From the NCBI GenBank assembly GCA_903907865.1, contig CAIVPR010000028.1, positions 1 to 64,000 on the forward strand: 64,000 nucleotides of DNA, read 5' to 3'. Positions within the stretch are counted from its first letter, which is position 1; every line of letters starts with the position of its first letter. The position numbers were made by a program, and so were the translations under genes. Origin of the DNA: an uncultured Acidobacteriia bacterium. GTDB taxonomy: Bacteria > Acidobacteriota > Terriglobia > Bryobacterales > Bryobacteraceae. Positions 1 to 64,000 of this stretch are shown in pieces. The notes under the pieces were generated by a model, which ran no database searches, had not been told where the DNA came from, and was given only the letters and a program-made list of their open reading frames with translations.

Positions 1-2
1 AA

Positions 3-134
3 CGACGGTGGCAACAACAACTCCTGATCCAGATTGTCCGCTCGAAAACTCTTGCCCACAAACCCAGGATAAAGGACTTCGCCGTCTACGTCCACGGGGA
101 AATTTGGGATGCTCTATTCCCGACAGACTCCTAG
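3..134 (+). CDS. C-terminal tail of an unidentified protein, cut by the window start
   Basis: An open frame from base 3 to a TAG at 132-134 gives 43 residues ending VYVHGEIWDALFPTDS. The mix of hydrophobic and charged residues looks like real protein, while the other frames look like noise. I do not recognise the family. The rest of the gene lies outside the window. A 7-bp inverted repeat (151-157/162-168, gcagcca/tggctgc) follows the stop and could be part of its 3' end, but no T-run follows it. Confidence 0.4.
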   Translation, partial: RRWQQQLLIQIVRSKTLAHKPRIKDFAVYVHGEIWDALFPTDS

Positions 135-230
135 CGCACCCTTATTTAGGGCAGCCATTCTTGGCTGCTGCGACCTTTCCAGGTCACCGCAACCGCACAT
201 CCCGCTGCGCCAGCACCTCTTCATCACACT

Positions 231-308
231 CTTTGCGCCCTACGCGCAAAGCCTCCGTGTCCGTTGTGGGGCAGGGTGGCACCCGGATGCCATCCTGCCC
301 CACAACGG
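231..308. repeat. Two adjacent palindromes upstream of secA
   Basis: A perfect 8-bp hairpin (ctttgcgc, loop cctac, gcgcaaag; 231-251) is followed by a 20-bp hairpin with arms at 261-280 and 289-308. The second has a single C/T difference, which still pairs as G-U in RNA, and an 8-base loop. Neither is followed by a T-run on either strand, so they are not classical terminators. They look like intergenic palindromic repeats or a structured leader. The rest of 135-423 shows no convincing gene. A TAAAAT hexamer at 400-405 is a possible -10 box for secA. Confidence 0.6.
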
Positions 309-423
309 AAAAGCAGTCCGGCGATGGGTGGTACCCGTGGTCGATTTGCCGCCCGACACAAACGTTCCTTCGCGAGCTACCGCATGATGCCACCCACGCT
401 AAAATAGGGGAAGCCCCCCAAAC

Positions 424-3261
<2,838 letters not shown>

Positions 3262-3331
3262 CTTGAGATCCCCAATCGTACAACAACTTTCCGCGAATTT
3301 ACTGGCAGGCCAGACGGACGCCGGGACCGGA

Positions 3332-4264
3332 TTGCCCCGCCGCCAGTTCGGGCGGGCGGCGGACATGGTTTCGATCATCACCCTGGGCGGGTGGCATTCG
3401 GTGGCCAAGGCCGCCTTCAAGCAGTGGGATGAGGCCGATTCGATCCGGCTGATGCATGCCGCCATCTACGAGGGCATCAACTTCTTCGACAACGCGTGGG
3501 ACTACCACGACGGATACGCCGAGGAAGTGATGGGCAAGGCGCTGAAGATCGACAACAAGCGCGAGCAGGTCTTCCTGATGACGAAGAACTGCGAGCGGGA
3601 CTACGCGGGGTCGGTGAAGGATCTGGAGGACAGCCTGCGGCGTCTGCAGACCGACCGGCTGGACCTGTGGATGTTCCACGAGTGCAACTACGACAACGAC
3701 CCGGACTGGATCTTCGAGCGCGGCGCGATGCGTGCGGCGCAGGAGGCGCAGGCGGCGGGCAAGGTGCGCTACATCGGGTTCACGGGGCACAAGGACCCGC
3801 GCATCCATTCGAAGATGCTGGGCAAGACCGACAGCTGGGATGCGTCTTTGATGCCGATCAACGTGATGGACGCGGCCTACCGGAGCTTCCTGCACGAGGT
3901 GGTGCCGGGATGCCATGCCATCGGCGCGGCTCCGATCGGGATGAAGGGCTTCGGGGGCGGTTGGCCGAACGGGGATATTCTGCATTCGCTGGGGCACCGT
4001 CCGGAGATCACGGTGGAGAGCCTGTTGCGGTTCAACCTGAGCCAGCCGGTGTGCAGCCAGGTGGTCGGGATCAAGGATTTTGATCAGTTGCAGGCGGCAG
4101 TGGCGGTGGCGCGGAGTTTCCAGCCGATGACCGAGGCCGAGCAGGATGCGCTGATGACGTCGGTGGCAACCGAGGCGGGGGACGGTCGGTACGAGGCGTT
4201 CAAGTCGACCAATGTGCATGACGGCCCGCACCACCGGAAGCAGCACGGGTTCGCGTTGGCGTAG
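3332..4264 (+). CDS. Aldo/keto reductase family protein
   Basis: A TIM-barrel NADPH-dependent oxidoreductase of the aldo/keto reductase superfamily, substrate unknown. The N-terminus PRRQFGRAADMVSIITLGGW matches the first strand of the family. The catalytic Asp and Tyr region (FFDNAWDYHDGYAEEVMG), Lys (FLMTKN) and the HECN segment in place of the usual His are visible. I chose the TTG at 3332 because homology starts there. A TTG at 3263 is in frame, but its 23 extra codons use rare AGA, TTA and CAA codons and look non-coding. The gene begins 70 bp after the secA stop and is probably co-transcribed. The carbonyl substrate cannot be inferred. Confidence 0.88.
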   Translation: MPRRQFGRAADMVSIITLGGWHSVAKAAFKQWDEADSIRLMHAAIYEGINFFDNAWDYHDGYAEEVMGKALKIDNKREQVFLMTKNCERDYAGSVKDLEDSLRRLQTDRLDLWMFHECNYDNDPDWIFERGAMRAAQEAQAAGKVRYIGFTGHKDPRIHSKMLGKTDSWDASLMPINVMDAAYRSFLHEVVPGCHAIGAAPIGMKGFGGGWPNGDILHSLGHRPEITVESLLRFNLSQPVCSQVVGIKDFDQLQAAVAVARSFQPMTEAEQDALMTSVATEAGDGRYEAFKSTNVHDGPHHRKQHGFALA

Positions 4265-4271
4265 GGGGGGA

Positions 4272-4748
4272 CTACTCGCCAGCCGCCAGCAGGCCTTCCA
4301 ACTCGACCACGGCGGCCAGATCCTTCTCCCGCCCCGCGGCCCGCTTTGCGCGAATCAGTGTGGGAAGGTCCAAGGTCCAGATCATCCTTCCGAACACATC
4401 CACGGACAAGGCTGCAGACTTGATGTCTTCGAAGGAGCCAAGACCGGCGACTTCGGCAAGAAGGTCGATTTCGCCGAGATCCGTCTGCAGCGTAAACACA
4501 GTACCGTTCCTAAGAGTCACTTCGTCCCAGCCGAAGGGCAGACCTTCTGGAAATCCGCGGGGACGCGGGTGGAACGGGGCCAAGGCGGCAGCCAAGCGAC
4601 CGATATTGGCTCTCGTGCGCGAATAGCAGATGTCCAAGTCGTAGGTCATGCGTGCACTGCCGTGCAACGTCGCGCATAGACCACCGATCACCACAAATTC
4701 GACCTCACAGTCGCAGAGGATCTGGATCGCTTTTTGGAATTGCATCAA
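4272..4748 (-). CDS. Nucleotidyltransferase-fold protein (AbiEii/DUF6036-like), possible toxin of a TA pair
   Basis: 158 residues with the minimal nucleotidyltransferase signature: VVIGGLCATLHGSARMTYDL, where the GG...HG loop is followed by the metal-binding DLD. In known AbiEii/MenA-type toxins this fold transfers nucleotides to RNA or protein. Many chromosomal relatives have no tested activity. The gene overlaps the 3' end of its small upstream partner by 4 bp (4745-4748), a sign of translational coupling and a layout shared with toxin-antitoxin pairs. It faces the aldo/keto reductase tail to tail with a 7-bp gap. The fold is secure, the toxin role is inference. Confidence 0.8.
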   Translation of the reverse strand: MMQFQKAIQILCDCEVEFVVIGGLCATLHGSARMTYDLDICYSRTRANIGRLAAALAPFHPRPRGFPEGLPFGWDEVTLRNGTVFTLQTDLGEIDLLAEVAGLGSFEDIKSAALSVDVFGRMIWTLDLPTLIRAKRAAGREKDLAAVVELEGLLAAGE

Positions 4749-4969
4749 GCACGCCTACGGGCCACGCCGCGTATCGAGTCCAAGGACTGGGTGCAGGCTT
4801 CGAGCTTGGACGCGCGTTCGGCAGGGGTGAGTCGCAATTGCTCGACCAAGAGGGTCAAGTCGATCCCGTAGTCCCGTGCTGCTGCAATGCGGCTTCCGGG
4901 CGATGGTCGGAGCAGACGGTCTTCGGCAACCTTCAATTGCTGGGCTGTTAACGCGCTCAGAACTCCCAT
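4745..4969 (-). CDS. Small helical protein, partner of the nucleotidyltransferase
   Basis: 74 residues, predicted mostly helical and charged (LTAQQLKVAEDRLLRPSPGS at the N-terminus, a basic RRRA end). There is no recognisable catalytic motif. It overlaps the start of the nucleotidyltransferase-fold gene by 4 bp, so the two are almost certainly made together. By position it would be the antitoxin if the pair is a toxin-antitoxin system. It could also simply be a substrate-recognition subunit. Confidence 0.65.
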   Translation of the reverse strand: MGVLSALTAQQLKVAEDRLLRPSPGSRIAAARDYGIDLTLLVEQLRLTPAERASKLEACTQSLDSIRGVARRRA

Positions 4970-4993
4970 AGCTTGATTCTACAGCGGGCAGAT

Positions 4994-5539
4994 CTACTGC
5001 AGACAGAGATCCTTGGCCATCGGGACGACCGGCAGCATAGCCCCGTTGGGTAGAGGAATTTCATAGCGCCGGATTTCGGCGTAGCCGTGGAACGCGTACA
5101 GCGGGACTCCGGTGAGCGTCGCCACAAGTTCGGCACGTCGGTAGCCAGCGGCTCGTGCGGCGGCCTCGCAGGCGTGCAGAATAGCCGTTCCCACGCCTTT
5201 CCTCGCATGGTCCGGGTGGACAAAGAAGCTGCGGATGCGCGCCGGGTCGACCGCGGGGTCGAGCAGATTGTCGGCCTTGCCCGGGACCTTGTCGCCCCCG
5301 AAGAGATTGCCCCGCTGGCTCCAAGCACCGCAGCCGAGGATGGTGCCGGTCTCGTCCTCCGCCACCAAATACGTGCCGTCGCGGACGAGCTGGCTGTCAA
5401 TCGCGAAGATCAGCCCCAAGGCCCCGGCGCGCTGTTCCGGCGTGTAGTCCGGGGCCTGCAGCTTCTCCACTGAAAGCTCGATGATCCGCTCCAGCACGGG
5501 CCGGTCGGATTCGGTCGCCTGCCGGATGCGGAACGCCAT
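4994..5539 (-). CDS. GNAT family N-acetyltransferase
   Basis: 181-residue acetyl-CoA-dependent transferase. The family motif A is seen as HPDHARKGVGTAILHACE (R-x-x-G-x-G/A pyrophosphate loop), preceded by the IRSFFV beta strand and followed by a GYRRAELVATLTGVPLYAFHG segment typical of motif B. The acceptor is unknown and could be a small molecule, antibiotic, protein or tRNA. The start lies 6 bp downstream of the serS stop on the same strand, so it is probably the second gene of a serS operon. That position is not enough to assign a substrate. Confidence 0.87.
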   Translation of the reverse strand: MAFRIRQATESDRPVLERIIELSVEKLQAPDYTPEQRAGALGLIFAIDSQLVRDGTYLVAEDETGTILGCGAWSQRGNLFGGDKVPGKADNLLDPAVDPARIRSFFVHPDHARKGVGTAILHACEAAARAAGYRRAELVATLTGVPLYAFHGYAEIRRYEIPLPNGAMLPVVPMAKDLCLQ

Positions 5540-5545
5540 GCGCGC

Positions 5546-6826
5546 CTACTTGAGCTGCGCCTGGGGCGTGATGACCTCGGCGTTCAGGTACGGGCGAAGC
5601 GCTTCCGGGACGACAATCGTGCCGTCCTTCTGCTGGTAGTTCTCGATGATCGCGACCCACGTGCGACCGACGGCGAGGCCGCTGCCGTTCAAGGTGTGCG
5701 CCAGCTCGGTCTTTTTACCATTGCGCATCCGGATGTTGGCGCGACGGGCTTGGAAGGCCTCGAAGTTGGAGCAGGACGAGATTTCCTTGAACCCGTTCTG
5801 CGCCGGGAGCCAGACCTCTATGTCGTAGGTCTTGGCAGAGCTGAAGCCCATGTCGCCGGTGCAGAGGGCCATGGTGCGGAAGGGCAGGCCGAGGCGGACC
5901 AGGATATCCTCGGCGTCGGCAGTGAGCTTGTCCAGTTCCTCGTAACTCTGGTCGGGACGGGTGAACTTCACCAGTTCCACCTTCTGGAACTGGTGCTGGC
6001 GGATGATGCCGCGGACGTCGCGGCCATAGGAGCCAGCCTCGCTGCGGAAGCAGGGGGTGTAGGCGCAGAGCTTGATCGGGAGCTTGTCGGCGTCGAGCGT
6101 CTCATCGCGGAAGAGGTTGGTGACCGGGACCTCGGCGGTCGGGATCAGGTAATAGTCGGTGTTTTCGAGCTTGAAGAGGTCCTCGGCGAACTTGGGGAGC
6201 TGGCCGGTGCCGTAAAGGCTGGCCGAATTCGCCACGAACGGGGGCAGGACTTCCGTGTAGCCATGCTCGCGGGAGTGCGTGTCGAGCATGAAGTTGATCA
6301 GCGCGCGCTCAAGTTTTGCGCCGAGGCCCCAGTAGACGGCGAAACGCGCGCCCGTGATCTTGGCGGCGCGGTCGAAATCGAGGATACCGAGTTCGGGGCC
6401 GAGGTCCCAGTGTGCCTTGGGCTCGAAATCCATCGGGCGCGGGGTGCCGTGGGTGCGGACGACGACGTTGTCCTCGGCGTCTCGGCCCACGGGAACGGAT
6501 TCGTGCGGGACGTTGGGGATGCCCGCGAGCATCTCGCGGAATTGGGAGTCGACGGCCTCGACAACGGTGGCCAATTCGCCAACCCGGTCGCCCATGGCGC
6601 GGGACTTGGCCTGGAGCTCGTCAGTGTTGACGCCCTGTCGGCGCAGTTGGCCGACCTCGCGCGAGAGCGCGTTCTGCTCGGCGCGCAGTTGCTCCGATTC
6701 GGTGATGGCGGAGCGGCGGCGTTGGTCGAGATCGCGGAACTGGTCGAGTGGAAGCGTCAGGCCGCGCGTGGCGAGCCGAGCGGCGACCGCGTCGAGATTG
6801 GCGCGGAACGTCCCCAAATCATGCAT
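5546..6826 (-). CDS. serS: Serine--tRNA ligase
   Basis: Class II aminoacyl-tRNA synthetase that charges tRNA-Ser (and tRNA-Sec) with serine. The length of 426 residues is normal. The N-terminal long coiled-coil arm (roughly residues 30-100) binds the long variable arm of tRNA-Ser. Motif 2 (PCFRSEAGSYGRDVRGIIRQ) and motif 3 (GLAVGRTWVAIIENYQ) are intact. A GNAT gene follows after 6 bp. Upstream lies the 213-bp inverted-repeat element at 6859-7071, which would fall within or just before the serS leader. Confidence 0.97.
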   Translation of the reverse strand: MHDLGTFRANLDAVAARLATRGLTLPLDQFRDLDQRRRSAITESEQLRAEQNALSREVGQLRRQGVNTDELQAKSRAMGDRVGELATVVEAVDSQFREMLAGIPNVPHESVPVGRDAEDNVVVRTHGTPRPMDFEPKAHWDLGPELGILDFDRAAKITGARFAVYWGLGAKLERALINFMLDTHSREHGYTEVLPPFVANSASLYGTGQLPKFAEDLFKLENTDYYLIPTAEVPVTNLFRDETLDADKLPIKLCAYTPCFRSEAGSYGRDVRGIIRQHQFQKVELVKFTRPDQSYEELDKLTADAEDILVRLGLPFRTMALCTGDMGFSSAKTYDIEVWLPAQNGFKEISSCSNFEAFQARRANIRMRNGKKTELAHTLNGSGLAVGRTWVAIIENYQQKDGTIVVPEALRPYLNAEVITPQAQLK

Positions 6827-6858
6827 ATAAAAGCTATGCTAACAGGCGGGGTGGATTC

Positions 6859-7071
6859 ACAGCCCGTGGCAAAAGTAACTCAAGCCGCGCGACGGGTCGT
6901 GGGGCCGGTTCTCGAAGGGCTAGGGCAGTCGCCCTCCGGGTTGCGGCGGCAAGGGGCCACCTGCTTCGTTGCGACGCTTGTGAGATGGCCGACATCGAAT
7001 GCAGCGTCGCGCCTCGCATTTGGCCCCTTGGCGCTCGCAACGCGGCCCAAGTTACTTCTGCCACGGGCTGT
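6859..7071. repeat. 213-bp element with 20-bp inverted ends, strongly self-complementary (MITE-like or structured RNA)
   Basis: The ends are inverted copies: acagcccgtggc plus a further stretch at 6859-6880 pairs with 7051-7071 with one mismatch over about 20 bp. Pairing continues imperfectly inward (gccgcg...cgcggc) to about 45 nt. Inside, a second long hairpin pairs ggcaaggggcca with tggccccttggc and then gttgcgacgc with gcgtcgc. The left end lies 32 bp before the serS start codon and the right end reaches the first base of the small gene's stop codon. It carries no open frame that looks like protein. No T-box consensus is present. Confidence 0.6.
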
Positions 7072-7208
7072 TAATCGTCGTCGTCGACGGCGACGGGTTC
7101 CAGATCCTCGGCCTCGAAAATCTGCTTGCAGTCTACGCATTCCACGTAGTCCACGCCTCCACGACGGGCGAGGATGATTGTCTTCTTGTGTTCACAGGCT
7201 ACCGGCAT
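7071..7208 (-). CDS. 45-residue zinc-ribbon-like protein
   Basis: A short gene read ATG (7206-7208) to TAA (7071-7073). The product begins MPVACEHKKTII, has a central VECVDCKQIF with a CxxC pair and ends in an acidic tail VAVDDDD. The CEH and CVDC pairs could hold one zinc ion. Third-position GC and the clean amino-acid composition support coding. It is divergent from hemB and lies upstream of serS. The function is unknown; single-ribbon proteins of this kind are often nucleic-acid or protein adaptors. Confidence 0.65.
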   Translation of the reverse strand: MPVACEHKKTIILARRGGVDYVECVDCKQIFEAEDLEPVAVDDDD

Positions 7209-7285
7209 ACCTAAAGCAAGGGGATACGAATTATTCTACTGTGCCCAGCGCTGTTGTCAAGCGGGGAACGATAGAATTCTTTTAG

Positions 7286-8257
7286 ATGCCGTTTCCCGTC
7301 AACCGTCCGCGCCGCTTGCGCGCAACCGAGTCTATCCGCAATCTCGTGCGCGAGACCCGCCTCGACCCCGCGAATTTCATTCTGCCGCTGTTCATCGTGC
7401 CCGGCGAGGGCATACGGAAGCCGATCGGGTCGATGCCGCCGCAGTGCCAGATTTCGATCGACACGGCGGTGGAAGAGTGCCGCGAGATCCGGTCGCTGGG
7501 GATCGGCGGGATCATCCTGTTCGGGCTGCCGGAGAGCAAAGACGAGGTGGCGTCGGGCGCATACGACGACCAAGGGATCGTGCAGCGGGCCATCCGTGCC
7601 ATCAAGCGGGAGACGCCGGATCTGCTGGTGGTCACCGATGTCTGCAATTGCGAGTACACGAGCCACGGGCATTGCGGGCTGATCGTGGACGGCGATGTTG
7701 ACAACGACCCGACGCTGGATTGGCTGGCCCGGGCGGCGCTATCGCACGCGCGGGCCGGGGCGGACATCGTGGCACCGTCGGACATGATGGACGGGCGGGT
7801 GGCGGCGATCCGTTCGGCACTGGACGGGGCGGGATTCGCGAAGACGCCGATCCTGTCGTACGCGGCGAAGTACGCGTCGGCGTTCTACGGGCCGTTCCGC
7901 GAGGCTGCCGATTCGGCCCCGCAGTTCGGCGACCGTCGCAGCTACCAGATGGACCCGGCGAACGCGCGCGAGGCCGTGCGCGAGATCGAACTGGATCTGG
8001 AGGAGGGCGCAGACATGATCATGGTCAAGCCCGCGATGGCGTATTTGGACATCATCCACGAAGCGCGGCTGCGGTTCGACGTGCCGATTTCGGCGTACCA
8101 GGTGAGCGGCGAATACTCGATGATCATGGCGGCGGCGGCAAACGGGTGGATCGACCACGACAGGGCAATGATGGAGAGTTTGACGTCGATCAAGCGCGCG
8201 GGGGCGGACTTCATCCTGACGTATTTCGCCAAGCCGGCGGCCAGACTGCTGGGGTGA
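7286..8257 (+). CDS. hemB: Delta-aminolevulinic acid dehydratase (porphobilinogen synthase)
   Basis: Condenses two 5-aminolevulinate molecules to porphobilinogen, the second common step of tetrapyrrole (haem, B12) synthesis. 323 residues, normal for the family. The cysteine-rich metal site [14 protein letters not shown] is present, which suggests a zinc-dependent enzyme. The two Schiff-base lysines lie in [15 protein letters not shown] and [12 protein letters not shown]460-type cytochrome gene follows after 16 bp. The B12-dependent mutase at 52-54 kb is a downstream user of the tetrapyrrole pathway. Confidence 0.97.
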
Positions 8258-8273
8258 ACGCTATATTCATAGA

Positions 8274-8822
8274 ATGGCGCTCACACGGATCGGTGTTTTT
8301 CTACTGGCGGTTGCGGGAATGGCGGCTGGCCAGGTTTCGGATGCTCCCAAGCACGGGGCGGATGGCGGGTTGCTCTACCCGTCTGATTACCGGGAGTGGG
8401 TTTTCCTCAGTTCCGGGTTGGGGATGACGTATGGACCGGCGGCTTCCCCAGGCAATCCGCGTTTCGACAATGTTTTCGTCACCCGGGCGGCGTACAAGGG
8501 GTTCCTGCAGTCTGGAACTTGGCCGGAGGGCACGATGTTCGTGCTCGAGATCCGGTCGGCGACATCAGAGGGGTCCATCAACAAGGGCGGCCACTTCCAG
8601 ACGGGTCTGGCCGCGATTGAGGTCGAGGTGAAGGAGAAGGGCGTTTGGACGTTCTACTCGTTCGGGTCCGGGGACGTGGCGGTGGGGAAGGCGTTCGGCC
8701 CCAAGGAGAGTTGCTACGCGTGCCACGGGACGAACGGGGCCGTCGACAACACGTTCGTGCAGTTTTATCCGACGTTGCTGCCGATAGCCAAGGCGAAGGG
8801 GACGCTGAAGGCGGCGAAATAG
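8274..8822 (+). CDS. Secreted cytochrome P460 family protein
   Basis: 182 residues with a signal peptide (hydrophobic residues 6-19 ending AAGQV). The middle reads YPSDYREWVFLSSGLGM, the typical P460 opening. A single haem motif CYACH lies near residue 146. Known P460 proteins oxidise hydroxylamine or bind NO in the periplasm, with a lysine-haem cross-link. Many relatives lack a tested function. It follows hemB by 16 bp, so haem supply and haem use may be co-expressed. A TATATT hexamer at 8262-8267 could also give it its own promoter. Confidence 0.85.
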   Translation: MALTRIGVFLLAVAGMAAGQVSDAPKHGADGGLLYPSDYREWVFLSSGLGMTYGPAASPGNPRFDNVFVTRAAYKGFLQSGTWPEGTMFVLEIRSATSEGSINKGGHFQTGLAAIEVEVKEKGVWTFYSFGSGDVAVGKAFGPKESCYACHGTNGAVDNTFVQFYPTLLPIAKAKGTLKAAK

Positions 8823-8828
8823 CTGGAA

Positions 8829-9194
8829 TCAGAGGTCCCGGTGGACGGTGTCCATCGAAAAGGCCGGGAGGCAGATGGCGATGTACTCGGCCCCCTCGGC
8901 TTCCGGGGTCGAATAGCGGATCCAGACGTTGGCGGGGACGATAACCGCCTGCCCGGCGCGGACCTCCATGGCTCCTTCGGCGTGCTCCACGCGCAGCATG
9001 CCCTTGAGGACAACCGTGTATTCCTCGAATTCCGGCGTTTGACCGGGCTCGACCCAGCCGCCCGGACTGCGCATGTGGGCGACGCTGGCACGGTCAGTGC
9101 CGGAGTTGACGCGTCCGATGTACTCGTCGATGAGCTTGGGCTTGGTTCCGGCGGCGGCGACGCGTGTGGGCGAGGGGATCAGGATCGGGGCCAT
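8829..9194 (-). CDS. Small cupin-domain protein
   Basis: 121 residues forming one cupin barrel. Motif 1 is altered (SPGGWVEPGQTPEFEEYTVV, with Glu and Gln replacing the usual HxH), then a glycine turn LKGMLRV and motif 2 AGQAVIVPANVWIRY. The ATG at 9192-9194 sits 7 bp after the membrane-protein stop, so the longer upstream open frame is not real. Metal binding is uncertain because the canonical histidines are missing. It is convergent with the P460 gene, with a 6-bp gap. Confidence 0.78.
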   Translation of the reverse strand: MAPILIPSPTRVAAAGTKPKLIDEYIGRVNSGTDRASVAHMRSPGGWVEPGQTPEFEEYTVVLKGMLRVEHAEGAMEVRAGQAVIVPANVWIRYSTPEAEGAEYIAICLPAFSMDTVHRDL

Positions 9195-9201
9195 GGTTCT
9201 G

Positions 9202-9774
9202 TTATCGCATCCGGTCGCGTTTTTGGTCGGAGTCGTGGAACCAGGCGATGGAAATGCCCGCGCACATCGAGGGCAGGCAGACCGGAAGGCCGCCCAAAGG
9301 GTGCACGATGGGGCCCAGCCACTGGTAGGCGGGGATCGCACCCAGCCACAGTAGAAGGCAGGCCACGACGCCTCCGAGCGCGGCGCACAGGACGGCCCGG
9401 AAATAGCTGCGTCGGCGGAAGACCAGCAGCGACAGAAGGCCGAGGCCGTTTGTGACGAGGCTGACGATGGCGAAAAGGCCGACGGTGCCCGAGTCGAAGC
9501 GCTTAGGGTCCGTGCCGTGGAGTCCTTGAGCGATGGCCATGGTCCAGACCCAGCCGTAGAACTGCAGGAAGCAGGCGGCGGTGAAGCCGATGCGCGAGGT
9601 GAGTGGGATTTCGAGGCCCCAGATGGCCCAGCCCATCGCCCCGGAGTAGAAGATCGGGAACAGGATGATGGGGACCATGTTGACCAGCGGGACGCCTGCA
9701 ATCGTGCAGACGAATCCGGCGACGAGGAAGCGCATGACGATGTCGGCTGGGTCGTTGTTGTGGTCAGGGGTCAA
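9202..9774 (-). CDS. Integral membrane protein of unknown function
   Basis: 190 residues with about five predicted membrane spans: FLVAGFVCTIAGVPLVNMVP, an ILFPIFYSGAMGWAIWGL stretch, IGFTAACFLQFYGWVWTMAI, VGLFAIVSLVTNGLGLLSLL and a C-terminal pair around LLLWLGAIPAYQW. I recognise no family motif. It is the first gene of a two-gene unit with the cupin protein, separated by 7 bp. Confidence 0.7.
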   Translation of the reverse strand: MTPDHNNDPADIVMRFLVAGFVCTIAGVPLVNMVPIILFPIFYSGAMGWAIWGLEIPLTSRIGFTAACFLQFYGWVWTMAIAQGLHGTDPKRFDSGTVGLFAIVSLVTNGLGLLSLLVFRRRSYFRAVLCAALGGVVACLLLWLGAIPAYQWLGPIVHPLGGLPVCLPSMCAGISIAWFHDSDQKRDRMR

Positions 9775-9806
9775 CGGTGGCAGTGTAACACTTTGATGGT
9801 GATCCG

Positions 9807-9951
9807 CTACAGGCGCGATGCGGCTTCGAGCTCGAAGTGGACGCGGAAGCCCAAAGCGGTGGCGATGTTGACCAATGCGTCGAGCGAGAAGCGGGAAACA
9901 CGGCCTCGGAGCAGATCGTTGATCCTAGAAACGGTTATTTGACGTGCCAAA
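9807..9951 (-). pseudogene. Truncated XRE-type helix-turn-helix (HigA2-like antitoxin) remnant
   Basis: The minus strand reads ARQITVSRINDLLRGRVSRF followed by SLDALVNIATALGFRVHFEL and a stop at 9807-9809. This matches the recognition-helix half of short XRE regulators of the HigA2 type (typical form: L..PRVSDLLRGKxxxFSLDxLL..L..LG..V). The N-terminal half is missing. The frame runs straight into the palindromic repeat at 9955, so the gene was truncated at or near that repeat. No toxin partner is visible. Confidence 0.6.
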
Positions 9952-9954
9952 GCG

Positions 9955-10020
9955 CAAACACTCCCTTGCGGTCGTGGCTCGGTAACATGTTGATTCTACC
10001 GAGCCGCGACGGCAAGGCGG
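9955..10020. repeat. Dispersed palindromic repeat, copy A
   Basis: About 66 bp: caaacactcccttgcggtcg ... tgattctaccgagccgcgac and a ggcaagg end. The arms ctcggta and taccgag plus gcggtcg/cgcgac make a hairpin. The same layout occurs at 18327-18393 (caaacgctccctcgcggtcg ... accgagccgggaccgcaagg). Two copies in 64 kb at the edges of gene fragments suggest a genome-wide REP-like family. Confidence 0.65.
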
Positions 10021-10149
10021 TTAATCGGGCATGCGTCGCTTGAGGGCGCGTGACCCGAGGTTCTGTTGGACTAGAGCGATGATTTGGGTTGGGTCGATTT
10101 GAGGGGCGCCACGACCCGGTTTCACGACCGGAAACTTGCACTGCGTTAA
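10021..10149 (-). pseudogene. C-terminal remnant of an unidentified small protein
   Basis: Forty-two codons ending in TAA at 10021-10023 read KFPVVKPGRGAPQIDPTQII and a tail ending RALKRRMPD. An in-frame stop at 10150-10152 closes the frame upstream and there is no start codon, so only the tail of a gene survives. The pattern resembles C-termini of small antitoxins but I cannot assign it. Together with the HTH remnant and repeat copy A it makes 9775-10296 a decayed stretch. Confidence 0.4.
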
Positions 10150-10186
10150 TTACGCAAATGGACATGCTCGGCACGCAAAAAATCGC

Positions 10187-10211
10187 TTGAGGACGGCTAT
10201 GCCGTCCTCAA
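10187..10211 (-). terminator. Hairpin terminator of the cytochrome-FGE gene
   Basis: A perfect 11-bp inverted repeat (ttgaggacggc, loop tat, gccgtcctcaa). Read on the minus strand, the stem is followed within a few bases by gcgattttttg, a six-T run. It lies 86 bp beyond the stop of the minus-strand gene at 10297. Confidence 0.55.
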
Positions 10212-10217
10212 AAACAC

Positions 10218-10247
10218 TTGCACAGTACCCAGCATTTATGCTATAAT
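10218..10247 (+). promoter_or_regulatory. Strong sigma70-like promoter without a gene behind it
   Basis: TTGCAC (10218-10223), an 18-bp spacer and a perfect TATAAT (10242-10247). The next ATG (10254) reads only MARR before a stop, with a lysine-rich reading RKNKKELRKA directly after that stop. Transcription would run into the 3' end of the cytochrome-FGE gene as antisense. It looks like the promoter and first codons of a lost gene. Confidence 0.55.
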
Positions 10248-10296
10248 CAGAGCATGGCAAGAAGGTAAAGGAAAAATAAAAAAGAATTAAGAAAAG

Positions 10297-12648
10297 CTAC
10301 TCCCCGGCGCACCGAAACCCGTCGCCGAAGCTCCGGCTCGACGGCTGGAGCCCGAGACGCCTGGACGCGCGCGCAGACTGCGCAACATAGAGCCAGGATC
10401 CGCCGCGGAGCGGTCTGAAATCCCCGCTCGCCGCTCCTGTCGGATCGGTCGCGGCTCCCGCCGCGTACGGCCCATACGAGTCCGCAGTCCACTGCCAGAC
10501 ATTTCCCAGCATGTCGTAGAGGCCCCACGCGTTCGGCTGCTTGCTGCCCACTGGGTGGGTGGTGTTTCCGCTGTTCTTGTTGTACCAGGCGATCAAGTCC
10601 AAATCGCCGTAACGCGCCCCCGTAGTTCTAGCACGCGCGGCGTATTCCCATTCCGCCTCGGTCGGCAAACGCATCCCCACCGCCGAGCAATACTTCCTTG
10701 CCTCGTCCCAACTCACGGTCTCCACGGGCAACTGCGGTCCCTTGAAGTGGCTCGGATTACTCCCGATGACCCGCTGGTACTCCTGCTGTGTCACCGGCGT
10801 GGCTCCGATGCGGAAACGGCGGGTGATGGTCACGCGGTGCGCCGGTTTTTCGTCCTCGTAGCACTCGGTGTCCCCCCGGGAACAGCCCATCAGGAAGCTG
10901 TCCGGTTCGATCCACACATACGGCACCCGTTGCGGTTCCACCCGCGGCGGCGCGGCAACACCCCCGGTTGGGGGCGGAACCGCCGTCTCCGCATACTCCC
11001 CGCCCCGCACTTCCTTGAACGCGTCGTGGAACACCTTCTCCCACAGATCCCGCTTGATTCCACCGCGCGGAGCCAGCAACTGTCCGAAGCTAAGGTCCAC
11101 CAGTTTCCTGCTCGCCTGCACCCGTGCCGTGAATTCCGCCGTCGATACTCCCACCTCGGCCGCCGCCAACGCGAGGTTCAACTCCGCCACATACTTCTGC
11201 GACAGGGCATATACCGGCTCGGTGCGGAAATCGGCGCTGGATTGCCCGCCGGAACGCCGGATTGCCTGCCCGAACCGGTCTGCGTCCTGCTTCAGGCTTG
11301 CGTCCAGCCTGTCTTGCTTCTGGTACAGTGCCAGCGCCTTATCGAGATCGTACGGGGCCGTCCGAATGGATTCCAGCATCGGCCGAACCTCGTCGGTCAG
11401 GTTCTTCATGCCCGCGTAGTGGCAACTCATGCACGAACGGCCGTTGACCACTTCGGGCGAATCCGGGTTGTTCCGGTCGAACACAATCCCGACGGGCCCC
11501 TTGTCCAGGCGCTTGCCCTCCCCGGTGGTCAGGTAGTAGGCCTGCATCCCGTTGGGAAGGTTGAAGATGATCTCGCCGCCCGCCGCCTTGAACTGCAGCG
11601 GGTTCTGGAAGATGTTCTGTTCCCCGATGTTCGAGCTGAAGTCGAAACTCCGCCAGTAGGCGCCGAAGGAGGACAGGTGCCGCTCCACCACCCGGTTGTT
11701 GCGCGAAACGCCGCTGTTGCGGACACCCCCGCGCTGCACGTTCTTCTCCTGCTCGATGTCGCGGGCCAAGTCAAGCCCGAGCTTCTTCTCCAGTTCCTGG
11801 ACAGTATTGGGCAGTTCGAGAATGTCGTGGTAAAGGGGCGGAGCCGATGCCGTAGCCACAAACCAGTCGGCCTTGATGTAGGCCAACTGCGAGCCGGAAA
11901 GGGCCTTGACGCGCTGGAGGTCCGGCGTGACGGTCTCGATTCCGTAGGGATAGGCGTCCACCACCCGCTTCCAGGTGTCGAAACTCCAGTTCAGGTCGCG
12001 CAGGTCGATGCGGAAGAGCGTCTTGGTGGAATCGACGGGCAGGGGCACCGCGATTTCGCGGTTCATCGAGAGGCTGTTGACCAGCTTGGAAAGTCCAATG
12101 CGGTAGCCGTCCAGTTCCGAGTCGGGCACGTTGGCGTTGTAGAGGTGGACGATGCTGTAGTAGCGGAGGAAACGGCGGTCGCGCTCACCGGCGGCTTCGA
12201 GGTCGGCGCGGATGTTGCGGACGATTTCGGCGTCGCCGATGAAGCGACGGGCGATCTTGGCCGCGGGCTTCTCCCAGTTGGGTGCGCCCGCCGTGATCCA
12301 GTCGCGGAGCGCCGCGACGTCCACAGCTTCCAGGGGACCGCTGTCCTGGGGCATCGAGCCGGACTCCACAACCTTGAGGAGCAGCGAGGAGCGCTGGCCC
12401 GGCACCACGGTCTTCCCCGAAACAAGGCGTTCGCGGTCCAGCACATAGATGTTCTTGTTGGCGACGCCGTTGGCCCCGTGGCAACGGAAGCAGTTGGTTT
12501 TGAGGACGGCCTCAGCCTTCTTCGCCAGCGCGTCAGGGTTGGCCTGCTGGGCGCGGAGGGATTGCGGGACCGAGCAGACGGACAGGAGTCCGACGACAAA
12601 ACAGGTGGACCGAATCTGTCGTGCATGCCGCCACTTCTTGAGGGTCAT
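10297..12648 (-). CDS. Secreted di-cytochrome fused to a formylglycine-generating-enzyme-like domain
   Basis: 783 residues, start ATG 12646-12648 giving a signal peptide (FVVGLLSVCSVPQSLRAQQ). A first c-type haem motif CFRCHG lies near residue 58 in a planctomycete-type cytochrome domain. A second, CMSCHYAG, lies near residue 400 in a long domain of unknown function. The last 230 residues are an FGE-sulfatase (SUMF1) fold: SFLMGCSRGD, PTEAEWEYAAR, LYDMLGNVWQWTAD and a final GDGFRCAGE. The two catalytic cysteines of true formylglycine-generating enzymes, expected after LRGGSW, are absent (LRGGSWLYVAQSARASRRLG), so it probably does not activate sulfatases. The role may be binding or anchoring in the periplasm. 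It is divergent from gltX. Confidence 0.85.
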   Translation of the reverse strand: MTLKKWRHARQIRSTCFVVGLLSVCSVPQSLRAQQANPDALAKKAEAVLKTNCFRCHGANGVANKNIYVLDRERLVSGKTVVPGQRSSLLLKVVESGSMPQDSGPLEAVDVAALRDWITAGAPNWEKPAAKIARRFIGDAEIVRNIRADLEAAGERDRRFLRYYSIVHLYNANVPDSELDGYRIGLSKLVNSLSMNREIAVPLPVDSTKTLFRIDLRDLNWSFDTWKRVVDAYPYGIETVTPDLQRVKALSGSQLAYIKADWFVATASAPPLYHDILELPNTVQELEKKLGLDLARDIEQEKNVQRGGVRNSGVSRNNRVVERHLSSFGAYWRSFDFSSNIGEQNIFQNPLQFKAAGGEIIFNLPNGMQAYYLTTGEGKRLDKGPVGIVFDRNNPDSPEVVNGRSCMSCHYAGMKNLTDEVRPMLESIRTAPYDLDKALALYQKQDRLDASLKQDADRFGQAIRRSGGQSSADFRTEPVYALSQKYVAELNLALAAAEVGVSTAEFTARVQASRKLVDLSFGQLLAPRGGIKRDLWEKVFHDAFKEVRGGEYAETAVPPPTGGVAAPPRVEPQRVPYVWIEPDSFLMGCSRGDTECYEDEKPAHRVTITRRFRIGATPVTQQEYQRVIGSNPSHFKGPQLPVETVSWDEARKYCSAVGMRLPTEAEWEYAARARTTGARYGDLDLIAWYNKNSGNTTHPVGSKQPNAWGLYDMLGNVWQWTADSYGPYAAGAATDPTGAASGDFRPLRGGSWLYVAQSARASRRLGLQPSSRSFGDGFRCAGE

Positions 12649-12714
12649 TTTGCTACATGATAACCCAGTACGCCTTCCTGGTGGGGATTGCAAGCTGAGT
12701 TGATTGCCGCCATT

Positions 12715-12826
12715 TTACGACGCAAAAGCTGCTGATCGAACGCCGGGCGTCTTCTCGCCCCGGATCACCTCGACCGCCACCCTCGCCTTGAACGCGGGCG
12801 TGTACTGCTTTTCGAATCGTCGTCAT
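12715..12826 (-). mobile_element. IS3-family OrfA transposase N-terminal remnant
   Basis: ATG at 12824-12826 starts MTTIRK. After a shift of one base in the A run the frame continues KQYTPAFKARVAVEVIRGEK, the hallmark opening of IS3 OrfA helix-turn-helix proteins, and ends at TAA 12715-12717. Only about 36 codons survive, with no OrfB and no terminal repeats, so it is a dead fragment. The rest of the 274-bp gap between the two flanking genes (12649-12922) shows nothing else beyond a TATACT -10-like box at 12909. Confidence 0.65.
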
Positions 12827-12922
12827 CCTCGCGAAGACGGCAGCTATTGGCACTATGAACTTCCAGCCGCGTCGATTCGTAGTTCGGCTCTTTGAGAGCC
12901 GCGGCGGCTATACTGCAATTTC

Positions 12923-14335
12923 ATGCCCAGAGTCAGATTTGCGCCGTCCCCGACGGGCTACCTCCACGTCGGGAGCGCCCGCACCTTTATTTTCAACTGG
13001 TTGTACGCACGCCGCCACAACGGCACGATGATCCTGCGGATCGACGACACCGACCTCGAACGGAACACCGAACAGTCGCTGCAGTCGATTTTCGAGGGGC
13101 TCCAGTGGTTGGGGCTGGACTGGAACGAGCAGTACCGGCAATCGGAGCGGCTTGACCTGCACCAGGCAATGGCGCAGTCGATTCTCGACAAGGGGTTGGC
13201 GTACCGCGACTTCACGCCCGCATCGGAAGAGTCGACAGTAGGATGGCTGTTCAATCCCGGCCAGCGAGAAATTTCGCGCGAGGAGTCCGACCGCCGGGCC
13301 GCAGCGGGCGAATCCTTCGTCTTGCGCTACCGCGTGCCTCGCGACACGCCCGAAACCGTGCGGTTCACCGACGCCGTCTACGGGGAACAGTCCAAATCGA
13401 CCGCCGACATCGAGGATTTCGCCCTATTGCGCAGCTCCGGCGCGCCGACCTACCACCTTGCGTCCTGCGCGGACGACGTCGACCTGCGGATCAGCCATAT
13501 CGTGCGCGGTCAGGACCACCTCACCAACACCTTCAAGCACGTGCTGATCTTCCAGGCCGCGGGCTTCCCCGCCCCGCAATTCGCGCACCTGCCGCTGCTG
13601 GTGGCACCGGACGGCGCGAAGCTCTCCAAGCGGAAGCACGGGCCGGTGGTCTCGGTGACCACGTACCGCGACGCCGGGTTCCTGCCGCAGGCCTTCATCA
13701 ATTTCCTCTGCCTGCTGGGCTGGTCGCCGAAAGACGACCGCGAACGCATGACCCGCGAAGAACTCGTGTCGGCGTTCTCGTTCGAGGGCATCAACCGGTC
13801 GAACGCCGTGATCAACTTCACGGAGGAGAGCCCGTTCGACGCAAAATCGCTCTGGCTGAACGCGGACCACATCCGCACCATGGCCGCGTCGGACTTGGCG
13901 CTTGCGTTGAAGCCGGTTGTCGAAGGTGCCGGTTACAGTTCCGAGCGGCTCGGGCTGATCACGCCCTTGATCCAGGAACGGATCAAGCTACTGAAAGATG
14001 TCCTTACCGTCGGCGACTTCTTCTTCGTCGACGAACTGGCCCCGTACGATTCCGCCGAACTGATCCCGAAGAAGGGTGACGCGGCGATGGCGCTGAAGGC
14101 CCTCGAAGCGGCGTACACGGCGCTGGAGACGGCGGAGTTCGCGCACGACCCGCTGGAGGCCGCATTGCGGGCCGCGGCCGAGACGGTCGGGATCAAGGCT
14201 GGCCAGCTTTTCGAGCCGGTGCGGGTCGCCGTATGCGGCCGCAAGACCGCGCCGCCGCTGTTCGGAACGCTCGAAGCATTGGGCCGCGACGTCTGTTTGT
14301 CGAGAATCGAAGGGGCGGTTGCGAAACTGAAATAG
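12923..14335 (+). CDS. gltX: Glutamate--tRNA ligase
   Basis: Class I synthetase that attaches glutamate to tRNA-Glu. 470 residues, normal length. The HIGH motif appears as [14 protein letters not shown] near the N-terminus and the KMSKS motif as KLSKRKHGP near residue 235. The C-terminal anticodon-binding domain is present. Because a separate GlnRS follows directly, this enzyme is probably discriminating, and no GatCAB route for glutamine is needed from this locus. A TATACT box at 12909-12914 sits 9 bp before the ATG, implying a very short leader. glnS starts 3 bases after the gltX stop codon. Confidence 0.96.
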
Positions 14336-14337
14336 TA

Positions 14338-16050
14338 ATGTCCGAGCCTTCCACATCCCCAGTGCCCAGTCCGGCACCCGTCCAGTCGAACTTCATCCGC
14401 GACATCATGATCGCGGACCGCGAGAGCAACAAGTACGGAGGCGTGGTCCGCACGCGGTTCCCGCCGGAGCCGAATGGGTACCTGCACCTTGGCCACGCGA
14501 AGTCGATCTGCCTGAACTTCGGCTTGGCCGCGGAGTTCGGCGGCACCACGAACCTGCGCTTCGATGACACCAACCCGGAGAAGGAAGAGCAGGAGTATGT
14601 CGACTCGATCATCGACAACGTCCGCTGGCTGGGTTTCCAGTGGGACAAGATGCTGTTCGCGTCCGACTATTTCGAGCCGATCTACCAGTGGGCGGTGCAG
14701 TTGATTCGCGCGGGCCAGGCCTACGTGTGCGACTTGAACGCCGAGGAAGTGCGCCAGTACCGCGGCACGCTGGTGGATGGCGGGAAGCACAGTCCGTATC
14801 GGGACCGGTCGGTGGAGGAGAACCTCGATCTGCTCGCGCGGATGCGGGCCGGAGAGTTTCCAGACGGGTCGCGGACGGTGCGGGCCAAGATCGACATGGG
14901 GTCGCCGAACCTGAACCTGCGCGATCCGGTGATGTACCGGATTCTGCACGCGACGCACCACCGGACGGGCGACGACTGGTGCATCTACCCGATGTACGAC
15001 TACGCGCACGGCCAGTCGGACTCGATCGAGGGTATCACGCACTCGATCTGCACGCTGGAGTTCGAGGACCACAGACCGCTCTACGACTGGTTCGTGGACC
15101 AGTTGGGGATCCACCACCCGCAGCAGATCGAATTCGACCGGCTGAACCTCACGTACACGCTGCTGAGCAAGCGGAAGCTGCTGCAGTTGGTCAACGACGG
15201 GCATGTCCGGGGTTGGGACGATCCGCGAATGCCTACACTTTCGGGAATCCGTCGCCGCGGCTACACGCCGGAAGCGATGCGGAGTTTCTGCGGGGCGATC
15301 GGGGTCGGCAAGACCAACGGGACCATCGAGCTGGGGCTGCTGGAACACCATGTCCGGGAGGATCTGAACAAGCGGGTCAACCGGGTGATGGCGGTGCTGC
15401 GTCCACTGAAGGTCGTGATCGAAAACTATCCGGACGACCTGGTGGAAGAATTGCCTGCGGTGAACAACCCCGAGGACGAGTCGGCGGGGTCGCGGACGGT
15501 GCCGTTCTCGAAGGTGCTGTACATCGAGCAGGACGATTTCCGGGAGGTGCCGCCGAAGCAGTTCTACCGGCTGTCGCCGGGCAAGGAAGTGCGGTTGCGC
15601 TGGGGCTTCTTCATCACCTGCACGGGCGTGGTTAAAAACGATGCGGGCGAAGTGGTGGAGTTGCGGGCGACCTACGATCCGGCCACGCGCGGCGGCAATT
15701 CGCCGGACGGGCGGAAGGTGAAGGCGACGATCCACTGGGTGTCGGCGGCACATGCGCTGGAGGCCGAGGTGCGGCTGTACGAGACGCTGTTCAGCAAGGA
15801 GAATCCGAATCAGGTGGAGGAGGGGGGCAACTTCCTCGACAACATCAATCCGAATTCCCTTGAGGTGCTGAGCGGGTGCAAGCTGGAACCGGCGCTGGCG
15901 ACGGCGAAACCGGGGGACCGGGTGCAGTTCGAGCGGCTGGGCTATTTCTGTTGCGATCTGGATTCGACGGAAGGCGCGTTGGTGTTCAACCGGACGGTGG
16001 CGTTGAAGGATAGCTGGGCGAAGATCGAGAAGCGGGAGAAGGGGAAGTAG
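14338..16050 (+). CDS. glnS: Glutamine--tRNA ligase
   Basis: Charges tRNA-Gln with glutamine. 570 residues. HIGH motif [17 protein letters not shown] near residue 44, the GlnRS-specific [15 protein letters not shown], the KMSKS equivalent [13 protein letters not shown], and the C-terminal double beta-barrel anticodon domain. The start ATG at 14338 lies 3 bases after the gltX TAG, and the variable N-terminus ([14 protein letters not shown]) is short as in bacterial GlnRS. GlnRS is patchily distributed in bacteria and has spread by transfer. The tight gltX-glnS pairing suggests a single transcript. Confidence 0.97.
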
Positions 16051-16069
16051 AGGCCGCCTCAACAAAGAC

Positions 16070-17617
16070 ATGAACATTCTTGGCATTGGCGGGGTTTTGC
16101 GGGATGCGGCGGCGGCCTTGGTCTCCGACGGACGCATCGTGGCGGCCATTGAAGAGACCAAGCTGACGCGGCAGGCCCATCCGGGCCGATTACCCGATGC
16201 CGCGATCAGTGCCTGCCTCAAACTCGGCGGCCTGAAACCCGGGGATATCGACTACGTCGCCCTATCGCGACCACTACCACCGGGATCGGCGCTGCCGCTG
16301 GCGCTCCGAGCATTCGAGAAGGCCAAGGTCGTGTCGGTGGACCACCACGCGGCGCATGCGGCGTCGGCGTTCTTCGCCTCGCCGTTCGAGTCGGCAGTAG
16401 CCGTGACGCTGGACCGCGAGGGCGACCTCCGTTGCGGCGGCAAATGGCGCGGCGACGGCAACCGGCTCATGCTTGAAGAGGAAATCCTGTATCCGGATTC
16501 AATCGGCGAGCTTTACGGGCGTGTGACGGAGCTGCTGGGGTTCCACGCCAGTTCCGAGGAGCACAAGGTCCAGTGGCTGTCGACCTCGGGCGAGTCCCGG
16601 TTTCTCGACCTGTTCGAGGACATCGCCCACGGGCACGCGTTCGAGCAATCCTATTTCGACTTGGGACGCGAAGGCCATGGCGGGTTCAGTTCGAAGTTCT
16701 TCGACCGGCTGGGCGTTTCCGGCGCGGACAAACTGAGCGAAAAGATGGCGGCGGATGTCGCGGCCAGCATGCAGCGGGCGCTGGAAACGTACGTCGACCG
16801 GCTGGTGGGCGATGCGGAGAACATCTGTCTGGCGGGCGGGGTGGCGTGGAACGCGCTGCTGGTCTCGCACTTGGAGCGGACGCGCAAGGGCGTGTTCGCG
16901 CAGCCCGCAGCAGGGAACGCGGGGACGGCTTTGGGAGCAGCGCTGGATGTCTGGCACCAAACGGTCGGGGGCACGGAGCGGGTGGACAGCGGCGGGTACT
17001 GTCTCGGTCCGGCATTCGGGCCCAACGAGGTCAAGCAGGCTCTGGAGAACTGCAAGCTGCGGTTCCGGCTACTGACGACGACGCCCGAACTGATCGGCGC
17101 GGCGGTGCGGCACTTCCAGCAGAACCACATCGTGGCGTGGATGCAGGGGCGGATGGAGTTCGGGCCGCGCGCGCTGGGCAACAGGAGCATTCTGGCGTCG
17201 CCGCACGACCCCTATTCGACGGAAAACCTGAACACGTTCATCAAGCACCGCGAAGGCTTCCGCAAGTTCGCCGCCAGCGTGCCGGAGGAGTTGGCGTCGC
17301 GGTATTTCGAAACCGGCTCGAACGCGCGGCACTTGGCAACGGTGGGACGCGTGAGGCCGGAATACCGCGAGCAGTTCCGGGCCGCGATCTTGGGCGACGA
17401 TCTGGTCCGGGTCCATACGGTTTCGAAGGACGACAACCCGCTCTACTGGCAATTGCTGCACGGGTTCGGCGAGGCGTCGGGGCTGCCGGTGCTCTACAAC
17501 ACGTCGTTCAACCTGTTTGGCGAGCCGCTAGTGTGCACCCCACGCGATGCCGTGCGTAGTTTCTACTCGTCGGGCATCGACGCCATGGTGGCGGGGAATT
17601 TCCTGCTGGAGAAGTAA
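16070..17617 (+). CDS. NodU/CmcH-type carbamoyltransferase
   Basis: 515 residues. The N-terminal half is a Kae1/TsaD-like domain (MNILGIGGVLRDAAAALV, AAIEETKLTRQAHPGRLP, the metal-site histidines in VDHHAAHAASAFFASPF). The C-terminal carbamoyltransferase domain contains GRMEFGPRALGNRSILA. The family moves a carbamoyl group from carbamoyl phosphate via carbamoyl-AMP to hydroxyls of sugars or antibiotics, as in Nod factor or cephamycin decoration. The acceptor here is unknown. The next gene starts at the base after the stop and murJ lies further downstream, so a surface-polymer substrate is possible but unproven. Confidence 0.92.
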   Translation: MNILGIGGVLRDAAAALVSDGRIVAAIEETKLTRQAHPGRLPDAAISACLKLGGLKPGDIDYVALSRPLPPGSALPLALRAFEKAKVVSVDHHAAHAASAFFASPFESAVAVTLDREGDLRCGGKWRGDGNRLMLEEEILYPDSIGELYGRVTELLGFHASSEEHKVQWLSTSGESRFLDLFEDIAHGHAFEQSYFDLGREGHGGFSSKFFDRLGVSGADKLSEKMAADVAASMQRALETYVDRLVGDAENICLAGGVAWNALLVSHLERTRKGVFAQPAAGNAGTALGAALDVWHQTVGGTERVDSGGYCLGPAFGPNEVKQALENCKLRFRLLTTTPELIGAAVRHFQQNHIVAWMQGRMEFGPRALGNRSILASPHDPYSTENLNTFIKHREGFRKFAASVPEELASRYFETGSNARHLATVGRVRPEYREQFRAAILGDDLVRVHTVSKDDNPLYWQLLHGFGEASGLPVLYNTSFNLFGEPLVCTPRDAVRSFYSSGIDAMVAGNFLLEK

Positions 17618-18145
17618 ATGGCGGGAGACATGTTCGAAGGCATTCCCGATCCTGAGCCCCGCAGACAAACCGACCTGCGGTTGCCCGCCCCGGGCGAGAT
17701 GTTCGCTGGAATCCCAGATCCCCAAGGCACTCCGGAGGACACGGCGACGGCGGGAAAGCTGATGTTCGGTGTGCTCGGTCTAGTCTGCCTGCTGTTCGCG
17801 TGGATGTACTTCTTCACGCCGAGGACGGTGGAGTGGAAGGTGGTCGACGGGGCGCTGGACATCAAGCGGCTGACCGGCCACGCGCAGTTTCCGCTGGCGT
17901 CGTTGGACAAGGCTGCGGCGCGGGTGGTGGATTTCGACGCCGAACCGGAGTTCCAGCCGCGGGCAAAGGTGATGGGATACAACGGGTTCGGGTTCCGGTC
18001 GGGGCATTTTCGGTTGGCCAACGGCACCAACGTGGAGTTGGATCTGGGGAATGAACACAAGGCTGTCCTGATTCCCAGATGGAAGCTGCGACCGTTGCTC
18101 GTGGGGACGTCCGATCCAGCGGCGTTGATGGCGGCGTTGCGGTAA
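17618..18145 (+). CDS. Single-span membrane protein with a PH-like C-terminal domain
   Basis: 175 residues. The N-terminus contains an internal repeat, MFEGIPDP at residues 5-12 and MFAGIPDP at residues 28-35, in a proline-rich cytoplasmic segment. One membrane span follows (LMFGVLGLVCLLFAWMYFF), then a beta-rich domain ending FGFRSGHFRLANGTNVELDL, which resembles bacterial PH-like domains. It starts directly after the carbamoyltransferase stop codon, so the two genes are co-translated. I cannot assign a function. Confidence 0.72.
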   Translation: MAGDMFEGIPDPEPRRQTDLRLPAPGEMFAGIPDPQGTPEDTATAGKLMFGVLGLVCLLFAWMYFFTPRTVEWKVVDGALDIKRLTGHAQFPLASLDKAAARVVDFDAEPEFQPRAKVMGYNGFGFRSGHFRLANGTNVELDLGNEHKAVLIPRWKLRPLLVGTSDPAALMAALR

Positions 18146-18162
18146 CTGGAGGGCACTAGGCG

Positions 18163-18326
18163 TCAGATCTTTTCGCCGAAGCAGGGCTGATCGTCCGTCA
18201 GTACCGACAAGGGTGTCGGGCCGCGACCAACTTGCAGATGCACCCTCACGGCCTTCGGGACCCAGTTGGCCAAGTCAACCCGGAAACGGCAGTTGGCCTT
18301 GACCCGGTGCATTCCGGTTCCCCGGA
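18163..18326 (-). pseudogene. C-terminal remnant of an unidentified protein next to a palindromic repeat
   Basis: Read on the minus strand from the repeat at 18327, about 50 codons give CRFRVDLANWVPKAVRVHLQ and end DDQPCFGEKI with TGA at 18163-18165. The composition looks like real protein, but there is no start and the frame emerges directly from palindromic repeat copy B. I do not recognise the family. Apart from this and the repeat, 18146-18475 holds only the murJ leader. Confidence 0.4.
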
Positions 18327-18393
18327 CAAACGCTCCCTCGCGGTCGCGGCTCTGCAGAATCAGCTCGTTACCGAGCCGGGACCGCAAGGGAAT
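18327..18393. repeat. Dispersed palindromic repeat, copy B
   Basis: About 67 bp, caaacgctccctcgcggtcg at the left and accgagccgggaccgcaagg at the right. The arms gcggtcgcggctc and gagccgggaccgc pair. It matches copy A at 9955-10020 in order and spacing of all conserved blocks. Like copy A, it abuts a gene remnant. Confidence 0.65.
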
Positions 18394-18475
18394 GCCATTT
18401 TCATCGTCGGACAAATCTCTAGACAAGAGAGAATGGGGAAGTGACGTTGATGGCGGCCCTCCGGGCCGGGGGCAA

Positions 18476-20026
18476 ATGACGAAAAAACGCGGCGCGGCGG
18501 GGTTAGTGGCTGCGGGGATCTTCCTCAGCCGAATCGCGGGGCTGGTCCGGGAGCGGATCTTCGGCCACTATTTCGGCAATTCGGCGGCTGCGGACGCCTT
18601 CCGGGCGGCCATGCGCATCCCGAACTTCCTCCAGAACCTGTTCGGCGAAGGCGTGCTCTCGGCGTCGTTCATCCCGGTCTACGCCGGACTGCTGGCGCGC
18701 GAGAAGCGCGGCGAAGCGGGCCGGGTAGCGGGCGCGGTGCTCGCAATCCTGGCCCTGGTGACGTCCCTGCTGACACTTGCCGGAGTCTTCGCGACGCCAC
18801 TCTTGATCGAGGCCATCGCGCCAGGCTTCCACGGGGCCAAGCGGGAACTCGCGATCCAACTGGTGCGAATCCTGTTTCCAGGGGCTGGATTGCTGGTGAT
18901 GTCGGCGTGGTGCCTCGGCATCCTCAACAGCCACCGGCGGTTCTTCCTCTCGTACAGCGTTCCCGTGCTGTGGAACATCGCGATGATTGGGGCACTGGTC
19001 GGATTCGGTCCGACGGCGGGTCAGGAGCGCTTGGCGGTGATGGTGGCGTGGGCCTCGGTGGCGGGCAGCGCCGCCCAAGTTCTCGCGCAGTTGCCCGTAG
19101 TGCGTGCGCTGGTGCCGGAACTACGCATTGCCCTCGATTTCGGACTCGACGGCGTCCAGACCGCGATCCGCAATTTCGGGCCGGTCTTCGTGGGGCGCGG
19201 TGTGGTGCAGTTGAGCGCCTACATCGATTCGCTGCTGGCCTCGCTGCTGCCCGACGGGGCCGTGGCTGCAATCGGCTATGCCCAGACGATCTACATGCTG
19301 CCGGTCAGCCTGTTCGGGATGGCGGTCTCGGCGTCGGAACTACCGGAAATGGCGTCGGCGACGGGGTCCGAGGAAGCGGTGCACGCCAAGCTGCGGGAAC
19401 GGCTGGCGTCGGGGCAGCGGAAAATCGCGTTTTTTGTGGTGCCGTCGGCGATGGCGTTCCTGGCGCTGGGGGATCTGGTTGTCGGGGCGATCATCCAAGG
19501 GGGCCGCTTCACCGGCCGGGATTCGACGTATGTGTGGGCGATCCTGGCGGGGTCGGCGGTGGGACTGCTGGCGTCGACGCGGGGGCGGCTGTTTTCGTCG
19601 GCGTTTTACGCGCTAAAGGACACGCGGACACCGCTGCGATTCGCGGTGGTGCGCGTGGCGCTCACGACGGGCTTGGGCTACGTGTGCGCGATTCCGTTGC
19701 CGGGATGGCTGGGAATCGACCCGAAGTGGGGCGTTGCCGGATTGACGGCGTCGGCGGGCGTGAGCGGCTGGGTGGAGTATTTGCTGCTGCGAAGGGCGCT
19801 CGGACGACGCATCGGAGCTGTGGCGTCGGATGGAGGGACGTTGGCGCGATTGTGGGCGGCGGCTGCGGTCGCGGCGGCAGTCGCGTGGGCCGTGAAGCTT
19901 CGGATCGCCGGGGTGGAACAGCCGGTGTTGCGAGCGGCGGCGACGCTGCCGATCTACGGACTGGTGTATCTGGGATTGGCGGACGGGCCTGGACTGGTAC
20001 GCAAAATAAGGGCTCGCTTGGCCTAA
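18476..20026 (+). CDS. murJ: Lipid II flippase MurJ
   Basis: 516-residue polytopic membrane protein of the MVF/MurJ family. It flips undecaprenyl-linked peptidoglycan precursor (lipid II) across the inner membrane. The N-terminus MTKKRGAAGLVAAGIFLSRI and the GLVRERIFGHYFGNSAAADA segment are diagnostic, as is NLFGEGVLSASFIPVY. About 14 spans are predicted. The start at ATG 18476 is chosen because the upstream frame translates the palindromic repeat. It is convergent with the TPR gene, with a 3-bp gap. Confidence 0.95.
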   Translation: MTKKRGAAGLVAAGIFLSRIAGLVRERIFGHYFGNSAAADAFRAAMRIPNFLQNLFGEGVLSASFIPVYAGLLAREKRGEAGRVAGAVLAILALVTSLLTLAGVFATPLLIEAIAPGFHGAKRELAIQLVRILFPGAGLLVMSAWCLGILNSHRRFFLSYSVPVLWNIAMIGALVGFGPTAGQERLAVMVAWASVAGSAAQVLAQLPVVRALVPELRIALDFGLDGVQTAIRNFGPVFVGRGVVQLSAYIDSLLASLLPDGAVAAIGYAQTIYMLPVSLFGMAVSASELPEMASATGSEEAVHAKLRERLASGQRKIAFFVVPSAMAFLALGDLVVGAIIQGGRFTGRDSTYVWAILAGSAVGLLASTRGRLFSSAFYALKDTRTPLRFAVVRVALTTGLGYVCAIPLPGWLGIDPKWGVAGLTASAGVSGWVEYLLLRRALGRRIGAVASDGGTLARLWAAAAVAAAVAWAVKLRIAGVEQPVLRAAATLPIYGLVYLGLADGPGLVRKIRARLA

Positions 20027-20029
20027 CAG

Positions 20030-20503
20030 CTACTTCTTCCCGGCCTTGCCCGACTTCGCCCAAGCCAGGTTATTCTTCGCCAACTGGTAGTTGGGGTTGA
20101 TCTTGATCGCGTGCTCCGCAGCCTCAATGGCCTCGTCCCATTTGGACTGCGACGCATAAGCGGCTGCGATATTGTTCCAAGCCTCCGCGAATCCGGGCCG
20201 AAGCTTTAGCGCCTGTCGCGCGACGGCGATGCAATCGTCGTAGCGCTTGGCCTGGTAATGCGCGAGCGAGAGGTCGAGCAGCGTTTCCGCCGTAGGCCCC
20301 TGCTGGACCTGAGCCGCCGGGGCCGCCGGAGCCGACTGCGGAGCGGGCGGGGGAACGTCGCCCCGGACCAACGCCCACAGGCCGAACGCCATTCCGACCA
20401 ACGCCGCAAGGCCAAGAACTACCGGCGCGTCCTTTTGATTTCTTGAAGCGACGGGAGCCGGCTGGGGTGCGGGTGTCTCCAGTTTCGGGTCGGGTACTTC
20501 CAT
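20030..20503 (-). CDS. Membrane-anchored tetratricopeptide-repeat protein
   Basis: 157 residues: a short proline-rich N-terminus, one membrane span (VVLGLAALVGMAFGLWALV), a Pro/Ala linker and about three TPR units (LSLAHYQAKRYDDCIAVARQ, then AWNNIAAAYASQSKWDEAIE and a final partial unit). The TPRs would face the periplasm and act as a protein-protein adaptor. The gene starts 6 bp after the Fe-S oxidoreductase stop, so it may assist assembly or partner binding of that enzyme. Confidence 0.82.
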   Translation of the reverse strand: MEVPDPKLETPAPQPAPVASRNQKDAPVVLGLAALVGMAFGLWALVRGDVPPPAPQSAPAAPAAQVQQGPTAETLLDLSLAHYQAKRYDDCIAVARQALKLRPGFAEAWNNIAAAYASQSKWDEAIEAAEHAIKINPNYQLAKNNLAWAKSGKAGKK

Positions 20504-20509
20504 CGGTCG

Positions 20510-22354
20510 TTAATTCCTCGTTGGCGCATCCGGCAAGCTGCGGGCGGCGATTTGGACCAAGTCCAGCAGCTTTGGCGGGTTATCCGATACCGATTTTAGC
20601 GCGTCGCGGAACATCGAGGCGCAGAAGGGGCATCCGGCCGCGACGGTGTCGGCCCCCGTCGCAACCAATTCCCTGGCGCGGGTGATGTTGACACGTTCGC
20701 CCTTCTCCTCGCCTAGGAACATCTGTCCGCCGCCTGCACCGCAGCAGAACGAGCGCTCACGGTTCTTGGGTGCCTCCAGCAGATCAACGGCGCGCGAAAG
20801 GACTTGGCGGGGCTCCTCGTAGACGCCCCGGTAGCGCCCCAAATAACAGGGATCGTGGTAGACAACCGATTCACGGCGGTCCTGCTCCAGGATCGGCAGC
20901 CGTGTGCGGTGACGTGCCAAGAGTTCCGAATGGTGCTCGATTTCAACCGTCCGGCCAGCCTCGCGCCAGTCCGTCGACATGGTGCGGACGCAGTGTGGGC
21001 AGATCGAGAGGAGCTTGACCTTCTCCGGGATGTTCTTGAGGTTGTCTTCGGCCAGCGTGGTGAAGAGGAGGTCGTTGCCAAGACGCCGCGCTGGGTCGCC
21101 GTTGCACTTTTCCTTCTTCAGGACGCCGAACGTGATGTCCAAATACCGCAGCACCTTGACCAGCGCGAGGATTGTCTCGCGTCCGGCGGGATCGTAGGCC
21201 CCCATGCAGCCGAGCCAGAGGACGTATTCCTGCGAGCCGTCGTAGAACGGGATCTCGTTCTTGGTGATGAATTTCTGGCGCTCGCTGCCAGCCATGCCCA
21301 GCGAGTTGCCGTTCCGCTCCATGGCGAGGAAGAGCTTGGTGCCGAACTTGTCCTCCCAAGTACCGGTGTTGACCGCCCCGCGGCGCATGCCGACGATGAG
21401 CGGCAGATGCTGGATTCCAACCGGACACTGGAATTCGCAGGAGCCGCAGGTGGTGCACTGGAAGACGGCTTCCTCGGAAATCTGGGCCCCGAGCAGAGGG
21501 GCTTCCGAAAGCGGTCCGACCTCGTTGAACGCCGTCCGCAGACCGAGGATGATCTCCTTTGGATTCAGCATCTTGCCGGTGTTGGCTGCGGGACAGTGCT
21601 CGGTGCAGCGACCGCACTCGACGCAGGAGAAGGCTTGGAGGGCGGCGATCTGGTCGAGATCCTTGGTGCCGACGATGCCGAAATCCTCGTCGCCGGAAAG
21701 CTTGGGGATGGCCGAGAAACCGTCGCGCTTCAGAAAGATGGTGAGCGGGCTGAGAACCAGGTGGAGGTGCTTGGTGTGGGGCACCAGCGGGAGGAAGACC
21801 AGCAGCGCGAGCGTGTGCAGCCACCAGATCCCGTGTCCTGCGAGCGTGGTTTCCGGGAGGCCAAGGCTCGCGAGGTAGGTCAGCATCAGCGTCAGGATCA
21901 GGCACGCGATGAACCCGGATTCCAGCGAAACCTTCTTGCCGAGCCAGATCGGTTTGAGCACGAAGCGGCGGAATGCGAGGAACGAGATCGAGAAGGCCAC
22001 AGCGACCGCGAACAGCGCGGCAAGGCTGAAGTAGGCTTTGCCGAAGAGGCTTTCCGGGGAGAGGAACGGGTAACCGAAACCGAGCGCGAAGTGGTTGAGG
22101 GTGATCAGGCCGAAGGCAAGGAAGCCCCAGAAGACGAAGGCGTGCGCGACTCCGGCGACCGGCCTCTGCTCGATGACCTTGCCTTGGCAGAGCACTTCCC
22201 AGACGAAAGTGCGGACGCGGGGGAGCAGGGAGCCGAGGTGGAATTCGGGGTCGGGCTTGGCCGCGGCAAAGATATTCGCGACGCGGCGAAACCGGTACCA
22301 GAAGCCTCCGGCGGAGGCAGCCATCAGGAGCGCAAGGAGAATCTTTTCAATCAC
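20510..22354 (-). CDS. Membrane-bound heterodisulfide-reductase-like (Fe-S)-binding oxidoreductase
   Basis: 614 residues joining two modules. Residues 1-230 hold five or six membrane spans like the haem-binding gamma subunit of nitrate reductase/HdrE. The C-terminal part resembles HdrD/GlcF: two 4Fe-4S motifs (CVECGRCTEHCPA and CTTCGSCEFQCPVG) and two cysteine-rich CCG domains (WLGCMGAY, CPHCVRTM; YHDPCYLGRY, FCCGAGGGQ, CPFCASMF). Such proteins pass electrons between quinones and an unknown soluble partner, often acyl-CoA dehydrogenase/ETF systems. No electron-transfer flavoprotein gene is adjacent here. It heads a two-gene unit with the TPR protein. Confidence 0.9.
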   Translation of the reverse strand: MIEKILLALLMAASAGGFWYRFRRVANIFAAAKPDPEFHLGSLLPRVRTFVWEVLCQGKVIEQRPVAGVAHAFVFWGFLAFGLITLNHFALGFGYPFLSPESLFGKAYFSLAALFAVAVAFSISFLAFRRFVLKPIWLGKKVSLESGFIACLILTLMLTYLASLGLPETTLAGHGIWWLHTLALLVFLPLVPHTKHLHLVLSPLTIFLKRDGFSAIPKLSGDEDFGIVGTKDLDQIAALQAFSCVECGRCTEHCPAANTGKMLNPKEIILGLRTAFNEVGPLSEAPLLGAQISEEAVFQCTTCGSCEFQCPVGIQHLPLIVGMRRGAVNTGTWEDKFGTKLFLAMERNGNSLGMAGSERQKFITKNEIPFYDGSQEYVLWLGCMGAYDPAGRETILALVKVLRYLDITFGVLKKEKCNGDPARRLGNDLLFTTLAEDNLKNIPEKVKLLSICPHCVRTMSTDWREAGRTVEIEHHSELLARHRTRLPILEQDRRESVVYHDPCYLGRYRGVYEEPRQVLSRAVDLLEAPKNRERSFCCGAGGGQMFLGEEKGERVNITRARELVATGADTVAAGCPFCASMFRDALKSVSDNPPKLLDLVQIAARSLPDAPTRN

Positions 22355-22408
22355 CTATATCCAGATTAACGTGTTGCTCGCAATCATTCGGCGGCCTCAC
22401 GAATGCCT

Positions 22409-23701
22409 TCAGGAAGACTTCGATCCTGCCACGCCCGCCGCTTGGCCCTGCCGCCACACCCGCGACACCGGCAGCGCCAGCAAATTGCGCCCGAACGGAA
22501 CCGGCTCCCGTCCCCGGTGCAGCACGATCCCACGCACGAAACGGTCGCCCGCCGCCTCCGCCAAGGCCTTCAATCCCTTGAAATGGTTGGCCGTGACGCT
22601 GGCCGTCGATTTCACCTCAATGCCGACCACGCGCCCCTCCGGGTCCTCCGCCACGATGTCGACCTCGTCGCCGCCATGCGTGCGGAAGTGGTGCAGGGAC
22701 GGGCGCAGTTCCGACCAACCCTGCTGCTTGCGCAACTCCAGCACCACGAAATTCTCCAGCACCGCGCCTGCCACCGTGGTGTCCGCGCGCATCGGGTCGA
22801 ACTGGAGGCGCTTCGCGTCCACGCCCAGCAGATGCAACAGTAGCGCGGTATCGTTCATGAAGAGTTTCGGGGCCTTCGCCAGCCGCTTGCCAATATTCGT
22901 GAACCACGCGGGCAGGGTCTGGATAAGGAACACCGCCTCCAGCAACGCCGTGTAGCGCTTCAGAGTCGTCTGCGGCATGGAAAGCGCGCGGGCGATGTCG
23001 GCATAGTCCAGCAGCCCGGCAGCGCGCGAGGCCAACAGAGCCAGTAGGCGCGGCATGTCGGCCAAGTCGCGCACATTCGAGATGTCGCGGATGTCGCGCT
23101 GCAGGATCGCCTGGATATAGCCGTCGAACCAAGCGCGCCGACGGGCCGGGTCCTTGCGGCCCAGCATCTCCGGATAGCCGCCCCTTGCCATGCGCCCGGT
23201 CACGTCCAGTGGGCTGTCGTCCACGCGCTGCCCAAGCGGGAGGGTGTCGTCGAAGATGGCATCCAGAAAGGTATCCCGATGCCCGTCCAGCTCCCCCTGG
23301 GAGAGCGGCCAGAGCGTGTGTATCTCCATCCGGCCCGCGAGGGACTCCGCCAACGTCGGCAGCACCATCAGATTGGCCGAGCCTGTGAGCAGGAACCGCC
23401 CCGGCCTGCGGTTGCGGTCCACGGCCGCCTTGATCGCGATGGCGAGGGCCGGAGCGCGCTGGACCTCGTCGATGACGGTCGATCCGTCCAGACCCGCGAC
23501 GAAACCATCGGGATCGGACGTGGCGGCTGCGAGGACAGGGCCGTCGTCCAGTGTCAGGTAGCGGTCGAGGGTGCCCGCAGCCACCAGATCGCGGGCCAAC
23601 GTACTCTTTCCGGTCTGGCGCGCGCCCTGCAGGAAGACGACGGGGCTATCCGTAAGCGAGACGGCGATGGACGCGGCGAGGTTGCGGGACAAGGAGTCCA
23701 T
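22409..23701 (-). CDS. AAA+ ATPase with DUF4143 domain
   Basis: 430 residues. The N-terminal AAA_14 domain has Walker A GARQTGKSTLARDL near residue 27 and Walker B STVIDEVQRAP near residue 74. The C-terminal DUF4143 region (YADIARALSMPQTTLKRYTA is a winged-helix element; VVGIEVKSTASVTANHFKGL resembles a restriction-endonuclease-like fold). The family is widespread, often singletons with scattered distribution, and its role is unknown, with suggestions in DNA metabolism or defence. A perfect 17-bp inverted repeat lies 44-82 bp before its start codon. Confidence 0.88.
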   Translation of the reverse strand: MDSLSRNLAASIAVSLTDSPVVFLQGARQTGKSTLARDLVAAGTLDRYLTLDDGPVLAAATSDPDGFVAGLDGSTVIDEVQRAPALAIAIKAAVDRNRRPGRFLLTGSANLMVLPTLAESLAGRMEIHTLWPLSQGELDGHRDTFLDAIFDDTLPLGQRVDDSPLDVTGRMARGGYPEMLGRKDPARRRAWFDGYIQAILQRDIRDISNVRDLADMPRLLALLASRAAGLLDYADIARALSMPQTTLKRYTALLEAVFLIQTLPAWFTNIGKRLAKAPKLFMNDTALLLHLLGVDAKRLQFDPMRADTTVAGAVLENFVVLELRKQQGWSELRPSLHHFRTHGGDEVDIVAEDPEGRVVGIEVKSTASVTANHFKGLKALAEAAGDRFVRGIVLHRGREPVPFGRNLLALPVSRVWRQGQAAGVAGSKSS

Positions 23702-23744
23702 GGTCTATTTTAGGCTGTCACGCGGATGTTAGTCAACCGTTCTA

Positions 23745-23783
23745 TGGATGAAATTCGTCCATGGCGTGGACGAATTTCATCCA
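23745..23783. promoter_or_regulatory. Perfect 17-bp inverted repeat upstream of the DUF4143 ATPase
   Basis: tggatgaaattcgtcca and its exact complement tggacgaatttcatcca, separated by tggcg. It lies between the stop of the sulfotransferase fusion gene (23800) and the ATPase start (23701). It could be an operator for the ATPase or a terminator for the upstream gene. There is no T-run on the minus strand, which favours an operator or a structured leader. Confidence 0.55.
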
Positions 23784-23799
23784 CTCGACGACACTTGGA

Positions 23800-25443
23800 C
23801 TACTCCTTCAGCTTCCGGTAAAGCGCCGTCATGGCCTCCAGCGAGGGACCTGCCTCCAGCGAATCGATCATCTGTCGCTTCTCCTCCCGGTCGCTGGCGA
23901 AAGGCATCGACGGGTTCTTGGCGTTGATCATCGTCGCGGCGGTGACGTTCGCGATGTCGTCGTCGTCCAACTCAAGCCCGAAATACGGCGCGATCCGGGC
24001 GCAGATAGCGCCGGGCAGCTCGTTGTAGTCCACGAACAGGCCATTCGGGTCGCCACGGAACTCCAGCGCCGCCGCCATGAACGAGCTGATGACGCGCGTG
24101 CACCATTCGGCCCGGGAGAGCGTGACCATGTCCTGGAACGTCATCCCAAGCAGCTCCGGGGGCATCGCACCCGGCATGCAATGCATCCCGCCCTGGCGCA
24201 GTTGGGATACCAGCACTTCCATGGGGTCTCGGTAGACGAAAACCCACGGGACGTCGGGATAGAGCGCGCGGAACGTCGACAAGCTGCGGGTGTGCCAAGC
24301 GTCGAGCTTGATCAAATACTTGCGCCCGGGCCGCGCCAATGAGGAGACGGCCCATTCGAGCTGGTCCGGATCGCCCGACTGCACGGCCTCGTCCACCGGA
24401 GCCGGCTCGGACAGGACGTGCATATTCGCTGCCGCCGCGAGGCTACGCGAAACCAGCGTCGAACCGCAGCGCGAGATGTGGAAGATCAGGCCATCCGGGC
24501 GGATGCGCGGACGGGCGGTGAGAGGTGCCTCGCGCCGAAACATCTTGGTGAACGGGCTGCGGAGGCACACGCGGACGTCGTCGTGGAAGAACGGTCCGGT
24601 GAAGCGATGGTCTGGTGCATAGATCCAATTTGTCTTGCCGGTCGGAATCCAGCCCTCGGGGTTGGATGGCGCGCCGCGAAGCTGGGCGGCGATATCGGCC
24701 TCGTTGACCTCGAAACCGCGCGCGGCGGCCTCGCGTTGCACGGCGTCGCGCAGAACCTCGCGACTCTCGATTCCCCGCAGCCGGTCGCGCAGTTTCGGGT
24801 CTGCAAACACAACCTCCGCGAACTCGGCGAAACCGCGCGGCGGGGCGCAGCGGATAATGGCGCTACTCTGGGCGAAGGTTTCGCGGACCCAGTCGTCCAC
24901 CACGGCGTCAATCACAAGGTGGATGCGTGGCGCGTCGCCCCGGTTGTTGACGCGATGGGGCAGGTTGACGTTGACGTAGTAGCAGCCTCCCTCTTCCAAA
25001 AGCAGGCGCTCCCCGCACACGTAGAATTCGACGCCCGGATTGGTGAGGACCGGGATGTGGATTCGCACCTCGCCGCCGTCGAAATCGAGCGCGTCGTCCG
25101 TATGCTCCTTGATAAAAGAGCCCGGAGCCAGACTGAGCAGCCGGACCGCCTTCAAATGGCACTGGAACAACTCAAGAATGGCGCGGAAATTCTGGCAGCG
25201 GGCACCAAGAGGAGTTTCGAGAAATTCGGCCTCGCCCGGAGGTCCCGCGCGGAGGTCGCGTTCGGAACCGTTGAGCGATCGGAGCGCCACGCCTTCCCAA
25301 TTGCCGCCGAAATCCCGCTCATTGTAGTGCGGCGACCACTCCTCCGGTGCCACCAGGGCAAGGTCGTACTTCAGGATGGCCGGGTCGAAACGGAAGGGAA
25401 GCTGCAGGCCCGATCGGGCTTGGGTGGCGGTCACGAAGGCCAT
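23800..25443 (-). CDS. Aspartyl/asparaginyl beta-hydroxylase - Nif11-like - sulfotransferase fusion
   Basis: 547 residues with three domains. Residues 20-185 form an AspH-type Fe(II)/2-oxoglutarate dioxygenase: the iron ligands are suggested by EHTDDALDFDGGEVRIHIPV (H114, D117 or nearby) and LPHRVNNRGDAPRIHLVID (H163, with R173 for 2-oxoglutarate). Residues 203-255 look like a Nif11 domain (FAEFAEVVFADPKLRDRLRG), best known as the leader of ribosomal peptides. Residues 318-547 are a PAPS-dependent sulfotransferase with the phosphosulfate loop HISRCGSTLVSRSL and VFVYRDPMEVLVSQL. Joining hydroxylation and sulfation in one chain suggests sequential modification of a peptide or small molecule. 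It has no signal peptide, so it is probably cytoplasmic. No precursor peptide gene is evident nearby. Confidence 0.82.
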   Translation of the reverse strand: MAFVTATQARSGLQLPFRFDPAILKYDLALVAPEEWSPHYNERDFGGNWEGVALRSLNGSERDLRAGPPGEAEFLETPLGARCQNFRAILELFQCHLKAVRLLSLAPGSFIKEHTDDALDFDGGEVRIHIPVLTNPGVEFYVCGERLLLEEGGCYYVNVNLPHRVNNRGDAPRIHLVIDAVVDDWVRETFAQSSAIIRCAPPRGFAEFAEVVFADPKLRDRLRGIESREVLRDAVQREAAARGFEVNEADIAAQLRGAPSNPEGWIPTGKTNWIYAPDHRFTGPFFHDDVRVCLRSPFTKMFRREAPLTARPRIRPDGLIFHISRCGSTLVSRSLAAAANMHVLSEPAPVDEAVQSGDPDQLEWAVSSLARPGRKYLIKLDAWHTRSLSTFRALYPDVPWVFVYRDPMEVLVSQLRQGGMHCMPGAMPPELLGMTFQDMVTLSRAEWCTRVISSFMAAALEFRGDPNGLFVDYNELPGAICARIAPYFGLELDDDDIANVTAATMINAKNPSMPFASDREEKRQMIDSLEAGPSLEAMTALYRKLKE

Positions 25444-25464
25444 TATATCGGCGCATCACGATAT

Positions 25465-25719
25465 TCATGCCGGAAAGTGCGGCGACCGCACCATGCCCTT
25501 GGGCCGCAACCCGAGCTTGCCATTCTCCACAAACGGCGCACCGCGTTCCTCGAAATGCGCGACCAACCTTTGCCTCCAGCGCCGCAGCTCGGCCTCGTGG
25601 TTCGGGTCGGGGGCGAGATCCTGCAACTCGTGCGGATCCTTCTCCAAGTGGAACAGTTGCTCCTCGCCGTTAATGGCGTGGAAGATGTACTTCCAACGAC
25701 CGTCGGTCAGCGCATTCCA
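25465..25719 (-). pseudogene. Sulfatase, C-terminal 84 codons (second part of the split gene)
   Basis: Starts in mid-gene with WNALTDGRWKYIFHAINGEE and continues QLFHLEKDPHELQDLAPDPN, the standard C-terminal strand region of arylsulfatase-type enzymes, ending at TGA 25465-25467. It joins in frame to the N-terminal part at 27796: removing 25720-27795 puts CAC next to TGG, and the total (1280 + 255 bases plus one base lost at about 28637) makes 512 codons. On its own it has no start codon and cannot work. Confidence 0.85.
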
Positions 25720-25892
25720 TAGGCGAGTTTGTCCACGATGACGTGGTCGCCGGTCATGAGGGTGCTTTCCATGGAGGCGCTGGGGATGACGCAGGGCATG
25801 GCAAGAGTGGTGGTGGTGAAGATCAGGATCAGGATCAGGATCTGGGCGGACCACTCGGCGGTCTGGCGGGCGAATTCGCGGACGTACTTCAT
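25720..25892 (-). pseudogene. lepB: Signal peptidase I, N-terminal half
   Basis: ATG at 25890-25892 starts MKYVREFARQTAEWSAQIL, followed by one membrane span (LILILIFTTTTLAMPCVIP) and the catalytic serine motif PSASMESTLMTGDHVIVDKL. The lepB frame stops at TAY where sulfatase sequence takes over. The catalytic lysine half lies 1.9 kb away at 27370-27795. About 25 codons between the two halves are missing from both, so a simple rejoining would not restore the whole gene. Confidence 0.85.
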
Positions 25893-25938
25893 GAAGCGGG
25901 ATACGCAGGAAACAGGCGTCAGGTTCGCATGCGTTAAA

Positions 25939-26100
25939 ATGAAGCCAATGAGCGAAGTGCGGGTCGCGGCGGGGAATGCTGCTTTTGATGAGAAGATCCG
26001 CAGCATGGCGGAGAGTGTGCAGGCTCGGACCCGCTACCACTCGATTTTTGGCGTTTCGTGTTGCTACCGCCTAGTCCTGCATCTGGTCGAGGCGTGGTTC
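25939..26100 (+). pseudogene. Possible 5' remnant of a gene divergent from lepB
   Basis: ATG at 25939 (or 25948) opens MKPMSEVRVAAGNAAFDEKI with high-GC codons typical of the window, divergent from lepB with a shared 46-bp promoter gap. After about residue 30 (ARTRYH) the composition changes and the frame loses protein-like character. The tail at 27285-27368 could be the other end of the same gene. The exact end of the real coding part is not determined. Confidence 0.3.
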
Positions 26101-26266
26101 GAGATTGCGAACTGCTATGCCATCCAGTTTCGGCGGCTGCGAACGGGTTTGGTGGCAGATGAAGGCAGGGAACGCTTCCTTGGTTGTGCGATTTCACCAT
26201 GCCGCACTGTTCCACCAAGTCGAGCATCCGAACGAAATGATAGTATTCAAGGGGTTGCGACAAGAG

Positions 26267-27250
26267 ATGAAAGCGATTCTACGTATGTCATGTGCTGTGT
26301 TGTTTTGCCAAATGGTCCTTACACCCAAGCCCAAGATGCCACCCCAACCGCCTTGTGATTCGCTCCCAACCTCGGCGCAAATAGCCGAGGTTACCGGGCA
26401 GTTCTCCAATGCGCTTTTGCCCCGAGATCTGTTTGGTCGCTATTTCTCAGAATTGACCGAGCCGTCGGCGGCATTCGTCACAACGCACGTCGGTACAGTC
26501 GAACCTTGGCTCTATCCCGACGATGGGGGCAAGTCTTGCGGATGGATATTGCCCATCAGTTTCGAATTGGCCGCTAATACAAACTCGAATCCGGGAACAC
26601 GTCCATTGGCGGCGCGGCACATTGCAAACGGACTTGTTAAGGATCTTCGAATGTCAAGTGTGAATGGATCAACTCGACTGAACATCACTGTTCCACCATC
26701 CAGTATCTTATTCGAGCGGGGTAGGGTTGTTTCCTGGCAAGGTAGCTTCCATGATGACCGTGGAACCGATCTGGACTTACTAAATAAGGTGCATTCCAAT
26801 CAGTTTGTCGATGATAAGACGAAAACTGTTGTTGAGGCAAGCCTCGGCATTAGTGATTCATTCTTGGGCTGGCGAAGAACAATCTACGATTCGTTTTCCT
26901 TGCAGTACGGATTCTACGTCCGTTTCGCATTGGAGCGCGCGGGCTTTCACCGTGTGGACCTCGTGACATCGCCGGACGTTCGGGTGGATGTCAAATTGGC
27001 GGGAATTGAGGCCCCATCTTTTGGTGCCTCGTATGCAGCTACCATCCGTTCCCAGATCGTAGTGCACAGGCGTTCATCTGACGCTTTGGTGAAAGAGGTC
27101 GACAGTAGACAAAGAGTAAGCTTTAAAGTCCACTCATCGGATGCGCGGGCGCGAGCTGGCGCCGCGATGAATCAGTCGATGGCCGATGCGGCAGGAAAAG
27201 TGGTATCGGAACTCCAAGACGCTCTAGCAACAGTCCCAATTCAACGGTAG
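26267..27250 (+). CDS. Secreted protein of unknown function
   Basis: 327 residues from ATG 26267, chosen because it gives a signal peptide (MKAILRMSCAVLFCQMVL) and follows an agag ribosome-binding site. An upstream ATG at 26105 is in frame but its codons look non-coding. No family is recognised. The body is rich in beta-type segments (YDSFSLQYGFYVRFALERAG) and could be an envelope protein. Its base composition is visibly more A/T-rich than its neighbours, with codons such as ATA, TTA and AAT, which suggests recent transfer. It ends with TAG one base before a lepB-like tail on the other strand. Confidence 0.6.
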   Translation: MKAILRMSCAVLFCQMVLTPKPKMPPQPPCDSLPTSAQIAEVTGQFSNALLPRDLFGRYFSELTEPSAAFVTTHVGTVEPWLYPDDGGKSCGWILPISFELAANTNSNPGTRPLAARHIANGLVKDLRMSSVNGSTRLNITVPPSSILFERGRVVSWQGSFHDDRGTDLDLLNKVHSNQFVDDKTKTVVEASLGISDSFLGWRRTIYDSFSLQYGFYVRFALERAGFHRVDLVTSPDVRVDVKLAGIEAPSFGASYAATIRSQIVVHRRSSDALVKEVDSRQRVSFKVHSSDARARAGAAMNQSMADAAGKVVSELQDALATVPIQR

Positions 27251-27313
27251 CTAAGGTCTCAATAGTTTTAGGGTTCGATTCCAGCGGGTCCTAGCGAAGC
27301 TGGTTTCTTTGAC
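27251..27313 (-). pseudogene. Second signal peptidase I C-terminal tail
   Basis: The minus strand reads SFARTRWNRTLKLLRP and stops at TAG 27251-27253. The genuine lepB tail at 27370 reads FFNRTRWDRTFQLIRP. Twelve bases (ccagcgggtcct) are identical at 27281-27292 and 27400-27411. This is the end of a diverged lepB copy brought next to the first, and it marks one edge of the A/T-richer segment. Confidence 0.55.
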
Positions 27314-27368
27314 GGCGAGTCAGCTGGAGAAGCCGAAACCGAAAGCCGCGAAAAAGAAGAAGGCCTGA
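27285..27368 (+). pseudogene. C-terminal tail of a gene convergent with lepB
   Basis: The plus strand reads LVSLTASQLEKPKPKAAKKK and ends KA at TGA 27366-27368, two bases before the lepB stop on the other strand. A lysine/alanine/proline tail of this sort is typical of real bacterial C-termini. No start lies upstream within the insert. Part of this stretch overlaps the second lepB tail, so the true junction is probably near 27300. Confidence 0.4.
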
Positions 27369-27369
27369 A

Positions 27370-27795
27370 TCAGGGCCGGATGAGCTGGAAGGTTCTGTCC
27401 CAGCGGGTCCTGTTGAAGAAGTTCAGCGCCAGATCTACCGTGTGGTGGAGATTGAACTCCAGCAGGTCTTCGGTGGGCGCGTCGTAGGACCAGTAGATCA
27501 GAACGGGTTTGCCGATAATGTTTTCGCGGGGGACGTAGCCCCAGTAGCGGCTGTCTTCGGAGTTGTCCCGGTTGTCTCCCATGACAAAGTACTGGCCTTC
27601 GGGGACGAGGATTTCTCTGCTTCCGACGCCGGGGAAGTTGTCTCGGTAGGTATCGGGCGGGACGTTCAGGTGCTGGATGCAGGGTTCGGTTAGTTTGATT
27701 CCGTTGCGGACGACGGCGCCGGATTCCATATGGATGCGGTCTCCGGGGATTCCAATGACTCGCTTAACGTAGTTCTGGCGGATGTCCCTGGGGTA
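27370..27795 (-). pseudogene. lepB: Signal peptidase I, C-terminal half, fused in frame behind the sulfatase
   Basis: Begins YPRDIRQNYVKRVIGIPGDR, carrying the catalytic lysine, and continues with the box E motif VMGDNRDNSEDSRYWGYVP. It ends FNRTRWDRTFQLIRP at TGA 27370-27372. It is read in the same frame as the sulfatase piece upstream, so a sulfatase-LepB chimera could be translated. Without the serine half it cannot act as a peptidase. Unless another lepB exists elsewhere, loss of this gene would be expected to be lethal, so a second copy or an assembly fault is likely. Confidence 0.85.
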
Positions 27796-29075
27796 GTGGT
27801 TGGCCGGGCTGTAGCAGACGTCGTGCTCGAGATCGATGAACTCGCGCCACCCCTGGCCGTTGTTCCGCACCAGCGACAGCAGGCTGCGCCCGTCGATGGG
27901 CCTCGAAGGCGAGGTCCCGGCGGCGTCGAGGAAAGTGGGCAGTATGTCACGCAGCTCGACCGGTTGGTGCATCACGATGCCGCGCTGGGCGGAAAGCATG
28001 CCCTTCGGCCAGCGCATCAGCATCGGAACGTGCGCCGACTGCTCGTAGGCGTAGGACTTGCGCCACAGGTTTTGATCGCCAGTCATGTCGCCATGGTCGG
28101 AGGTGAAGACAATCAGGGTCGGCTCCCGCAGGCCGCGCCGTTCCAGCGCTTCCAGAATGCGTCCGATCTGCTCGTCCACCTGCGTGATGCAGCCGTAATA
28201 GCCTTGGCGGGAGCGGCGGACCACCTCGGGCGCGAGTTTGCCGTGCCAGATGTCGGTGCGGGCGCTGCTCGGCGTCTCGTAGCGCGCGGCCCAGGATCCG
28301 ACCTTGGGCGTGGGCAGGTCGGCATTCTCATACATGCGCATGAAGCGCTCGGGCGGATCGTAGGGACTGTGCGGTCGAACGAATGAGACTTTGAGGAAGA
28401 AGGGCGATTTTTCGTTGTAGCCGTCGAGGAAACGGACCGCGGCGTCCCCGGTCCAAGTGGTGGGGTGGAGGCGCTCGGGAAGGGCGTAGGGCCTGGACGG
28501 ATAGTCGTTCCACCAGAGGCCGGTGGCGTGGGGGTCGAGGGTGGGGGCTTCGGAGAGGAACCAGGAGTCGTAGTCGCTGCGCTCCACGGGCCCGAGCTTC
28601 TCCGCCGCCGCGAGGGCTTGCGGACCGTTGCCGCAGGGCAGTGCTCGTCGAGCAGCATGTTGTGATAACCGTGCCCGTTGCGCATGGGATAGAAGTGCTG
28701 TTTCCCGATGGCCATGGTGTGATAACCGGCGTCGCGCATGGCTTGCGGCTTTTCCAGCGGATAGTGCGGGGCCATGTTGACCATGCCGAGCATGCCGTGG
28801 TGCCAGGGCGAGAGGCCTGTGAGCAGGGCGGTGCGAGCCGGAGTGCAGGTGGGGGTTGAGGAGTAGGCCGAGGCGAATCGGACGCCCTCGCGCGCGATGC
28901 GGTCGAGGTTGGGGGTGTGGATGACGCGGTTGCCGCTGGCTCCGAGGCAGTCGAAGCGGTGCTGGTCGGTCATCAGGAAGAGGATGTTGGGGCGGGACGG
29001 GGCCGGTTGCTGGGCTGCGGCGGAAACCGGAGTGGCGGAAGCGGCACCGATTTGGAGGAGGGTTCTGCGGGTCAT
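27796..29075 (-). pseudogene. Sulfatase, N-terminal part with a frameshift (first part of the split gene)
   Basis: ATG 29073-29075 opens a twin-arginine-like signal (MTRRTLLQIGAASATPVSAA). The sulfatase fold follows: NILFLMTDQHRFDCLGASGN with the metal-binding Asp, and the active-site signature CTPARTALLTG, whose Cys would be the formylglycine precursor. A one-base loss at about 28637 (CACTGCCC-TGCGGC on the minus strand) shifts the frame after MLLDEHC; the other frame resumes NGPQALAAAEKLGPVERSDY and keeps VFTSDHGDMTGD. The gene then breaks at CYSPANH, where the 2-kb insert begins. It is a pseudogene unless both lesions are assembly artefacts. Confidence 0.85.
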
Positions 29076-29115
29076 GGTGCTTTAGAGAATAAGGTATCAG
29101 GATCGGGGGAGAGCC

Positions 29116-30495
29116 CTACCCCAGCACCCCCTGTACCACCTGCCCCGCAACATCCGTCAGCCGGAAATCGCGCCCCGCGAACCGGTACGTCAGCCGCTTG
29201 TGGTCGATCCCCAACAAATGCAGCAAGGTCGCGTGGAAGTCATGGAAGTGCACCATGTCCTTCGCCACCTCGATGCCGTACTCGTCGCTCTCCCCGTAGG
29301 TGATCCCCTTCTTCACCCCCGCGCCCGCCAGCCAGGTCGAAAACACCTTGTTGTGGTGTTCCCTGCCCTTGCCGTCGGCCTTCTCGAGGAACGACGTCCG
29401 CCCGAACTCGGTCGTCCACACCACCAGCGTGTCCTCCAGCATGCCCCGCGATTTCAAGTCGCGCAACAGCCCCGCGATCGGCTTGTCCACATTCTCCGCC
29501 AACTTCACGTGCGTCATGATGTCGAAGTGGGCGTCCCAGTTCTTGTTCAGGTCCGACCCGCTGTCGATCAGTTCGATGAACCGCACCCCACGCTCCGCCA
29601 GCCGCCGCGCCATCAAGCACTGCCACGCGAAGCCCGCGGTCGAGCCCCGCTCCAGCCCGTACATCTTGTGCGTGGCGTCGGTCTCCTTCGAGAGGTCGAA
29701 CACCTCGGGGGCCTCCTGCTGCATCCCGAACGCCGTCTCCAGCGACTTGATCCGCCCGGCAAGCGAGGAATCCGAAGGCCTACCCGCCAAATGCCGGCGG
29801 TTGAACTCCGCCAGCAGATCCAACTCGCCCCGCTGAATCTCCGGCGACTCCGCCCGCCGCGTCATATTCGGAATCGGCTCCCCGCCTGGCACGATCCGCA
29901 CCCCCTGGTGCGACGCCGGAAGGAAATCAGAGCCCCAAACCTGGCCGCCCGCATACGGCAGGTACGGGGCCAGAACCACGAACGACGGCAGGTTCTGGTT
30001 GAAGGTGCCCAACCCGTAGCTGACCCACGAACCGATGGAAGGCCGCGAGAACATCACCGACCCCGCGTGAATCCCCATCGTGGCCCCGAAATGGTCGTTG
30101 TCGTCGGTCTTCATGGAGCGGATGACGCAGAGATCGTCGGCGCACTCGGCCACATTGGGAAAGAGGTCCGAAATCTCGGTGCCCGACTGCCCGCGCGGCT
30201 TCCACTCGAACGGCGACTTGACCAGGAACTTCTTGTTCGGCAGCTTGAGGCCGTGGTCCTTGGTGAGCTTCGGCTTGGGGTCGAAGGAATCCACATGGGA
30301 GACGCCCCCCGTCATGTAGAGGAAAATGACGCGCTTGGCCTTGGCCGGAAAGTGCGGCTGCTTGGGGGCCATCGGATTCTCCGGCGCTGCCCCAAGCAAT
30401 TCCGAAAGCAGCCCGGGCATCAGCAGGGAGGCCCCAGCGAGGGACCGCAACATGTGCCGCCGGGTTGGGTCGTACTGGAAAGCGGTGGGTATCAT
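29116..30495 (-). CDS. DUF1501 domain-containing secreted protein (first pair)
   Basis: 459 residues with a twin-arginine-type signal (TRRHMLRSLAGASLLMPGLL). DUF1501 proteins belong to the alkaline-phosphatase/sulfatase superfamily by fold: KRVIFLYMTGGVSHVDSFDP at the N-terminus, WTTEFGRTSFLEKADGKGRE and HDFHATLLHLLGID at the C-terminus. The enzymatic activity is unknown. The start is fixed at ATG 30493-30495, 10 bp after the PSD1 gene stop, so the two are made together. A second such pair lies at 34353-38442. Genes of this kind are abundant in Planctomycetota and Bryobacterales. Confidence 0.92.
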   Translation of the reverse strand: MIPTAFQYDPTRRHMLRSLAGASLLMPGLLSELLGAAPENPMAPKQPHFPAKAKRVIFLYMTGGVSHVDSFDPKPKLTKDHGLKLPNKKFLVKSPFEWKPRGQSGTEISDLFPNVAECADDLCVIRSMKTDDNDHFGATMGIHAGSVMFSRPSIGSWVSYGLGTFNQNLPSFVVLAPYLPYAGGQVWGSDFLPASHQGVRIVPGGEPIPNMTRRAESPEIQRGELDLLAEFNRRHLAGRPSDSSLAGRIKSLETAFGMQQEAPEVFDLSKETDATHKMYGLERGSTAGFAWQCLMARRLAERGVRFIELIDSGSDLNKNWDAHFDIMTHVKLAENVDKPIAGLLRDLKSRGMLEDTLVVWTTEFGRTSFLEKADGKGREHHNKVFSTWLAGAGVKKGITYGESDEYGIEVAKDMVHFHDFHATLLHLLGIDHKRLTYRFAGRDFRLTDVAGQVVQGVLG

Positions 30496-30505
30496 GGCGG
30501 TTCCG

Positions 30506-32890
30506 TTAGTCGATGAACAAATACTCGTTGCTGGCCAGCACAACGCGCAGATAACTCGCCAGCGCCGGTTGCGCGCCCCCCAGCGTGGCCTTGGTTTTTG
30601 CCAAGTACTGCGCGGCTTCCGCCAGTTCCGAAGACGTCGCGGGACGCCCAAAAGCTGTCCGATACGCCGCGTCCACCCGACGCCGTTCGTCCGGCAGCAT
30701 CTCCATCAACTTGGCCGACCAGCTCTTCGCCCGAGCATGCACAAACTCGCTGTTCATCGCGAACAGGGCTTGGATCGGCGTGATCGTCATCGGCCGCACC
30801 GCCGTCCCGATCGCCGCGTCGGCCCCGTCGAACATCCCCAGATACGGATGCCGCTGGATCCGCTGCGTCATGATGTAAACGCTGCGGCGGTTGGTCTCGT
30901 AGACGTCCTCGAACGGGCCGTGCTGCATGTAGGCCCAAGTCCCCATATGCGGGAACGGATGCGGCCCCGACGGGCCCGGCTCCAGTTCGCCCGTGATCTG
31001 CAGCATCGTGTCGCGCAACTGCTCGGCGTCCATACGTTGGCGGTTGGCGCGCCAGAGGAACTCGTTGGCGGCGTCGATATCGTTGTTCGCGGCGGGACCT
31101 TCCGACGCCAGCTGGTACGTTTGCGACAGCATGATCGCCCGGTGCATCGCCTTCACGGACCAGCCGCCCGCGATAAACTTGGTCGCGAGATAATCCAGCA
31201 GTTCAGGATGCGTGGGCGGCGTGCCGCGCTTGCCATAGTCGCTGGGCGAGGCGACCAGTCCCCGTCCGAAATGGTACTGCCAGATGCGGTTCACCATCAC
31301 TCGGGCGGGCAGCGGATTCTTCGGGTCCGTCGACCACATCGCCAGTTCCAGGCGGCCTGACTGCTTCTCGTCCTTCACCGGCCCGCCGTTCAAAATCTCC
31401 AAGAAGCCGCGCGGGACCTCCTCGCCCTGGTCCTTGGGGTCGCCCCGGCGCTGGATTTTGGCGTTCCCGACGGGCCCCTCGGCCACCGCGTACGCCATCT
31501 CGACCGGCGGAATCTTGTCCAGCAGCGGCTGGCGCAGCTTGGTGGTGTCCTCGATGTCCTTCAGGATGTCGGCCAGCTTGCGCGGCTTGGCGGGATCGTC
31601 CACGAACGCGCGTTTCTCGCCCTCCAGCTTGCCGATCTTGCCGCTGAGCTTGTAGACCTCCTCAAGGTACGGCTTCATGAGGGCGTCGTACTGGGCTTGA
31701 TCCCGCGCCACCAGGTTGTTCGGGCGGTGGTTCTTCTCCGAGCCCGGGAACGGATAGCGGGTGCTCTGGAAGACGCCGTAGAGAGCGTAATAGTCGCGAT
31801 TGGGGATGGGGTCGAACTTGTGGTCGTGGCAGCGCGCGCAGGCGATGGAGAGTCCCAGCACGGTCTTGCCGAAGTTGTCGATGGTGTCGTCAATCGTCAA
31901 GTGCATGTTCTGCAACGGGTTGACGTTGAAGCGACGGGCTCCGGCGAGGTAGCCGGTGGCGATGGTGTGCTCCCACTTTTCCGGCTCGGAGGCGGCGGGC
32001 AGGAGGTCGCCCGCGATCTGCTCGCGCAGGAATTGGTCGTAGGGCTTGTCCGTGTTGAAGGCCTTGATGACGTAGTCGCGGTACTGGATCGCCTGGGGAA
32101 TCGGATAGTCCGAGGCGTCGCCCGCGGTGTCGGAGTAGCGGACCACGTCGAGCCAGTGCCGCCCCCAGCGTTCGCCGTACTGCGGGCTGGCCAGCAGCCG
32201 GTCGACCAGTTTCTCGAAGGCCTGGGGGGAGTTGTCCGCGACGAAGGCGTCGATTTCGGCTGGCGTCGGCAGCAACCCCGTCAGGTCCAGCGTGGCCCGC
32301 CGGATCAGGGCGAGCTTGGATGCGGGCTGGGTTGGCGCGAGTTTCTTTTCGTCCAGTTTCGCAAGGATGAAGGCATCAATGGGGTTCTTGCGCCACGCGG
32401 CCAGCCGAGCGGCGGGCGGGGTCGGGTTCCGGATTGGCTGGAACGACCAAAACGCCCGCTGCTGGGGCGTGATCTGGTATTGCGACGAGGGCGACACTGG
32501 CGCGGACGATTCGGGCCACGCGGCACCCGTGCGGACCCAGGTTTTCAGGTCGGCGATCTCGGTGTCCTCCAGCTTGTCCGACGGCGGCATCTTGATTCGG
32601 TCGTGGGTGTACGAGGTCGCTTGGATCAGCAGCGATTCGTCGGGCTTGCCGGGCAGGACCGCCGGCCCGGACTTGCCGCCCTTGAGGAGGGCGTCGCGCG
32701 AATCCAGCCGCAATCCGCCGCTCTGCGCCCCGGTGTGGCAGGCGTAGCAATGGTTGGCCAGCAGGGGGCGGACCTTGGACTCGAAGAATTCGTTGGCATC
32801 CTGGGCCGGGGCGGCCATCGGCCAGAGCAAAAGGCAGGGTGCCAGCAGGAGGCCGGGTAGCAGAAGACCAAGGTTGCGGAGCGTGCGCAT
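30506..32890 (-). CDS. PSD1-type planctomycete cytochrome, DUF1549-DUF1553 (first pair)
   Basis: 794 residues. The signal peptide (LGLLLPGLLLAPCLLLWPMA) is followed by a PSCyt1 haem domain with HCYACHTGAQ near residue 49. DUF1549 follows (IDAFILAKLDEKKLAPTQPA, WGRHWLDVVRYSDT, CARCHDHKFDPI near the middle, a second CxxCH) and then DUF1553 (ARVMVNRIWQYHFGRGLVAS, MTITPIQALFAMN). It is probably a periplasmic electron-transfer protein acting with its DUF1501 partner on an unknown polymer. ATG 32888-32890 gives the signal peptide. It is divergent from a cupin gene. Confidence 0.92.
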   Translation of the reverse strand: MRTLRNLGLLLPGLLLAPCLLLWPMAAPAQDANEFFESKVRPLLANHCYACHTGAQSGGLRLDSRDALLKGGKSGPAVLPGKPDESLLIQATSYTHDRIKMPPSDKLEDTEIADLKTWVRTGAAWPESSAPVSPSSQYQITPQQRAFWSFQPIRNPTPPAARLAAWRKNPIDAFILAKLDEKKLAPTQPASKLALIRRATLDLTGLLPTPAEIDAFVADNSPQAFEKLVDRLLASPQYGERWGRHWLDVVRYSDTAGDASDYPIPQAIQYRDYVIKAFNTDKPYDQFLREQIAGDLLPAASEPEKWEHTIATGYLAGARRFNVNPLQNMHLTIDDTIDNFGKTVLGLSIACARCHDHKFDPIPNRDYYALYGVFQSTRYPFPGSEKNHRPNNLVARDQAQYDALMKPYLEEVYKLSGKIGKLEGEKRAFVDDPAKPRKLADILKDIEDTTKLRQPLLDKIPPVEMAYAVAEGPVGNAKIQRRGDPKDQGEEVPRGFLEILNGGPVKDEKQSGRLELAMWSTDPKNPLPARVMVNRIWQYHFGRGLVASPSDYGKRGTPPTHPELLDYLATKFIAGGWSVKAMHRAIMLSQTYQLASEGPAANNDIDAANEFLWRANRQRMDAEQLRDTMLQITGELEPGPSGPHPFPHMGTWAYMQHGPFEDVYETNRRSVYIMTQRIQRHPYLGMFDGADAAIGTAVRPMTITPIQALFAMNSEFVHARAKSWSAKLMEMLPDERRRVDAAYRTAFGRPATSSELAEAAQYLAKTKATLGGAQPALASYLRVVLASNEYLFID

Positions 32891-32983
32891 GCTGTTGTTC
32901 CCTATTCTCTTACAGTCCGGGTCGCACGCGGAAACTACCTGCGTGGCACCCATTCCGCGAGTACAGGGTGCGACAATGGCCCG

Positions 32984-33394
32984 ATGATGAACAAACTAAT
33001 TCGATTCGTGCCTGCAGTCGCCAGCCTGGTCCTGACTGCCAATGCGCAAACGCCTTCGCCCGTCAAAGCGACTCCGCTCATGACCAAGGATCTGCCCGGC
33101 ATTGCTGGAAAAGAGGCGACCGTGTTGACCGTCGAACTGGCGCCCGGAGCCGTCTCGTCGCCGCATCGCCACGAGGCTTCCACTTTTGTCTACGTACTGG
33201 AAGGCAGCGTTGTGATGGGCGTGAAGGGTGGCAACGAAGTTACGTTGCATCCCGGCGAAATGTTCTATGAGAACCCGGACGACGTCCACACGGTCGGACG
33301 GAACGCCAGCGCCACCAAGCCCGCGAAATTCCTCGTGTTCATGGTGAAGGCAAAGGGCTCACCAGTTTCAATTCCCGTTCCGGGAGACCGCTAA
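32984..33394 (+). CDS. Secreted cupin-domain protein
   Basis: 136 residues with a signal peptide (FVPAVASLVLTANAQ). One cupin barrel: motif 1 PGAVSSPHRHEASTFVYVLE with the metal-binding HRHE and motif 2 LHPGEMFYENPDDVHTVGRN with the second His. A metal-dependent secreted dioxygenase, isomerase or sensor is possible. Two ATGs at 32984 and 32987 could start it. It stands alone on the plus strand between two minus-strand operons. Confidence 0.85.
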   Translation: MMNKLIRFVPAVASLVLTANAQTPSPVKATPLMTKDLPGIAGKEATVLTVELAPGAVSSPHRHEASTFVYVLEGSVVMGVKGGNEVTLHPGEMFYENPDDVHTVGRNASATKPAKFLVFMVKAKGSPVSIPVPGDR

Positions 33395-33417
33395 AACGGT
33401 TTCACAACAGCCGTTCA

Positions 33418-34356
33418 CTAGACGGCAGCCGGCTGCCGCGCATCCCGCTTCACCCACCGGAACGCCCGCACCGAATTCCTCCAGAAGAACTTCTCCGCAG
33501 CCGGACGGCCCATGGCCCCTGTATACGCCTTGAAAATATCCAAATTGGCCTTGCTCCGCCCGGCATACACGATGTGGTCCTCCCCGAAAATCTCCCAAAT
33601 GAAATCCAGCATCGGCCGGTAAACCGCCGGGTCCAGCGCGGCCTGCGGATCGGCCTTCGGCAAACCGGAAACCTTGGCGATCGCGTTCCGCTTCCGCAAC
33701 TCCCGCAGATTGTCGGCATACTTCTTCAGCGCCGGTTTCTCGGTAGGCAGCGGCAGAGCCTGCAAATGCCCCACCACCACCCGCAGGTCCGGCACCTTGT
33801 CCATCAGCGTTAGCGTGGCCTCCATCAGGTCGAACCTCGGGTTGGCCACTTCCAGCACCAAGCCGGTCTGGGCGAAAACCTTCATGTTCTCAATCACTTC
33901 CGGCTTCTGGATCGCCGCCACCAGGTCCTGCCCGGGCCAGACATTCCCATACCGGATGCCCAGGAACAGCTTGTTGCGGTGGTAGCGCTCCAGAAATTCG
34001 CGAAAATCCTGTTTCACCGGGTCGAGGTTCCCCACCATGCCGACAATCATCGGCTCGCTCTCGATCATCATCAGCACCCAAAGATTGTCCTCCACCCAAG
34101 GGCTGGCCTCGACCTTGATGCCTCCCACAATCCCAAGCGGCGTGGCCGATTCCACGAAATCGCGCGGCAGGAACGGCTTCTGGTTGGGCGTGAACGGGTA
34201 CGGCGCGCCCTGTGGACGGGTCTGGTCGTAGAGGTGGAAGTGAGTGTCGATGATAGGAATATCCGAGGCCGACGGGGATTGCGCCGGAATCAGCGACACT
34301 CCGGCGGCAGCGGTTGCTGTTGTGAGAAGGGTACGGCGGGTTGGTCTGGGACTCAC
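33418..34356 (-). CDS. Secreted amidohydrolase-family (amidohydrolase_2) protein
   Basis: 312 residues with a twin-arginine signal (RPTRRTLLTTATAAAGVSLI). The TIM-barrel metal hydrolase core has DTHFHLYDQTRPQG (HxH metal pair), HLQALPLPTE and a C-terminal GEDHIVYAGRSKANLDI in place of the common GSDxP motif. Relatives cleave lactones or decarboxylate acids. The substrate here is unknown. Its start overlaps the end of the second DUF1501 gene by 4 bp, so it belongs to that operon. Confidence 0.88.
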   Translation of the reverse strand: MSPRPTRRTLLTTATAAAGVSLIPAQSPSASDIPIIDTHFHLYDQTRPQGAPYPFTPNQKPFLPRDFVESATPLGIVGGIKVEASPWVEDNLWVLMMIESEPMIVGMVGNLDPVKQDFREFLERYHRNKLFLGIRYGNVWPGQDLVAAIQKPEVIENMKVFAQTGLVLEVANPRFDLMEATLTLMDKVPDLRVVVGHLQALPLPTEKPALKKYADNLRELRKRNAIAKVSGLPKADPQAALDPAVYRPMLDFIWEIFGEDHIVYAGRSKANLDIFKAYTGAMGRPAAEKFFWRNSVRAFRWVKRDARQPAAV

Positions 34357-35783
34357 GCGAGAATCTCCTTGATCACCCGGCCGCCGATGTCAGTCAGCTT
34401 CTTATACCGCCCTGCGTGCAAATACGTCAGCCTGTTCTGGTCGAGCCCCATCAACCACAACAGCGTCGCATGGAAGTCGCGCAGCGGAACCTCCTCGTTG
34501 GCCGCGCGGACCGAAAAATCATCCGTCTCCCCGAACGTCGCCCCCGCCTTCACACCGCCCCCGGCCATCCAGGACACTAGTCCGTACTGGTTGTGGTCGC
34601 GCCCCGGCTTGTCCGTGGTCAAGTTGTTGTCGAACGGCGTCCGCCCCATTTCCGACGCCCACACCACCAGCGTCGAATCCAGCAGTCCGCGCGCCTTCAG
34701 ATCAGCCAGCAGGCCCGCGATGGGCTTGTCGATTTCGCGGCAATGCACCGGCAGCCGGTCCTGGATGGCACCGTGGTCGTCCCAACGGTCGCCGCCCGCG
34801 CCGTGCAGCAGTTTCACGAAGCGCACACCGCGCTCCACCATGCGCCGAGCCAGCAGGCATTGTTTGCCGAAAGGCTCGGTTACGGGGTCGTCCAACCCGT
34901 AGAGGTTCTTCGTGGCGTCCGATTCCTTCGACAAATCCACCAGCTCCGGGGCCTTCGTCTGCATCCGGAAGGCCAGCTCCCATGCGGCAATGCGGGCTTC
35001 CAGTTCGCCGGTGTTGGACCGTTCGGCGGCATGGCGCTCGTTGACCCACTTGAGCAGATCCAGTTCGGCGCGCTGTGCGCTTTCGGACGTGTCGGCGCGC
35101 CGGTTCAGGTCCACAATCGGCGCGGACCCGTTGCGGAACAGCGTCCCCTGGTAGGCTGCAGGCAGATAACCGGAACCCCACACACCCGCGCCGCCGATGG
35201 TCGCGCCGCGGTGGTCGCCCAGCACGATGAAACCGGGCAGGTCCTTGTTCTCGCTCCCCAATCCATACGTGACCCAGGCCCCCACCGACGCCCCGCCGGG
35301 GATGATATTCCCCGTCAACGTGTGGTAAACCGCTGGTCCGTGGTTGTTGTTGTCGACCTTCAATCCGTGGATGAAGGCGAGGTCGTCCACTCGCGTGGCG
35401 ATATTCGGCAACAGGCTGGAGATCCAGCGGCCCGACTGGCCGTACTGTTTGAAGTCCCAGAATGGCGCGATGACGCGGTTGGGCGCGGCGGAGAACGTCG
35501 CGATCTCGCCCGTCGTCCGTTCCGCGCGCGGCATCTGTTTGCCCGCATGCTTCCACAACTCCGGCTTGTACTCGTAGGTGTCCATCTGGCTCACGCCGCC
35601 TTCCATGAACAGGAAAATGCAGCTCTTGGCCTTTTCGCGATGGTGCTGCGGCTTGGGAGACATGGGATTGTCGGGTGCCGCCCCCAAAAGATCCATCGCC
35701 GCCAGGCCGCCGAGTCCCAAGTACGAATTGAAGAGCCAGTCCCGCCGGGTCTGGAAACGCCGTGCGTTGCGGTTAGTCCACAT
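34353..35783 (-). CDS. DUF1501 domain-containing secreted protein (second pair)
   Basis: 476 residues, paralogous in layout to the DUF1501 gene at 29116. The N-terminus RRFQTRRDWLFNSYLGLGGL is an atypical twin-arginine signal. Core motifs: KSCIFLFMEGGVSQMDTYEY, LVVWASEMGRTPFDNNLTTD and FHATLLWLMGLDQNRLTYLH. It overlaps the upstream PSD1 gene by 11 bp and the downstream amidohydrolase by 4 bp, forming a tight three-gene unit. Activity unknown. Confidence 0.92.
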   Translation of the reverse strand: MWTNRNARRFQTRRDWLFNSYLGLGGLAAMDLLGAAPDNPMSPKPQHHREKAKSCIFLFMEGGVSQMDTYEYKPELWKHAGKQMPRAERTTGEIATFSAAPNRVIAPFWDFKQYGQSGRWISSLLPNIATRVDDLAFIHGLKVDNNNHGPAVYHTLTGNIIPGGASVGAWVTYGLGSENKDLPGFIVLGDHRGATIGGAGVWGSGYLPAAYQGTLFRNGSAPIVDLNRRADTSESAQRAELDLLKWVNERHAAERSNTGELEARIAAWELAFRMQTKAPELVDLSKESDATKNLYGLDDPVTEPFGKQCLLARRMVERGVRFVKLLHGAGGDRWDDHGAIQDRLPVHCREIDKPIAGLLADLKARGLLDSTLVVWASEMGRTPFDNNLTTDKPGRDHNQYGLVSWMAGGGVKAGATFGETDDFSVRAANEEVPLRDFHATLLWLMGLDQNRLTYLHAGRYKKLTDIGGRVIKEILA

Positions 35784-38442
35784 AGGAGAACTCGTTGGAA
35801 TTCAGAATCACTTTACAGAGGCTGGCGAGGTCGCCCGCAAACTTGCCGAAAGCCGTCATTTCCCCATCGTCCGGCAGCCGCCCCAGCGCGATTTCAAAGA
35901 GCCGCCGGATCTGCGCGGGCCGCCCGGCACCGGCATCCTTCTCGATCCGCTTGGCGAGGAAAGCCGCCTCCTCGTTCGTCAGGTCGCCGTTCAGCATCGA
36001 AAGCGCCTGCAGCGGCGTCGTCGTCACATTCCGGCGGTCGCACGATTCGCTGAACGGGATGGCATCGAACGACGACAGCATCGGCAAAGGCAACGAGCGC
36101 CGCTGGAATATGTAGATGGACCGTCGGCGCGTGTCCTCGTCGTTCTCGGCGGGCTCCCACATCAGGCCGCCCATGCGACCGTAGCGGGCAAAATCGGCCA
36201 GATCCGCAGGCAGCGCCGGAAACACGCTCGGGCCGCCGCGCTCCAAATTCAAGCGACCGCTGACCGACAGGATCGAATCGCGCAGCGCCTCCGCCTCCAG
36301 CCGCTGGCGGTTGAAGCGCCACAGCAGCCGGTTGTCGGGGTCGTTCTCATTCTTCGCGAAGACCCGGTTCTCCGACGACTGCCGGTAGGTGTTCGAAAGG
36401 AGCATCAGCCGGTGCATGGCCTTGATATCCCAGCCGCTCTCGACGAAACGGACAGCGAGGTAATCGAGAAGTTCGGGGTGCGTCGGGCGGTCGCCATTGA
36501 CGCCGAAATCGCTCGGAGTGCGCACGATGCCGTAGCCGAAGTGGTGCTGCCACATGCGGTTCACGAAAACGCGCGCCGTGAGCGGGTTCTCCGGCGCGGT
36601 CAGCCAATTGCCGAGCGTGTGCCGCCAGCCGCGGGTCGGAAATTGGCGGTACCGGTCGGATTCGATGACGGCGGGCTCGCTGTTACCGGCGATGGCGCTG
36701 GGAAAGCCAGCTTCGACGATTTCGGCGGGCTGGCGGTAGTCCCCCCGGGTGAGGACATGGGTCGGAGCGATGTCGGGACCGGTCGGCGGCCCAGGCACCT
36801 GGCCGACGCCGGTCACCGCCGTGCTCCAGCGGGAAAGGCGGTTCCGGTAGACGTCGAGCTTGGCCGTAAGTTCGCCGTGTCGGGCCTTCTCCTCGGCGGT
36901 GAAGATGGATTTCCCGGAGTACTTGGCTGTGGCCTCGGCACGCACATCATCCAGCGTCAGACTGGCGAAACGGGCGGTCGGATCGGCACCCGGCTTGGCA
37001 TAGTCGGCCTTGAGACGCTCCAGCATCGGCTTCTCGACGGCCTCGAGCGCGGTCTTCTCCTCGGCGTCGCCCGTACGCGTCGCGTCCTCTAGAAAATCGA
37101 GGTAGCGCTCCTTCTCCGCGTCGGTAAAGACGGCGGACTTGGCCAGCTTCACCTCCAAGTGCAGGTCGGCGGTGGTGACCGGCTTGCCTTTCGCGCGGGC
37201 CGACTTCTCGGCGACCAGCTTCTTCAACAGCTCCGCCTCGAACGCGTCGAGTTCCTTCCTCTCGGCGCTGTCGTTGAGCTGGGACTGGTATTCCTTGGTG
37301 CGCGCGGCGGCGCGAGCCGCGATCTCCTTGTCCTTGAACGGCACCTCGACCGACTTCGGCTCGGTGGTCTGGAAGAAGGCTTGGAGCCGGTAGAAATCGC
37401 GCTGCGGGATCGGGTCGTACTTGTGGTCGTGGCAGCGGGCGCAGCCCACCGTCAAGCCTAGAAATACCGACGAGGTGGCCGTCGTCACTTCGCTCAAGTA
37501 GTTCTGGCGCACGTCGGCGGCGACGAGGTTGGAGCGGTCCCACGGCGCGAGGCGGAGAAAGGCCGTCGCCACCAAGCCCTGCTTGTCTGGCTGGTAATTG
37601 TTGCGCGTCTTGCTGTGCTCGTCGCCGCCAGCCAACTGGAGCAGCACGAACTTGTCGTACGGCATGTTGGAGTTGAAAGCGTCGATGACCCAGTCGCGGT
37701 AGCGCCAGACATTGCCGATGCCGCCATCACCTTCGAGCCCGCTGGTTTCGCCGTAGCGTGCAAGGTCGAGCCAGTGGCGGCCCCAGCGTTCACCATAGCG
37801 GGGGTCGGCGAGGAGTTTGTCGACTAGTTTTTCGTAGGCGTCGGGGGCTTCGTCGGCCAGCCAGGCGTTCATTTCGTCCGGCGACGGAGGCACTCCGAGC
37901 AGATCGAAATACACGCGGCGGGCGAGGGTGCGCTTGCTTGCCGGGGGCGCGGGGCCGAGCGACGCGGCGTCAAGCTTGGCAAGGACGAAGTTGTCGATGG
38001 GATTTTTCACCCACGCGGCGTTGGAAACGGCCGGGGGCTCCTTCTTCACGGGTCGTTCGTAGGGCCAACGCCAAGCCGCACCGCTTGTCTTCTGGTTCGA
38101 CGGGGGCAGTCCGCGAATCCAGTCCTCGATCTTGGCGATGTCAGAGGCTGCGAGTTCGCGTCCCATCGGCATGCGCGGCGCAAGGTCGCCGTTCAGCATC
38201 TTGATGAGCGGGCTGGATTCCGGGTGTCCGGCGGTGACGGCGCGACCGTGCTTGCTGCCGCCCTGGATGACGGTTTCGAGGGAGTTGACCGAAAAGCCGC
38301 TGGTGTGGAGCTTGGCGGAATGGCACTCGGCGCAGTTCTTCGTCAAAATGTCGAGCGCCGGGGCCACCGGGGCCGCGCTCGCGGCACCTGCCAGCACGAG
38401 CCCGGCGAAAAGGGTCCAAGGAGTTGAGCGGTGCAAGTGCAT
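35773..38442 (-). CDS. PSD1-type planctomycete cytochrome, DUF1549-DUF1553 (second pair)
   Basis: 889 residues from ATG 38440-38442, which yields a signal peptide (PWTLFAGLVLAGAASAAPV). A PSCyt1 haem motif NCAECHSAKL lies near residue 40, followed by DUF1549 with WGRHWLDLARYGET and CARCHDHKYDPIPQ, a long charged helical insertion of about 200 residues rich in Lys/Glu/Ala, and then DUF1553 (ARVFVNRMWQHHFGYGIVRT). It differs from the first pair by the longer helical insert. It is the first gene of the operon with DUF1501 and an amidohydrolase. Confidence 0.92.
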   Translation of the reverse strand: MHLHRSTPWTLFAGLVLAGAASAAPVAPALDILTKNCAECHSAKLHTSGFSVNSLETVIQGGSKHGRAVTAGHPESSPLIKMLNGDLAPRMPMGRELAASDIAKIEDWIRGLPPSNQKTSGAAWRWPYERPVKKEPPAVSNAAWVKNPIDNFVLAKLDAASLGPAPPASKRTLARRVYFDLLGVPPSPDEMNAWLADEAPDAYEKLVDKLLADPRYGERWGRHWLDLARYGETSGLEGDGGIGNVWRYRDWVIDAFNSNMPYDKFVLLQLAGGDEHSKTRNNYQPDKQGLVATAFLRLAPWDRSNLVAADVRQNYLSEVTTATSSVFLGLTVGCARCHDHKYDPIPQRDFYRLQAFFQTTEPKSVEVPFKDKEIAARAAARTKEYQSQLNDSAERKELDAFEAELLKKLVAEKSARAKGKPVTTADLHLEVKLAKSAVFTDAEKERYLDFLEDATRTGDAEEKTALEAVEKPMLERLKADYAKPGADPTARFASLTLDDVRAEATAKYSGKSIFTAEEKARHGELTAKLDVYRNRLSRWSTAVTGVGQVPGPPTGPDIAPTHVLTRGDYRQPAEIVEAGFPSAIAGNSEPAVIESDRYRQFPTRGWRHTLGNWLTAPENPLTARVFVNRMWQHHFGYGIVRTPSDFGVNGDRPTHPELLDYLAVRFVESGWDIKAMHRLMLLSNTYRQSSENRVFAKNENDPDNRLLWRFNRQRLEAEALRDSILSVSGRLNLERGGPSVFPALPADLADFARYGRMGGLMWEPAENDEDTRRRSIYIFQRRSLPLPMLSSFDAIPFSESCDRRNVTTTPLQALSMLNGDLTNEEAAFLAKRIEKDAGAGRPAQIRRLFEIALGRLPDDGEMTAFGKFAGDLASLCKVILNSNEFSYVD

Positions 38443-38515
38443 GGGTGCTGGGACAATTCTATCGCGAATTGGTGCTAAAGTTTTCCCCGTCCTTTGCCGA
38501 TAGACAGGCAGGGCG

Positions 38516-39589
38516 ATGATCTCCATACGCAAATTCCTAGACGCGCACAAGCCCACCGGGCCCGCGCCTCCCGGCATCACCGAACACGATGACTTGGTCG
38601 GGGAACTTGGCGCGCTTTCCGTCGCGGTCGGCACGGAACCCGTCCGCCCCGACATGTTCGCCCTCTATGGGGACCTGCTGGACCACCTCGCAGCTTGCAT
38701 CCTGTCGGGCGACAGTTCCACTGATTTGCGTTCCAAGCTGCAGCAGGCCCGTGGGCAATTGGTGCCAGATATCCCGGACTCGGAGGCGCGCCGTGTCGAC
38801 GGCACCATCCGAGCTCTGCTGACGCGCCATTCCGCGCGCGTCCAAGAGAATACGCAAAGGTCCGCACTGGAACTCCAGCACATTGTCGGAGTCCTCAACC
38901 AAGCCCTGAGTGTGGTGGCCGGAGGTGGAGAGCGCGTTGTCTCCCGTCTGCAAAAAATCCAGGGAGCCCTCCAGCGCGCCTCGGGAATGCAGGACATGGC
39001 GGGCCTGCGCGCGTCGCTATCGGACGCCGTCCACATGGTCGAGGAGGAGGCCAGGAAGGAACAGGAGACGGCCGCCCGCGATTTGGCGACATTCGGAACC
39101 GAGGTTGCACGTGTCCGGGGCTTGGTGCAGGGAAACGCCACCAGCGGGTTGCCCGGTCGTCCTGCAGGCATCGACGCCATCAACGAGGCCTTGGCCGGAG
39201 GTGCGGGCGAGGGTATCCTGGTCGCCGCCTTTGTTTTCGCCCAACTCCAAATGATCGTGCAGCGCTACGGCCCCGATGTGGTCGACGATCTCTTTTTCCA
39301 GCTGATCCGCGAACGGATACAACCGTTGGTCCCGTCCAGCATTGCCTTCCGTTGGACTCCGTTCAGCCTGGTCGCCCTCGTCCGGGGCGGCGCGGACATC
39401 GAAAAAATCAAGGAATCCATGCTGGCCGCCAACCGGGCACCGCTGGTGCACAAGGTCTCCCTGGGGAACCGGACAGCGGTGCTGAAGGTGGGTCTTTCCC
39501 ATCTGTTGCTGGACGACCATGGCCGCCCACCCGCCGCGATGGTGACGGAGTTGGACGCCTTCACCTCCGCCACCACCAACGCCACCTGA
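38516..39589 (+). CDS. Protein with a degenerate GGDEF-like domain
   Basis: 357 residues. Residues 1-200 are helical with a coiled-coil stretch (ASLSDAVHMVEEEARKEQET). Residues 210-345 follow the GGDEF fold (GLPGRPAGIDAINEALAGG resembles the TGLPNR opening; RYGPDVVDDLFFQLIRERIQ matches the helix after the product-binding loop), but the GGDEF loop itself is replaced by WTPFSLVAL. It therefore cannot make c-di-GMP and may be a sensor or partner. It lies 9 bp upstream of a GGDEF-EAL gene, suggesting joint action. I assign the fold at moderate confidence. Confidence 0.65.
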   Translation: MISIRKFLDAHKPTGPAPPGITEHDDLVGELGALSVAVGTEPVRPDMFALYGDLLDHLAACILSGDSSTDLRSKLQQARGQLVPDIPDSEARRVDGTIRALLTRHSARVQENTQRSALELQHIVGVLNQALSVVAGGGERVVSRLQKIQGALQRASGMQDMAGLRASLSDAVHMVEEEARKEQETAARDLATFGTEVARVRGLVQGNATSGLPGRPAGIDAINEALAGGAGEGILVAAFVFAQLQMIVQRYGPDVVDDLFFQLIRERIQPLVPSSIAFRWTPFSLVALVRGGADIEKIKESMLAANRAPLVHKVSLGNRTAVLKVGLSHLLLDDHGRPPAAMVTELDAFTSATTNAT

Positions 39590-39598
39590 GAACCTGCC

Positions 39599-41341
39599 AT
39601 GCTTCCCCACGATTGCGATGCCGCTACGGCAAGAATTGTCGAGATGATCGTACGGAAGTGCGAGCCCGCCGAGATTCTGGGTGCGCTCTGCGCATGGCTC
39701 GACCCCGACAGTGGTACGTCCATGGCGTTCTTCCTGCTCGAGACCGACCTGTTCGGCGAACCGGAATGGATCGTCGCCACCCCGGTTGCTGGTGATGCCT
39801 CCGAGTGGAATCTCTGCCCCGGCGAAATCTCCGACCGCCTTCTGGCATCGGCCGAGGATGCGGGCAACGCTGTATGCCAGCTGGCACCGACGGTCTGGGC
39901 CCGGCATCTCTATTCCGGCATCGGAGAAATGGTGGGTCTGTTTGTTCTCCACTCCGCAATCCCGCCCTCACCCCGCCTTGGCAACCGGATCGAGACCGTG
40001 TGCCGTCTGGGGGCGCTCGCCGTCGAGCACCGCAACCTGCTTGCCGAACTAGCCTGGCAGGCCGACCATGACGAGGTTACGGGCCTGTTGACCCGTGGCT
40101 GTTTCGAGCGCCTGCTGGGGGCCCGCCTTCGGATAGACCCCTCGCAAGCGCTGATCGTTGTCAACCTCGACCGCTTCCGTCTAGTCAACGAGGTATTGGG
40201 CCATTCGCTCGGCAACCGGGTCCTCCGGCATGTCGGGGCCCGATTCCAAGGCTGCCTCACACCGGGCTCCGGGCTGGCACGCGTCGGCGGCGACGAGTTC
40301 GCCATCCTCCCGGACGGCGCAGCTTCCCTCGAACAGTCGGCGACACTCGCCAGCCGTCTCCTCCAGTCCTTGGCCGAACCCGTATCGGTTGAAGAACACC
40401 AACTCTTCATCAGCGCCAGCATCGGGATCTCCTGCTCAACCCGCGAAAGCACCCGCGAGAGCCTCCAGCGCGAGGCCTATGTGGCGCTCTACCATGCGAA
40501 ACACTCGGGCAAGTCCCGCTGGATGTGTTTCCACGGCTCCATGGCTGGCACCCCTCCCGAACGCCTCGAAATGGAGAAGCGGCTGCGGTCCGCCATACCG
40601 CGCGGCGAAATGCTGCTCTTCTACCAGCCGCAGTTCGACCTCGCCTCGGGCCAGTTGCGCGGGGCCGAAGTGTTGCTGCGCTGGAAACCGGAGGGCGTCG
40701 GCATCATTTCCCCGGCATCGTTCATCCCCGTCCTCGAAGAGACCGGCCTCATCATCCATTTCGGCATGTGGGTACTCCGCGAGGCGTGCCTGCAAGGCCG
40801 GCGCTGGGGCGTGGAATCCGGACAGTGGTTACGGCTCGCGGTCAATGTTTCCGCCATCCAATTCATGAACCCCGGCTTCGCGGGAGAAGTCGAGGCAATT
40901 CTCGCGGAGACCGCCTTCCCCCCACGCCTGCTTGAGCTCGAACTCACGGAGAGCCTCTTCGTGGGCGACTACTCCCGCGTCTCCACGGTGTTCCGCCGCT
41001 TGCAAAAGGCCGGGGTCACGTTGGCGCTGGACGACTTCGGTGTCGGCCAGTCGTCCCTGTCCCACTTGCAGCGGCTACCCTTCCAACGGCTGAAGATCGA
41101 CCAGTCGTTCGTCCGAGCCATGGCCGAGGCACGAACCTGTCCGCCCATCGTGGACAACATCATCCGGCTCGCCGAAGGCTTGGGAATGAGCACGATCGCC
41201 GAAGGAGTGGACAACGCGGCCCAACTGGACGCGCTGCGCCGCATGGGCTGCGACGAGGCGCAAGGCTATTTCTACTCCATGCCCCTCCCCCCCTCGGAAT
41301 TCGAGGGCACGTGGTTTACACGGGAGGCAATGACCGCATGA
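39599..41341 (+). CDS. GGDEF-EAL c-di-GMP signalling protein
   Basis: 580 residues, no membrane span. An N-terminal GAF-like region (1-150) precedes a GGDEF domain with an intact GGDEF at 230-234 and a C-terminal EAL domain. In the latter the signature glutamate is kept but the motif reads EVL (357-359). DDFGVGQSSLSHL, the metal and catalytic loop, and KIDQSFV are present, so phosphodiesterase activity is possible. The balance of synthesis and breakdown cannot be told from sequence. Its 3' end overlaps glpD (convergent) by 26 bp. Confidence 0.92.
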   Translation: MLPHDCDAATARIVEMIVRKCEPAEILGALCAWLDPDSGTSMAFFLLETDLFGEPEWIVATPVAGDASEWNLCPGEISDRLLASAEDAGNAVCQLAPTVWARHLYSGIGEMVGLFVLHSAIPPSPRLGNRIETVCRLGALAVEHRNLLAELAWQADHDEVTGLLTRGCFERLLGARLRIDPSQALIVVNLDRFRLVNEVLGHSLGNRVLRHVGARFQGCLTPGSGLARVGGDEFAILPDGAASLEQSATLASRLLQSLAEPVSVEEHQLFISASIGISCSTRESTRESLQREAYVALYHAKHSGKSRWMCFHGSMAGTPPERLEMEKRLRSAIPRGEMLLFYQPQFDLASGQLRGAEVLLRWKPEGVGIISPASFIPVLEETGLIIHFGMWVLREACLQGRRWGVESGQWLRLAVNVSAIQFMNPGFAGEVEAILAETAFPPRLLELELTESLFVGDYSRVSTVFRRLQKAGVTLALDDFGVGQSSLSHLQRLPFQRLKIDQSFVRAMAEARTCPPIVDNIIRLAEGLGMSTIAEGVDNAAQLDALRRMGCDEAQGYFYSMPLPPSEFEGTWFTREAMTA

Positions 41342-42713
41342 CCTCGGCGACTTCCGCGTCCGCACGGGGAGTGTCCCACCCCAGCAGGTCCCCCATCGTG
41401 CGGGCAATCGGGCCAAGCCACGACGGATCGAGGCGGCGCTCATGGCCCCAGTACGTGCTGACGTGCAACACATCGGCCAGTTTCCTCGCGTACTCGCGCG
41501 CCACCGCGACCCGCACCACTTCCATCGGATCGAGGGGACGGTCCGGTATGTCGAGCGGCGTCGTGCCTGTGGCGCAGGGAAAATCTCGACCCGGCGCAAG
41601 ATCCCGCAGCAGCCCGTCCACCAACTCCTCGGCCATGGCTCGGTACGTGGTGTACTTGCCTCCCGACACATGCATCACGCCGTCCGCCGACGCCCAGATC
41701 TTGTGTTCGCGGCTGGTCGCGGTTGCCGAGCGCCCGCCCTCCATCAGCAGCGGACGCAGCGAGCTGTACGAACTCACGGGTTCTCCGCGATATTTCGGGA
41801 ACAACCGCGCCACGATGGCCTTCAAGTACCGAATCTCGTTGGCGGAGATTTCGACTTGGTCCGGGCCGCCAGCGTGGTCCTCGTCGGTCGTGCCGACCAG
41901 CGTGAGATCGTCCTTCTCCCCCCACGGAATGAAAAACACGATTCGCCCGGCCTCGTCGAAATACGAGATCGCCTCGTCGCCCTCTTGGATCCGGGGATAA
42001 ATCAAGTGGGAGCCACGCACCAGCCGCAACGGCGCGGCGTCCGACCATGCACCGGTAGCGTCCACCAACCGCTTGGCCCGGACCGGAAACGCGTCGCCGC
42101 TCAACGTGTCGCGGCCTCGGACCACGCCCCCGTCAACCTCGGCGGCAACGTAGTTGTTGACCCACGCTCCATGCCGTTCCGCGTCCAGCAGATTCTCCAC
42201 AACCAGCCGCGCCGAATGCACCCGCCCGTCGAGAAACAGCAGGCCCGCCCGCAGCCCCGTGGATTCGAGCCCCGGTTCCATCGCCGAAGCCTCCCCCGCG
42301 GACAGCGCCTTGTGGGTGCCGATTCCGCTCGATCCCGCGAGCGCGTCGTACAGCGTCAGCCCTGCCCCATAGAACCACCGGTCCACAGGACCGTAGCACG
42401 GCAGAAGGAACTTCAACGGCGAGACCAGCTTCGGCGCAATCCGCAGCAGCGTCGCGCGCTCGTGCAGCGCTTCTTGCACGAGCCCGAAATCGAAATATTT
42501 CAGGTAGCGGAGACCCCCGTGGATCAACTGGGAATTCCGCCCGCTGGTGCCCGAGGAAAAATGGTTCTTCTCGACAAGCGCGACCTTCAGCCCCGCGTCT
42601 CGCGTCACCAAATCCCGCGCGATTCCAGCACCGTTGATGCCGCCCCCAATGATCAACACGTCCCAGCATTCGGCCTTCAGCCGCTCGAGATTGGCCGCGC
42701 GCCGATCCAGCAT
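41316..42713 (-). CDS. glpD: Glycerol-3-phosphate dehydrogenase, FAD-dependent
   Basis: 465 residues, slightly shorter than the usual 500. The FAD-binding dinucleotide motif is DVLIIGGGINGAGIARDL at residues 18-35. The substrate-side motifs SSGTSGRNSQLIHGGLRYL and IPWGEKDDLTLVGTTDEDH fit aerobic GlpD. It oxidises glycerol 3-phosphate to dihydroxyacetone phosphate and passes electrons to quinone at the inner membrane. The C-terminal DAO_C domain is present. It follows the amidohydrolase gene by 3 bp on the same strand. No glycerol kinase or transporter is nearby. Confidence 0.93.
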   Translation of the reverse strand: MLDRRAANLERLKAECWDVLIIGGGINGAGIARDLVTRDAGLKVALVEKNHFSSGTSGRNSQLIHGGLRYLKYFDFGLVQEALHERATLLRIAPKLVSPLKFLLPCYGPVDRWFYGAGLTLYDALAGSSGIGTHKALSAGEASAMEPGLESTGLRAGLLFLDGRVHSARLVVENLLDAERHGAWVNNYVAAEVDGGVVRGRDTLSGDAFPVRAKRLVDATGAWSDAAPLRLVRGSHLIYPRIQEGDEAISYFDEAGRIVFFIPWGEKDDLTLVGTTDEDHAGGPDQVEISANEIRYLKAIVARLFPKYRGEPVSSYSSLRPLLMEGGRSATATSREHKIWASADGVMHVSGGKYTTYRAMAEELVDGLLRDLAPGRDFPCATGTTPLDIPDRPLDPMEVVRVAVAREYARKLADVLHVSTYWGHERRLDPSWLGPIARTMGDLLGWDTPRADAEVAEVMRSLPPV

Positions 42714-42716
42714 GGC

Positions 42717-43550
42717 CTATTCCCCCAGCCCGTAGAACCGAATCGCGGTGCCCCCGAGCAGTTCCTCCCGTTGGGGAGTCGGAATCGGTCCGCAAGCTTG
42801 GGTGAACGCCGCAAGCACCTGCTTCCAGGATCCCGCCAACCGGCATACCGGCCAATCACTGCCGAACATGAGCCGACCTGTCCCAAAACATTGCAGTGCG
42901 TGCTGCACATACGGACGCAAATCGTCCGCCGACCATGCCGAATGGTTGGCCTCGGTGATCATCCCCGAAACCTTGCAATGCATGCCCGGAATCCGCGCCA
43001 CCGTTTCGAAGTCGCGCGCCCATGGCTCGAACGCGTTCGACGCGATCAGCGGTTTTGCGATGTGATCGACAACCATCCGCAAGCCAGGCACCTTGTCCGC
43101 CAGTTCAGGGATCAAAGGCAGGTGGGGCGGCCGCAGCAGCAAATCATAGGGGATGCCCCGCCGGGCAAGCTCCCTTAGTCCTTCAACGACATCGGGACGG
43201 AGCAACCAGCGCAAGTCCGGCTCATCGTGCACGAGATGCCGGATACCCTTGAACTTCGGGTTCTTTTGGCAGCGGTCGAGCACCGATCCAAGGTCAGGCG
43301 ATGTCAGATCCGCCCACGCGACCACCCCGCGGATGATCTGCGACCGCGCCGCAAGCTCCAATAACCACCAGGTCTCCTCGATGATGACGTTGGCTTGGAC
43401 GACGACGCTCCCGTCGAACCGGTGCTCCTCGAGGATCGGTGCCAAGTCCTCCGGCAGGTAGGTGCGGCGCAACACCGACTCGCCGGGCGGCATCCATGGG
43501 TATTCAAATCTCGTGATGTCCCAAAAATGCTGGTGGGCGTCGATCCTCAT
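42717..43550 (-). CDS. Amidohydrolase_2 family lactonase-like protein
   Basis: 277 residues, cytoplasmic. The N-terminus MRIDAHQHFWDITRFEYPWM carries the HxHFW motif typical of L-fuconolactonase/L-rhamnonolactonase relatives; VVDHIAKPLI and FGSDWPVCRL supply further metal ligands. It would open a sugar-acid lactone. The start at ATG 43550 is chosen over 43574 because homology begins there. It sits 3 bp upstream of glpD in the same operon, hinting at carbohydrate catabolism. Confidence 0.87.
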   Translation of the reverse strand: MRIDAHQHFWDITRFEYPWMPPGESVLRRTYLPEDLAPILEEHRFDGSVVVQANVIIEETWWLLELAARSQIIRGVVAWADLTSPDLGSVLDRCQKNPKFKGIRHLVHDEPDLRWLLRPDVVEGLRELARRGIPYDLLLRPPHLPLIPELADKVPGLRMVVDHIAKPLIASNAFEPWARDFETVARIPGMHCKVSGMITEANHSAWSADDLRPYVQHALQCFGTGRLMFGSDWPVCRLAGSWKQVLAAFTQACGPIPTPQREELLGGTAIRFYGLGE

Positions 43551-43603
43551 GGCTGGCTTGGTTCCTCTCACCATGGTACGCGTCGGGCTATACTCTATTC
43601 GAC

Positions 43604-45202
43604 TTGTCCAATCTGCGATCCATTCTCAACTACGCTCCCGTTGAACTTCGATTCGGGACCAGCGGCCGCCGCGGCAAGGTGCTGGATATGACACAACTGG
43701 AGGTCTACGCGAACGCCCTCGGCGAACTCCGCTATCTCCAGTCGCTGCCTCTTGAGGCGGGCGGCATCGTCCGTGGGGAGGATTTCTACTTCGCACACGA
43801 TCTGCGGCCCAGTTCCGTGGCGTTGGTATCGGCGGAGGGCGGTCGCGGCGAGATCTGCCAGGCTGTGGTCCAAGCGGTGTTGGACGCCGGAATGCGTCCC
43901 GTAAACCTAGGTCCGATCCCCACCCCCGCGCTGGCGGCGTACGCGTTTGCGCGCCAGCGGGGAAGCATCATGGTCACTGGCAGCCACATCCCGTTCGATC
44001 TAAACGGCTACAAGTTGAATACGGCCACCGGGGAAATCCTCAAGGATCAGGAAGCTCCCATTACGGAATCGGTACTAGCCGAGCGGGGTCGCCTCTACGC
44101 CGAACCCGCATCCTCGTCCGCCTTTGACGACTCCGGCATGTTCCGCGACGGCCACCGGGAACTTCCCGCGGTCGAAACCGGAGCGAGGACGGACTATCTT
44201 AATCGTTACGTCGATTTCTTCGCCGGGCTGCCGCTCGCGGGCAAAACAATCTTGGCCTATCAGCACTCCGCCGTCGGGCGCGATTTGTTGGTCGAAGTTC
44301 TGCGTGCCCTAGGTGCCGAGGTGGTACCGGCAGGCAGGAGCGATACCTTCGTCGCCATCGACACGGAGGCGATCGGTGCCACGGAGCTTGCCACGATCCA
44401 AGCCTTGGTGGACCAGTCCCCGGAACAGCTCTGGGCGGTGGTTTCCACGGACGGCGACAGCGACCGCCCCCTCATCCTCGGGGTCGACAATGGCAAAGTG
44501 CTATTCTTCGGCGGCGATTTGGTCGGCATGGTGACGGCGGAATACCTGGGTGCGGATGCGGTGGTGGTTCCGATCACCTGTAACGACGGAATTGACCGTG
44601 GCTCCCTCGCCAGCCGACTCGAGCCCAAAACGCGGGTAGGATCGCCGTTTGTGATTGCCGGAATGGATACGGCTCTCGCCAAGGGCCGCACGAAGGTGTG
44701 TGGCTGGGAGGCCAACGGGGGATTCCTGCTCGGTTCCGACGTTCATCGAAATGGGCTCGTGCTGTCGCGCCTCGCTACGCGCGACGCGCTGCTCCCCATC
44801 GTTGCCGTCCTATGCGCAGCCGCCGAAAAGGGTGCCGGGCTTTCCGCGCTGTTCGGAGCTCTCCCCGCGCGCCACAGCCTCGCCGCGCTGAAGCGTCCGT
44901 TCCCGCGCGCCACCGGACTGGCAATCGTGGAATTCCTCAAGACTTTGAAGACCGGCGACTTGAGTGCATTCTTTCCCGCGGGATTCCCGCCCGTACTCCG
45001 GACCGACTACACCGACGGCGTTCGAGTCCTTTTCGAAAACGGCGACGTCGTTCATTTCCGGCCTTCCGGCAATGCCGACGAGTTCCGTATCTACGCGGTC
45101 GCCGACACGGCGCAACGAGCGCAGGAAATTGTCTCAGCGGGATTGGCGGAACCGGACGGAATCATCCGCCGCATCGAGCGCGCCGCCCGACCCACGGGTT
45201 AG
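43604..45202 (+). CDS. Phosphoglucomutase/phosphomannomutase family protein
   Basis: 532 residues of the alpha-D-phosphohexomutase superfamily. The FGTSGRRGK opening lies at residues 17-25, so a TTG start at 43604 is required. The phosphoserine loop is TGSHIP, with Ser at 127 (the usual form is TASHNP). The metal loop is STDGDSDRP and the sugar-binding loop GWEANGGFLLG. It interconverts hexose 1- and 6-phosphates for cell-wall or glycogen synthesis. A TATACT box at 43589-43594 lies 9 bp before the TTG. The 3' end overlaps the convergent membrane gene by 4 bp. Confidence 0.9.
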   Translation: MSNLRSILNYAPVELRFGTSGRRGKVLDMTQLEVYANALGELRYLQSLPLEAGGIVRGEDFYFAHDLRPSSVALVSAEGGRGEICQAVVQAVLDAGMRPVNLGPIPTPALAAYAFARQRGSIMVTGSHIPFDLNGYKLNTATGEILKDQEAPITESVLAERGRLYAEPASSSAFDDSGMFRDGHRELPAVETGARTDYLNRYVDFFAGLPLAGKTILAYQHSAVGRDLLVEVLRALGAEVVPAGRSDTFVAIDTEAIGATELATIQALVDQSPEQLWAVVSTDGDSDRPLILGVDNGKVLFFGGDLVGMVTAEYLGADAVVVPITCNDGIDRGSLASRLEPKTRVGSPFVIAGMDTALAKGRTKVCGWEANGGFLLGSDVHRNGLVLSRLATRDALLPIVAVLCAAAEKGAGLSALFGALPARHSLAALKRPFPRATGLAIVEFLKTLKTGDLSAFFPAGFPPVLRTDYTDGVRVLFENGDVVHFRPSGNADEFRIYAVADTAQRAQEIVSAGLAEPDGIIRRIERAARPTG

Positions 45203-45639
45203 CGGCGGGTCCCCGACCCGAAGGAAATCGCGCCTACAAACGCCACCAACGCGCCGACGACCAGCAATCCAGCCGACTTCATTGCCTCCGGCCCGTCAAA
45301 GTGGTAGGACGAAAGGAAAAGTCCGCGCGTCAACACGACCAACGCAGCCAGCGCGAATAGCGCGAGCAGTGCCGGGATCTTGCGCGACAACGCGACGACC
45401 AGCAGTCCGACCACCCCGGTGCCGGCCAGCCAAGCCCCCAAGGTCTCCGGCGACCAAGGCAGCCAGTCCACGCTGATCGTCTGGTGCGGGCTCGACGCAA
45501 TCACCGCCGACATCGCCAGCGCCATCAGCGACAGAATAGCTTCGAAAATCTGGCTGTACAACCGCAGAACGTTTCCGATCACTCGCAATCCGCGTCTCCC
45601 CGTGTTCTGCTCCCCGTCGACACTACTGCGGGAAGACAA
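45199..45639 (-). CDS. Four-span membrane protein of unknown function
   Basis: 146 residues with four predicted spans (AILSLMALAMSAVIAS; LGAWLAGTGVVGLLVVAL; ALLALFALAALVVLTRGLFL; AGLLVVGALVAFVGAISFG). There are no charged motifs that suggest transport. No family is recognised. It lies 12 bp beyond the metallo-hydrolase start-side neighbour (its own start at 45639 precedes that gene's stop at 45652), so it may be the last gene of a small operon. Confidence 0.65.
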   Translation of the reverse strand: MSSRSSVDGEQNTGRRGLRVIGNVLRLYSQIFEAILSLMALAMSAVIASSPHQTISVDWLPWSPETLGAWLAGTGVVGLLVVALSRKIPALLALFALAALVVLTRGLFLSSYHFDGPEAMKSAGLLVVGALVAFVGAISFGSGTRR

Positions 45640-45651
45640 ACGATCAATATA

Positions 45652-46620
45652 TCAATTGTGGGGCAGTTCCCCCGCCGGACGCTTCTGAGTGATTTCGTTG
45701 TAGGCGTTGACGACTTGTGACGGCAGCGACGGCCCGACCCAATTCTTGACCGAATCGGGCAGGACAATCGAGGTCGCGACGGCCTTGTCGCCTTTCATGG
45801 TGACGATGTCGGAAAGCTTCTTGCCTTGGCCCGCCGCATCACCGACCTTCTGGACCAGTTCCCGCATGAACAATGCCTGGCCAGTCAAGAGTTCCGGCCC
45901 GCCTACGGGGCCATGTCCCGGCAGAACGTGCAGTGGCTTCAGGTTCGCCGCAGCCTCCATCACTTTGGGCCAGTTGCCGAGACTCGCGTCAGCCGTGTTG
46001 TTGTGCGGGCCGTTGGTGACGGCGTCGCCCGTGGCCAGCACGCGTTCCTTGGGCAACCATGCGAAACCGTCTCCCCTCGTATGCGCCCACCCAAAGAAAT
46101 GGAACTGAACCTCGCGCGTGGAATCCTTTAGCACGAACGGCGACTTGTCGAACGTCTGCTTCGGTAGCTCCGGCCCGTCCCGCTTGAGTTCCACCACGTC
46201 CGACCGGGTCGTGTTCTTCCAACGATAAGGCTCGTAGCGCTGGATCTCCTCGGCCACTGCCTTGTATGCCAGCGTCGTGGCCCCTGCTGCGGTCCAGACT
46301 GCGGAACCATAATCGTGATCGCCGTGGTGGTGCGTGATGAAAACATATTTCACCGGCTTCGGCGAAACCTTCTTTGCCGCCTCCATGGTGAGACGGGCAC
46401 CGCTGGGGAAGTTGGCATCGATCACGATCAGGTAGTCCTTCATCTCGATGATCGTGTTGTTGCAGTGACCCAAGTTCTTGAGGTCGCCCTCGCGGAACCA
46501 GACACCGTCCACTACTTTCGAAACGGTGTTGACCTCGGCCCCGCCAGTCGCGTAGAAGGCTGTCCCCAGCAGGACGGCGAACAGAATGGCAAACGGGATG
46601 CGCAATTTCACGGATCTCAT
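45652..46620 (-). CDS. Secreted metallo-beta-lactamase-fold hydrolase
   Basis: 322 residues with a signal peptide (LRIPFAILFAVLLGTAFYAT). The MBL zinc motif is FITHHHGDHDYG, with further ligands in GWAHTRGDG, ATGDAVTNGP and VLPGHGPVGG, so both metal sites appear complete. The family includes lactonases, thioesterases and beta-lactamases; nothing here decides between them. It follows the serine hydrolase gene by 18 bp on the same strand. Confidence 0.9.
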   Translation of the reverse strand: MRSVKLRIPFAILFAVLLGTAFYATGGAEVNTVSKVVDGVWFREGDLKNLGHCNNTIIEMKDYLIVIDANFPSGARLTMEAAKKVSPKPVKYVFITHHHGDHDYGSAVWTAAGATTLAYKAVAEEIQRYEPYRWKNTTRSDVVELKRDGPELPKQTFDKSPFVLKDSTREVQFHFFGWAHTRGDGFAWLPKERVLATGDAVTNGPHNNTADASLGNWPKVMEAAANLKPLHVLPGHGPVGGPELLTGQALFMRELVQKVGDAAGQGKKLSDIVTMKGDKAVATSIVLPDSVKNWVGPSLPSQVVNAYNEITQKRPAGELPHN

Positions 46621-46638
46621 CGTATCAGCTTTCGCGGC

Positions 46639-47907
46639 CTAGTTGGTTAGCGCCTGGAACACCGAGGTGTAGAACTTCGGCTGTATGTCCGTGGCGTTGG
46701 GCATCAACTGGATCATCAGCACCAGCACGCTGTGGCTCTGCGGATCGACGAGATAAGTAGTACCGTAGGCACCACCCCACCCGAACGCGCCGACGCCGGC
46801 CATTCCGTTGGCGCCGTAACGGTCCACTGTCTCGAAGCCATAGCCGAAACCCAAACCAGTCGTCGAGTGCAGCGTGCCGGACTGGTTGGTTGTCATGAGT
46901 CCGACGGTACGTGGTGACAATACCCGCACCCCGTCCAGCACACCGCCGTTTCGGATCATTTCCAGGAACCGGGCGTAGTCATGCGCCGTCGACGTCAATC
47001 CGGCCCCGCCGGCGAAGCTCTTGCGCGGACCATCCACGTAGGAACCCTGCCCTTTGGAACCATCGGCGGCTCGCGAGTATTTACCACTGGCGCTTCCGTA
47101 AACCGCTGCCAGCCTGTCGCGTTCCGCCGTCGGAATGAAGAACCGCGTGTCCTTCAATCCGAGGGGCCCCGTGATCCTCGTTCGGACGAACTCGTCGAGT
47201 GGCATTCCTGACGCCTTCTCCACCACGCAACCAAGGATGTCCGTGTTGTAACCGTAGACAAATGCCTCGCCGGGCTGCGACACGAACGGCAGGGTTCCCA
47301 GCCGCTCCATCGTCACGCAGATGGGCTCATCCTTGTCCGCCGTATACCAGCCATTGCCCGCGTTCGGCCCCAATCCCTTCGCGGCATACATCGCCGCCAC
47401 GTGTGGCTCGACCCCATAGGAAATTCCCGCGGTGTGGGTGAGCAGGTCCTGGATGGTAATCGCACGCTTGGCGGGAACGGTTGATACCGCCCCGTCCGCG
47501 CCTTTGACGGCCACAGTGGTCTTGGCGAAGGTCGGGATGAAATGGGATACCGGCTCCGCCAAGGCAATCTTGCCATCTTCCACCAGCGCCAAGACGGCGG
47601 TGCTCGTGATGGCCTTGCTTTGCGACGCGATCCGGAAAATCGTAGTCGGCGTCATCTTCCGGCCCGCTTCTTTGTCCGCCCAGCCGACCGCCTTCTCATA
47701 GACGGGCTTCCCGTCCTGCAGCACCAACGCTACGGCACCGGCAATCTTCTCCTCGTCAACGTAACGCTGGAGAAACTGGTCGATCCGCGCGGTCCGCGCA
47801 CGGTCAATGGTGAGTGGCTTGGTTGGCTGCTGGCCGCAGAGCGGTAGGGAAGACAGCAGGGCAATCAGCAGGAGCGGGGTGGTTGGGAATGGGGATCTTG
47901 TGGACAT
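46639..47907 (-). CDS. Secreted beta-lactamase-like serine hydrolase
   Basis: 422 residues with a signal peptide (LLLIALLSSLPLCGQQ). The class C penicillin-binding fold shows SxxK as IASQSKAITSTAVL, the YxN motif as VYGYNTDILG and a C-terminal GWGGAYGTTYLVDPQSHSV in the place of the KTG box. Relatives are esterases, D-aminopeptidases and a few true beta-lactamases. The missing canonical KTG argues against antibiotic hydrolysis. It is in a run with the metallo-hydrolase downstream. Confidence 0.9.
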   Translation of the reverse strand: MSTRSPFPTTPLLLIALLSSLPLCGQQPTKPLTIDRARTARIDQFLQRYVDEEKIAGAVALVLQDGKPVYEKAVGWADKEAGRKMTPTTIFRIASQSKAITSTAVLALVEDGKIALAEPVSHFIPTFAKTTVAVKGADGAVSTVPAKRAITIQDLLTHTAGISYGVEPHVAAMYAAKGLGPNAGNGWYTADKDEPICVTMERLGTLPFVSQPGEAFVYGYNTDILGCVVEKASGMPLDEFVRTRITGPLGLKDTRFFIPTAERDRLAAVYGSASGKYSRAADGSKGQGSYVDGPRKSFAGGAGLTSTAHDYARFLEMIRNGGVLDGVRVLSPRTVGLMTTNQSGTLHSTTGLGFGYGFETVDRYGANGMAGVGAFGWGGAYGTTYLVDPQSHSVLVLMIQLMPNATDIQPKFYTSVFQALTN

Positions 47908-47958
47908 GTCGCTCCATAGATCATATCGGCAGCACCCGCGAAAACCTTTAGCCCGTCT

Positions 47959-50451
47959 TCAACTCTTTCGACAGGCCAGCGATTCCCTCACGCTGGCCAC
48001 CAATTGATCGGGCGTAAACGGCTTCTGCACCACCCTCATCGACGCCGCAACCTCCGCGCTTGCAAGCTCCGCCGCGTGACCGGACATGAACAGAACCTCC
48101 AGCGAAGGAAAAAGCTCTTTCGCCTGCCGCGCCAACTCCGTTCCCCGCATGCCGTGCATGACGATGTCGGTCAAAACCAGGTCCAAAGACTGATTCCCCG
48201 CACGCAGGATCTCCAGCGCCTCGCAGCCCCCGGAAGCTTGGAGGATTCTATACCCCTCATCCTCAAGCGCTTGGACCACAAACTCCCGCACATCGTCACG
48301 ATCCTCCACCACGAGGATGGTCTCGGTCCCGCGATTCCGCGACGCCATCGCCTCCGCGACTGGCGGGGTTCCAGTTTCATCAATGCCCTCGGCCTGAGGC
48401 AGACGGATCGTAAACGTGGAACCTTCCCCGATCTCGCTCTCAACACTCAACTCGCCACCCCACCTTTGGACGATACCGTAGACGGTGGACAGCCCAAGCC
48501 CCGTTCCCTGGCCGGGTAGTTTTGTCGTGAAGAACGGCTCGAAGATGTGCGATACGGTGGCTTGGTCCATGCCCGTGCCGTCATCCTCGACCGAAATCAC
48601 CACAACGGGACCCCGTCGGCCCTGCTCGTTCGCAGTTCGGATCATGACCTTCCCTCCACCCGCCATGGCGTCCCTGGCGTTCAGAACGAGGTTGAGCAGG
48701 CACTGCTGAATCTGTGTCGGGTCCGCGTTGACCGCGTCGGGCGACGCGTCAAGGGCGGTTTCAAGCCGCATTGTCTCCCCCAGCAGTCGGCCCATCATCC
48801 GAAGCGAGTCCGAAACGATCGCATTCACCCGCACCCGGGCCGGCTTCGCCGCGTGCATGCGGCTAAAAGCCAGCAGTTGCTGCGTCAGCTTCGATGCCGA
48901 TTCGGAGGTTTCCACGATCCGGCCAGCCAGTTCCCAATCCCGCGTGCCGGTTCCCAAGTGCGCCTGCAGCATGCCGCCATAGCCCGAGATCACCGTAAGC
49001 AAGTTGTTGAAATCGTGGGCGATGCCGCCGGCGAGGAGTCCAAGGCTCTCAAGCTTCTGCGCTTGCTGGAACTGTTGCTCCAGGCTCTTCTGCCGTGTCA
49101 GATCAACCACGAAGCCGATCAGGTTCAGCGGTTCCCGCCGGGTTGCGATGCCGCCCATCAGGACCGGGATGCTGCCACCCTGCTTGCGTTCGAAATGCTG
49201 CTCGAACGCCGGGCAAGCGCCGGTCCCGCGCAAGCTCTCGAACGCCGACCCGCACGCGGCCCGGTGTTCGGGCGACGTGATCGCCTCCCAAGTGAGCGAG
49301 CCGGCGACCAGATCCGCGCGCGAATAGCCCACCATCGAAAGAAAGTGGTCGCTTGCCTCCCGAATTCTGGTGTCGTCGGCAACGATGATGCCCACCACGT
49401 CGCTTTCCACCAACCGCCGGAACCGGTCCTCGCTTTCCAGCAACGCCTCCGTTTCACGCCGCAGGGCAAGTGCTCCCGCCGCGCTGGTAGCGAATATTGA
49501 AAGAAGTGCTTCGCCAACCTTGTCCAAGGCGATAGGTGAGGTGTCTAGGATTGCTAGAAACCCAATCTCCGATCCGGCCGTGTTTAGCAGTGGGGTCCGC
49601 ACGCAGTCGCGAGCATCGGCGCAGATCCGTTGTAGAAAACCGGAGGGAAAGTTGCCAGCAGGGAATTCCGCACCCGAAAACTCTTGGTTGGCCACCACGG
49701 AGCCCTCCACCACGATCGCCAGTGTTCGAACACTCGCGGGGTCGTCGACCGGGAACGCGCCCAAGACAACGCAGCGGACCCCAAGCAGCCGGGCCAACTC
49801 GGTCGCCGCCGCTACAAAGAAGTGCTCCGGATGGTCCGAGCCCATCGTGACGAGGGATTGTAGCGCCGTTCCATATTGGCGCGCGCGGTCCAAGCTCCTG
49901 CGAAGTTGGGCAATCAGCGTCGCGCTGACGACTCCGGTAACCGTGGTGATCACGGCCACATCGACCACGGCAAGGTCACGGGGTGCCGTCGCCCGTGTCA
50001 GGCGTAGCCACTGCAAAAGCTCCACCACGAGGATTGTCCCAGCCACCGCCGCCGCGAACACGCGGAACCGCCGCTCGCGGAGCAGCATGGCGGCAATGAT
50101 CAGGATCATCGGGTACATCAGCGCCGCCGTGTCGTGGAACCCCAGCGTACTGACGGAAATGAAGAGACAGGCGCTCATGAGCGCCGAATAGCAGAGTATG
50201 GCCTTCGCCAACGATGTCCGTGACCAACGGTTGGCGACAAATGCCGCCACCACCGCCGTCTCTTGGAAGCCAAGAACGGCCAACGCTGGGTAGTTCGCCG
50301 ACGCCCAGTCTGCCAACGCGGCGGGCAAAATCGCCACGGCGACCAACAGGCATATCTTCTGGAGCACGGCACCCGACACTGTGGTGTCCGATCCAGCGGG
50401 AAACCCGGGGAGGGTACGACGACCCTCCCCGGGCGACGGTCTAGCCATCAT
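47959..50451 (-). CDS. Hybrid sensor histidine kinase with C-terminal receiver
   Basis: 830 residues. Six or seven spans form an N-terminal membrane sensor (about residues 25-190). A GAF-like region follows, then a PAS domain (FRRLVESDVVGIIVADDTRI), a HisKA dimerisation helix with the phospho-accepting histidine in GGIAHDFNNLLTVISGYGGM, and an HATPase with GTGLGLSTVYGIV. The C-terminal receiver (ETILVVEDRDDVREFVVQAL) has the phospho-accepting Asp in LVLTDIVMHG. No separate response regulator is next to it, so the signal may pass by phosphorelay to a distant partner. Confidence 0.93.
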   Translation of the reverse strand: MMARPSPGEGRRTLPGFPAGSDTTVSGAVLQKICLLVAVAILPAALADWASANYPALAVLGFQETAVVAAFVANRWSRTSLAKAILCYSALMSACLFISVSTLGFHDTAALMYPMILIIAAMLLRERRFRVFAAAVAGTILVVELLQWLRLTRATAPRDLAVVDVAVITTVTGVVSATLIAQLRRSLDRARQYGTALQSLVTMGSDHPEHFFVAAATELARLLGVRCVVLGAFPVDDPASVRTLAIVVEGSVVANQEFSGAEFPAGNFPSGFLQRICADARDCVRTPLLNTAGSEIGFLAILDTSPIALDKVGEALLSIFATSAAGALALRRETEALLESEDRFRRLVESDVVGIIVADDTRIREASDHFLSMVGYSRADLVAGSLTWEAITSPEHRAACGSAFESLRGTGACPAFEQHFERKQGGSIPVLMGGIATRREPLNLIGFVVDLTRQKSLEQQFQQAQKLESLGLLAGGIAHDFNNLLTVISGYGGMLQAHLGTGTRDWELAGRIVETSESASKLTQQLLAFSRMHAAKPARVRVNAIVSDSLRMMGRLLGETMRLETALDASPDAVNADPTQIQQCLLNLVLNARDAMAGGGKVMIRTANEQGRRGPVVVISVEDDGTGMDQATVSHIFEPFFTTKLPGQGTGLGLSTVYGIVQRWGGELSVESEIGEGSTFTIRLPQAEGIDETGTPPVAEAMASRNRGTETILVVEDRDDVREFVVQALEDEGYRILQASGGCEALEILRAGNQSLDLVLTDIVMHGMRGTELARQAKELFPSLEVLFMSGHAAELASAEVAASMRVVQKPFTPDQLVASVRESLACRKS

Positions 50452-50480
50452 CTAACCGCGTCTACCTCGGAACGAGGCAG

Positions 50481-51914
50481 CTACTCCTTCGCGGGCGCGG
50501 CCCTCTTGGTCGCCCGTTTCCTCGGGGTTGCCGCAGCCTTGCGGGCCCGCTTCGGAGCCGGTGCCACGTTGCCGTTCACCTCGGGCCCGGTTGGTGCCGC
50601 AGCCTTCTTGCCACCCTTCTTCACGCGCGGGGAATCAGCGGTTGGCTGTCCGGGCACGATCGGCTGCGGCTCCTCCACCTCCTCGTCGTCGTCGAGGACG
50701 TCCGGCAGAACCACAGGCTCCGGCTCGGGAATGGCCGGCGGATGGAACTCCGCACCGAGGAACACCACCAGTCCGCTCGCCTCTTCGGGCACCACGCGGA
50801 CCACAGTCTTGTCCTGTGCGTAATTGAGCAGTTCGCTGAATTCCTGGAAGCCGAACTGGGTCCAGTCGAAGGCCGGAGCCTCTTCCTTCACCCAACCCTG
50901 CAGGTCGTCGGCCAACACGCCGTCTTCCATCTCCAGACGGTGGTTCTCCAGCACGTCGCGCAGCGCTGGCAGCGCCTCTTCCGGCTTCACCGTCTTCTCC
51001 GGCGCGCCGTTGCGCTTCCGCTGGATCATGTACTTGCCTTCGCCACCAGTGACGATGATCAAGTCCGTTTTCTTCAGCTTGTCGATGAAGTCCGTGAACG
51101 ACCCCGCGCCGTACGCGCGCTCGCTGAAGCTCGAATCGAGCTGCAGCATGGTCGACTTCAGCAGCCCCAGTTGCGGACGCACCTCGCGCCGCTCCAGCAC
51201 CTGCAGCGCGCGTTCCACCAGCGGCATCGCCTGGTGCAAATCGAGCGACGGACGCTTGTGCTGCTGCCCGCCACCGCCGCCCTGCTGCCCGCCGCCACCC
51301 TGCTGGCGGTCCTGGCGTTCTTGGCGCTCCGGACGGTCCTGGCGCTCCTGCCGTTCGGGACGTTCGCGTTCCGGACGGTCGATCGCCACCTGCTCCTGCG
51401 GCTTGTTGTTCTGCTGCTGCTGGCGCTGGGGCCGCGACGGCCTCGAATCGTCCAGCATCGATTCGTAGCTGATGAATTCGTGGCAGTTCTTCTGCAGGAT
51501 CGTGCTGGTGAAGGCCTTGCCGCCCACCACGAACACAGTCTTGTCGTACTGCTTCAGCTTGTTCACCAGCGCGATGAAGTCGCTGTCGCCGCTGACGATG
51601 CAGTACGCGTTGATGTGGTGGTGCGTGAACGCCAATTCCAGCGCGTCGAGCGCCAAATTGATGTCCGCGCCGTTTTTGTCGCCCCTTGGCGACGGGTCGC
51701 GCTGCACCATCTGCACCGCGTACTCCGACAGCTGGCGCGTGGAATTCTCCAGCTTGCCCCAGTTGGCGTACGCGATCTTGGTGATGATTTCCCCCCGCTC
51801 CTTCAGCGCTTCCAGCACCACGGAAACGTCGAATTCGCGTTGCAGCGTGGATTTCACGCCGATCTCTATGTTGTCGAAGTCAATGAAGACTGCGATCTTC
51901 AGGTGCTTATCCAT
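50481..51914 (-). CDS. NYN-domain (LabA/DUF88-like) ribonuclease-type protein with LOTUS/OST-HTH region
   Basis: 477 residues from ATG 51914. The NYN PIN-like domain has the acidic centres IAVFIDFDNIEIG and AYCIVSGDSDFIALVNKLK, expected to bind a metal for RNA cleavage. A low-complexity linker rich in Arg, Gln, Glu and Pro (residues about 175-235, with GGGGQQ runs) follows. One or two OST-HTH/LOTUS-like segments bind RNA in relatives (LGLLKSTMLQLDSSFSERAY; DDLQGWVKEEAPAFDWTQFG). A basic Lys/Ala-rich tail ends the protein. It lies 16 bp after the B12-binding subunit gene, in the same transcription direction. Confidence 0.85.
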   Translation of the reverse strand: MDKHLKIAVFIDFDNIEIGVKSTLQREFDVSVVLEALKERGEIITKIAYANWGKLENSTRQLSEYAVQMVQRDPSPRGDKNGADINLALDALELAFTHHHINAYCIVSGDSDFIALVNKLKQYDKTVFVVGGKAFTSTILQKNCHEFISYESMLDDSRPSRPQRQQQQNNKPQEQVAIDRPERERPERQERQDRPERQERQDRQQGGGGQQGGGGGQQHKRPSLDLHQAMPLVERALQVLERREVRPQLGLLKSTMLQLDSSFSERAYGAGSFTDFIDKLKKTDLIIVTGGEGKYMIQRKRNGAPEKTVKPEEALPALRDVLENHRLEMEDGVLADDLQGWVKEEAPAFDWTQFGFQEFSELLNYAQDKTVVRVVPEEASGLVVFLGAEFHPPAIPEPEPVVLPDVLDDDEEVEEPQPIVPGQPTADSPRVKKGGKKAAAPTGPEVNGNVAPAPKRARKAAATPRKRATKRAAPAKE

Positions 51915-51930
51915 GTCCACCTTCGCGGAA

Positions 51931-52341
51931 TTAAATGGCGTCATGTTGTCCACCGCATGCCTCTCGAATGCACTTTGCAATGCCATCGAGCGAGGCCCCC
52001 GGCTGGAAAACCTGCGTTACGCCTTGTTGAACCAAATTCCGGGCGTCCTCGTCCGGAATGATGCCGCCTACAATTACGATCACGTCCGACATACCCTTCC
52101 CGCGCAGCAGTTCCATCACTTTGGGAACGATGACATTGTGCGCGCCCGAGAGGATCGACAAGCCTATCACCCGCACGTCTTCCTGCAGGGCGGCGTTGAC
52201 AATCATCTCCGGTGTCTGTCGCAAACCAGTATAGATGACCTCCATGCCTGCGTCGCGAAGTGCGCGTGCGATCACCTTGGCGCCACGGTCGTGGCCGTCG
52301 AGACCGGGCTTTGCGACAAGCACTCGGATGGGTGTATTCAT
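51931..52341 (-). CDS. B12-binding subunit of an acyl-CoA mutase
   Basis: 136 residues. The cobalamin-binding signature is [20 protein letters not shown] (DxHxxG), with [11 protein letters not shown] and [13 protein letters not shown] completing the lower-axial-ligand fold. It matches the small subunit of split methylmalonyl-CoA or isobutyryl-CoA mutases, which carries adenosylcobalamin for the catalytic subunit encoded just upstream, 34 bp away. The start at ATG 52341 removes a non-homologous extension. Confidence 0.93.
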
Positions 52342-52375
52342 GCTTTCCGTGAGCGTTTCCCCACCCCCGGACGCC

Positions 52376-53971
52376 TCAAACCGAGGGCGTCTCCACCCAC
52401 CGTCCGAACACGTCCGCAAGCGCGGAGCATATCTCTCCCAAGGTAGCGTATGCCCTGGCCGCGTCCATCAAAACCGGCATCAAATTCGTTTCCGACTCCG
52501 CCACGCGCCGCAGCCGCCCCAGCTCCCGCGCAACCGCCTCGCCGCTCCGAACCGCCCGCAACCGCCGCAGCTTCACGCACTGCGCGTCCTCCGCCGCCCG
52601 GTCGATCCTCAATGTTTCCAGGGGCTTGCCGTTCCCCGACGCCCCCGCGAACCGGTTCACACCCACCACCACCGTCTCCCCCGACTCCACCTTTTTCTGC
52701 TGCCCGTAGCTCGCCGCCGCGATCTCCCCCTGCGGGAACCCTCGCTCGATCGCCGGTATCATCCCCCCCATTCCGTCGATCCGCTCCATCAGCCCCCGCG
52801 CCCGTTCAACCAGCTCCGCCGTCAGCTTCTCCACGAACCAGCTGCCCCCGAACGGGTCCGGATGCGCCGCGATCCCGCTTTCGTGAGCCAGCACCTGCTG
52901 CGTCCGCAATGCAAGCGTCGCCGCATGCTCGCCCGGCAGCGCGTACGCCTCGTCCAGCGAATTCGTGTGCAGCGACTGCGTCCCGCCCGCCACCGCCGCC
53001 AGCGCCTGGATCGCCGTCCTCACCACGTTGTTGTGCGGCTCCTGCCACGTCAGCGTGCACCCGGCCGTCTGCGCGTGGAACCGCAGTTTGAGGCTCCGCT
53101 CGTCCTTGGCCGCGAACCGGTCCCGCATCACCTTCGCCCACAGCGACCGCGCGGCGCGGAACTTCGCCACTTCCTCGAAAAAGTCGTTGTGCGCGTTGAA
53201 GAAGAAGCTCAACCTCGGCGCGAACGAGTCCACCGGCAACCCCCGCGCGATGGCCCACTCGACGTACTCCACCCCGTCGCGCAGCGTGAACGCCAGTTCC
53301 TGCACCGCCGTCGACCCCGCCTCCCGGATGTGGTACCCGCTGATCGAGATCGGGTTGAACCGCGGCGTGTGCCGCGCGCCGAATTCGATGGTGTCGGTGA
53401 CGATCCGCATCGACGGGCGCGGCGGGAAGATGTACTCCTTCTGGGCGATGTATTCCTTCAGGATGTCGTTCTGCAGCGTCCCCGAAAGCCGCGCCAAGTC
53501 CGCCCCCTGCTTTTCCGCCGCCACCAGGTACATGGCCCAGATCGGCGCGGCGGGCGAGTTGATCGTCATCGACACCGACGCGTCCGCAAGCGGAATCCCC
53601 TCGAACAGCGCCTCCATGTCTTCCAGCGACGACACCGGAACCCCGCACTTCCCCGTCTCGCCCACCGCCTCGGGGGCATCGGAATCGTACCCCATGAGCG
53701 TGGGGAGGTCGAACGCGACCGAAAGGCCGGTTTGCCCTTGCTCCATCAGATAGCGGTAGCGCCGGTTGGTCTCCTCGGGCGTGGCGAAACCGGAGAACTG
53801 CCGCATCGTCCAGAGGCGGCCCCGGTACATGGTCTCGTGGATTCCAGCGGTGTAGGGGAATTGGCCTGGCGGGGGCGGATTCAAGGAATCGTCGCCGGGG
53901 AGGTAGAACGGCTCGACCGGAATGCCGCTGGAGCTCTCGAACTTGCGCGCGGGATGGTCAGCCTTGGCCAT
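52376..53971 (-). CDS. Methylmalonyl-CoA mutase family catalytic subunit
   Basis: 531 residues, TIM-barrel radical mutase without its own B12 domain. The signature region [20 protein letters not shown] and [20 protein letters not shown] are typical. The substrate-contact tyrosine of true methylmalonyl-CoA mutases (RQYAGFS) is Phe here (RQFSGFA, F59), as in isobutyryl-CoA-type mutases, so the substrate is unsettled. The first 27-28 codons lie inside a 124-bp repeat duplicated at 57121-57244. Its 5' end overlaps the STAND gene by 14 bp. It pairs with the B12 subunit downstream. Confidence 0.92.
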
Positions 53972-54013
53972 GTGGTGATTGTAGCGTTGCTTTTTCCGCC
54001 TTGACCTTGTCGA
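53890..54013. repeat. 124-bp direct repeat, copy 1 (intact mutase start and STAND gene end)
   Basis: Identical base for base to 57121-57244, 3231 bp apart and in the same orientation. It contains the first 27-28 codons of the mutase gene and the last 18-19 codons of the STAND gene, which overlap. The base before each copy differs (t at 53889, g at 57120), as does the base after (g at 54014, t at 57245), fixing the length. Confidence 0.97.
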
Positions 54014-56891
54014 GCAGGGCGCGGAGCTTCTCCTCGAACGGGAAGGGCGGGTACTTGGACGCGTCGAATGGCGGGAGTTGGGGCTCGGGGTCGCCGAGGG
54101 CTTCGAGGACCTTGCGACAGCGCTGGAGTTGCCACCCGTAGACGTAAGGCGGGCCGTCTGCCCATGCGCGCTTGTAGGCAGGGCCAATGTGTTTACGGGC
54201 GCTTTCGGTTTCCCCTAACTCAAGGAATAGCTCCGCTAATTCGAGGTTGTATTGCGAATCGCCAAGCTTGCCAGCGATGTCCCGCGCTTGCTGGACTTCT
54301 CCCAGATGTACCAGCGTGAAGGCCCGCCGCAGTTCGCAGTCTGTCGCATCGAGCCCCGCTTCTCGGGCCATCGATATGGCCTCATCGAAACTATCCGCAG
54401 CTAGTTGCCATTCAAGCCGCTGTAGTCGCCACTGACCTCGAATTTCGTGCATTTCGCGGATTACCTGACGGTTTCTTCCCCTGGAGGCGGTCTCTTCCGC
54501 TTGCGATATCAACTGATCATTCAGACCCGTCGCCTGGAGACGCAGTCGGCAGAACCACACCTCAGCATCTCCTGGGCGGTACAAGCTTCGCTCTGAAGGC
54601 CTAGGCATTCTCGCAAGGACTTGCCACCGCCGGTCAGCGTCTTCGTGGTCCCCCCGTTCGGCCGACCTATAGAACATCTCAAGCATAGAGGAGGTAATCG
54701 TATTGGAGCCGACATACGCAGAGACTTCGAACATCAGCTGCGTTAACCGATCGCAAAGGAAGGCGCGTCCGGACACCCGAAACGACTCACCAAGATTTCC
54801 CAGCGACACCCACACGTTCAGGAGGTCCCTTCGCGCGACTGCGGCCCGGAGGAGCGCCATGCGGATGCACTGAACCATGTCTTCTGGCGAAGTCTCGGCA
54901 AGCGAATTAGTGACATTTGCCCAAAGCAATACTCCGACGAAGTTGTCAACTTCCGGCGGATGGTCCAGTCCGCGCGGGAACAGGGGTCGCGCCACCTCAA
55001 TGAACTCGTGGTGCGCTTCGAGATTAAAGCTGAGCGGGTTGGATATGTCGAACAATAGATCCGCCGCTTGATTGGTCATTCCCAAGTGAATCATAGTACG
55101 CACTACCTGTAGCCCATCGCTGAGATCTGCCAAGCTGGATGCCTCTTCGTAGGGGCCGTGCGGCTTAGACGCAAAGTGGTCGACGACGGCTCCGCCAGCA
55201 GTCATGCGGTGTTCTGCAGTGAGCGATCCCACCGCATACCCACGCACCACCGGATGCAGGTCAAACCGGCCTTCCTTTCGATCCCACTGGATCAACCCGC
55301 GAGCCTCCAAATCAACGAGCAACTCATTGAGCCGCTTCTTGTCCAAGCTTGAATTGAGCGCCAATAGGGTCTCAAAATCCACCGACTCCGAGACCATGCC
55401 CATCTTCGCCAACAGCATCCTCGCATCAGCGCCCAACGCGTCGAACGCAAACTTCAAGATATGGTTCCGCCTCTGGACTAGATCCATCGTGGCTGGGTTG
55501 ATCGATGCTCCACCGTCTGGGTCCGCCGCCCACTTGTCGAAATCGTTCATCGCGGGTCCATAGTTGCGCACCAGCCCTGCCACAACCCCGACCACCAACG
55601 GATGGCAGCCAAAGTTCTGGTCCAAGTAGCGCCGGATGGCAGCCGAATCGCCCTTCACACCCGCCTGAGTCAAGATCCCCTCGGCATCCGCTGGATCCAG
55701 GCCCATCAATTTCACATGCGCGACACCCTCCCGCTCCAACCCGCCCGGACCCAGAAGGGGCGACGGCATCAAACGCGACGACACCAGAAACTTGGACGGT
55801 CCAGCCCCGGCCAACTGCCGCAGTAGATCCGCATCAGCCGGTCGGATGCAATCGACAGGCTTCGCGTCCGCCCCACCCTGTGAACCCTCCACCTCCTCGT
55901 CCCGCACCTGCGCCGCGTCGTACCGGTTGTACGCCACCAACACGCGTTCCAACCCGTCCAGCACCACCAACCATGGCCGGGTCCCAAACGCTTCGATCAA
56001 CACCGGCATCAGCGCCGTCGTTTTCTTACCTTGGAACTCCTCCACCTTGCGACCGGACACGTAGGCCATCGCGTAGCGGCAAAAATCGTTCATCTCCGCG
56101 CCCCGCTCGTAGAAGCTGTACCAGAAGATGCCCGCAAAGTCGGGCCGAACCTTGCGCGCGTACTCCTTCACCCACTGCCACGAAAGCATGCTCTTGCCCA
56201 TGCCGCCGATAGCCTCGAGCACCAGCACCGGATCGGACGGCGTAACAGCCCAGTCGTCCAACTGCTGCAACTCCTTGACCCGCCCAGTGAACTTATGGCC
56301 CGGTGTATAGGGCGGCACAGCTTGGAACTTGCGGGGGAACTCAGGATCGGCGGGGACAACCGACAAAGGGACGACAACCGTCGGCTTCGTCGTCTCCAGA
56401 TTGGCGCGAATCTCGTCCAGCGCCTTCGCCACCAAATACTTCAAGTCGTCAACGGAGTCGAATGTGGCGGAGATGTGCGACTGTTGGAACCGCTTGCGAA
56501 ACGCCTCCAGTTGCGCCTGTTGGGTACCGTTGTCGCGATTGACCGCGCTCCGGGGAATCGGATGCTTGTCGCTCATCACGAACATGTAGGTCGGATGCCC
56601 GAGCGCCTCCGCCAAGTCGTACTCCAACTCGGTCACCGAAACACCCTTGGGGTTGCGGGTATCCACCAGCACTTGGCCATACCGATACCCAATGATCCCG
56701 ACATACGCCTGCGAGTTGCGCACCTTCTCCAGCGAGGACGTGATGATGTCCTCATGCCGAGCCGAATCCAGCTCCATCGCCTGCGGGAACATGTGCGCCT
56801 CGATGATCGCGTCCTTGACGATCTTCCGGTGCTCCTCCAAATCCTTGAAGGAACTAGAGAGCATGATGTCGTGGTGTTTCAGGCTCGCCAT
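53958..56891 (-). CDS. STAND NTPase with N-terminal DUF4062 domain
   Basis: 977 residues. DUF4062 at 5-115 ([49 protein letters not shown]) is a recurrent effector-like domain of bacterial STAND proteins. The NACHT/NB-ARC-type ATPase has Walker [10 protein letters not shown] (226-234) and Walker B LVVLDGLE (308-315). A winged-helix region follows and the C-terminal 450 residues are alpha-helical, TPR-like sensor repeats. STAND NTPases of this design recognise an invader molecule and trigger cell death or dormancy in several known systems. It is a single gene with no partner. It lies between two 124-bp direct repeats and shows mixed, more A/T-rich codon use in its second half. A defence role is inference. 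Confidence 0.88.
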
Positions 56892-57079
56892 GATAGATCC
56901 TGATTATACGAAACAACACCGCCAATTGCACCAGAATGGTGGTCCCGTGGACCACGACGCCAACCCCGGTCGGATCGCCACCCCTGTCACAAACTTCTTT
57001 CCCGGCAGAATCATTGACTTCCGCCAACTGCCCGGGAATCCACCCCGGCCCGTGCTAAACCAAACTCGGGGTAAATCCC

Positions 57080-57120
57080 ATGTCGACACCCAAACAGATC
57101 GCCGCAAACCGGGGCAGGGG
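57080..57120 (+). pseudogene. N-terminal stub of an AANR-type protein
   Basis: ATG at 57080 reads MSTPKQIAANRGRG before running into the 124-bp repeat. The opening matches a family common in acidobacteria whose members begin M.TPKQIAANRRNA..STGPRT. The frame is truncated within codon 12-14 by repeat copy 2. It is divergent from the STAND gene, and the gap 56892-57079 between them holds a palindrome gtggtcc-cgt-ggaccac (56938-56954 area) that could be an operator. Confidence 0.45.
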
Positions 57121-57244
57121 CGTCGCCGGGGAGGTAGAACGGCTCGACCGGAATGCCGCTGGAGCTCTCGAACTTGCGCGCGGGATGGTCAGCCTTGGCC
57201 ATGTGGTGATTGTAGCGTTGCTTTTTCCGCCTTGACCTTGTCGA
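57121..57244. repeat. 124-bp direct repeat, copy 2 (truncated mutase start)
   Basis: Exact copy of 53890-54013. On the minus strand it reads the mutase opening [20 protein letters not shown] up to FYLPGD and then leaves the mutase sequence at 57120, so it encodes only about 27 mutase residues. Its left edge cuts an AANR-type gene and its right edge meets the comF promoter region. Confidence 0.97.
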
Positions 57245-57268
57245 TCACTGCTCGGTCCAAATGCCCTC

Positions 57269-57297
57269 TTGACAACACTCCCGTCCCGGCCTACACT
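57269..57297 (+). promoter_or_regulatory. Sigma70-like promoter of the ComF-like gene
   Basis: A perfect TTGACA (57269-57274), a 17-bp spacer and TACACT (57292-57297). Transcription should start near 57304, followed at once by an agaggag ribosome-binding site and the ATG at 57319. The leader would be about 15 bases. Confidence 0.72.
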
Positions 57298-57318
57298 TGG
57301 TGGTTAGAGGAGTCCTAC

Positions 57319-58136
57319 ATGGTCCACACGCCGCTCATACACGCGCGACGACACACGGGGGGTGCACCTTCTCAAGCCACCTGCTGACGAGAACGGTCGC
57401 CTCTTCCATCGGATCCATTCCGCACGCTCTTTTTTCGCTATTTTTCCCCGCAGACTGCCGGATTTGCAACACGTCCTTAACCGGATGGACGCGCATCCCC
57501 GTCTGCGACGACTGCCTCAAGGCCCCCGAGCCCCTCGACGCCGAGTTCTTCTGCTCCGCCTGCCGCACACCTTTCCGCAACGCGCTGCCTCTGGATGACC
57601 ACGGAGTGTGCCGCGCCTGCCGCGCCGGTCTTCGCGGATTCGACCGCGCCGCAACCTACGGGTTCTACGAAGGCAAGCTGCGGAGCCTGATCCACCTGCT
57701 CAAGTACGCGGGAATTCAGCCCTTGGCCGCGCCCCTTGCCGGACTCATGCACCGGGCCCTTCCCGTCGACCAGACGTTCGACGCCATTGTCCCCGTACCC
57801 CTGCATTGGCGCAAGTCCCTCGACCGCGGCTTCAACCAAGCAGAACTGCTGGCACGGGAACTTGCCCGCAAGCGCAATATTCCCATGGCGAAGGCGCTGC
57901 GACGCAAGCGCTCCGGCGCGGTCCAAGCCAGTCTCTCGTTGGCGGAACGACGCCGCAACGTGGCTGGCGTTTTTGAGGTCCGGGCCAAGCAGGACGTACG
58001 GGACAAACGAATTCTTCTTATCGACGATGTAATGACAACAGGCGCGACCGCCTCGGCATGCGCCTCGGTATTGAAACGGGCGGGGGCGAAATCTGTCTCC
58101 CTGCTTACAGTAGCGAGGGTGGACCGCCGACACTAG
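57319..58136 (+). CDS. ComF family phosphoribosyltransferase-like protein (frameshifted near the start)
   Basis: The body encodes two CxxC zinc pairs ([10 protein letters not shown] with [14 protein letters not shown] with CRAC), the ComF core and a PRTase PRPP loop [20 protein letters not shown]. ComF proteins help DNA uptake or processing in competent bacteria. The promoter and ribosome-binding site point to ATG 57319, but that frame ends after 22 codons at TGA 57385. Adding one G to the run of six G at 57356-57361 joins it to the main frame and gives 272 residues. A sequencing indel is the simplest reason. Otherwise a CTG start at 57384, overlapping the TGA, would be needed. Confidence 0.78.
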
Positions 58137-58206
58137 ACCCCGGGTAGCAGTTTCACTGCAAGACAGTGCAGCAAATCAAGTACGGATCGAGAAAGGAATT
58201 ACCGCA

Positions 58207-58734
58207 ATGCCTTCCTATACGCGACTCCAGAAAGCCGTTCTCGTATTAAATGCGAGCTACGAACCCATCAACGTGTGCGCCGCCCGGAGGGCGCTGGTCC
58301 TGGTACTGAAAGGCGTCGCTGCAGCCGAGGAACACGGACCAACCTCGGTGCACTCCTCGCGCCGCACGGTCAAAGTACCGTCGGTGATCCGCTTGCTCGA
58401 ATATCGGCGCATCCCGCACCAGACACGAGCCCTATCCCGCAAGAACATCATGATGCGGGACCGCTACATGTGCCAGTACTGCCTCAAAACCCTTCCGGCG
58501 GGGGAGTTGACGTTGGACCACGTCATTCCGCGCTCCCGCGCAGGCGAATCGGCGTGGGAGAACCTTGTCGCGTGCTGCCACCAGTGCAACAACCGCAAAG
58601 GCAACCGTACACCCGAAGAAGCGGGCATGAAGCTGCACCGCCAGCCCAAGCCGTTCAGCCTGCACACCAGCCGCCATTTGATGCGGCTGCTGGGCAAGAG
58701 CGACGAACAGTGGCGCAAATACCTCTTCTACTGA
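58207..58734 (+). CDS. HNH endonuclease
   Basis: 175 residues. The HNH zinc-finger nuclease core reads [20 protein letters not shown] then [20 protein letters not shown] and [11 protein letters not shown], with the two CxxC pairs and the DH/N/N residues of the beta-beta-alpha-metal fold. The N-terminal part ([20 protein letters not shown]) is the typical opening of a widely conserved stand-alone HNH family with unknown role. A good aaagga ribosome-binding site lies upstream. Not obviously linked to phage or restriction genes. Confidence 0.92.
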
Positions 58735-58761
58735 GCATCCATCCGCGTGAGTGCCGGATGG

Positions 58762-60147
58762 TCACCGGGTCGGGACTACGGTCAGCCGACCCTGCGTGGC
58801 CATCCCGAAGTAGCGCCCCACCAGCACCTCCATTTCACGTGCCGCCGTCATGGCCTTGGGATCGACCTCCCGGTCGTTCTCGTGCAGCACGTAGATCTGG
58901 AAGCGAAGCGGTTGAGGAGGTTTGGGCCTTTGCGTTCCGTTTGCGGCCCTGACGTCGGCAATCGTAACGGGAACGGGGACTCCGCCGTGCCGCATACCCG
59001 TGGAATCGGGTGGCGAGGCGGACGAGATGTAAAAGGTCTCCGGAACATCCTCCGGTCCAACCAACCCCATCGAATACAGGTCCAGCCATGACAGGCCCTT
59101 CGGGGCGCCCCACGGGGACGTCACGCTCCGGTGCCCCCGGTCGGCGTTTCCTCCACTGCCATGCCGCCCATGTTGGATTCCTCGCGATACTTGGCCTCCG
59201 TAAACATCGACCACACCGGTGCAACTACCTCCGTGTTGAGCGTGGGATTCCAGTGTTCCTGCTGACCGGGATCGCGCCACGCCATCGGCTCGGGATCCTT
59301 CCAGCGAAGATTCGCCACCCAGCGATGCGTCATCTCGTGGGTCAACCAGGAAACCCCGTACGCGTGGTTGTTGAACGTCCGGTCGCCATCGCGCAGCGTC
59401 TGCGCAAACCGGGGTCCGAGAAAGACCGGCCCGGCCGCCTGCTGGAGCGCTGGCGAACCGAACGCGAGCTTGCGGAACTCGTAGATGTTCCATACCGCGC
59501 CTCGCAAGCCCGTAGCCAGCTGAAAGCCCGACTCCATCGGACCGGGCCCCAGCGACCGGAGCTCGCCGGTGGCCGCCGAGGGATCTTCGGCGTCATTGAC
59601 GAATGCCTCGGCCTTCCACTGCAGGTTTGAGGGGTCCTTCAGCAAGACCTTGGGAACATCGAACTCGATTCCCGGACCGTTCCCGGCAACGCGGGCGGTC
59701 GCGGAACAGTCGCTGGGGGGCTGCCTGGTTGCCTGAATTCAAGACCGCGCACGCGAAATCCGCCTTTTGGCCATCGTGGTCGATCCTCAGGCGTCCGGCG
59801 GCAACCTTATCACGACTGAGAATGACGAACCGGTAGCCGAGTCTTTGGGGTGAAGTGCGCGGCAGCCCGTCCGCAAGCTGCCAAGCGAAATGGATGGCGC
59901 TGCCGCGATCCTCCACCGTGACGGGAATGTTGCCCGCAACTCTGTCCAATTCCCTGCCCTTGAGCGCCGGACCCGGGAAGATCCCCACGATGCCGTCCCT
60001 CTCCGCAACGTCGCCATAGCGGAACTCGACGGGGTCAACGGCGGGAGAGAAGGAGTCATGGTCGGGCCTGCCAAAACTCAGAGTCCCGTTGAGCCCGATG
60101 TAAAATGACCATCGACACCAGCAGGGACCGTGAAAGGACTGCCATGG
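58762..60147 (-). pseudogene. Secreted zinc metalloprotease-like gene with at least two frameshifts
   Basis: Reading the minus strand, one frame gives FYIGLNGTLSFGRPDHDSFS, VDPVEFRYGD and KGRELDRVAGNIPVTVEDRG; it breaks in the six-G run at 59715-59720. A second frame gives the zinc site WLTHEMTHRW (HExxH) and ends in a stop after MGGMAVEETPTGG; a lost G near 59150 restores VEGNADRGHRSVTSPWGAPK and the C-terminus LSWLDLYSMGLVGPEDVPET to the TGA at 58762-58764. The 5' end is unresolved: no ATG in the first frame. It may be a true pseudogene or a gene with homopolymer sequencing errors. Confidence 0.75.
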
Positions 60148-60328
60148 GGACAGTATCGCCCAAACGCACTTTCGACTTGCGCCGAATCCCGAGTCACGCC
60201 CTGCGGAAAAAAAGTTTTTCGGGGCGCAAGTAATTTTGAATCAGATACTTATGTAGGCCTAGCCGACGCGATTCCTAGGTCCCGAAGTTCGTTTTCACCC
60301 CCCTCCCGGTCCATACTCGGCACAGCTT

Positions 60329-61771
60329 ATGTTGGATCGCGCAAAAAACACCACCGGACTCCGGCCACGTGCCAAACAGTCCGCCGACACAGCCGGGGAT
60401 CTCGCCTCCGTCCTTTCCTCGAAGGTCGTGGGCCAACCCGATGTGATCGGCCACATCGTCCCGTATATAGAGATGTTCCAGGCGGGCCTCGCCCCGGAGA
60501 ACCGCCCCGTCGGTGTCTTCCTGCTGCTGGGTCCGACAGGCACGGGCAAAACCCGTACCGTGGAGGCGCTCGCCGAAGCGCTGCACGGAAGCCACAAGAA
60601 CATTCTCAAGATTGACTGCGGCGAATTCCAGATGGAACACGAGGTGGCCAAGCTCATCGGCGCGCCGCCCGGCTACCTTGGACACCGCGAAACCCAGCCG
60701 ATGCTGTCGCAGCAGAAGCTCACGTCCGTCGCCAGCGAACACTGCGGGCTGTCGCTGGTGCTGTTCGACGAAATCGAGAAGGCCGCGTCATCGCTCTCGC
60801 GGCTGCTGCTGGGCGTGCTAGACCGCGGCATCCTCCGGTTGGGCGACAACTCGTCAGTCAACTTCGAAAAGTCGATCATCTTCCTCACCAGCAACCTAGG
60901 GGCGAAGGAGATGATGCGGGAACTGCGTCCCGACTTCGGCTTCCAGTCGGCAACGGGCGGGGCTGCGGTTGCGGACGTCTCGGGCAAACTCCAGAGCATC
61001 GCGCTGGCCTCGGTGAAGCGCAAGTTCTCGCCGGAATTCGTAAACCGGATCGACCATGTGGTGACCTACAAGCCGTTGAGCCCGGAGGCGTTCTCAGCGA
61101 TCACTGACCATGAGATCGCCAATCTCCAGAACCACATCAACAACAGGCTGGGAGCCAAAGCCTTCCAGATTGAAGTGCCTTACGCGACGCGGCAGTGGTT
61201 GATTCAACGAGGCACAAGCCCCGAGTACGGGGCCCGGGAACTGAAACGCACCGTCCACCGGCACTTGACGCAGCCGCTGGCATCGATGGTGGCACGCAGC
61301 AAGGTGGCGTCAGGGTCGAGGGTACGGGTCGAAGTGAGCGCAAGCGGCGATGAACTGAGCCTCCGCCTCGCCGGAGCCGCCGAGGTCCCGGCACCGACGC
61401 AACCGACGGTGCTGTTGGTGGACGACAACCGCGATTTCCTGAAGTTCCTGGAGCGCCAGATGGCCGAATCGGGGTGGGATCTGCTGGTCGCGGAGTCTGT
61501 GCCCGAGGCGCGCAAACTGGCGGCGAAACGGAGACCCGCTGCAGCACTCATCGACTACACGCTGCCCGACGCCAGCGGTGTGGAACTGGCGCAGCACCTA
61601 CACAAGAGCATCCCGGGCATGCACTTGATGCTGATGACCAGTTCGGTGTTGCGGGAGGACGATGAAGCCGTATGCCAGGAACATGGCTTTCCGATCCTCC
61701 GCAAGCCCTTCCTGGCGGCCGATGCCATGGCGTTGATCCGCAAGCGGCTGGCGGGCGGAAAACGGAGTTAG
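60329..61771 (+). CDS. Clp-type AAA+ ATPase fused to a C-terminal response-regulator receiver domain
   Basis: 480 residues. Residues 30-330 are a ClpA/B D2-like ATPase: Walker A GPTGTGKT (68-75), the IDCGEFQMEHEVAKLIGAPP pore-loop region with GYLG, Walker B VLFDEIEKA (144-152) and the small domain with SPEYGARELKRTVHR (sensor 2). There is no D1 or N-domain and no ClpP-binding loop. Residues 355-475 form a receiver domain (VLLVDDNRDFLKFL; phospho-Asp in ALIDYTLPDASG; Thr/Ser in MTSSV; Lys in LRKPF). The architecture suggests an unfoldase or remodeller gated by phosphorylation. No kinase is adjacent; the hybrid kinase at 48-50 kb is 10 kb away. Confidence 0.87.
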   Translation: MLDRAKNTTGLRPRAKQSADTAGDLASVLSSKVVGQPDVIGHIVPYIEMFQAGLAPENRPVGVFLLLGPTGTGKTRTVEALAEALHGSHKNILKIDCGEFQMEHEVAKLIGAPPGYLGHRETQPMLSQQKLTSVASEHCGLSLVLFDEIEKAASSLSRLLLGVLDRGILRLGDNSSVNFEKSIIFLTSNLGAKEMMRELRPDFGFQSATGGAAVADVSGKLQSIALASVKRKFSPEFVNRIDHVVTYKPLSPEAFSAITDHEIANLQNHINNRLGAKAFQIEVPYATRQWLIQRGTSPEYGARELKRTVHRHLTQPLASMVARSKVASGSRVRVEVSASGDELSLRLAGAAEVPAPTQPTVLLVDDNRDFLKFLERQMAESGWDLLVAESVPEARKLAAKRRPAAALIDYTLPDASGVELAQHLHKSIPGMHLMLMTSSVLREDDEAVCQEHGFPILRKPFLAADAMALIRKRLAGGKRS

Positions 61772-61786
61772 CAAGGGTCTTGAGCT

Positions 61787-61874
61787 ATTGGCCCGTTCAT
61801 CCGTTTCGGTGAAACCTGCTGATTCGGCAGAGCTGCGACCGCCAAGGAGAGTTTGTGCGCGGAAACGGGCCAAT
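61787..61874. other. Branched inverted-repeat structure after the Clp-receiver gene
   Basis: An outer 11-bp stem (attggcccgtt / aacgggccaat) encloses gtttc-ggt-gaaac and ctgc-tgattcg-gcag hairpins. It lies 15 bp past the stop of the ATPase gene and 24 bp before a terminator on the opposite strand. It could be a 3' structured RNA, part of a bidirectional terminator or a repeat. No T-run follows on the plus strand. Confidence 0.4.
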
Positions 61875-61897
61875 CGCCGCCTGCAGACAAACGAAAA

Positions 61898-61920
61898 GGG
61901 CGGGCCATAACGGCCCGCCC
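61898..61920 (-). terminator. Rho-independent terminator of the TPR gene
   Basis: Stem gggcgggcc / ggcccgccc with loop ataac. Read on the minus strand it ends in TTTTCGTTTGT, directly after the stem. It lies 25 bp past the TPR gene stop at 61945. Confidence 0.78.
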
Positions 61921-61944
61921 TCCCCGTGTCAAATCGAAACTAGA

Positions 61945-63999
61945 TCAGCCGATCTTTGACATCAACTGCCGGATCTGCTCTTCCTGAGCCTTGGTAGGAC
62001 GGTTGGCCAACGCGGCCAGGCATTCCTTCTTGGCACTTTCGCGGTCGCCCTTCTGGTTGAGGGCCATCGCGTAGTGGTAGTGGTAAACCGGGTTCTGCGG
62101 AGCCTGCACAATCAGCGTCTTGAAGTTGTCGATGGCGCTGTCGGTCAAGTTCTTCTTCAGATAGATCCAGCCGAGGGTGTCGGTGATCTCCGTAAAGTTG
62201 GGCAGCTTTTGCTTGGCGCGCTGCGCATACGTCAACGCCTCGTTCAGATCTCCGTTGGACTCGGTGATCAAATACGCCAGGTTGTTGAGGGCGTACGCGT
62301 TGGTGGCGTCCGCTTTGATCGCCAGTTCGTAGTACTTCTTGGCCAAGTCGCCCTTGTTGATTTCCTCGTAAAGCATCGCGAGGTTGGTGTCGATGGTCGC
62401 ACTGTCCGGCATCCCTTGGTGCGCCTTTTCAAGCGATTCCACCGCGTGCTGGATATCGCCCTTGTAGCGGTAGGCCTGGGCCACGCGGCTCCAGAGGTCG
62501 GCTTGGGCCCGTCCGTCCTTCGTCTTGGCCATCAGCTTCTGGTACGTGGAGATGGCGGCGTCGAATTGGCCGGCGGACATCTGGGCGTTGCCCAATTCGC
62601 GGAGCAAGTCCATGCGGTCTGGATTCTTCTGGGACTCGGCGCGGATGAGGTCGACCGACTTGTCGATCTGGCCGTCGAGCAGCAGCGCCTTGGACTGGCC
62701 CAAGAGGCCGCGCATGTTGTTCGGCTGCGCCGCGTAGGCGCGCTGGAAAATCTCGATGGCTTCCTTGTTCTTCTTCTGGTTGAGATCCAAGACACCCAGT
62801 TCGATCAGGGCTTCCACCTGGGTCGGATTCTGCGCAATGATCGGCGCAAGAATTTCGCGGGCCTCGTCGAACTTCTGCATCCGCTGCAACGCGGAGGCCT
62901 TCATCACCTTGCCCGGAATACTCGTCGGCGCGACCCTTAGGATGGCGTCGGCATAGCGGATCGCGTTCTCGAAGTCTCCGCGGAGCAACGCGACCTGCGT
63001 TTGCGCCAGGCGCGCGGGGAGGTAATCGGGCCGAAGCTCAATGGCGCGGTCGAATTCCTGGCGGGCCTGCTCGAGTTCGCCGCGCGCGAAGTGGGCGCGA
63101 CCGAGGTTGAAACGGGCAACGAAATTGCCGGGCTTGGCCGTAACGACGGATTGCAATTCAGTCATGGCCTGGGTGATCTCACCCTTGTCCAACATGAATG
63201 TGGCCTTCAAGCCGCGGGCCTCTGGGTCCCGCGGGTCGTTCTTGAGGATTTCCGCGTTCTTGGCGAAAGCGAGGTCCAGCTTGCCCTGTCGGACGTAGGC
63301 CTCGATCTCATGCTTCAGATAGTTGTTTTTCTGTGCCGGATCCTTTCGGATGCCTTCCTCGTACTGCTTGATGGCGTCCTCGAAGTTGTTGACGCGCATG
63401 AAGAAGTCGCCCGACTGGATGTACGCCTGCGGGAAGTCCTTCAAATTGGCCTTCATTTGGCTCAGCAACCCCAGAAGGTCGTCCTTCTTGTTGGTGGCGA
63501 AGTAAAAGCGGGCCAGTTCCAGTCGCAGCGCGGTGTCCTTTGGATTGCTCTTTATGGCGGCCTTCAGCAGGTTCTCCGCTTCCGGCAGGCGGCGCTGGCC
63601 AATGTACAACCGGTAGAGATCGTAATACGCGTTGAGATTCTTCTGGTCCTTGTCGACCAGTCCCTTGAACAGTGCCTCGGCTTCCGTCGCTTCGCCGTCC
63701 ATGGCCAGCGTGCGGCCCAACGCGAGCGTGATCACCCTGTCGTTGGGCGCGCTCGGCTTGAGCGATAGTGCCTTACGGTACTCGGAGACCGCGGTGCCAA
63801 GCGCCTTCTTGGCTTCCACCGCCTGCCCCGCCTTGAACTTTGCCCCGAGCTCCAGCATGCTAAGGTCGGCGCTCAGCTTGTGCCCTTCCCAACTGTTGGG
63901 ATTCCGCTTCAACAGACCAGCAGCGTAGTCGTTGACTTCTTTGACCACCGCCTCGTTGTGCTCGATCGACTGGGCCGCCACGACCATGATCTCTGACAA
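61945..63999 (-). CDS. Large tetratricopeptide-repeat protein, 5' end beyond the window
   Basis: 684 residues are visible, with the N-terminus cut by the window end. Almost all of it is TPR repeats of 34 residues (for example ARFNLGRAHFARGELEQARQ; AYALNNLAYLITESNGDLNE), about 17-18 units. The pattern resembles the PrsT-type TPR proteins of exopolysaccharide/PEP-CTERM export loci, but nothing else of that system is in view. Probably periplasmic or outer-membrane associated as a scaffold. A strong terminator follows its stop. Confidence 0.85.
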   Translation of the reverse strand: MSEIMVVAAQSIEHNEAVVKEVNDYAAGLLKRNPNSWEGHKLSADLSMLELGAKFKAGQAVEAKKALGTAVSEYRKALSLKPSAPNDRVITLALGRTLAMDGEATEAEALFKGLVDKDQKNLNAYYDLYRLYIGQRRLPEAENLLKAAIKSNPKDTALRLELARFYFATNKKDDLLGLLSQMKANLKDFPQAYIQSGDFFMRVNNFEDAIKQYEEGIRKDPAQKNNYLKHEIEAYVRQGKLDLAFAKNAEILKNDPRDPEARGLKATFMLDKGEITQAMTELQSVVTAKPGNFVARFNLGRAHFARGELEQARQEFDRAIELRPDYLPARLAQTQVALLRGDFENAIRYADAILRVAPTSIPGKVMKASALQRMQKFDEAREILAPIIAQNPTQVEALIELGVLDLNQKKNKEAIEIFQRAYAAQPNNMRGLLGQSKALLLDGQIDKSVDLIRAESQKNPDRMDLLRELGNAQMSAGQFDAAISTYQKLMAKTKDGRAQADLWSRVAQAYRYKGDIQHAVESLEKAHQGMPDSATIDTNLAMLYEEINKGDLAKKYYELAIKADATNAYALNNLAYLITESNGDLNEALTYAQRAKQKLPNFTEITDTLGWIYLKKNLTDSAIDNFKTLIVQAPQNPVYHYHYAMALNQKGDRESAKKECLAALANRPTKAQEEQIRQLMSKIG

Positions 64000-64000
64000 C

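Follow-up and report, generated by a model that had tools for sequence, protein, structure and literature searches.

The identical 124-bp direct repeats that flank a DUF4062 NTPase gene in the window (the whole stretch of 64,000 nucleotides that was analysed) are best read as the border between this gene and the adjoining mutase gene, duplicated at the junction of a chromosome rearrangement, and not as the footprint of a mobile circle. We assign this reading a probability of about 0.73. As a case the repeat is ordinary, though tidy. The features concerned are collected in Table 1.

Table 1. Features around the two repeat copies, with positions in the window
Feature	Position	Strand	Remark
B12-binding mutase subunit	51931..52338	-	adjoins the mutase in the congener mutase loci read
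Methylmalonyl-CoA mutase large subunit, intact	52376..53971	-	PF01642
Repeat copy 1	53890..54013	.	NTPase 3' end and mutase 5' end, both flanks native
DUF4062 + P-loop (STAND-like) protein, 977 aa	53958..56891	-	residues 961-977 inside copy 1
NTPase C-terminal motif part of the repeat	53988..54013	-	encodes DKVKAEKA, residues 961-968
AANR-type gene, leader and first 11 codons (MSTPKQIAANR)	56980..57111	+	paralogue homology
Junction J1, AANR fragment to copy 2	57112..57120	.	nine bases, origin uncertain
Repeat copy 2, derived	57121..57244	.	tail codons of the NTPase plus cut mutase codons 1-27/28; AANR fragment on the left, comF promoter on the right
Junction J2, copy 2 to comF block	57245..57266	.	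22 bases without assigned origin
comF-HNH block	57267..58734	+	comF ORF 57297-58136, HNH 58207-58734
Promoter-like TTGACA / TACACT in comF-HNH block	57269-57274 / 57292-57297	+	read by eye

Pairwise sequence comparison confirmed the zero divergence reported in the first-pass annotation. The two copies agree exactly over 124 bp, in direct orientation and 3231 bp apart. At their edges, identity fell to 1/10 and 2/20 on the left and 6/10 and 10/20 on the right. The repeat is not due to chance. In a sample of 1,689,025 bases of the genome (22% of it, with all of contig C28 included) it exceeded in length every other exact direct repeat found within a contig, the runner-up measuring 88 bp. The search of the genome for further copies that had been proposed yielded these two and no more, next to a weak third match (35 bp, 86%) that represents a motif within a putative isomerase gene. 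Among 18 genomes of the same genus no match to the 124 bp extended beyond 37 bp.

The left part of the repeat is the start of the mutase gene. On the right, about 26 bp are coding sequence of the NTPase. The reading frame of this gene has its final 17 codons (residues 961-977) inside copy 1, a fact that had been overlooked before. A C-terminal IEKLRAEK or a variant of it was found in 10 of the 11 NTPase relatives compared, and the window protein has LDKVKAEK at the aligned position, encoded within the repeat save for the first base of the leucine codon. Only two 7-mers of the roughly 130,000 in the contig, both unrelated, matched or outscored DKVKAEK. Because the right end encodes the C-terminal motif of the NTPase and the left part the start of the mutase, the repeat is the NTPase/mutase border; thus copy 1 is native and copy 2 is derived. 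Copy 1 would be the original place, where the NTPase frame continues as far as its own motif at the C-terminus and where the mutase begins. As described earlier, copy 1 leaves the mutase whole, and copy 2 carries just the first 27-28 mutase codons behind the first 11 codons of the cut AANR gene. Assigning each part of an att-like repeat to its gene in this way makes it recognisable as a rearrangement scar.

The presence of about 26 bp of NTPase coding sequence in the repeat means that the repeat cannot have served as a virgin target ahead of the NTPase's arrival. In an amended form of the circle proposal, a 3231-bp circle made up of the NTPase, the AANR fragment and the 124 bp used this last part to recombine into a chromosome in which mutase-124 bp-comF was already present. 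The A-R-X-R-B structure of the locus is what a single crossover is expected to yield. Yet the recipient 124 bp must already carry the NTPase tail, so that the empty site would itself be the scar of an NTPase deletion. Furthermore, three steps are required and a mutase-124 bp-comF site occurs in 0/18 congeners. Pfam revealed neither an integrase nor a transposase among 15 window ORFs between 41 and 64 kb, the NTPase included; for these ORFs the earlier statement that no integrase is present was correct. We consider the amended model improbable. The natural empty site expected by the first-pass annotation fared no better, given the NTPase codons in the repeat and the lack of mutase-comF adjacency in all 18 congeners. 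Relatives were searched via comF, via the mutase and via the 124 bp itself, and no empty site was found, nor did one appear in further scans for the 124 bp, which may leave out near genomes. The circle or att-site origin is therefore unsupported.

The same coding sequence weighs against an insertion with long target duplication, in which a DNA segment is inserted and a long stretch of the target is duplicated. Such insertions are known for restriction-modification genes of Helicobacter pylori (Nobusato et al. 2000, as cited in passages of PMC1643837 and PMC3031569, which name the pattern). As in the cases outlined in these passages, a defence-type gene in the window is enclosed by a long direct repeat and no recombinase is seen. 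Unlike them, the repeat is partly the 3' end of the inserted gene, with about 26 bp of the gene's own coding sequence, and is not pure target; no empty target is known. This explanation is very unlikely.

Copy 2 lies between two ends that appear to be broken or moved, an AANR gene truncated behind codon 11 and the left border of comF-HNH. The seven AANR paralogues read have 222-239 codons. Their homology to the fragment stops at 57111 in five of the seven and at 57112 and 57116 in the other two. On the other side, comF block homology sets in some 22 bp to the right of copy 2. No microhomology was visible at the junction bases. A reciprocal product was not detected in the genome, either as a second NTPase or, among the matches listed, as an AANR remainder from codon 12 on. 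The closest of these matches, a decayed AANR gene on contig C101, was considered as the missing half; it starts later and, some 17 codons short, does not fit.

The loci joined at copy 2 lie apart in relatives. Because mutase and comF are never neighbours in the 18 congeners and the upstream neighbour of comF-HNH differs here, we place copy 2 at a rearrangement junction. The DNA upstream of comF is homologous in 11/18 congeners, and the upstream neighbour of comF-HNH in the window differs both from the one that these 11 share and from those in the two closest genomes. In the three of these congeners read (G001, G006 and G010) a Yip1-like gene lies upstream of comF; its match in the window's genome is on contig C114, away from comF. 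In G015 and G018, comF-HNH is situated between PD40 and the genes X-Y-Z. The genome under study has PD40 and an inverted Z-Y-X on contig C17 without comF, of which it holds a single copy. On this reading, comF-HNH would have moved to its present site in this lineage, and changing comF-HNH neighbours are documented for the genus.

The direction of the difference at PD40 was addressed with M23 loci from 10 additional congeners and one from G018, of which 12-20 kb each were read. M23 was present in 11/11 and PD40 in 8/11 of them; comF and X-Y-Z were absent from all 11 over the stretches read. Because these farther congeners have PD40 without comF or X-Y-Z nearby, comF-HNH may have entered the PD40 locus in G015 and G018 rather than left it in the lineage of the window. 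The FAD-oxidase gene that adjoins the mutase in G015 and G018 lies on contig C128 here. This locus was considered as a reciprocal breakpoint and rejected; the 16 kb read contained neither mutase nor comF.

Copy 2 most likely arose as templated filler of 124 bp in the rejoining of broken ends, a route to which we give a little less than half of the whole. Templated or filler insertions occur at rearrangement breakpoints via template switching and end joining. Like these, copy 2 is a short direct copy of nearby DNA at a junction of formerly separate loci. Unlike these, it seems long, as 124 bp exceed what is usual for known end-joining fillers. Ku, the one end-joining enzyme searched for, is encoded in the genome, and therefore end joining may be available. 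A literature search on filler and templated insertions returned mostly eukaryotic work, and one on short-patch double illegitimate recombination returned no paper. Neither these nor a search on duplication with inversion brought up a bacterial precedent used here. No relative shows the intermediate, an NTPase-mutase pair without copy 2; hence we infer the order of events, and likewise the way in which copy 2 arose.

A two-step variant of the rearrangement scar is possible, though we rate it lower than the filler. Here AANR codon 11 was joined illegitimately to mutase codon 28, which gave a 3231-bp tandem duplication; comF-HNH subsequently came in 124 bp past the start of the second unit, and the remainder of that unit was deleted. 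Spacing and orientation of the repeats fit a tandem unit, and both junctions lie inside genes. The abstract of PMC11111574 describes tandem duplications that arise spontaneously in bacteria. On the other hand, two independent events must end 124 bp apart, and neither a remnant of a second NTPase nor a leftover AANR remainder was found in the genome. The serial duplication mentioned by the first-pass annotation comes closer to the evidence than its circle or att site.

The genome consists of 186 contigs and the locus is known from the assembly alone, so a wrong linear path through a collapsed repeat was considered, with the cells carrying an integrated or a separate form. However, the copies have four distinct and sensible flanks, the contig is unbroken there, and the 124 bp would be needed at both ends of the 3.1-kb piece anyway. 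We give such an artefact very little weight. An attempt to infer the assembler's k from ends common to several contigs was abandoned, since at least one shared pair continues past a mismatch like an ordinary repeat. Several contig ends compared gave uninformative 300-base matches.

The gene between the copies encodes a protein with a DUF4062 domain (PF13271, E 5.4e-19). E90 is kept in 19/19 aligned relatives. The motif GGxGK at positions 229-233 is present in 14/14 relatives; Pfam at E 0.001 names DUF4062 alone. At E <= 1e-10, a protein search detected homologues in 26 of the order's 257 genomes, a count that includes the window's own genome. The search for related loci with the NTPase returned zero relatives, and PADLOC (2023) gave no match for it. 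The protein is probably a TIR-type NADase like Swarozyc, the DUF4062 TIR-like NADase antiphage systems described in a preprint (PMC13174449). By analogy with that preprint, E90 would be the catalytic glutamate. The window protein resembles Swarozyc, as outlined there, in combining a DUF4062 with a conserved Glu and an auxiliary part. It differs in the make-up of this auxiliary part, which is predicted from sequence to consist of a P-loop domain and a long C-terminal region.

Recombination between the copies would excise the NTPase without damage to mutase or comF. That the gene may be lost by this path, as the first-pass annotation suggested, is retained as a possibility. A further suggestion is that the repeat gives a defence gene of the suicidal, NAD-depleting type the character of a cassette that is cleanly lost and regained: recombination by RecA would pop out a 3231-bp circle and restore the divergent mutase-comF pair, and the circle would return via the same 124 bp. 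A population could then toggle a costly defence without an integrase. We regard this as very doubtful. The locus also documents a defence-like gene with a DUF4062 domain whose loss may be easy.

The 124-bp repeat occurs as two copies in direct orientation, spaced by 3231 bp and identical over their whole length, as the first-pass annotation had described. The 7.5-Mb genome held no third full copy; the next best match, and the only other one, was 35 bp at 86% identity inside a gene which we take to encode a sugar-phosphate isomerase. No match longer than 37 bp was detected in 18 genomes of the same genus (congeners). A scan of 1,689,025 bases (22% of the genome), from which 30-mers occurring more than 20 times were excluded, yielded no exact direct repeat above 124 bp within one contig. 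Seven same-contig pairs of at least 60 bp were found, several of which sit within repeat arrays as judged by their spacing. The hexamer GCAGGG is present at both ends of the 3.1-kb inter-repeat piece (54014-54019 and 57114-57119), perhaps by chance in GC-rich DNA.

Features around the repeat
Feature	Position	Strand
NYN/LOTUS gene	50481-51986	-
B12-binding subunit	51931-52338	-
Methylmalonyl-CoA mutase (large subunit)	52376-53971	-
Copy 1 of the repeat	53890-54013	
DUF4062 protein	53958-56891	-
AANR gene, leader and start	56980-57111	+
Copy 2 of the repeat, between AANR start and comF	57121-57244	
comF	right of copy 2	+
HNH	58207-58734	+

From its left end, two thirds of the repeat consist of codons 1-27/28 of the mutase. 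Copy 1 also encodes residues 961-977 of the 977-aa DUF4062 protein, so that its DKVKAEK lies inside the repeat. When 257 genomes of the order were searched, 26 had relatives of this protein (E ≤ 1e-10, own genome counted). Fifteen that extend towards the C-terminus were aligned and 11 were scored, with omission of L156, which is too short there, and of L162, L163 and L164, whose ends differ. IEKLR was found at the C-terminus of seven and a variant (IAELR, IEKMK, LAEAR) in three, while L177 was divergent with VNKKE. AEK came next in four scored relatives, and some others had a sequence close to it. At this position the window protein reads LDKVKAEK. Only 4 of 130,382 7-mers from the six-frame translation of contig C28 equalled or exceeded DKVKAEK when scored against the 11 relatives, two being the repeat copies themselves and two unrelated. 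With the NTPase tail at the right and the mutase start at the left, the repeat thus is the border of two genes, and copy 1 alone has native context on both sides. In copy 2 the mutase is truncated at codon 28 and preceded by an AANR gene truncated after 11 codons.

The seven AANR paralogues read in the genome have 222-239 codons. Homology to them stops at 57111 (five paralogues), 57112 (one) or 57116 (one), i.e. 4-9 bases ahead of copy 2. On the other side, homology to the comF promoter region of congeners G015 and G018 begins at about 57267, 22 bp past copy 2. Copy 2 is flanked by an interrupted gene on one side and by a relocated block, comF-HNH, on the other.

The neighbours of this block differ across genomes; thus comF-HNH has relocated within the clade. 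DNA upstream of comF was homologous among 11 of 18 congeners (tblastx) and, in G001, G006 and G010, for which it was read, contained a presumably Yip1-like gene. The sole match to that gene sits on a contig other than that of comF in G015, G018 and the window's genome, where comF is single. The order in G015 is M23, DUF341-like, PD40, comF, HNH, X, Y, Z; the first three are presumed names, read from the sequences rather than from a family search. G018 has, at a contig end, the last part of a PD40 gene, then extra ORFs and then comF-HNH-X-Y-Z; a complete PD40, together with DUF341-like and M23, is on a different contig. These ORFs (L071, 7532-8612) are without counterpart in G015, and homology returns near the comF promoter. 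Judged from sequence, the upstream side of comF looks like a repeated breakpoint. Contig C17 of the window's genome carries M23, DUF341-like, PD40, one other ORF and then Z, Y and X inverted (L142, 7820-11360), with comF and HNH absent. The inverted three-gene block is a second sign of rearrangement at the locus that holds comF in G015 and G018. Neither comF nor X-Y-Z was near the M23 locus in 10 other congeners, and comF-HNH was beside copy 2 in the window's genome only. The pair may have left the PD40 locus there or may instead have entered it in G015 and G018.

In the simplest history comF-HNH would have joined here in a rearrangement, with a 124-bp stretch of the NTPase/mutase border copied into the junction from a distance of 3.1 kb. 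The genome has one Ku gene, so end joining is possible. Neither an intermediate arrangement nor a reciprocal product was found and no microhomology was seen at the junctions, all of which counts against this reading. A history in two steps, in which a tandem duplication was later truncated on arrival of comF-HNH, would yield the identical sequence and is indistinguishable here from the simplest one.

The first-pass annotation had suggested, among other possibilities, that a 3.2-kb circle carrying the NTPase recombined into the 5' end of the mutase gene, with an empty site, mutase-124 bp-comF, expected in relatives. A site of this kind predating the NTPase is impossible because the 124 bp include the NTPase tail; it could exist only as a scar following NTPase loss. 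Neither mutase nor NTPase was present at any of 29 comF loci inspected directly, from the 18 congeners (0.8-1.5 kb upstream) and 11 other genomes of the family (1.4-1.5 kb). All 18 congeners have comF and a mutase family member, ten a close orthologue (70-85% identity) and eight a more distant homologue only (55-59%). The best mutase match and comF were on separate contigs in 17, and about 41 kb apart on one contig in G016. The DUF4062 protein had weak partial matches only, in 3 of 18. RecA excision between the copies, which would leave mutase and comF whole, may occur.

As to the DUF4062 protein itself, Pfam named no STAND domain and PADLOC gave no match; the label 'STAND' therefore rests on the P-loop motif. 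Of 20 loci entered for alignment, one gave no match; all 19 aligned relatives conserve E90, and all 14 that extend to that region have GGxGK. A preprint reports DUF4062 as a TIR-like NADase domain of the phage-defence system Swarozyc (PMC13174449).

The AANR-type family is large in this genome, with 51 matches, 11 of them close copies; the one member tested had no Pfam family. Seven copies were identified at the DNA level; five of these have in common a leader of about 100 bp upstream of the start codon, and two share less. An intergenic repeat recurs in the window (18282-18389 and 9964-10017) and on contig C101 (L190, 1300-1407), with 82-85% identity between C101 and the window. By eye, a stretch upstream of two AANR genes (L147, L150) resembles it.
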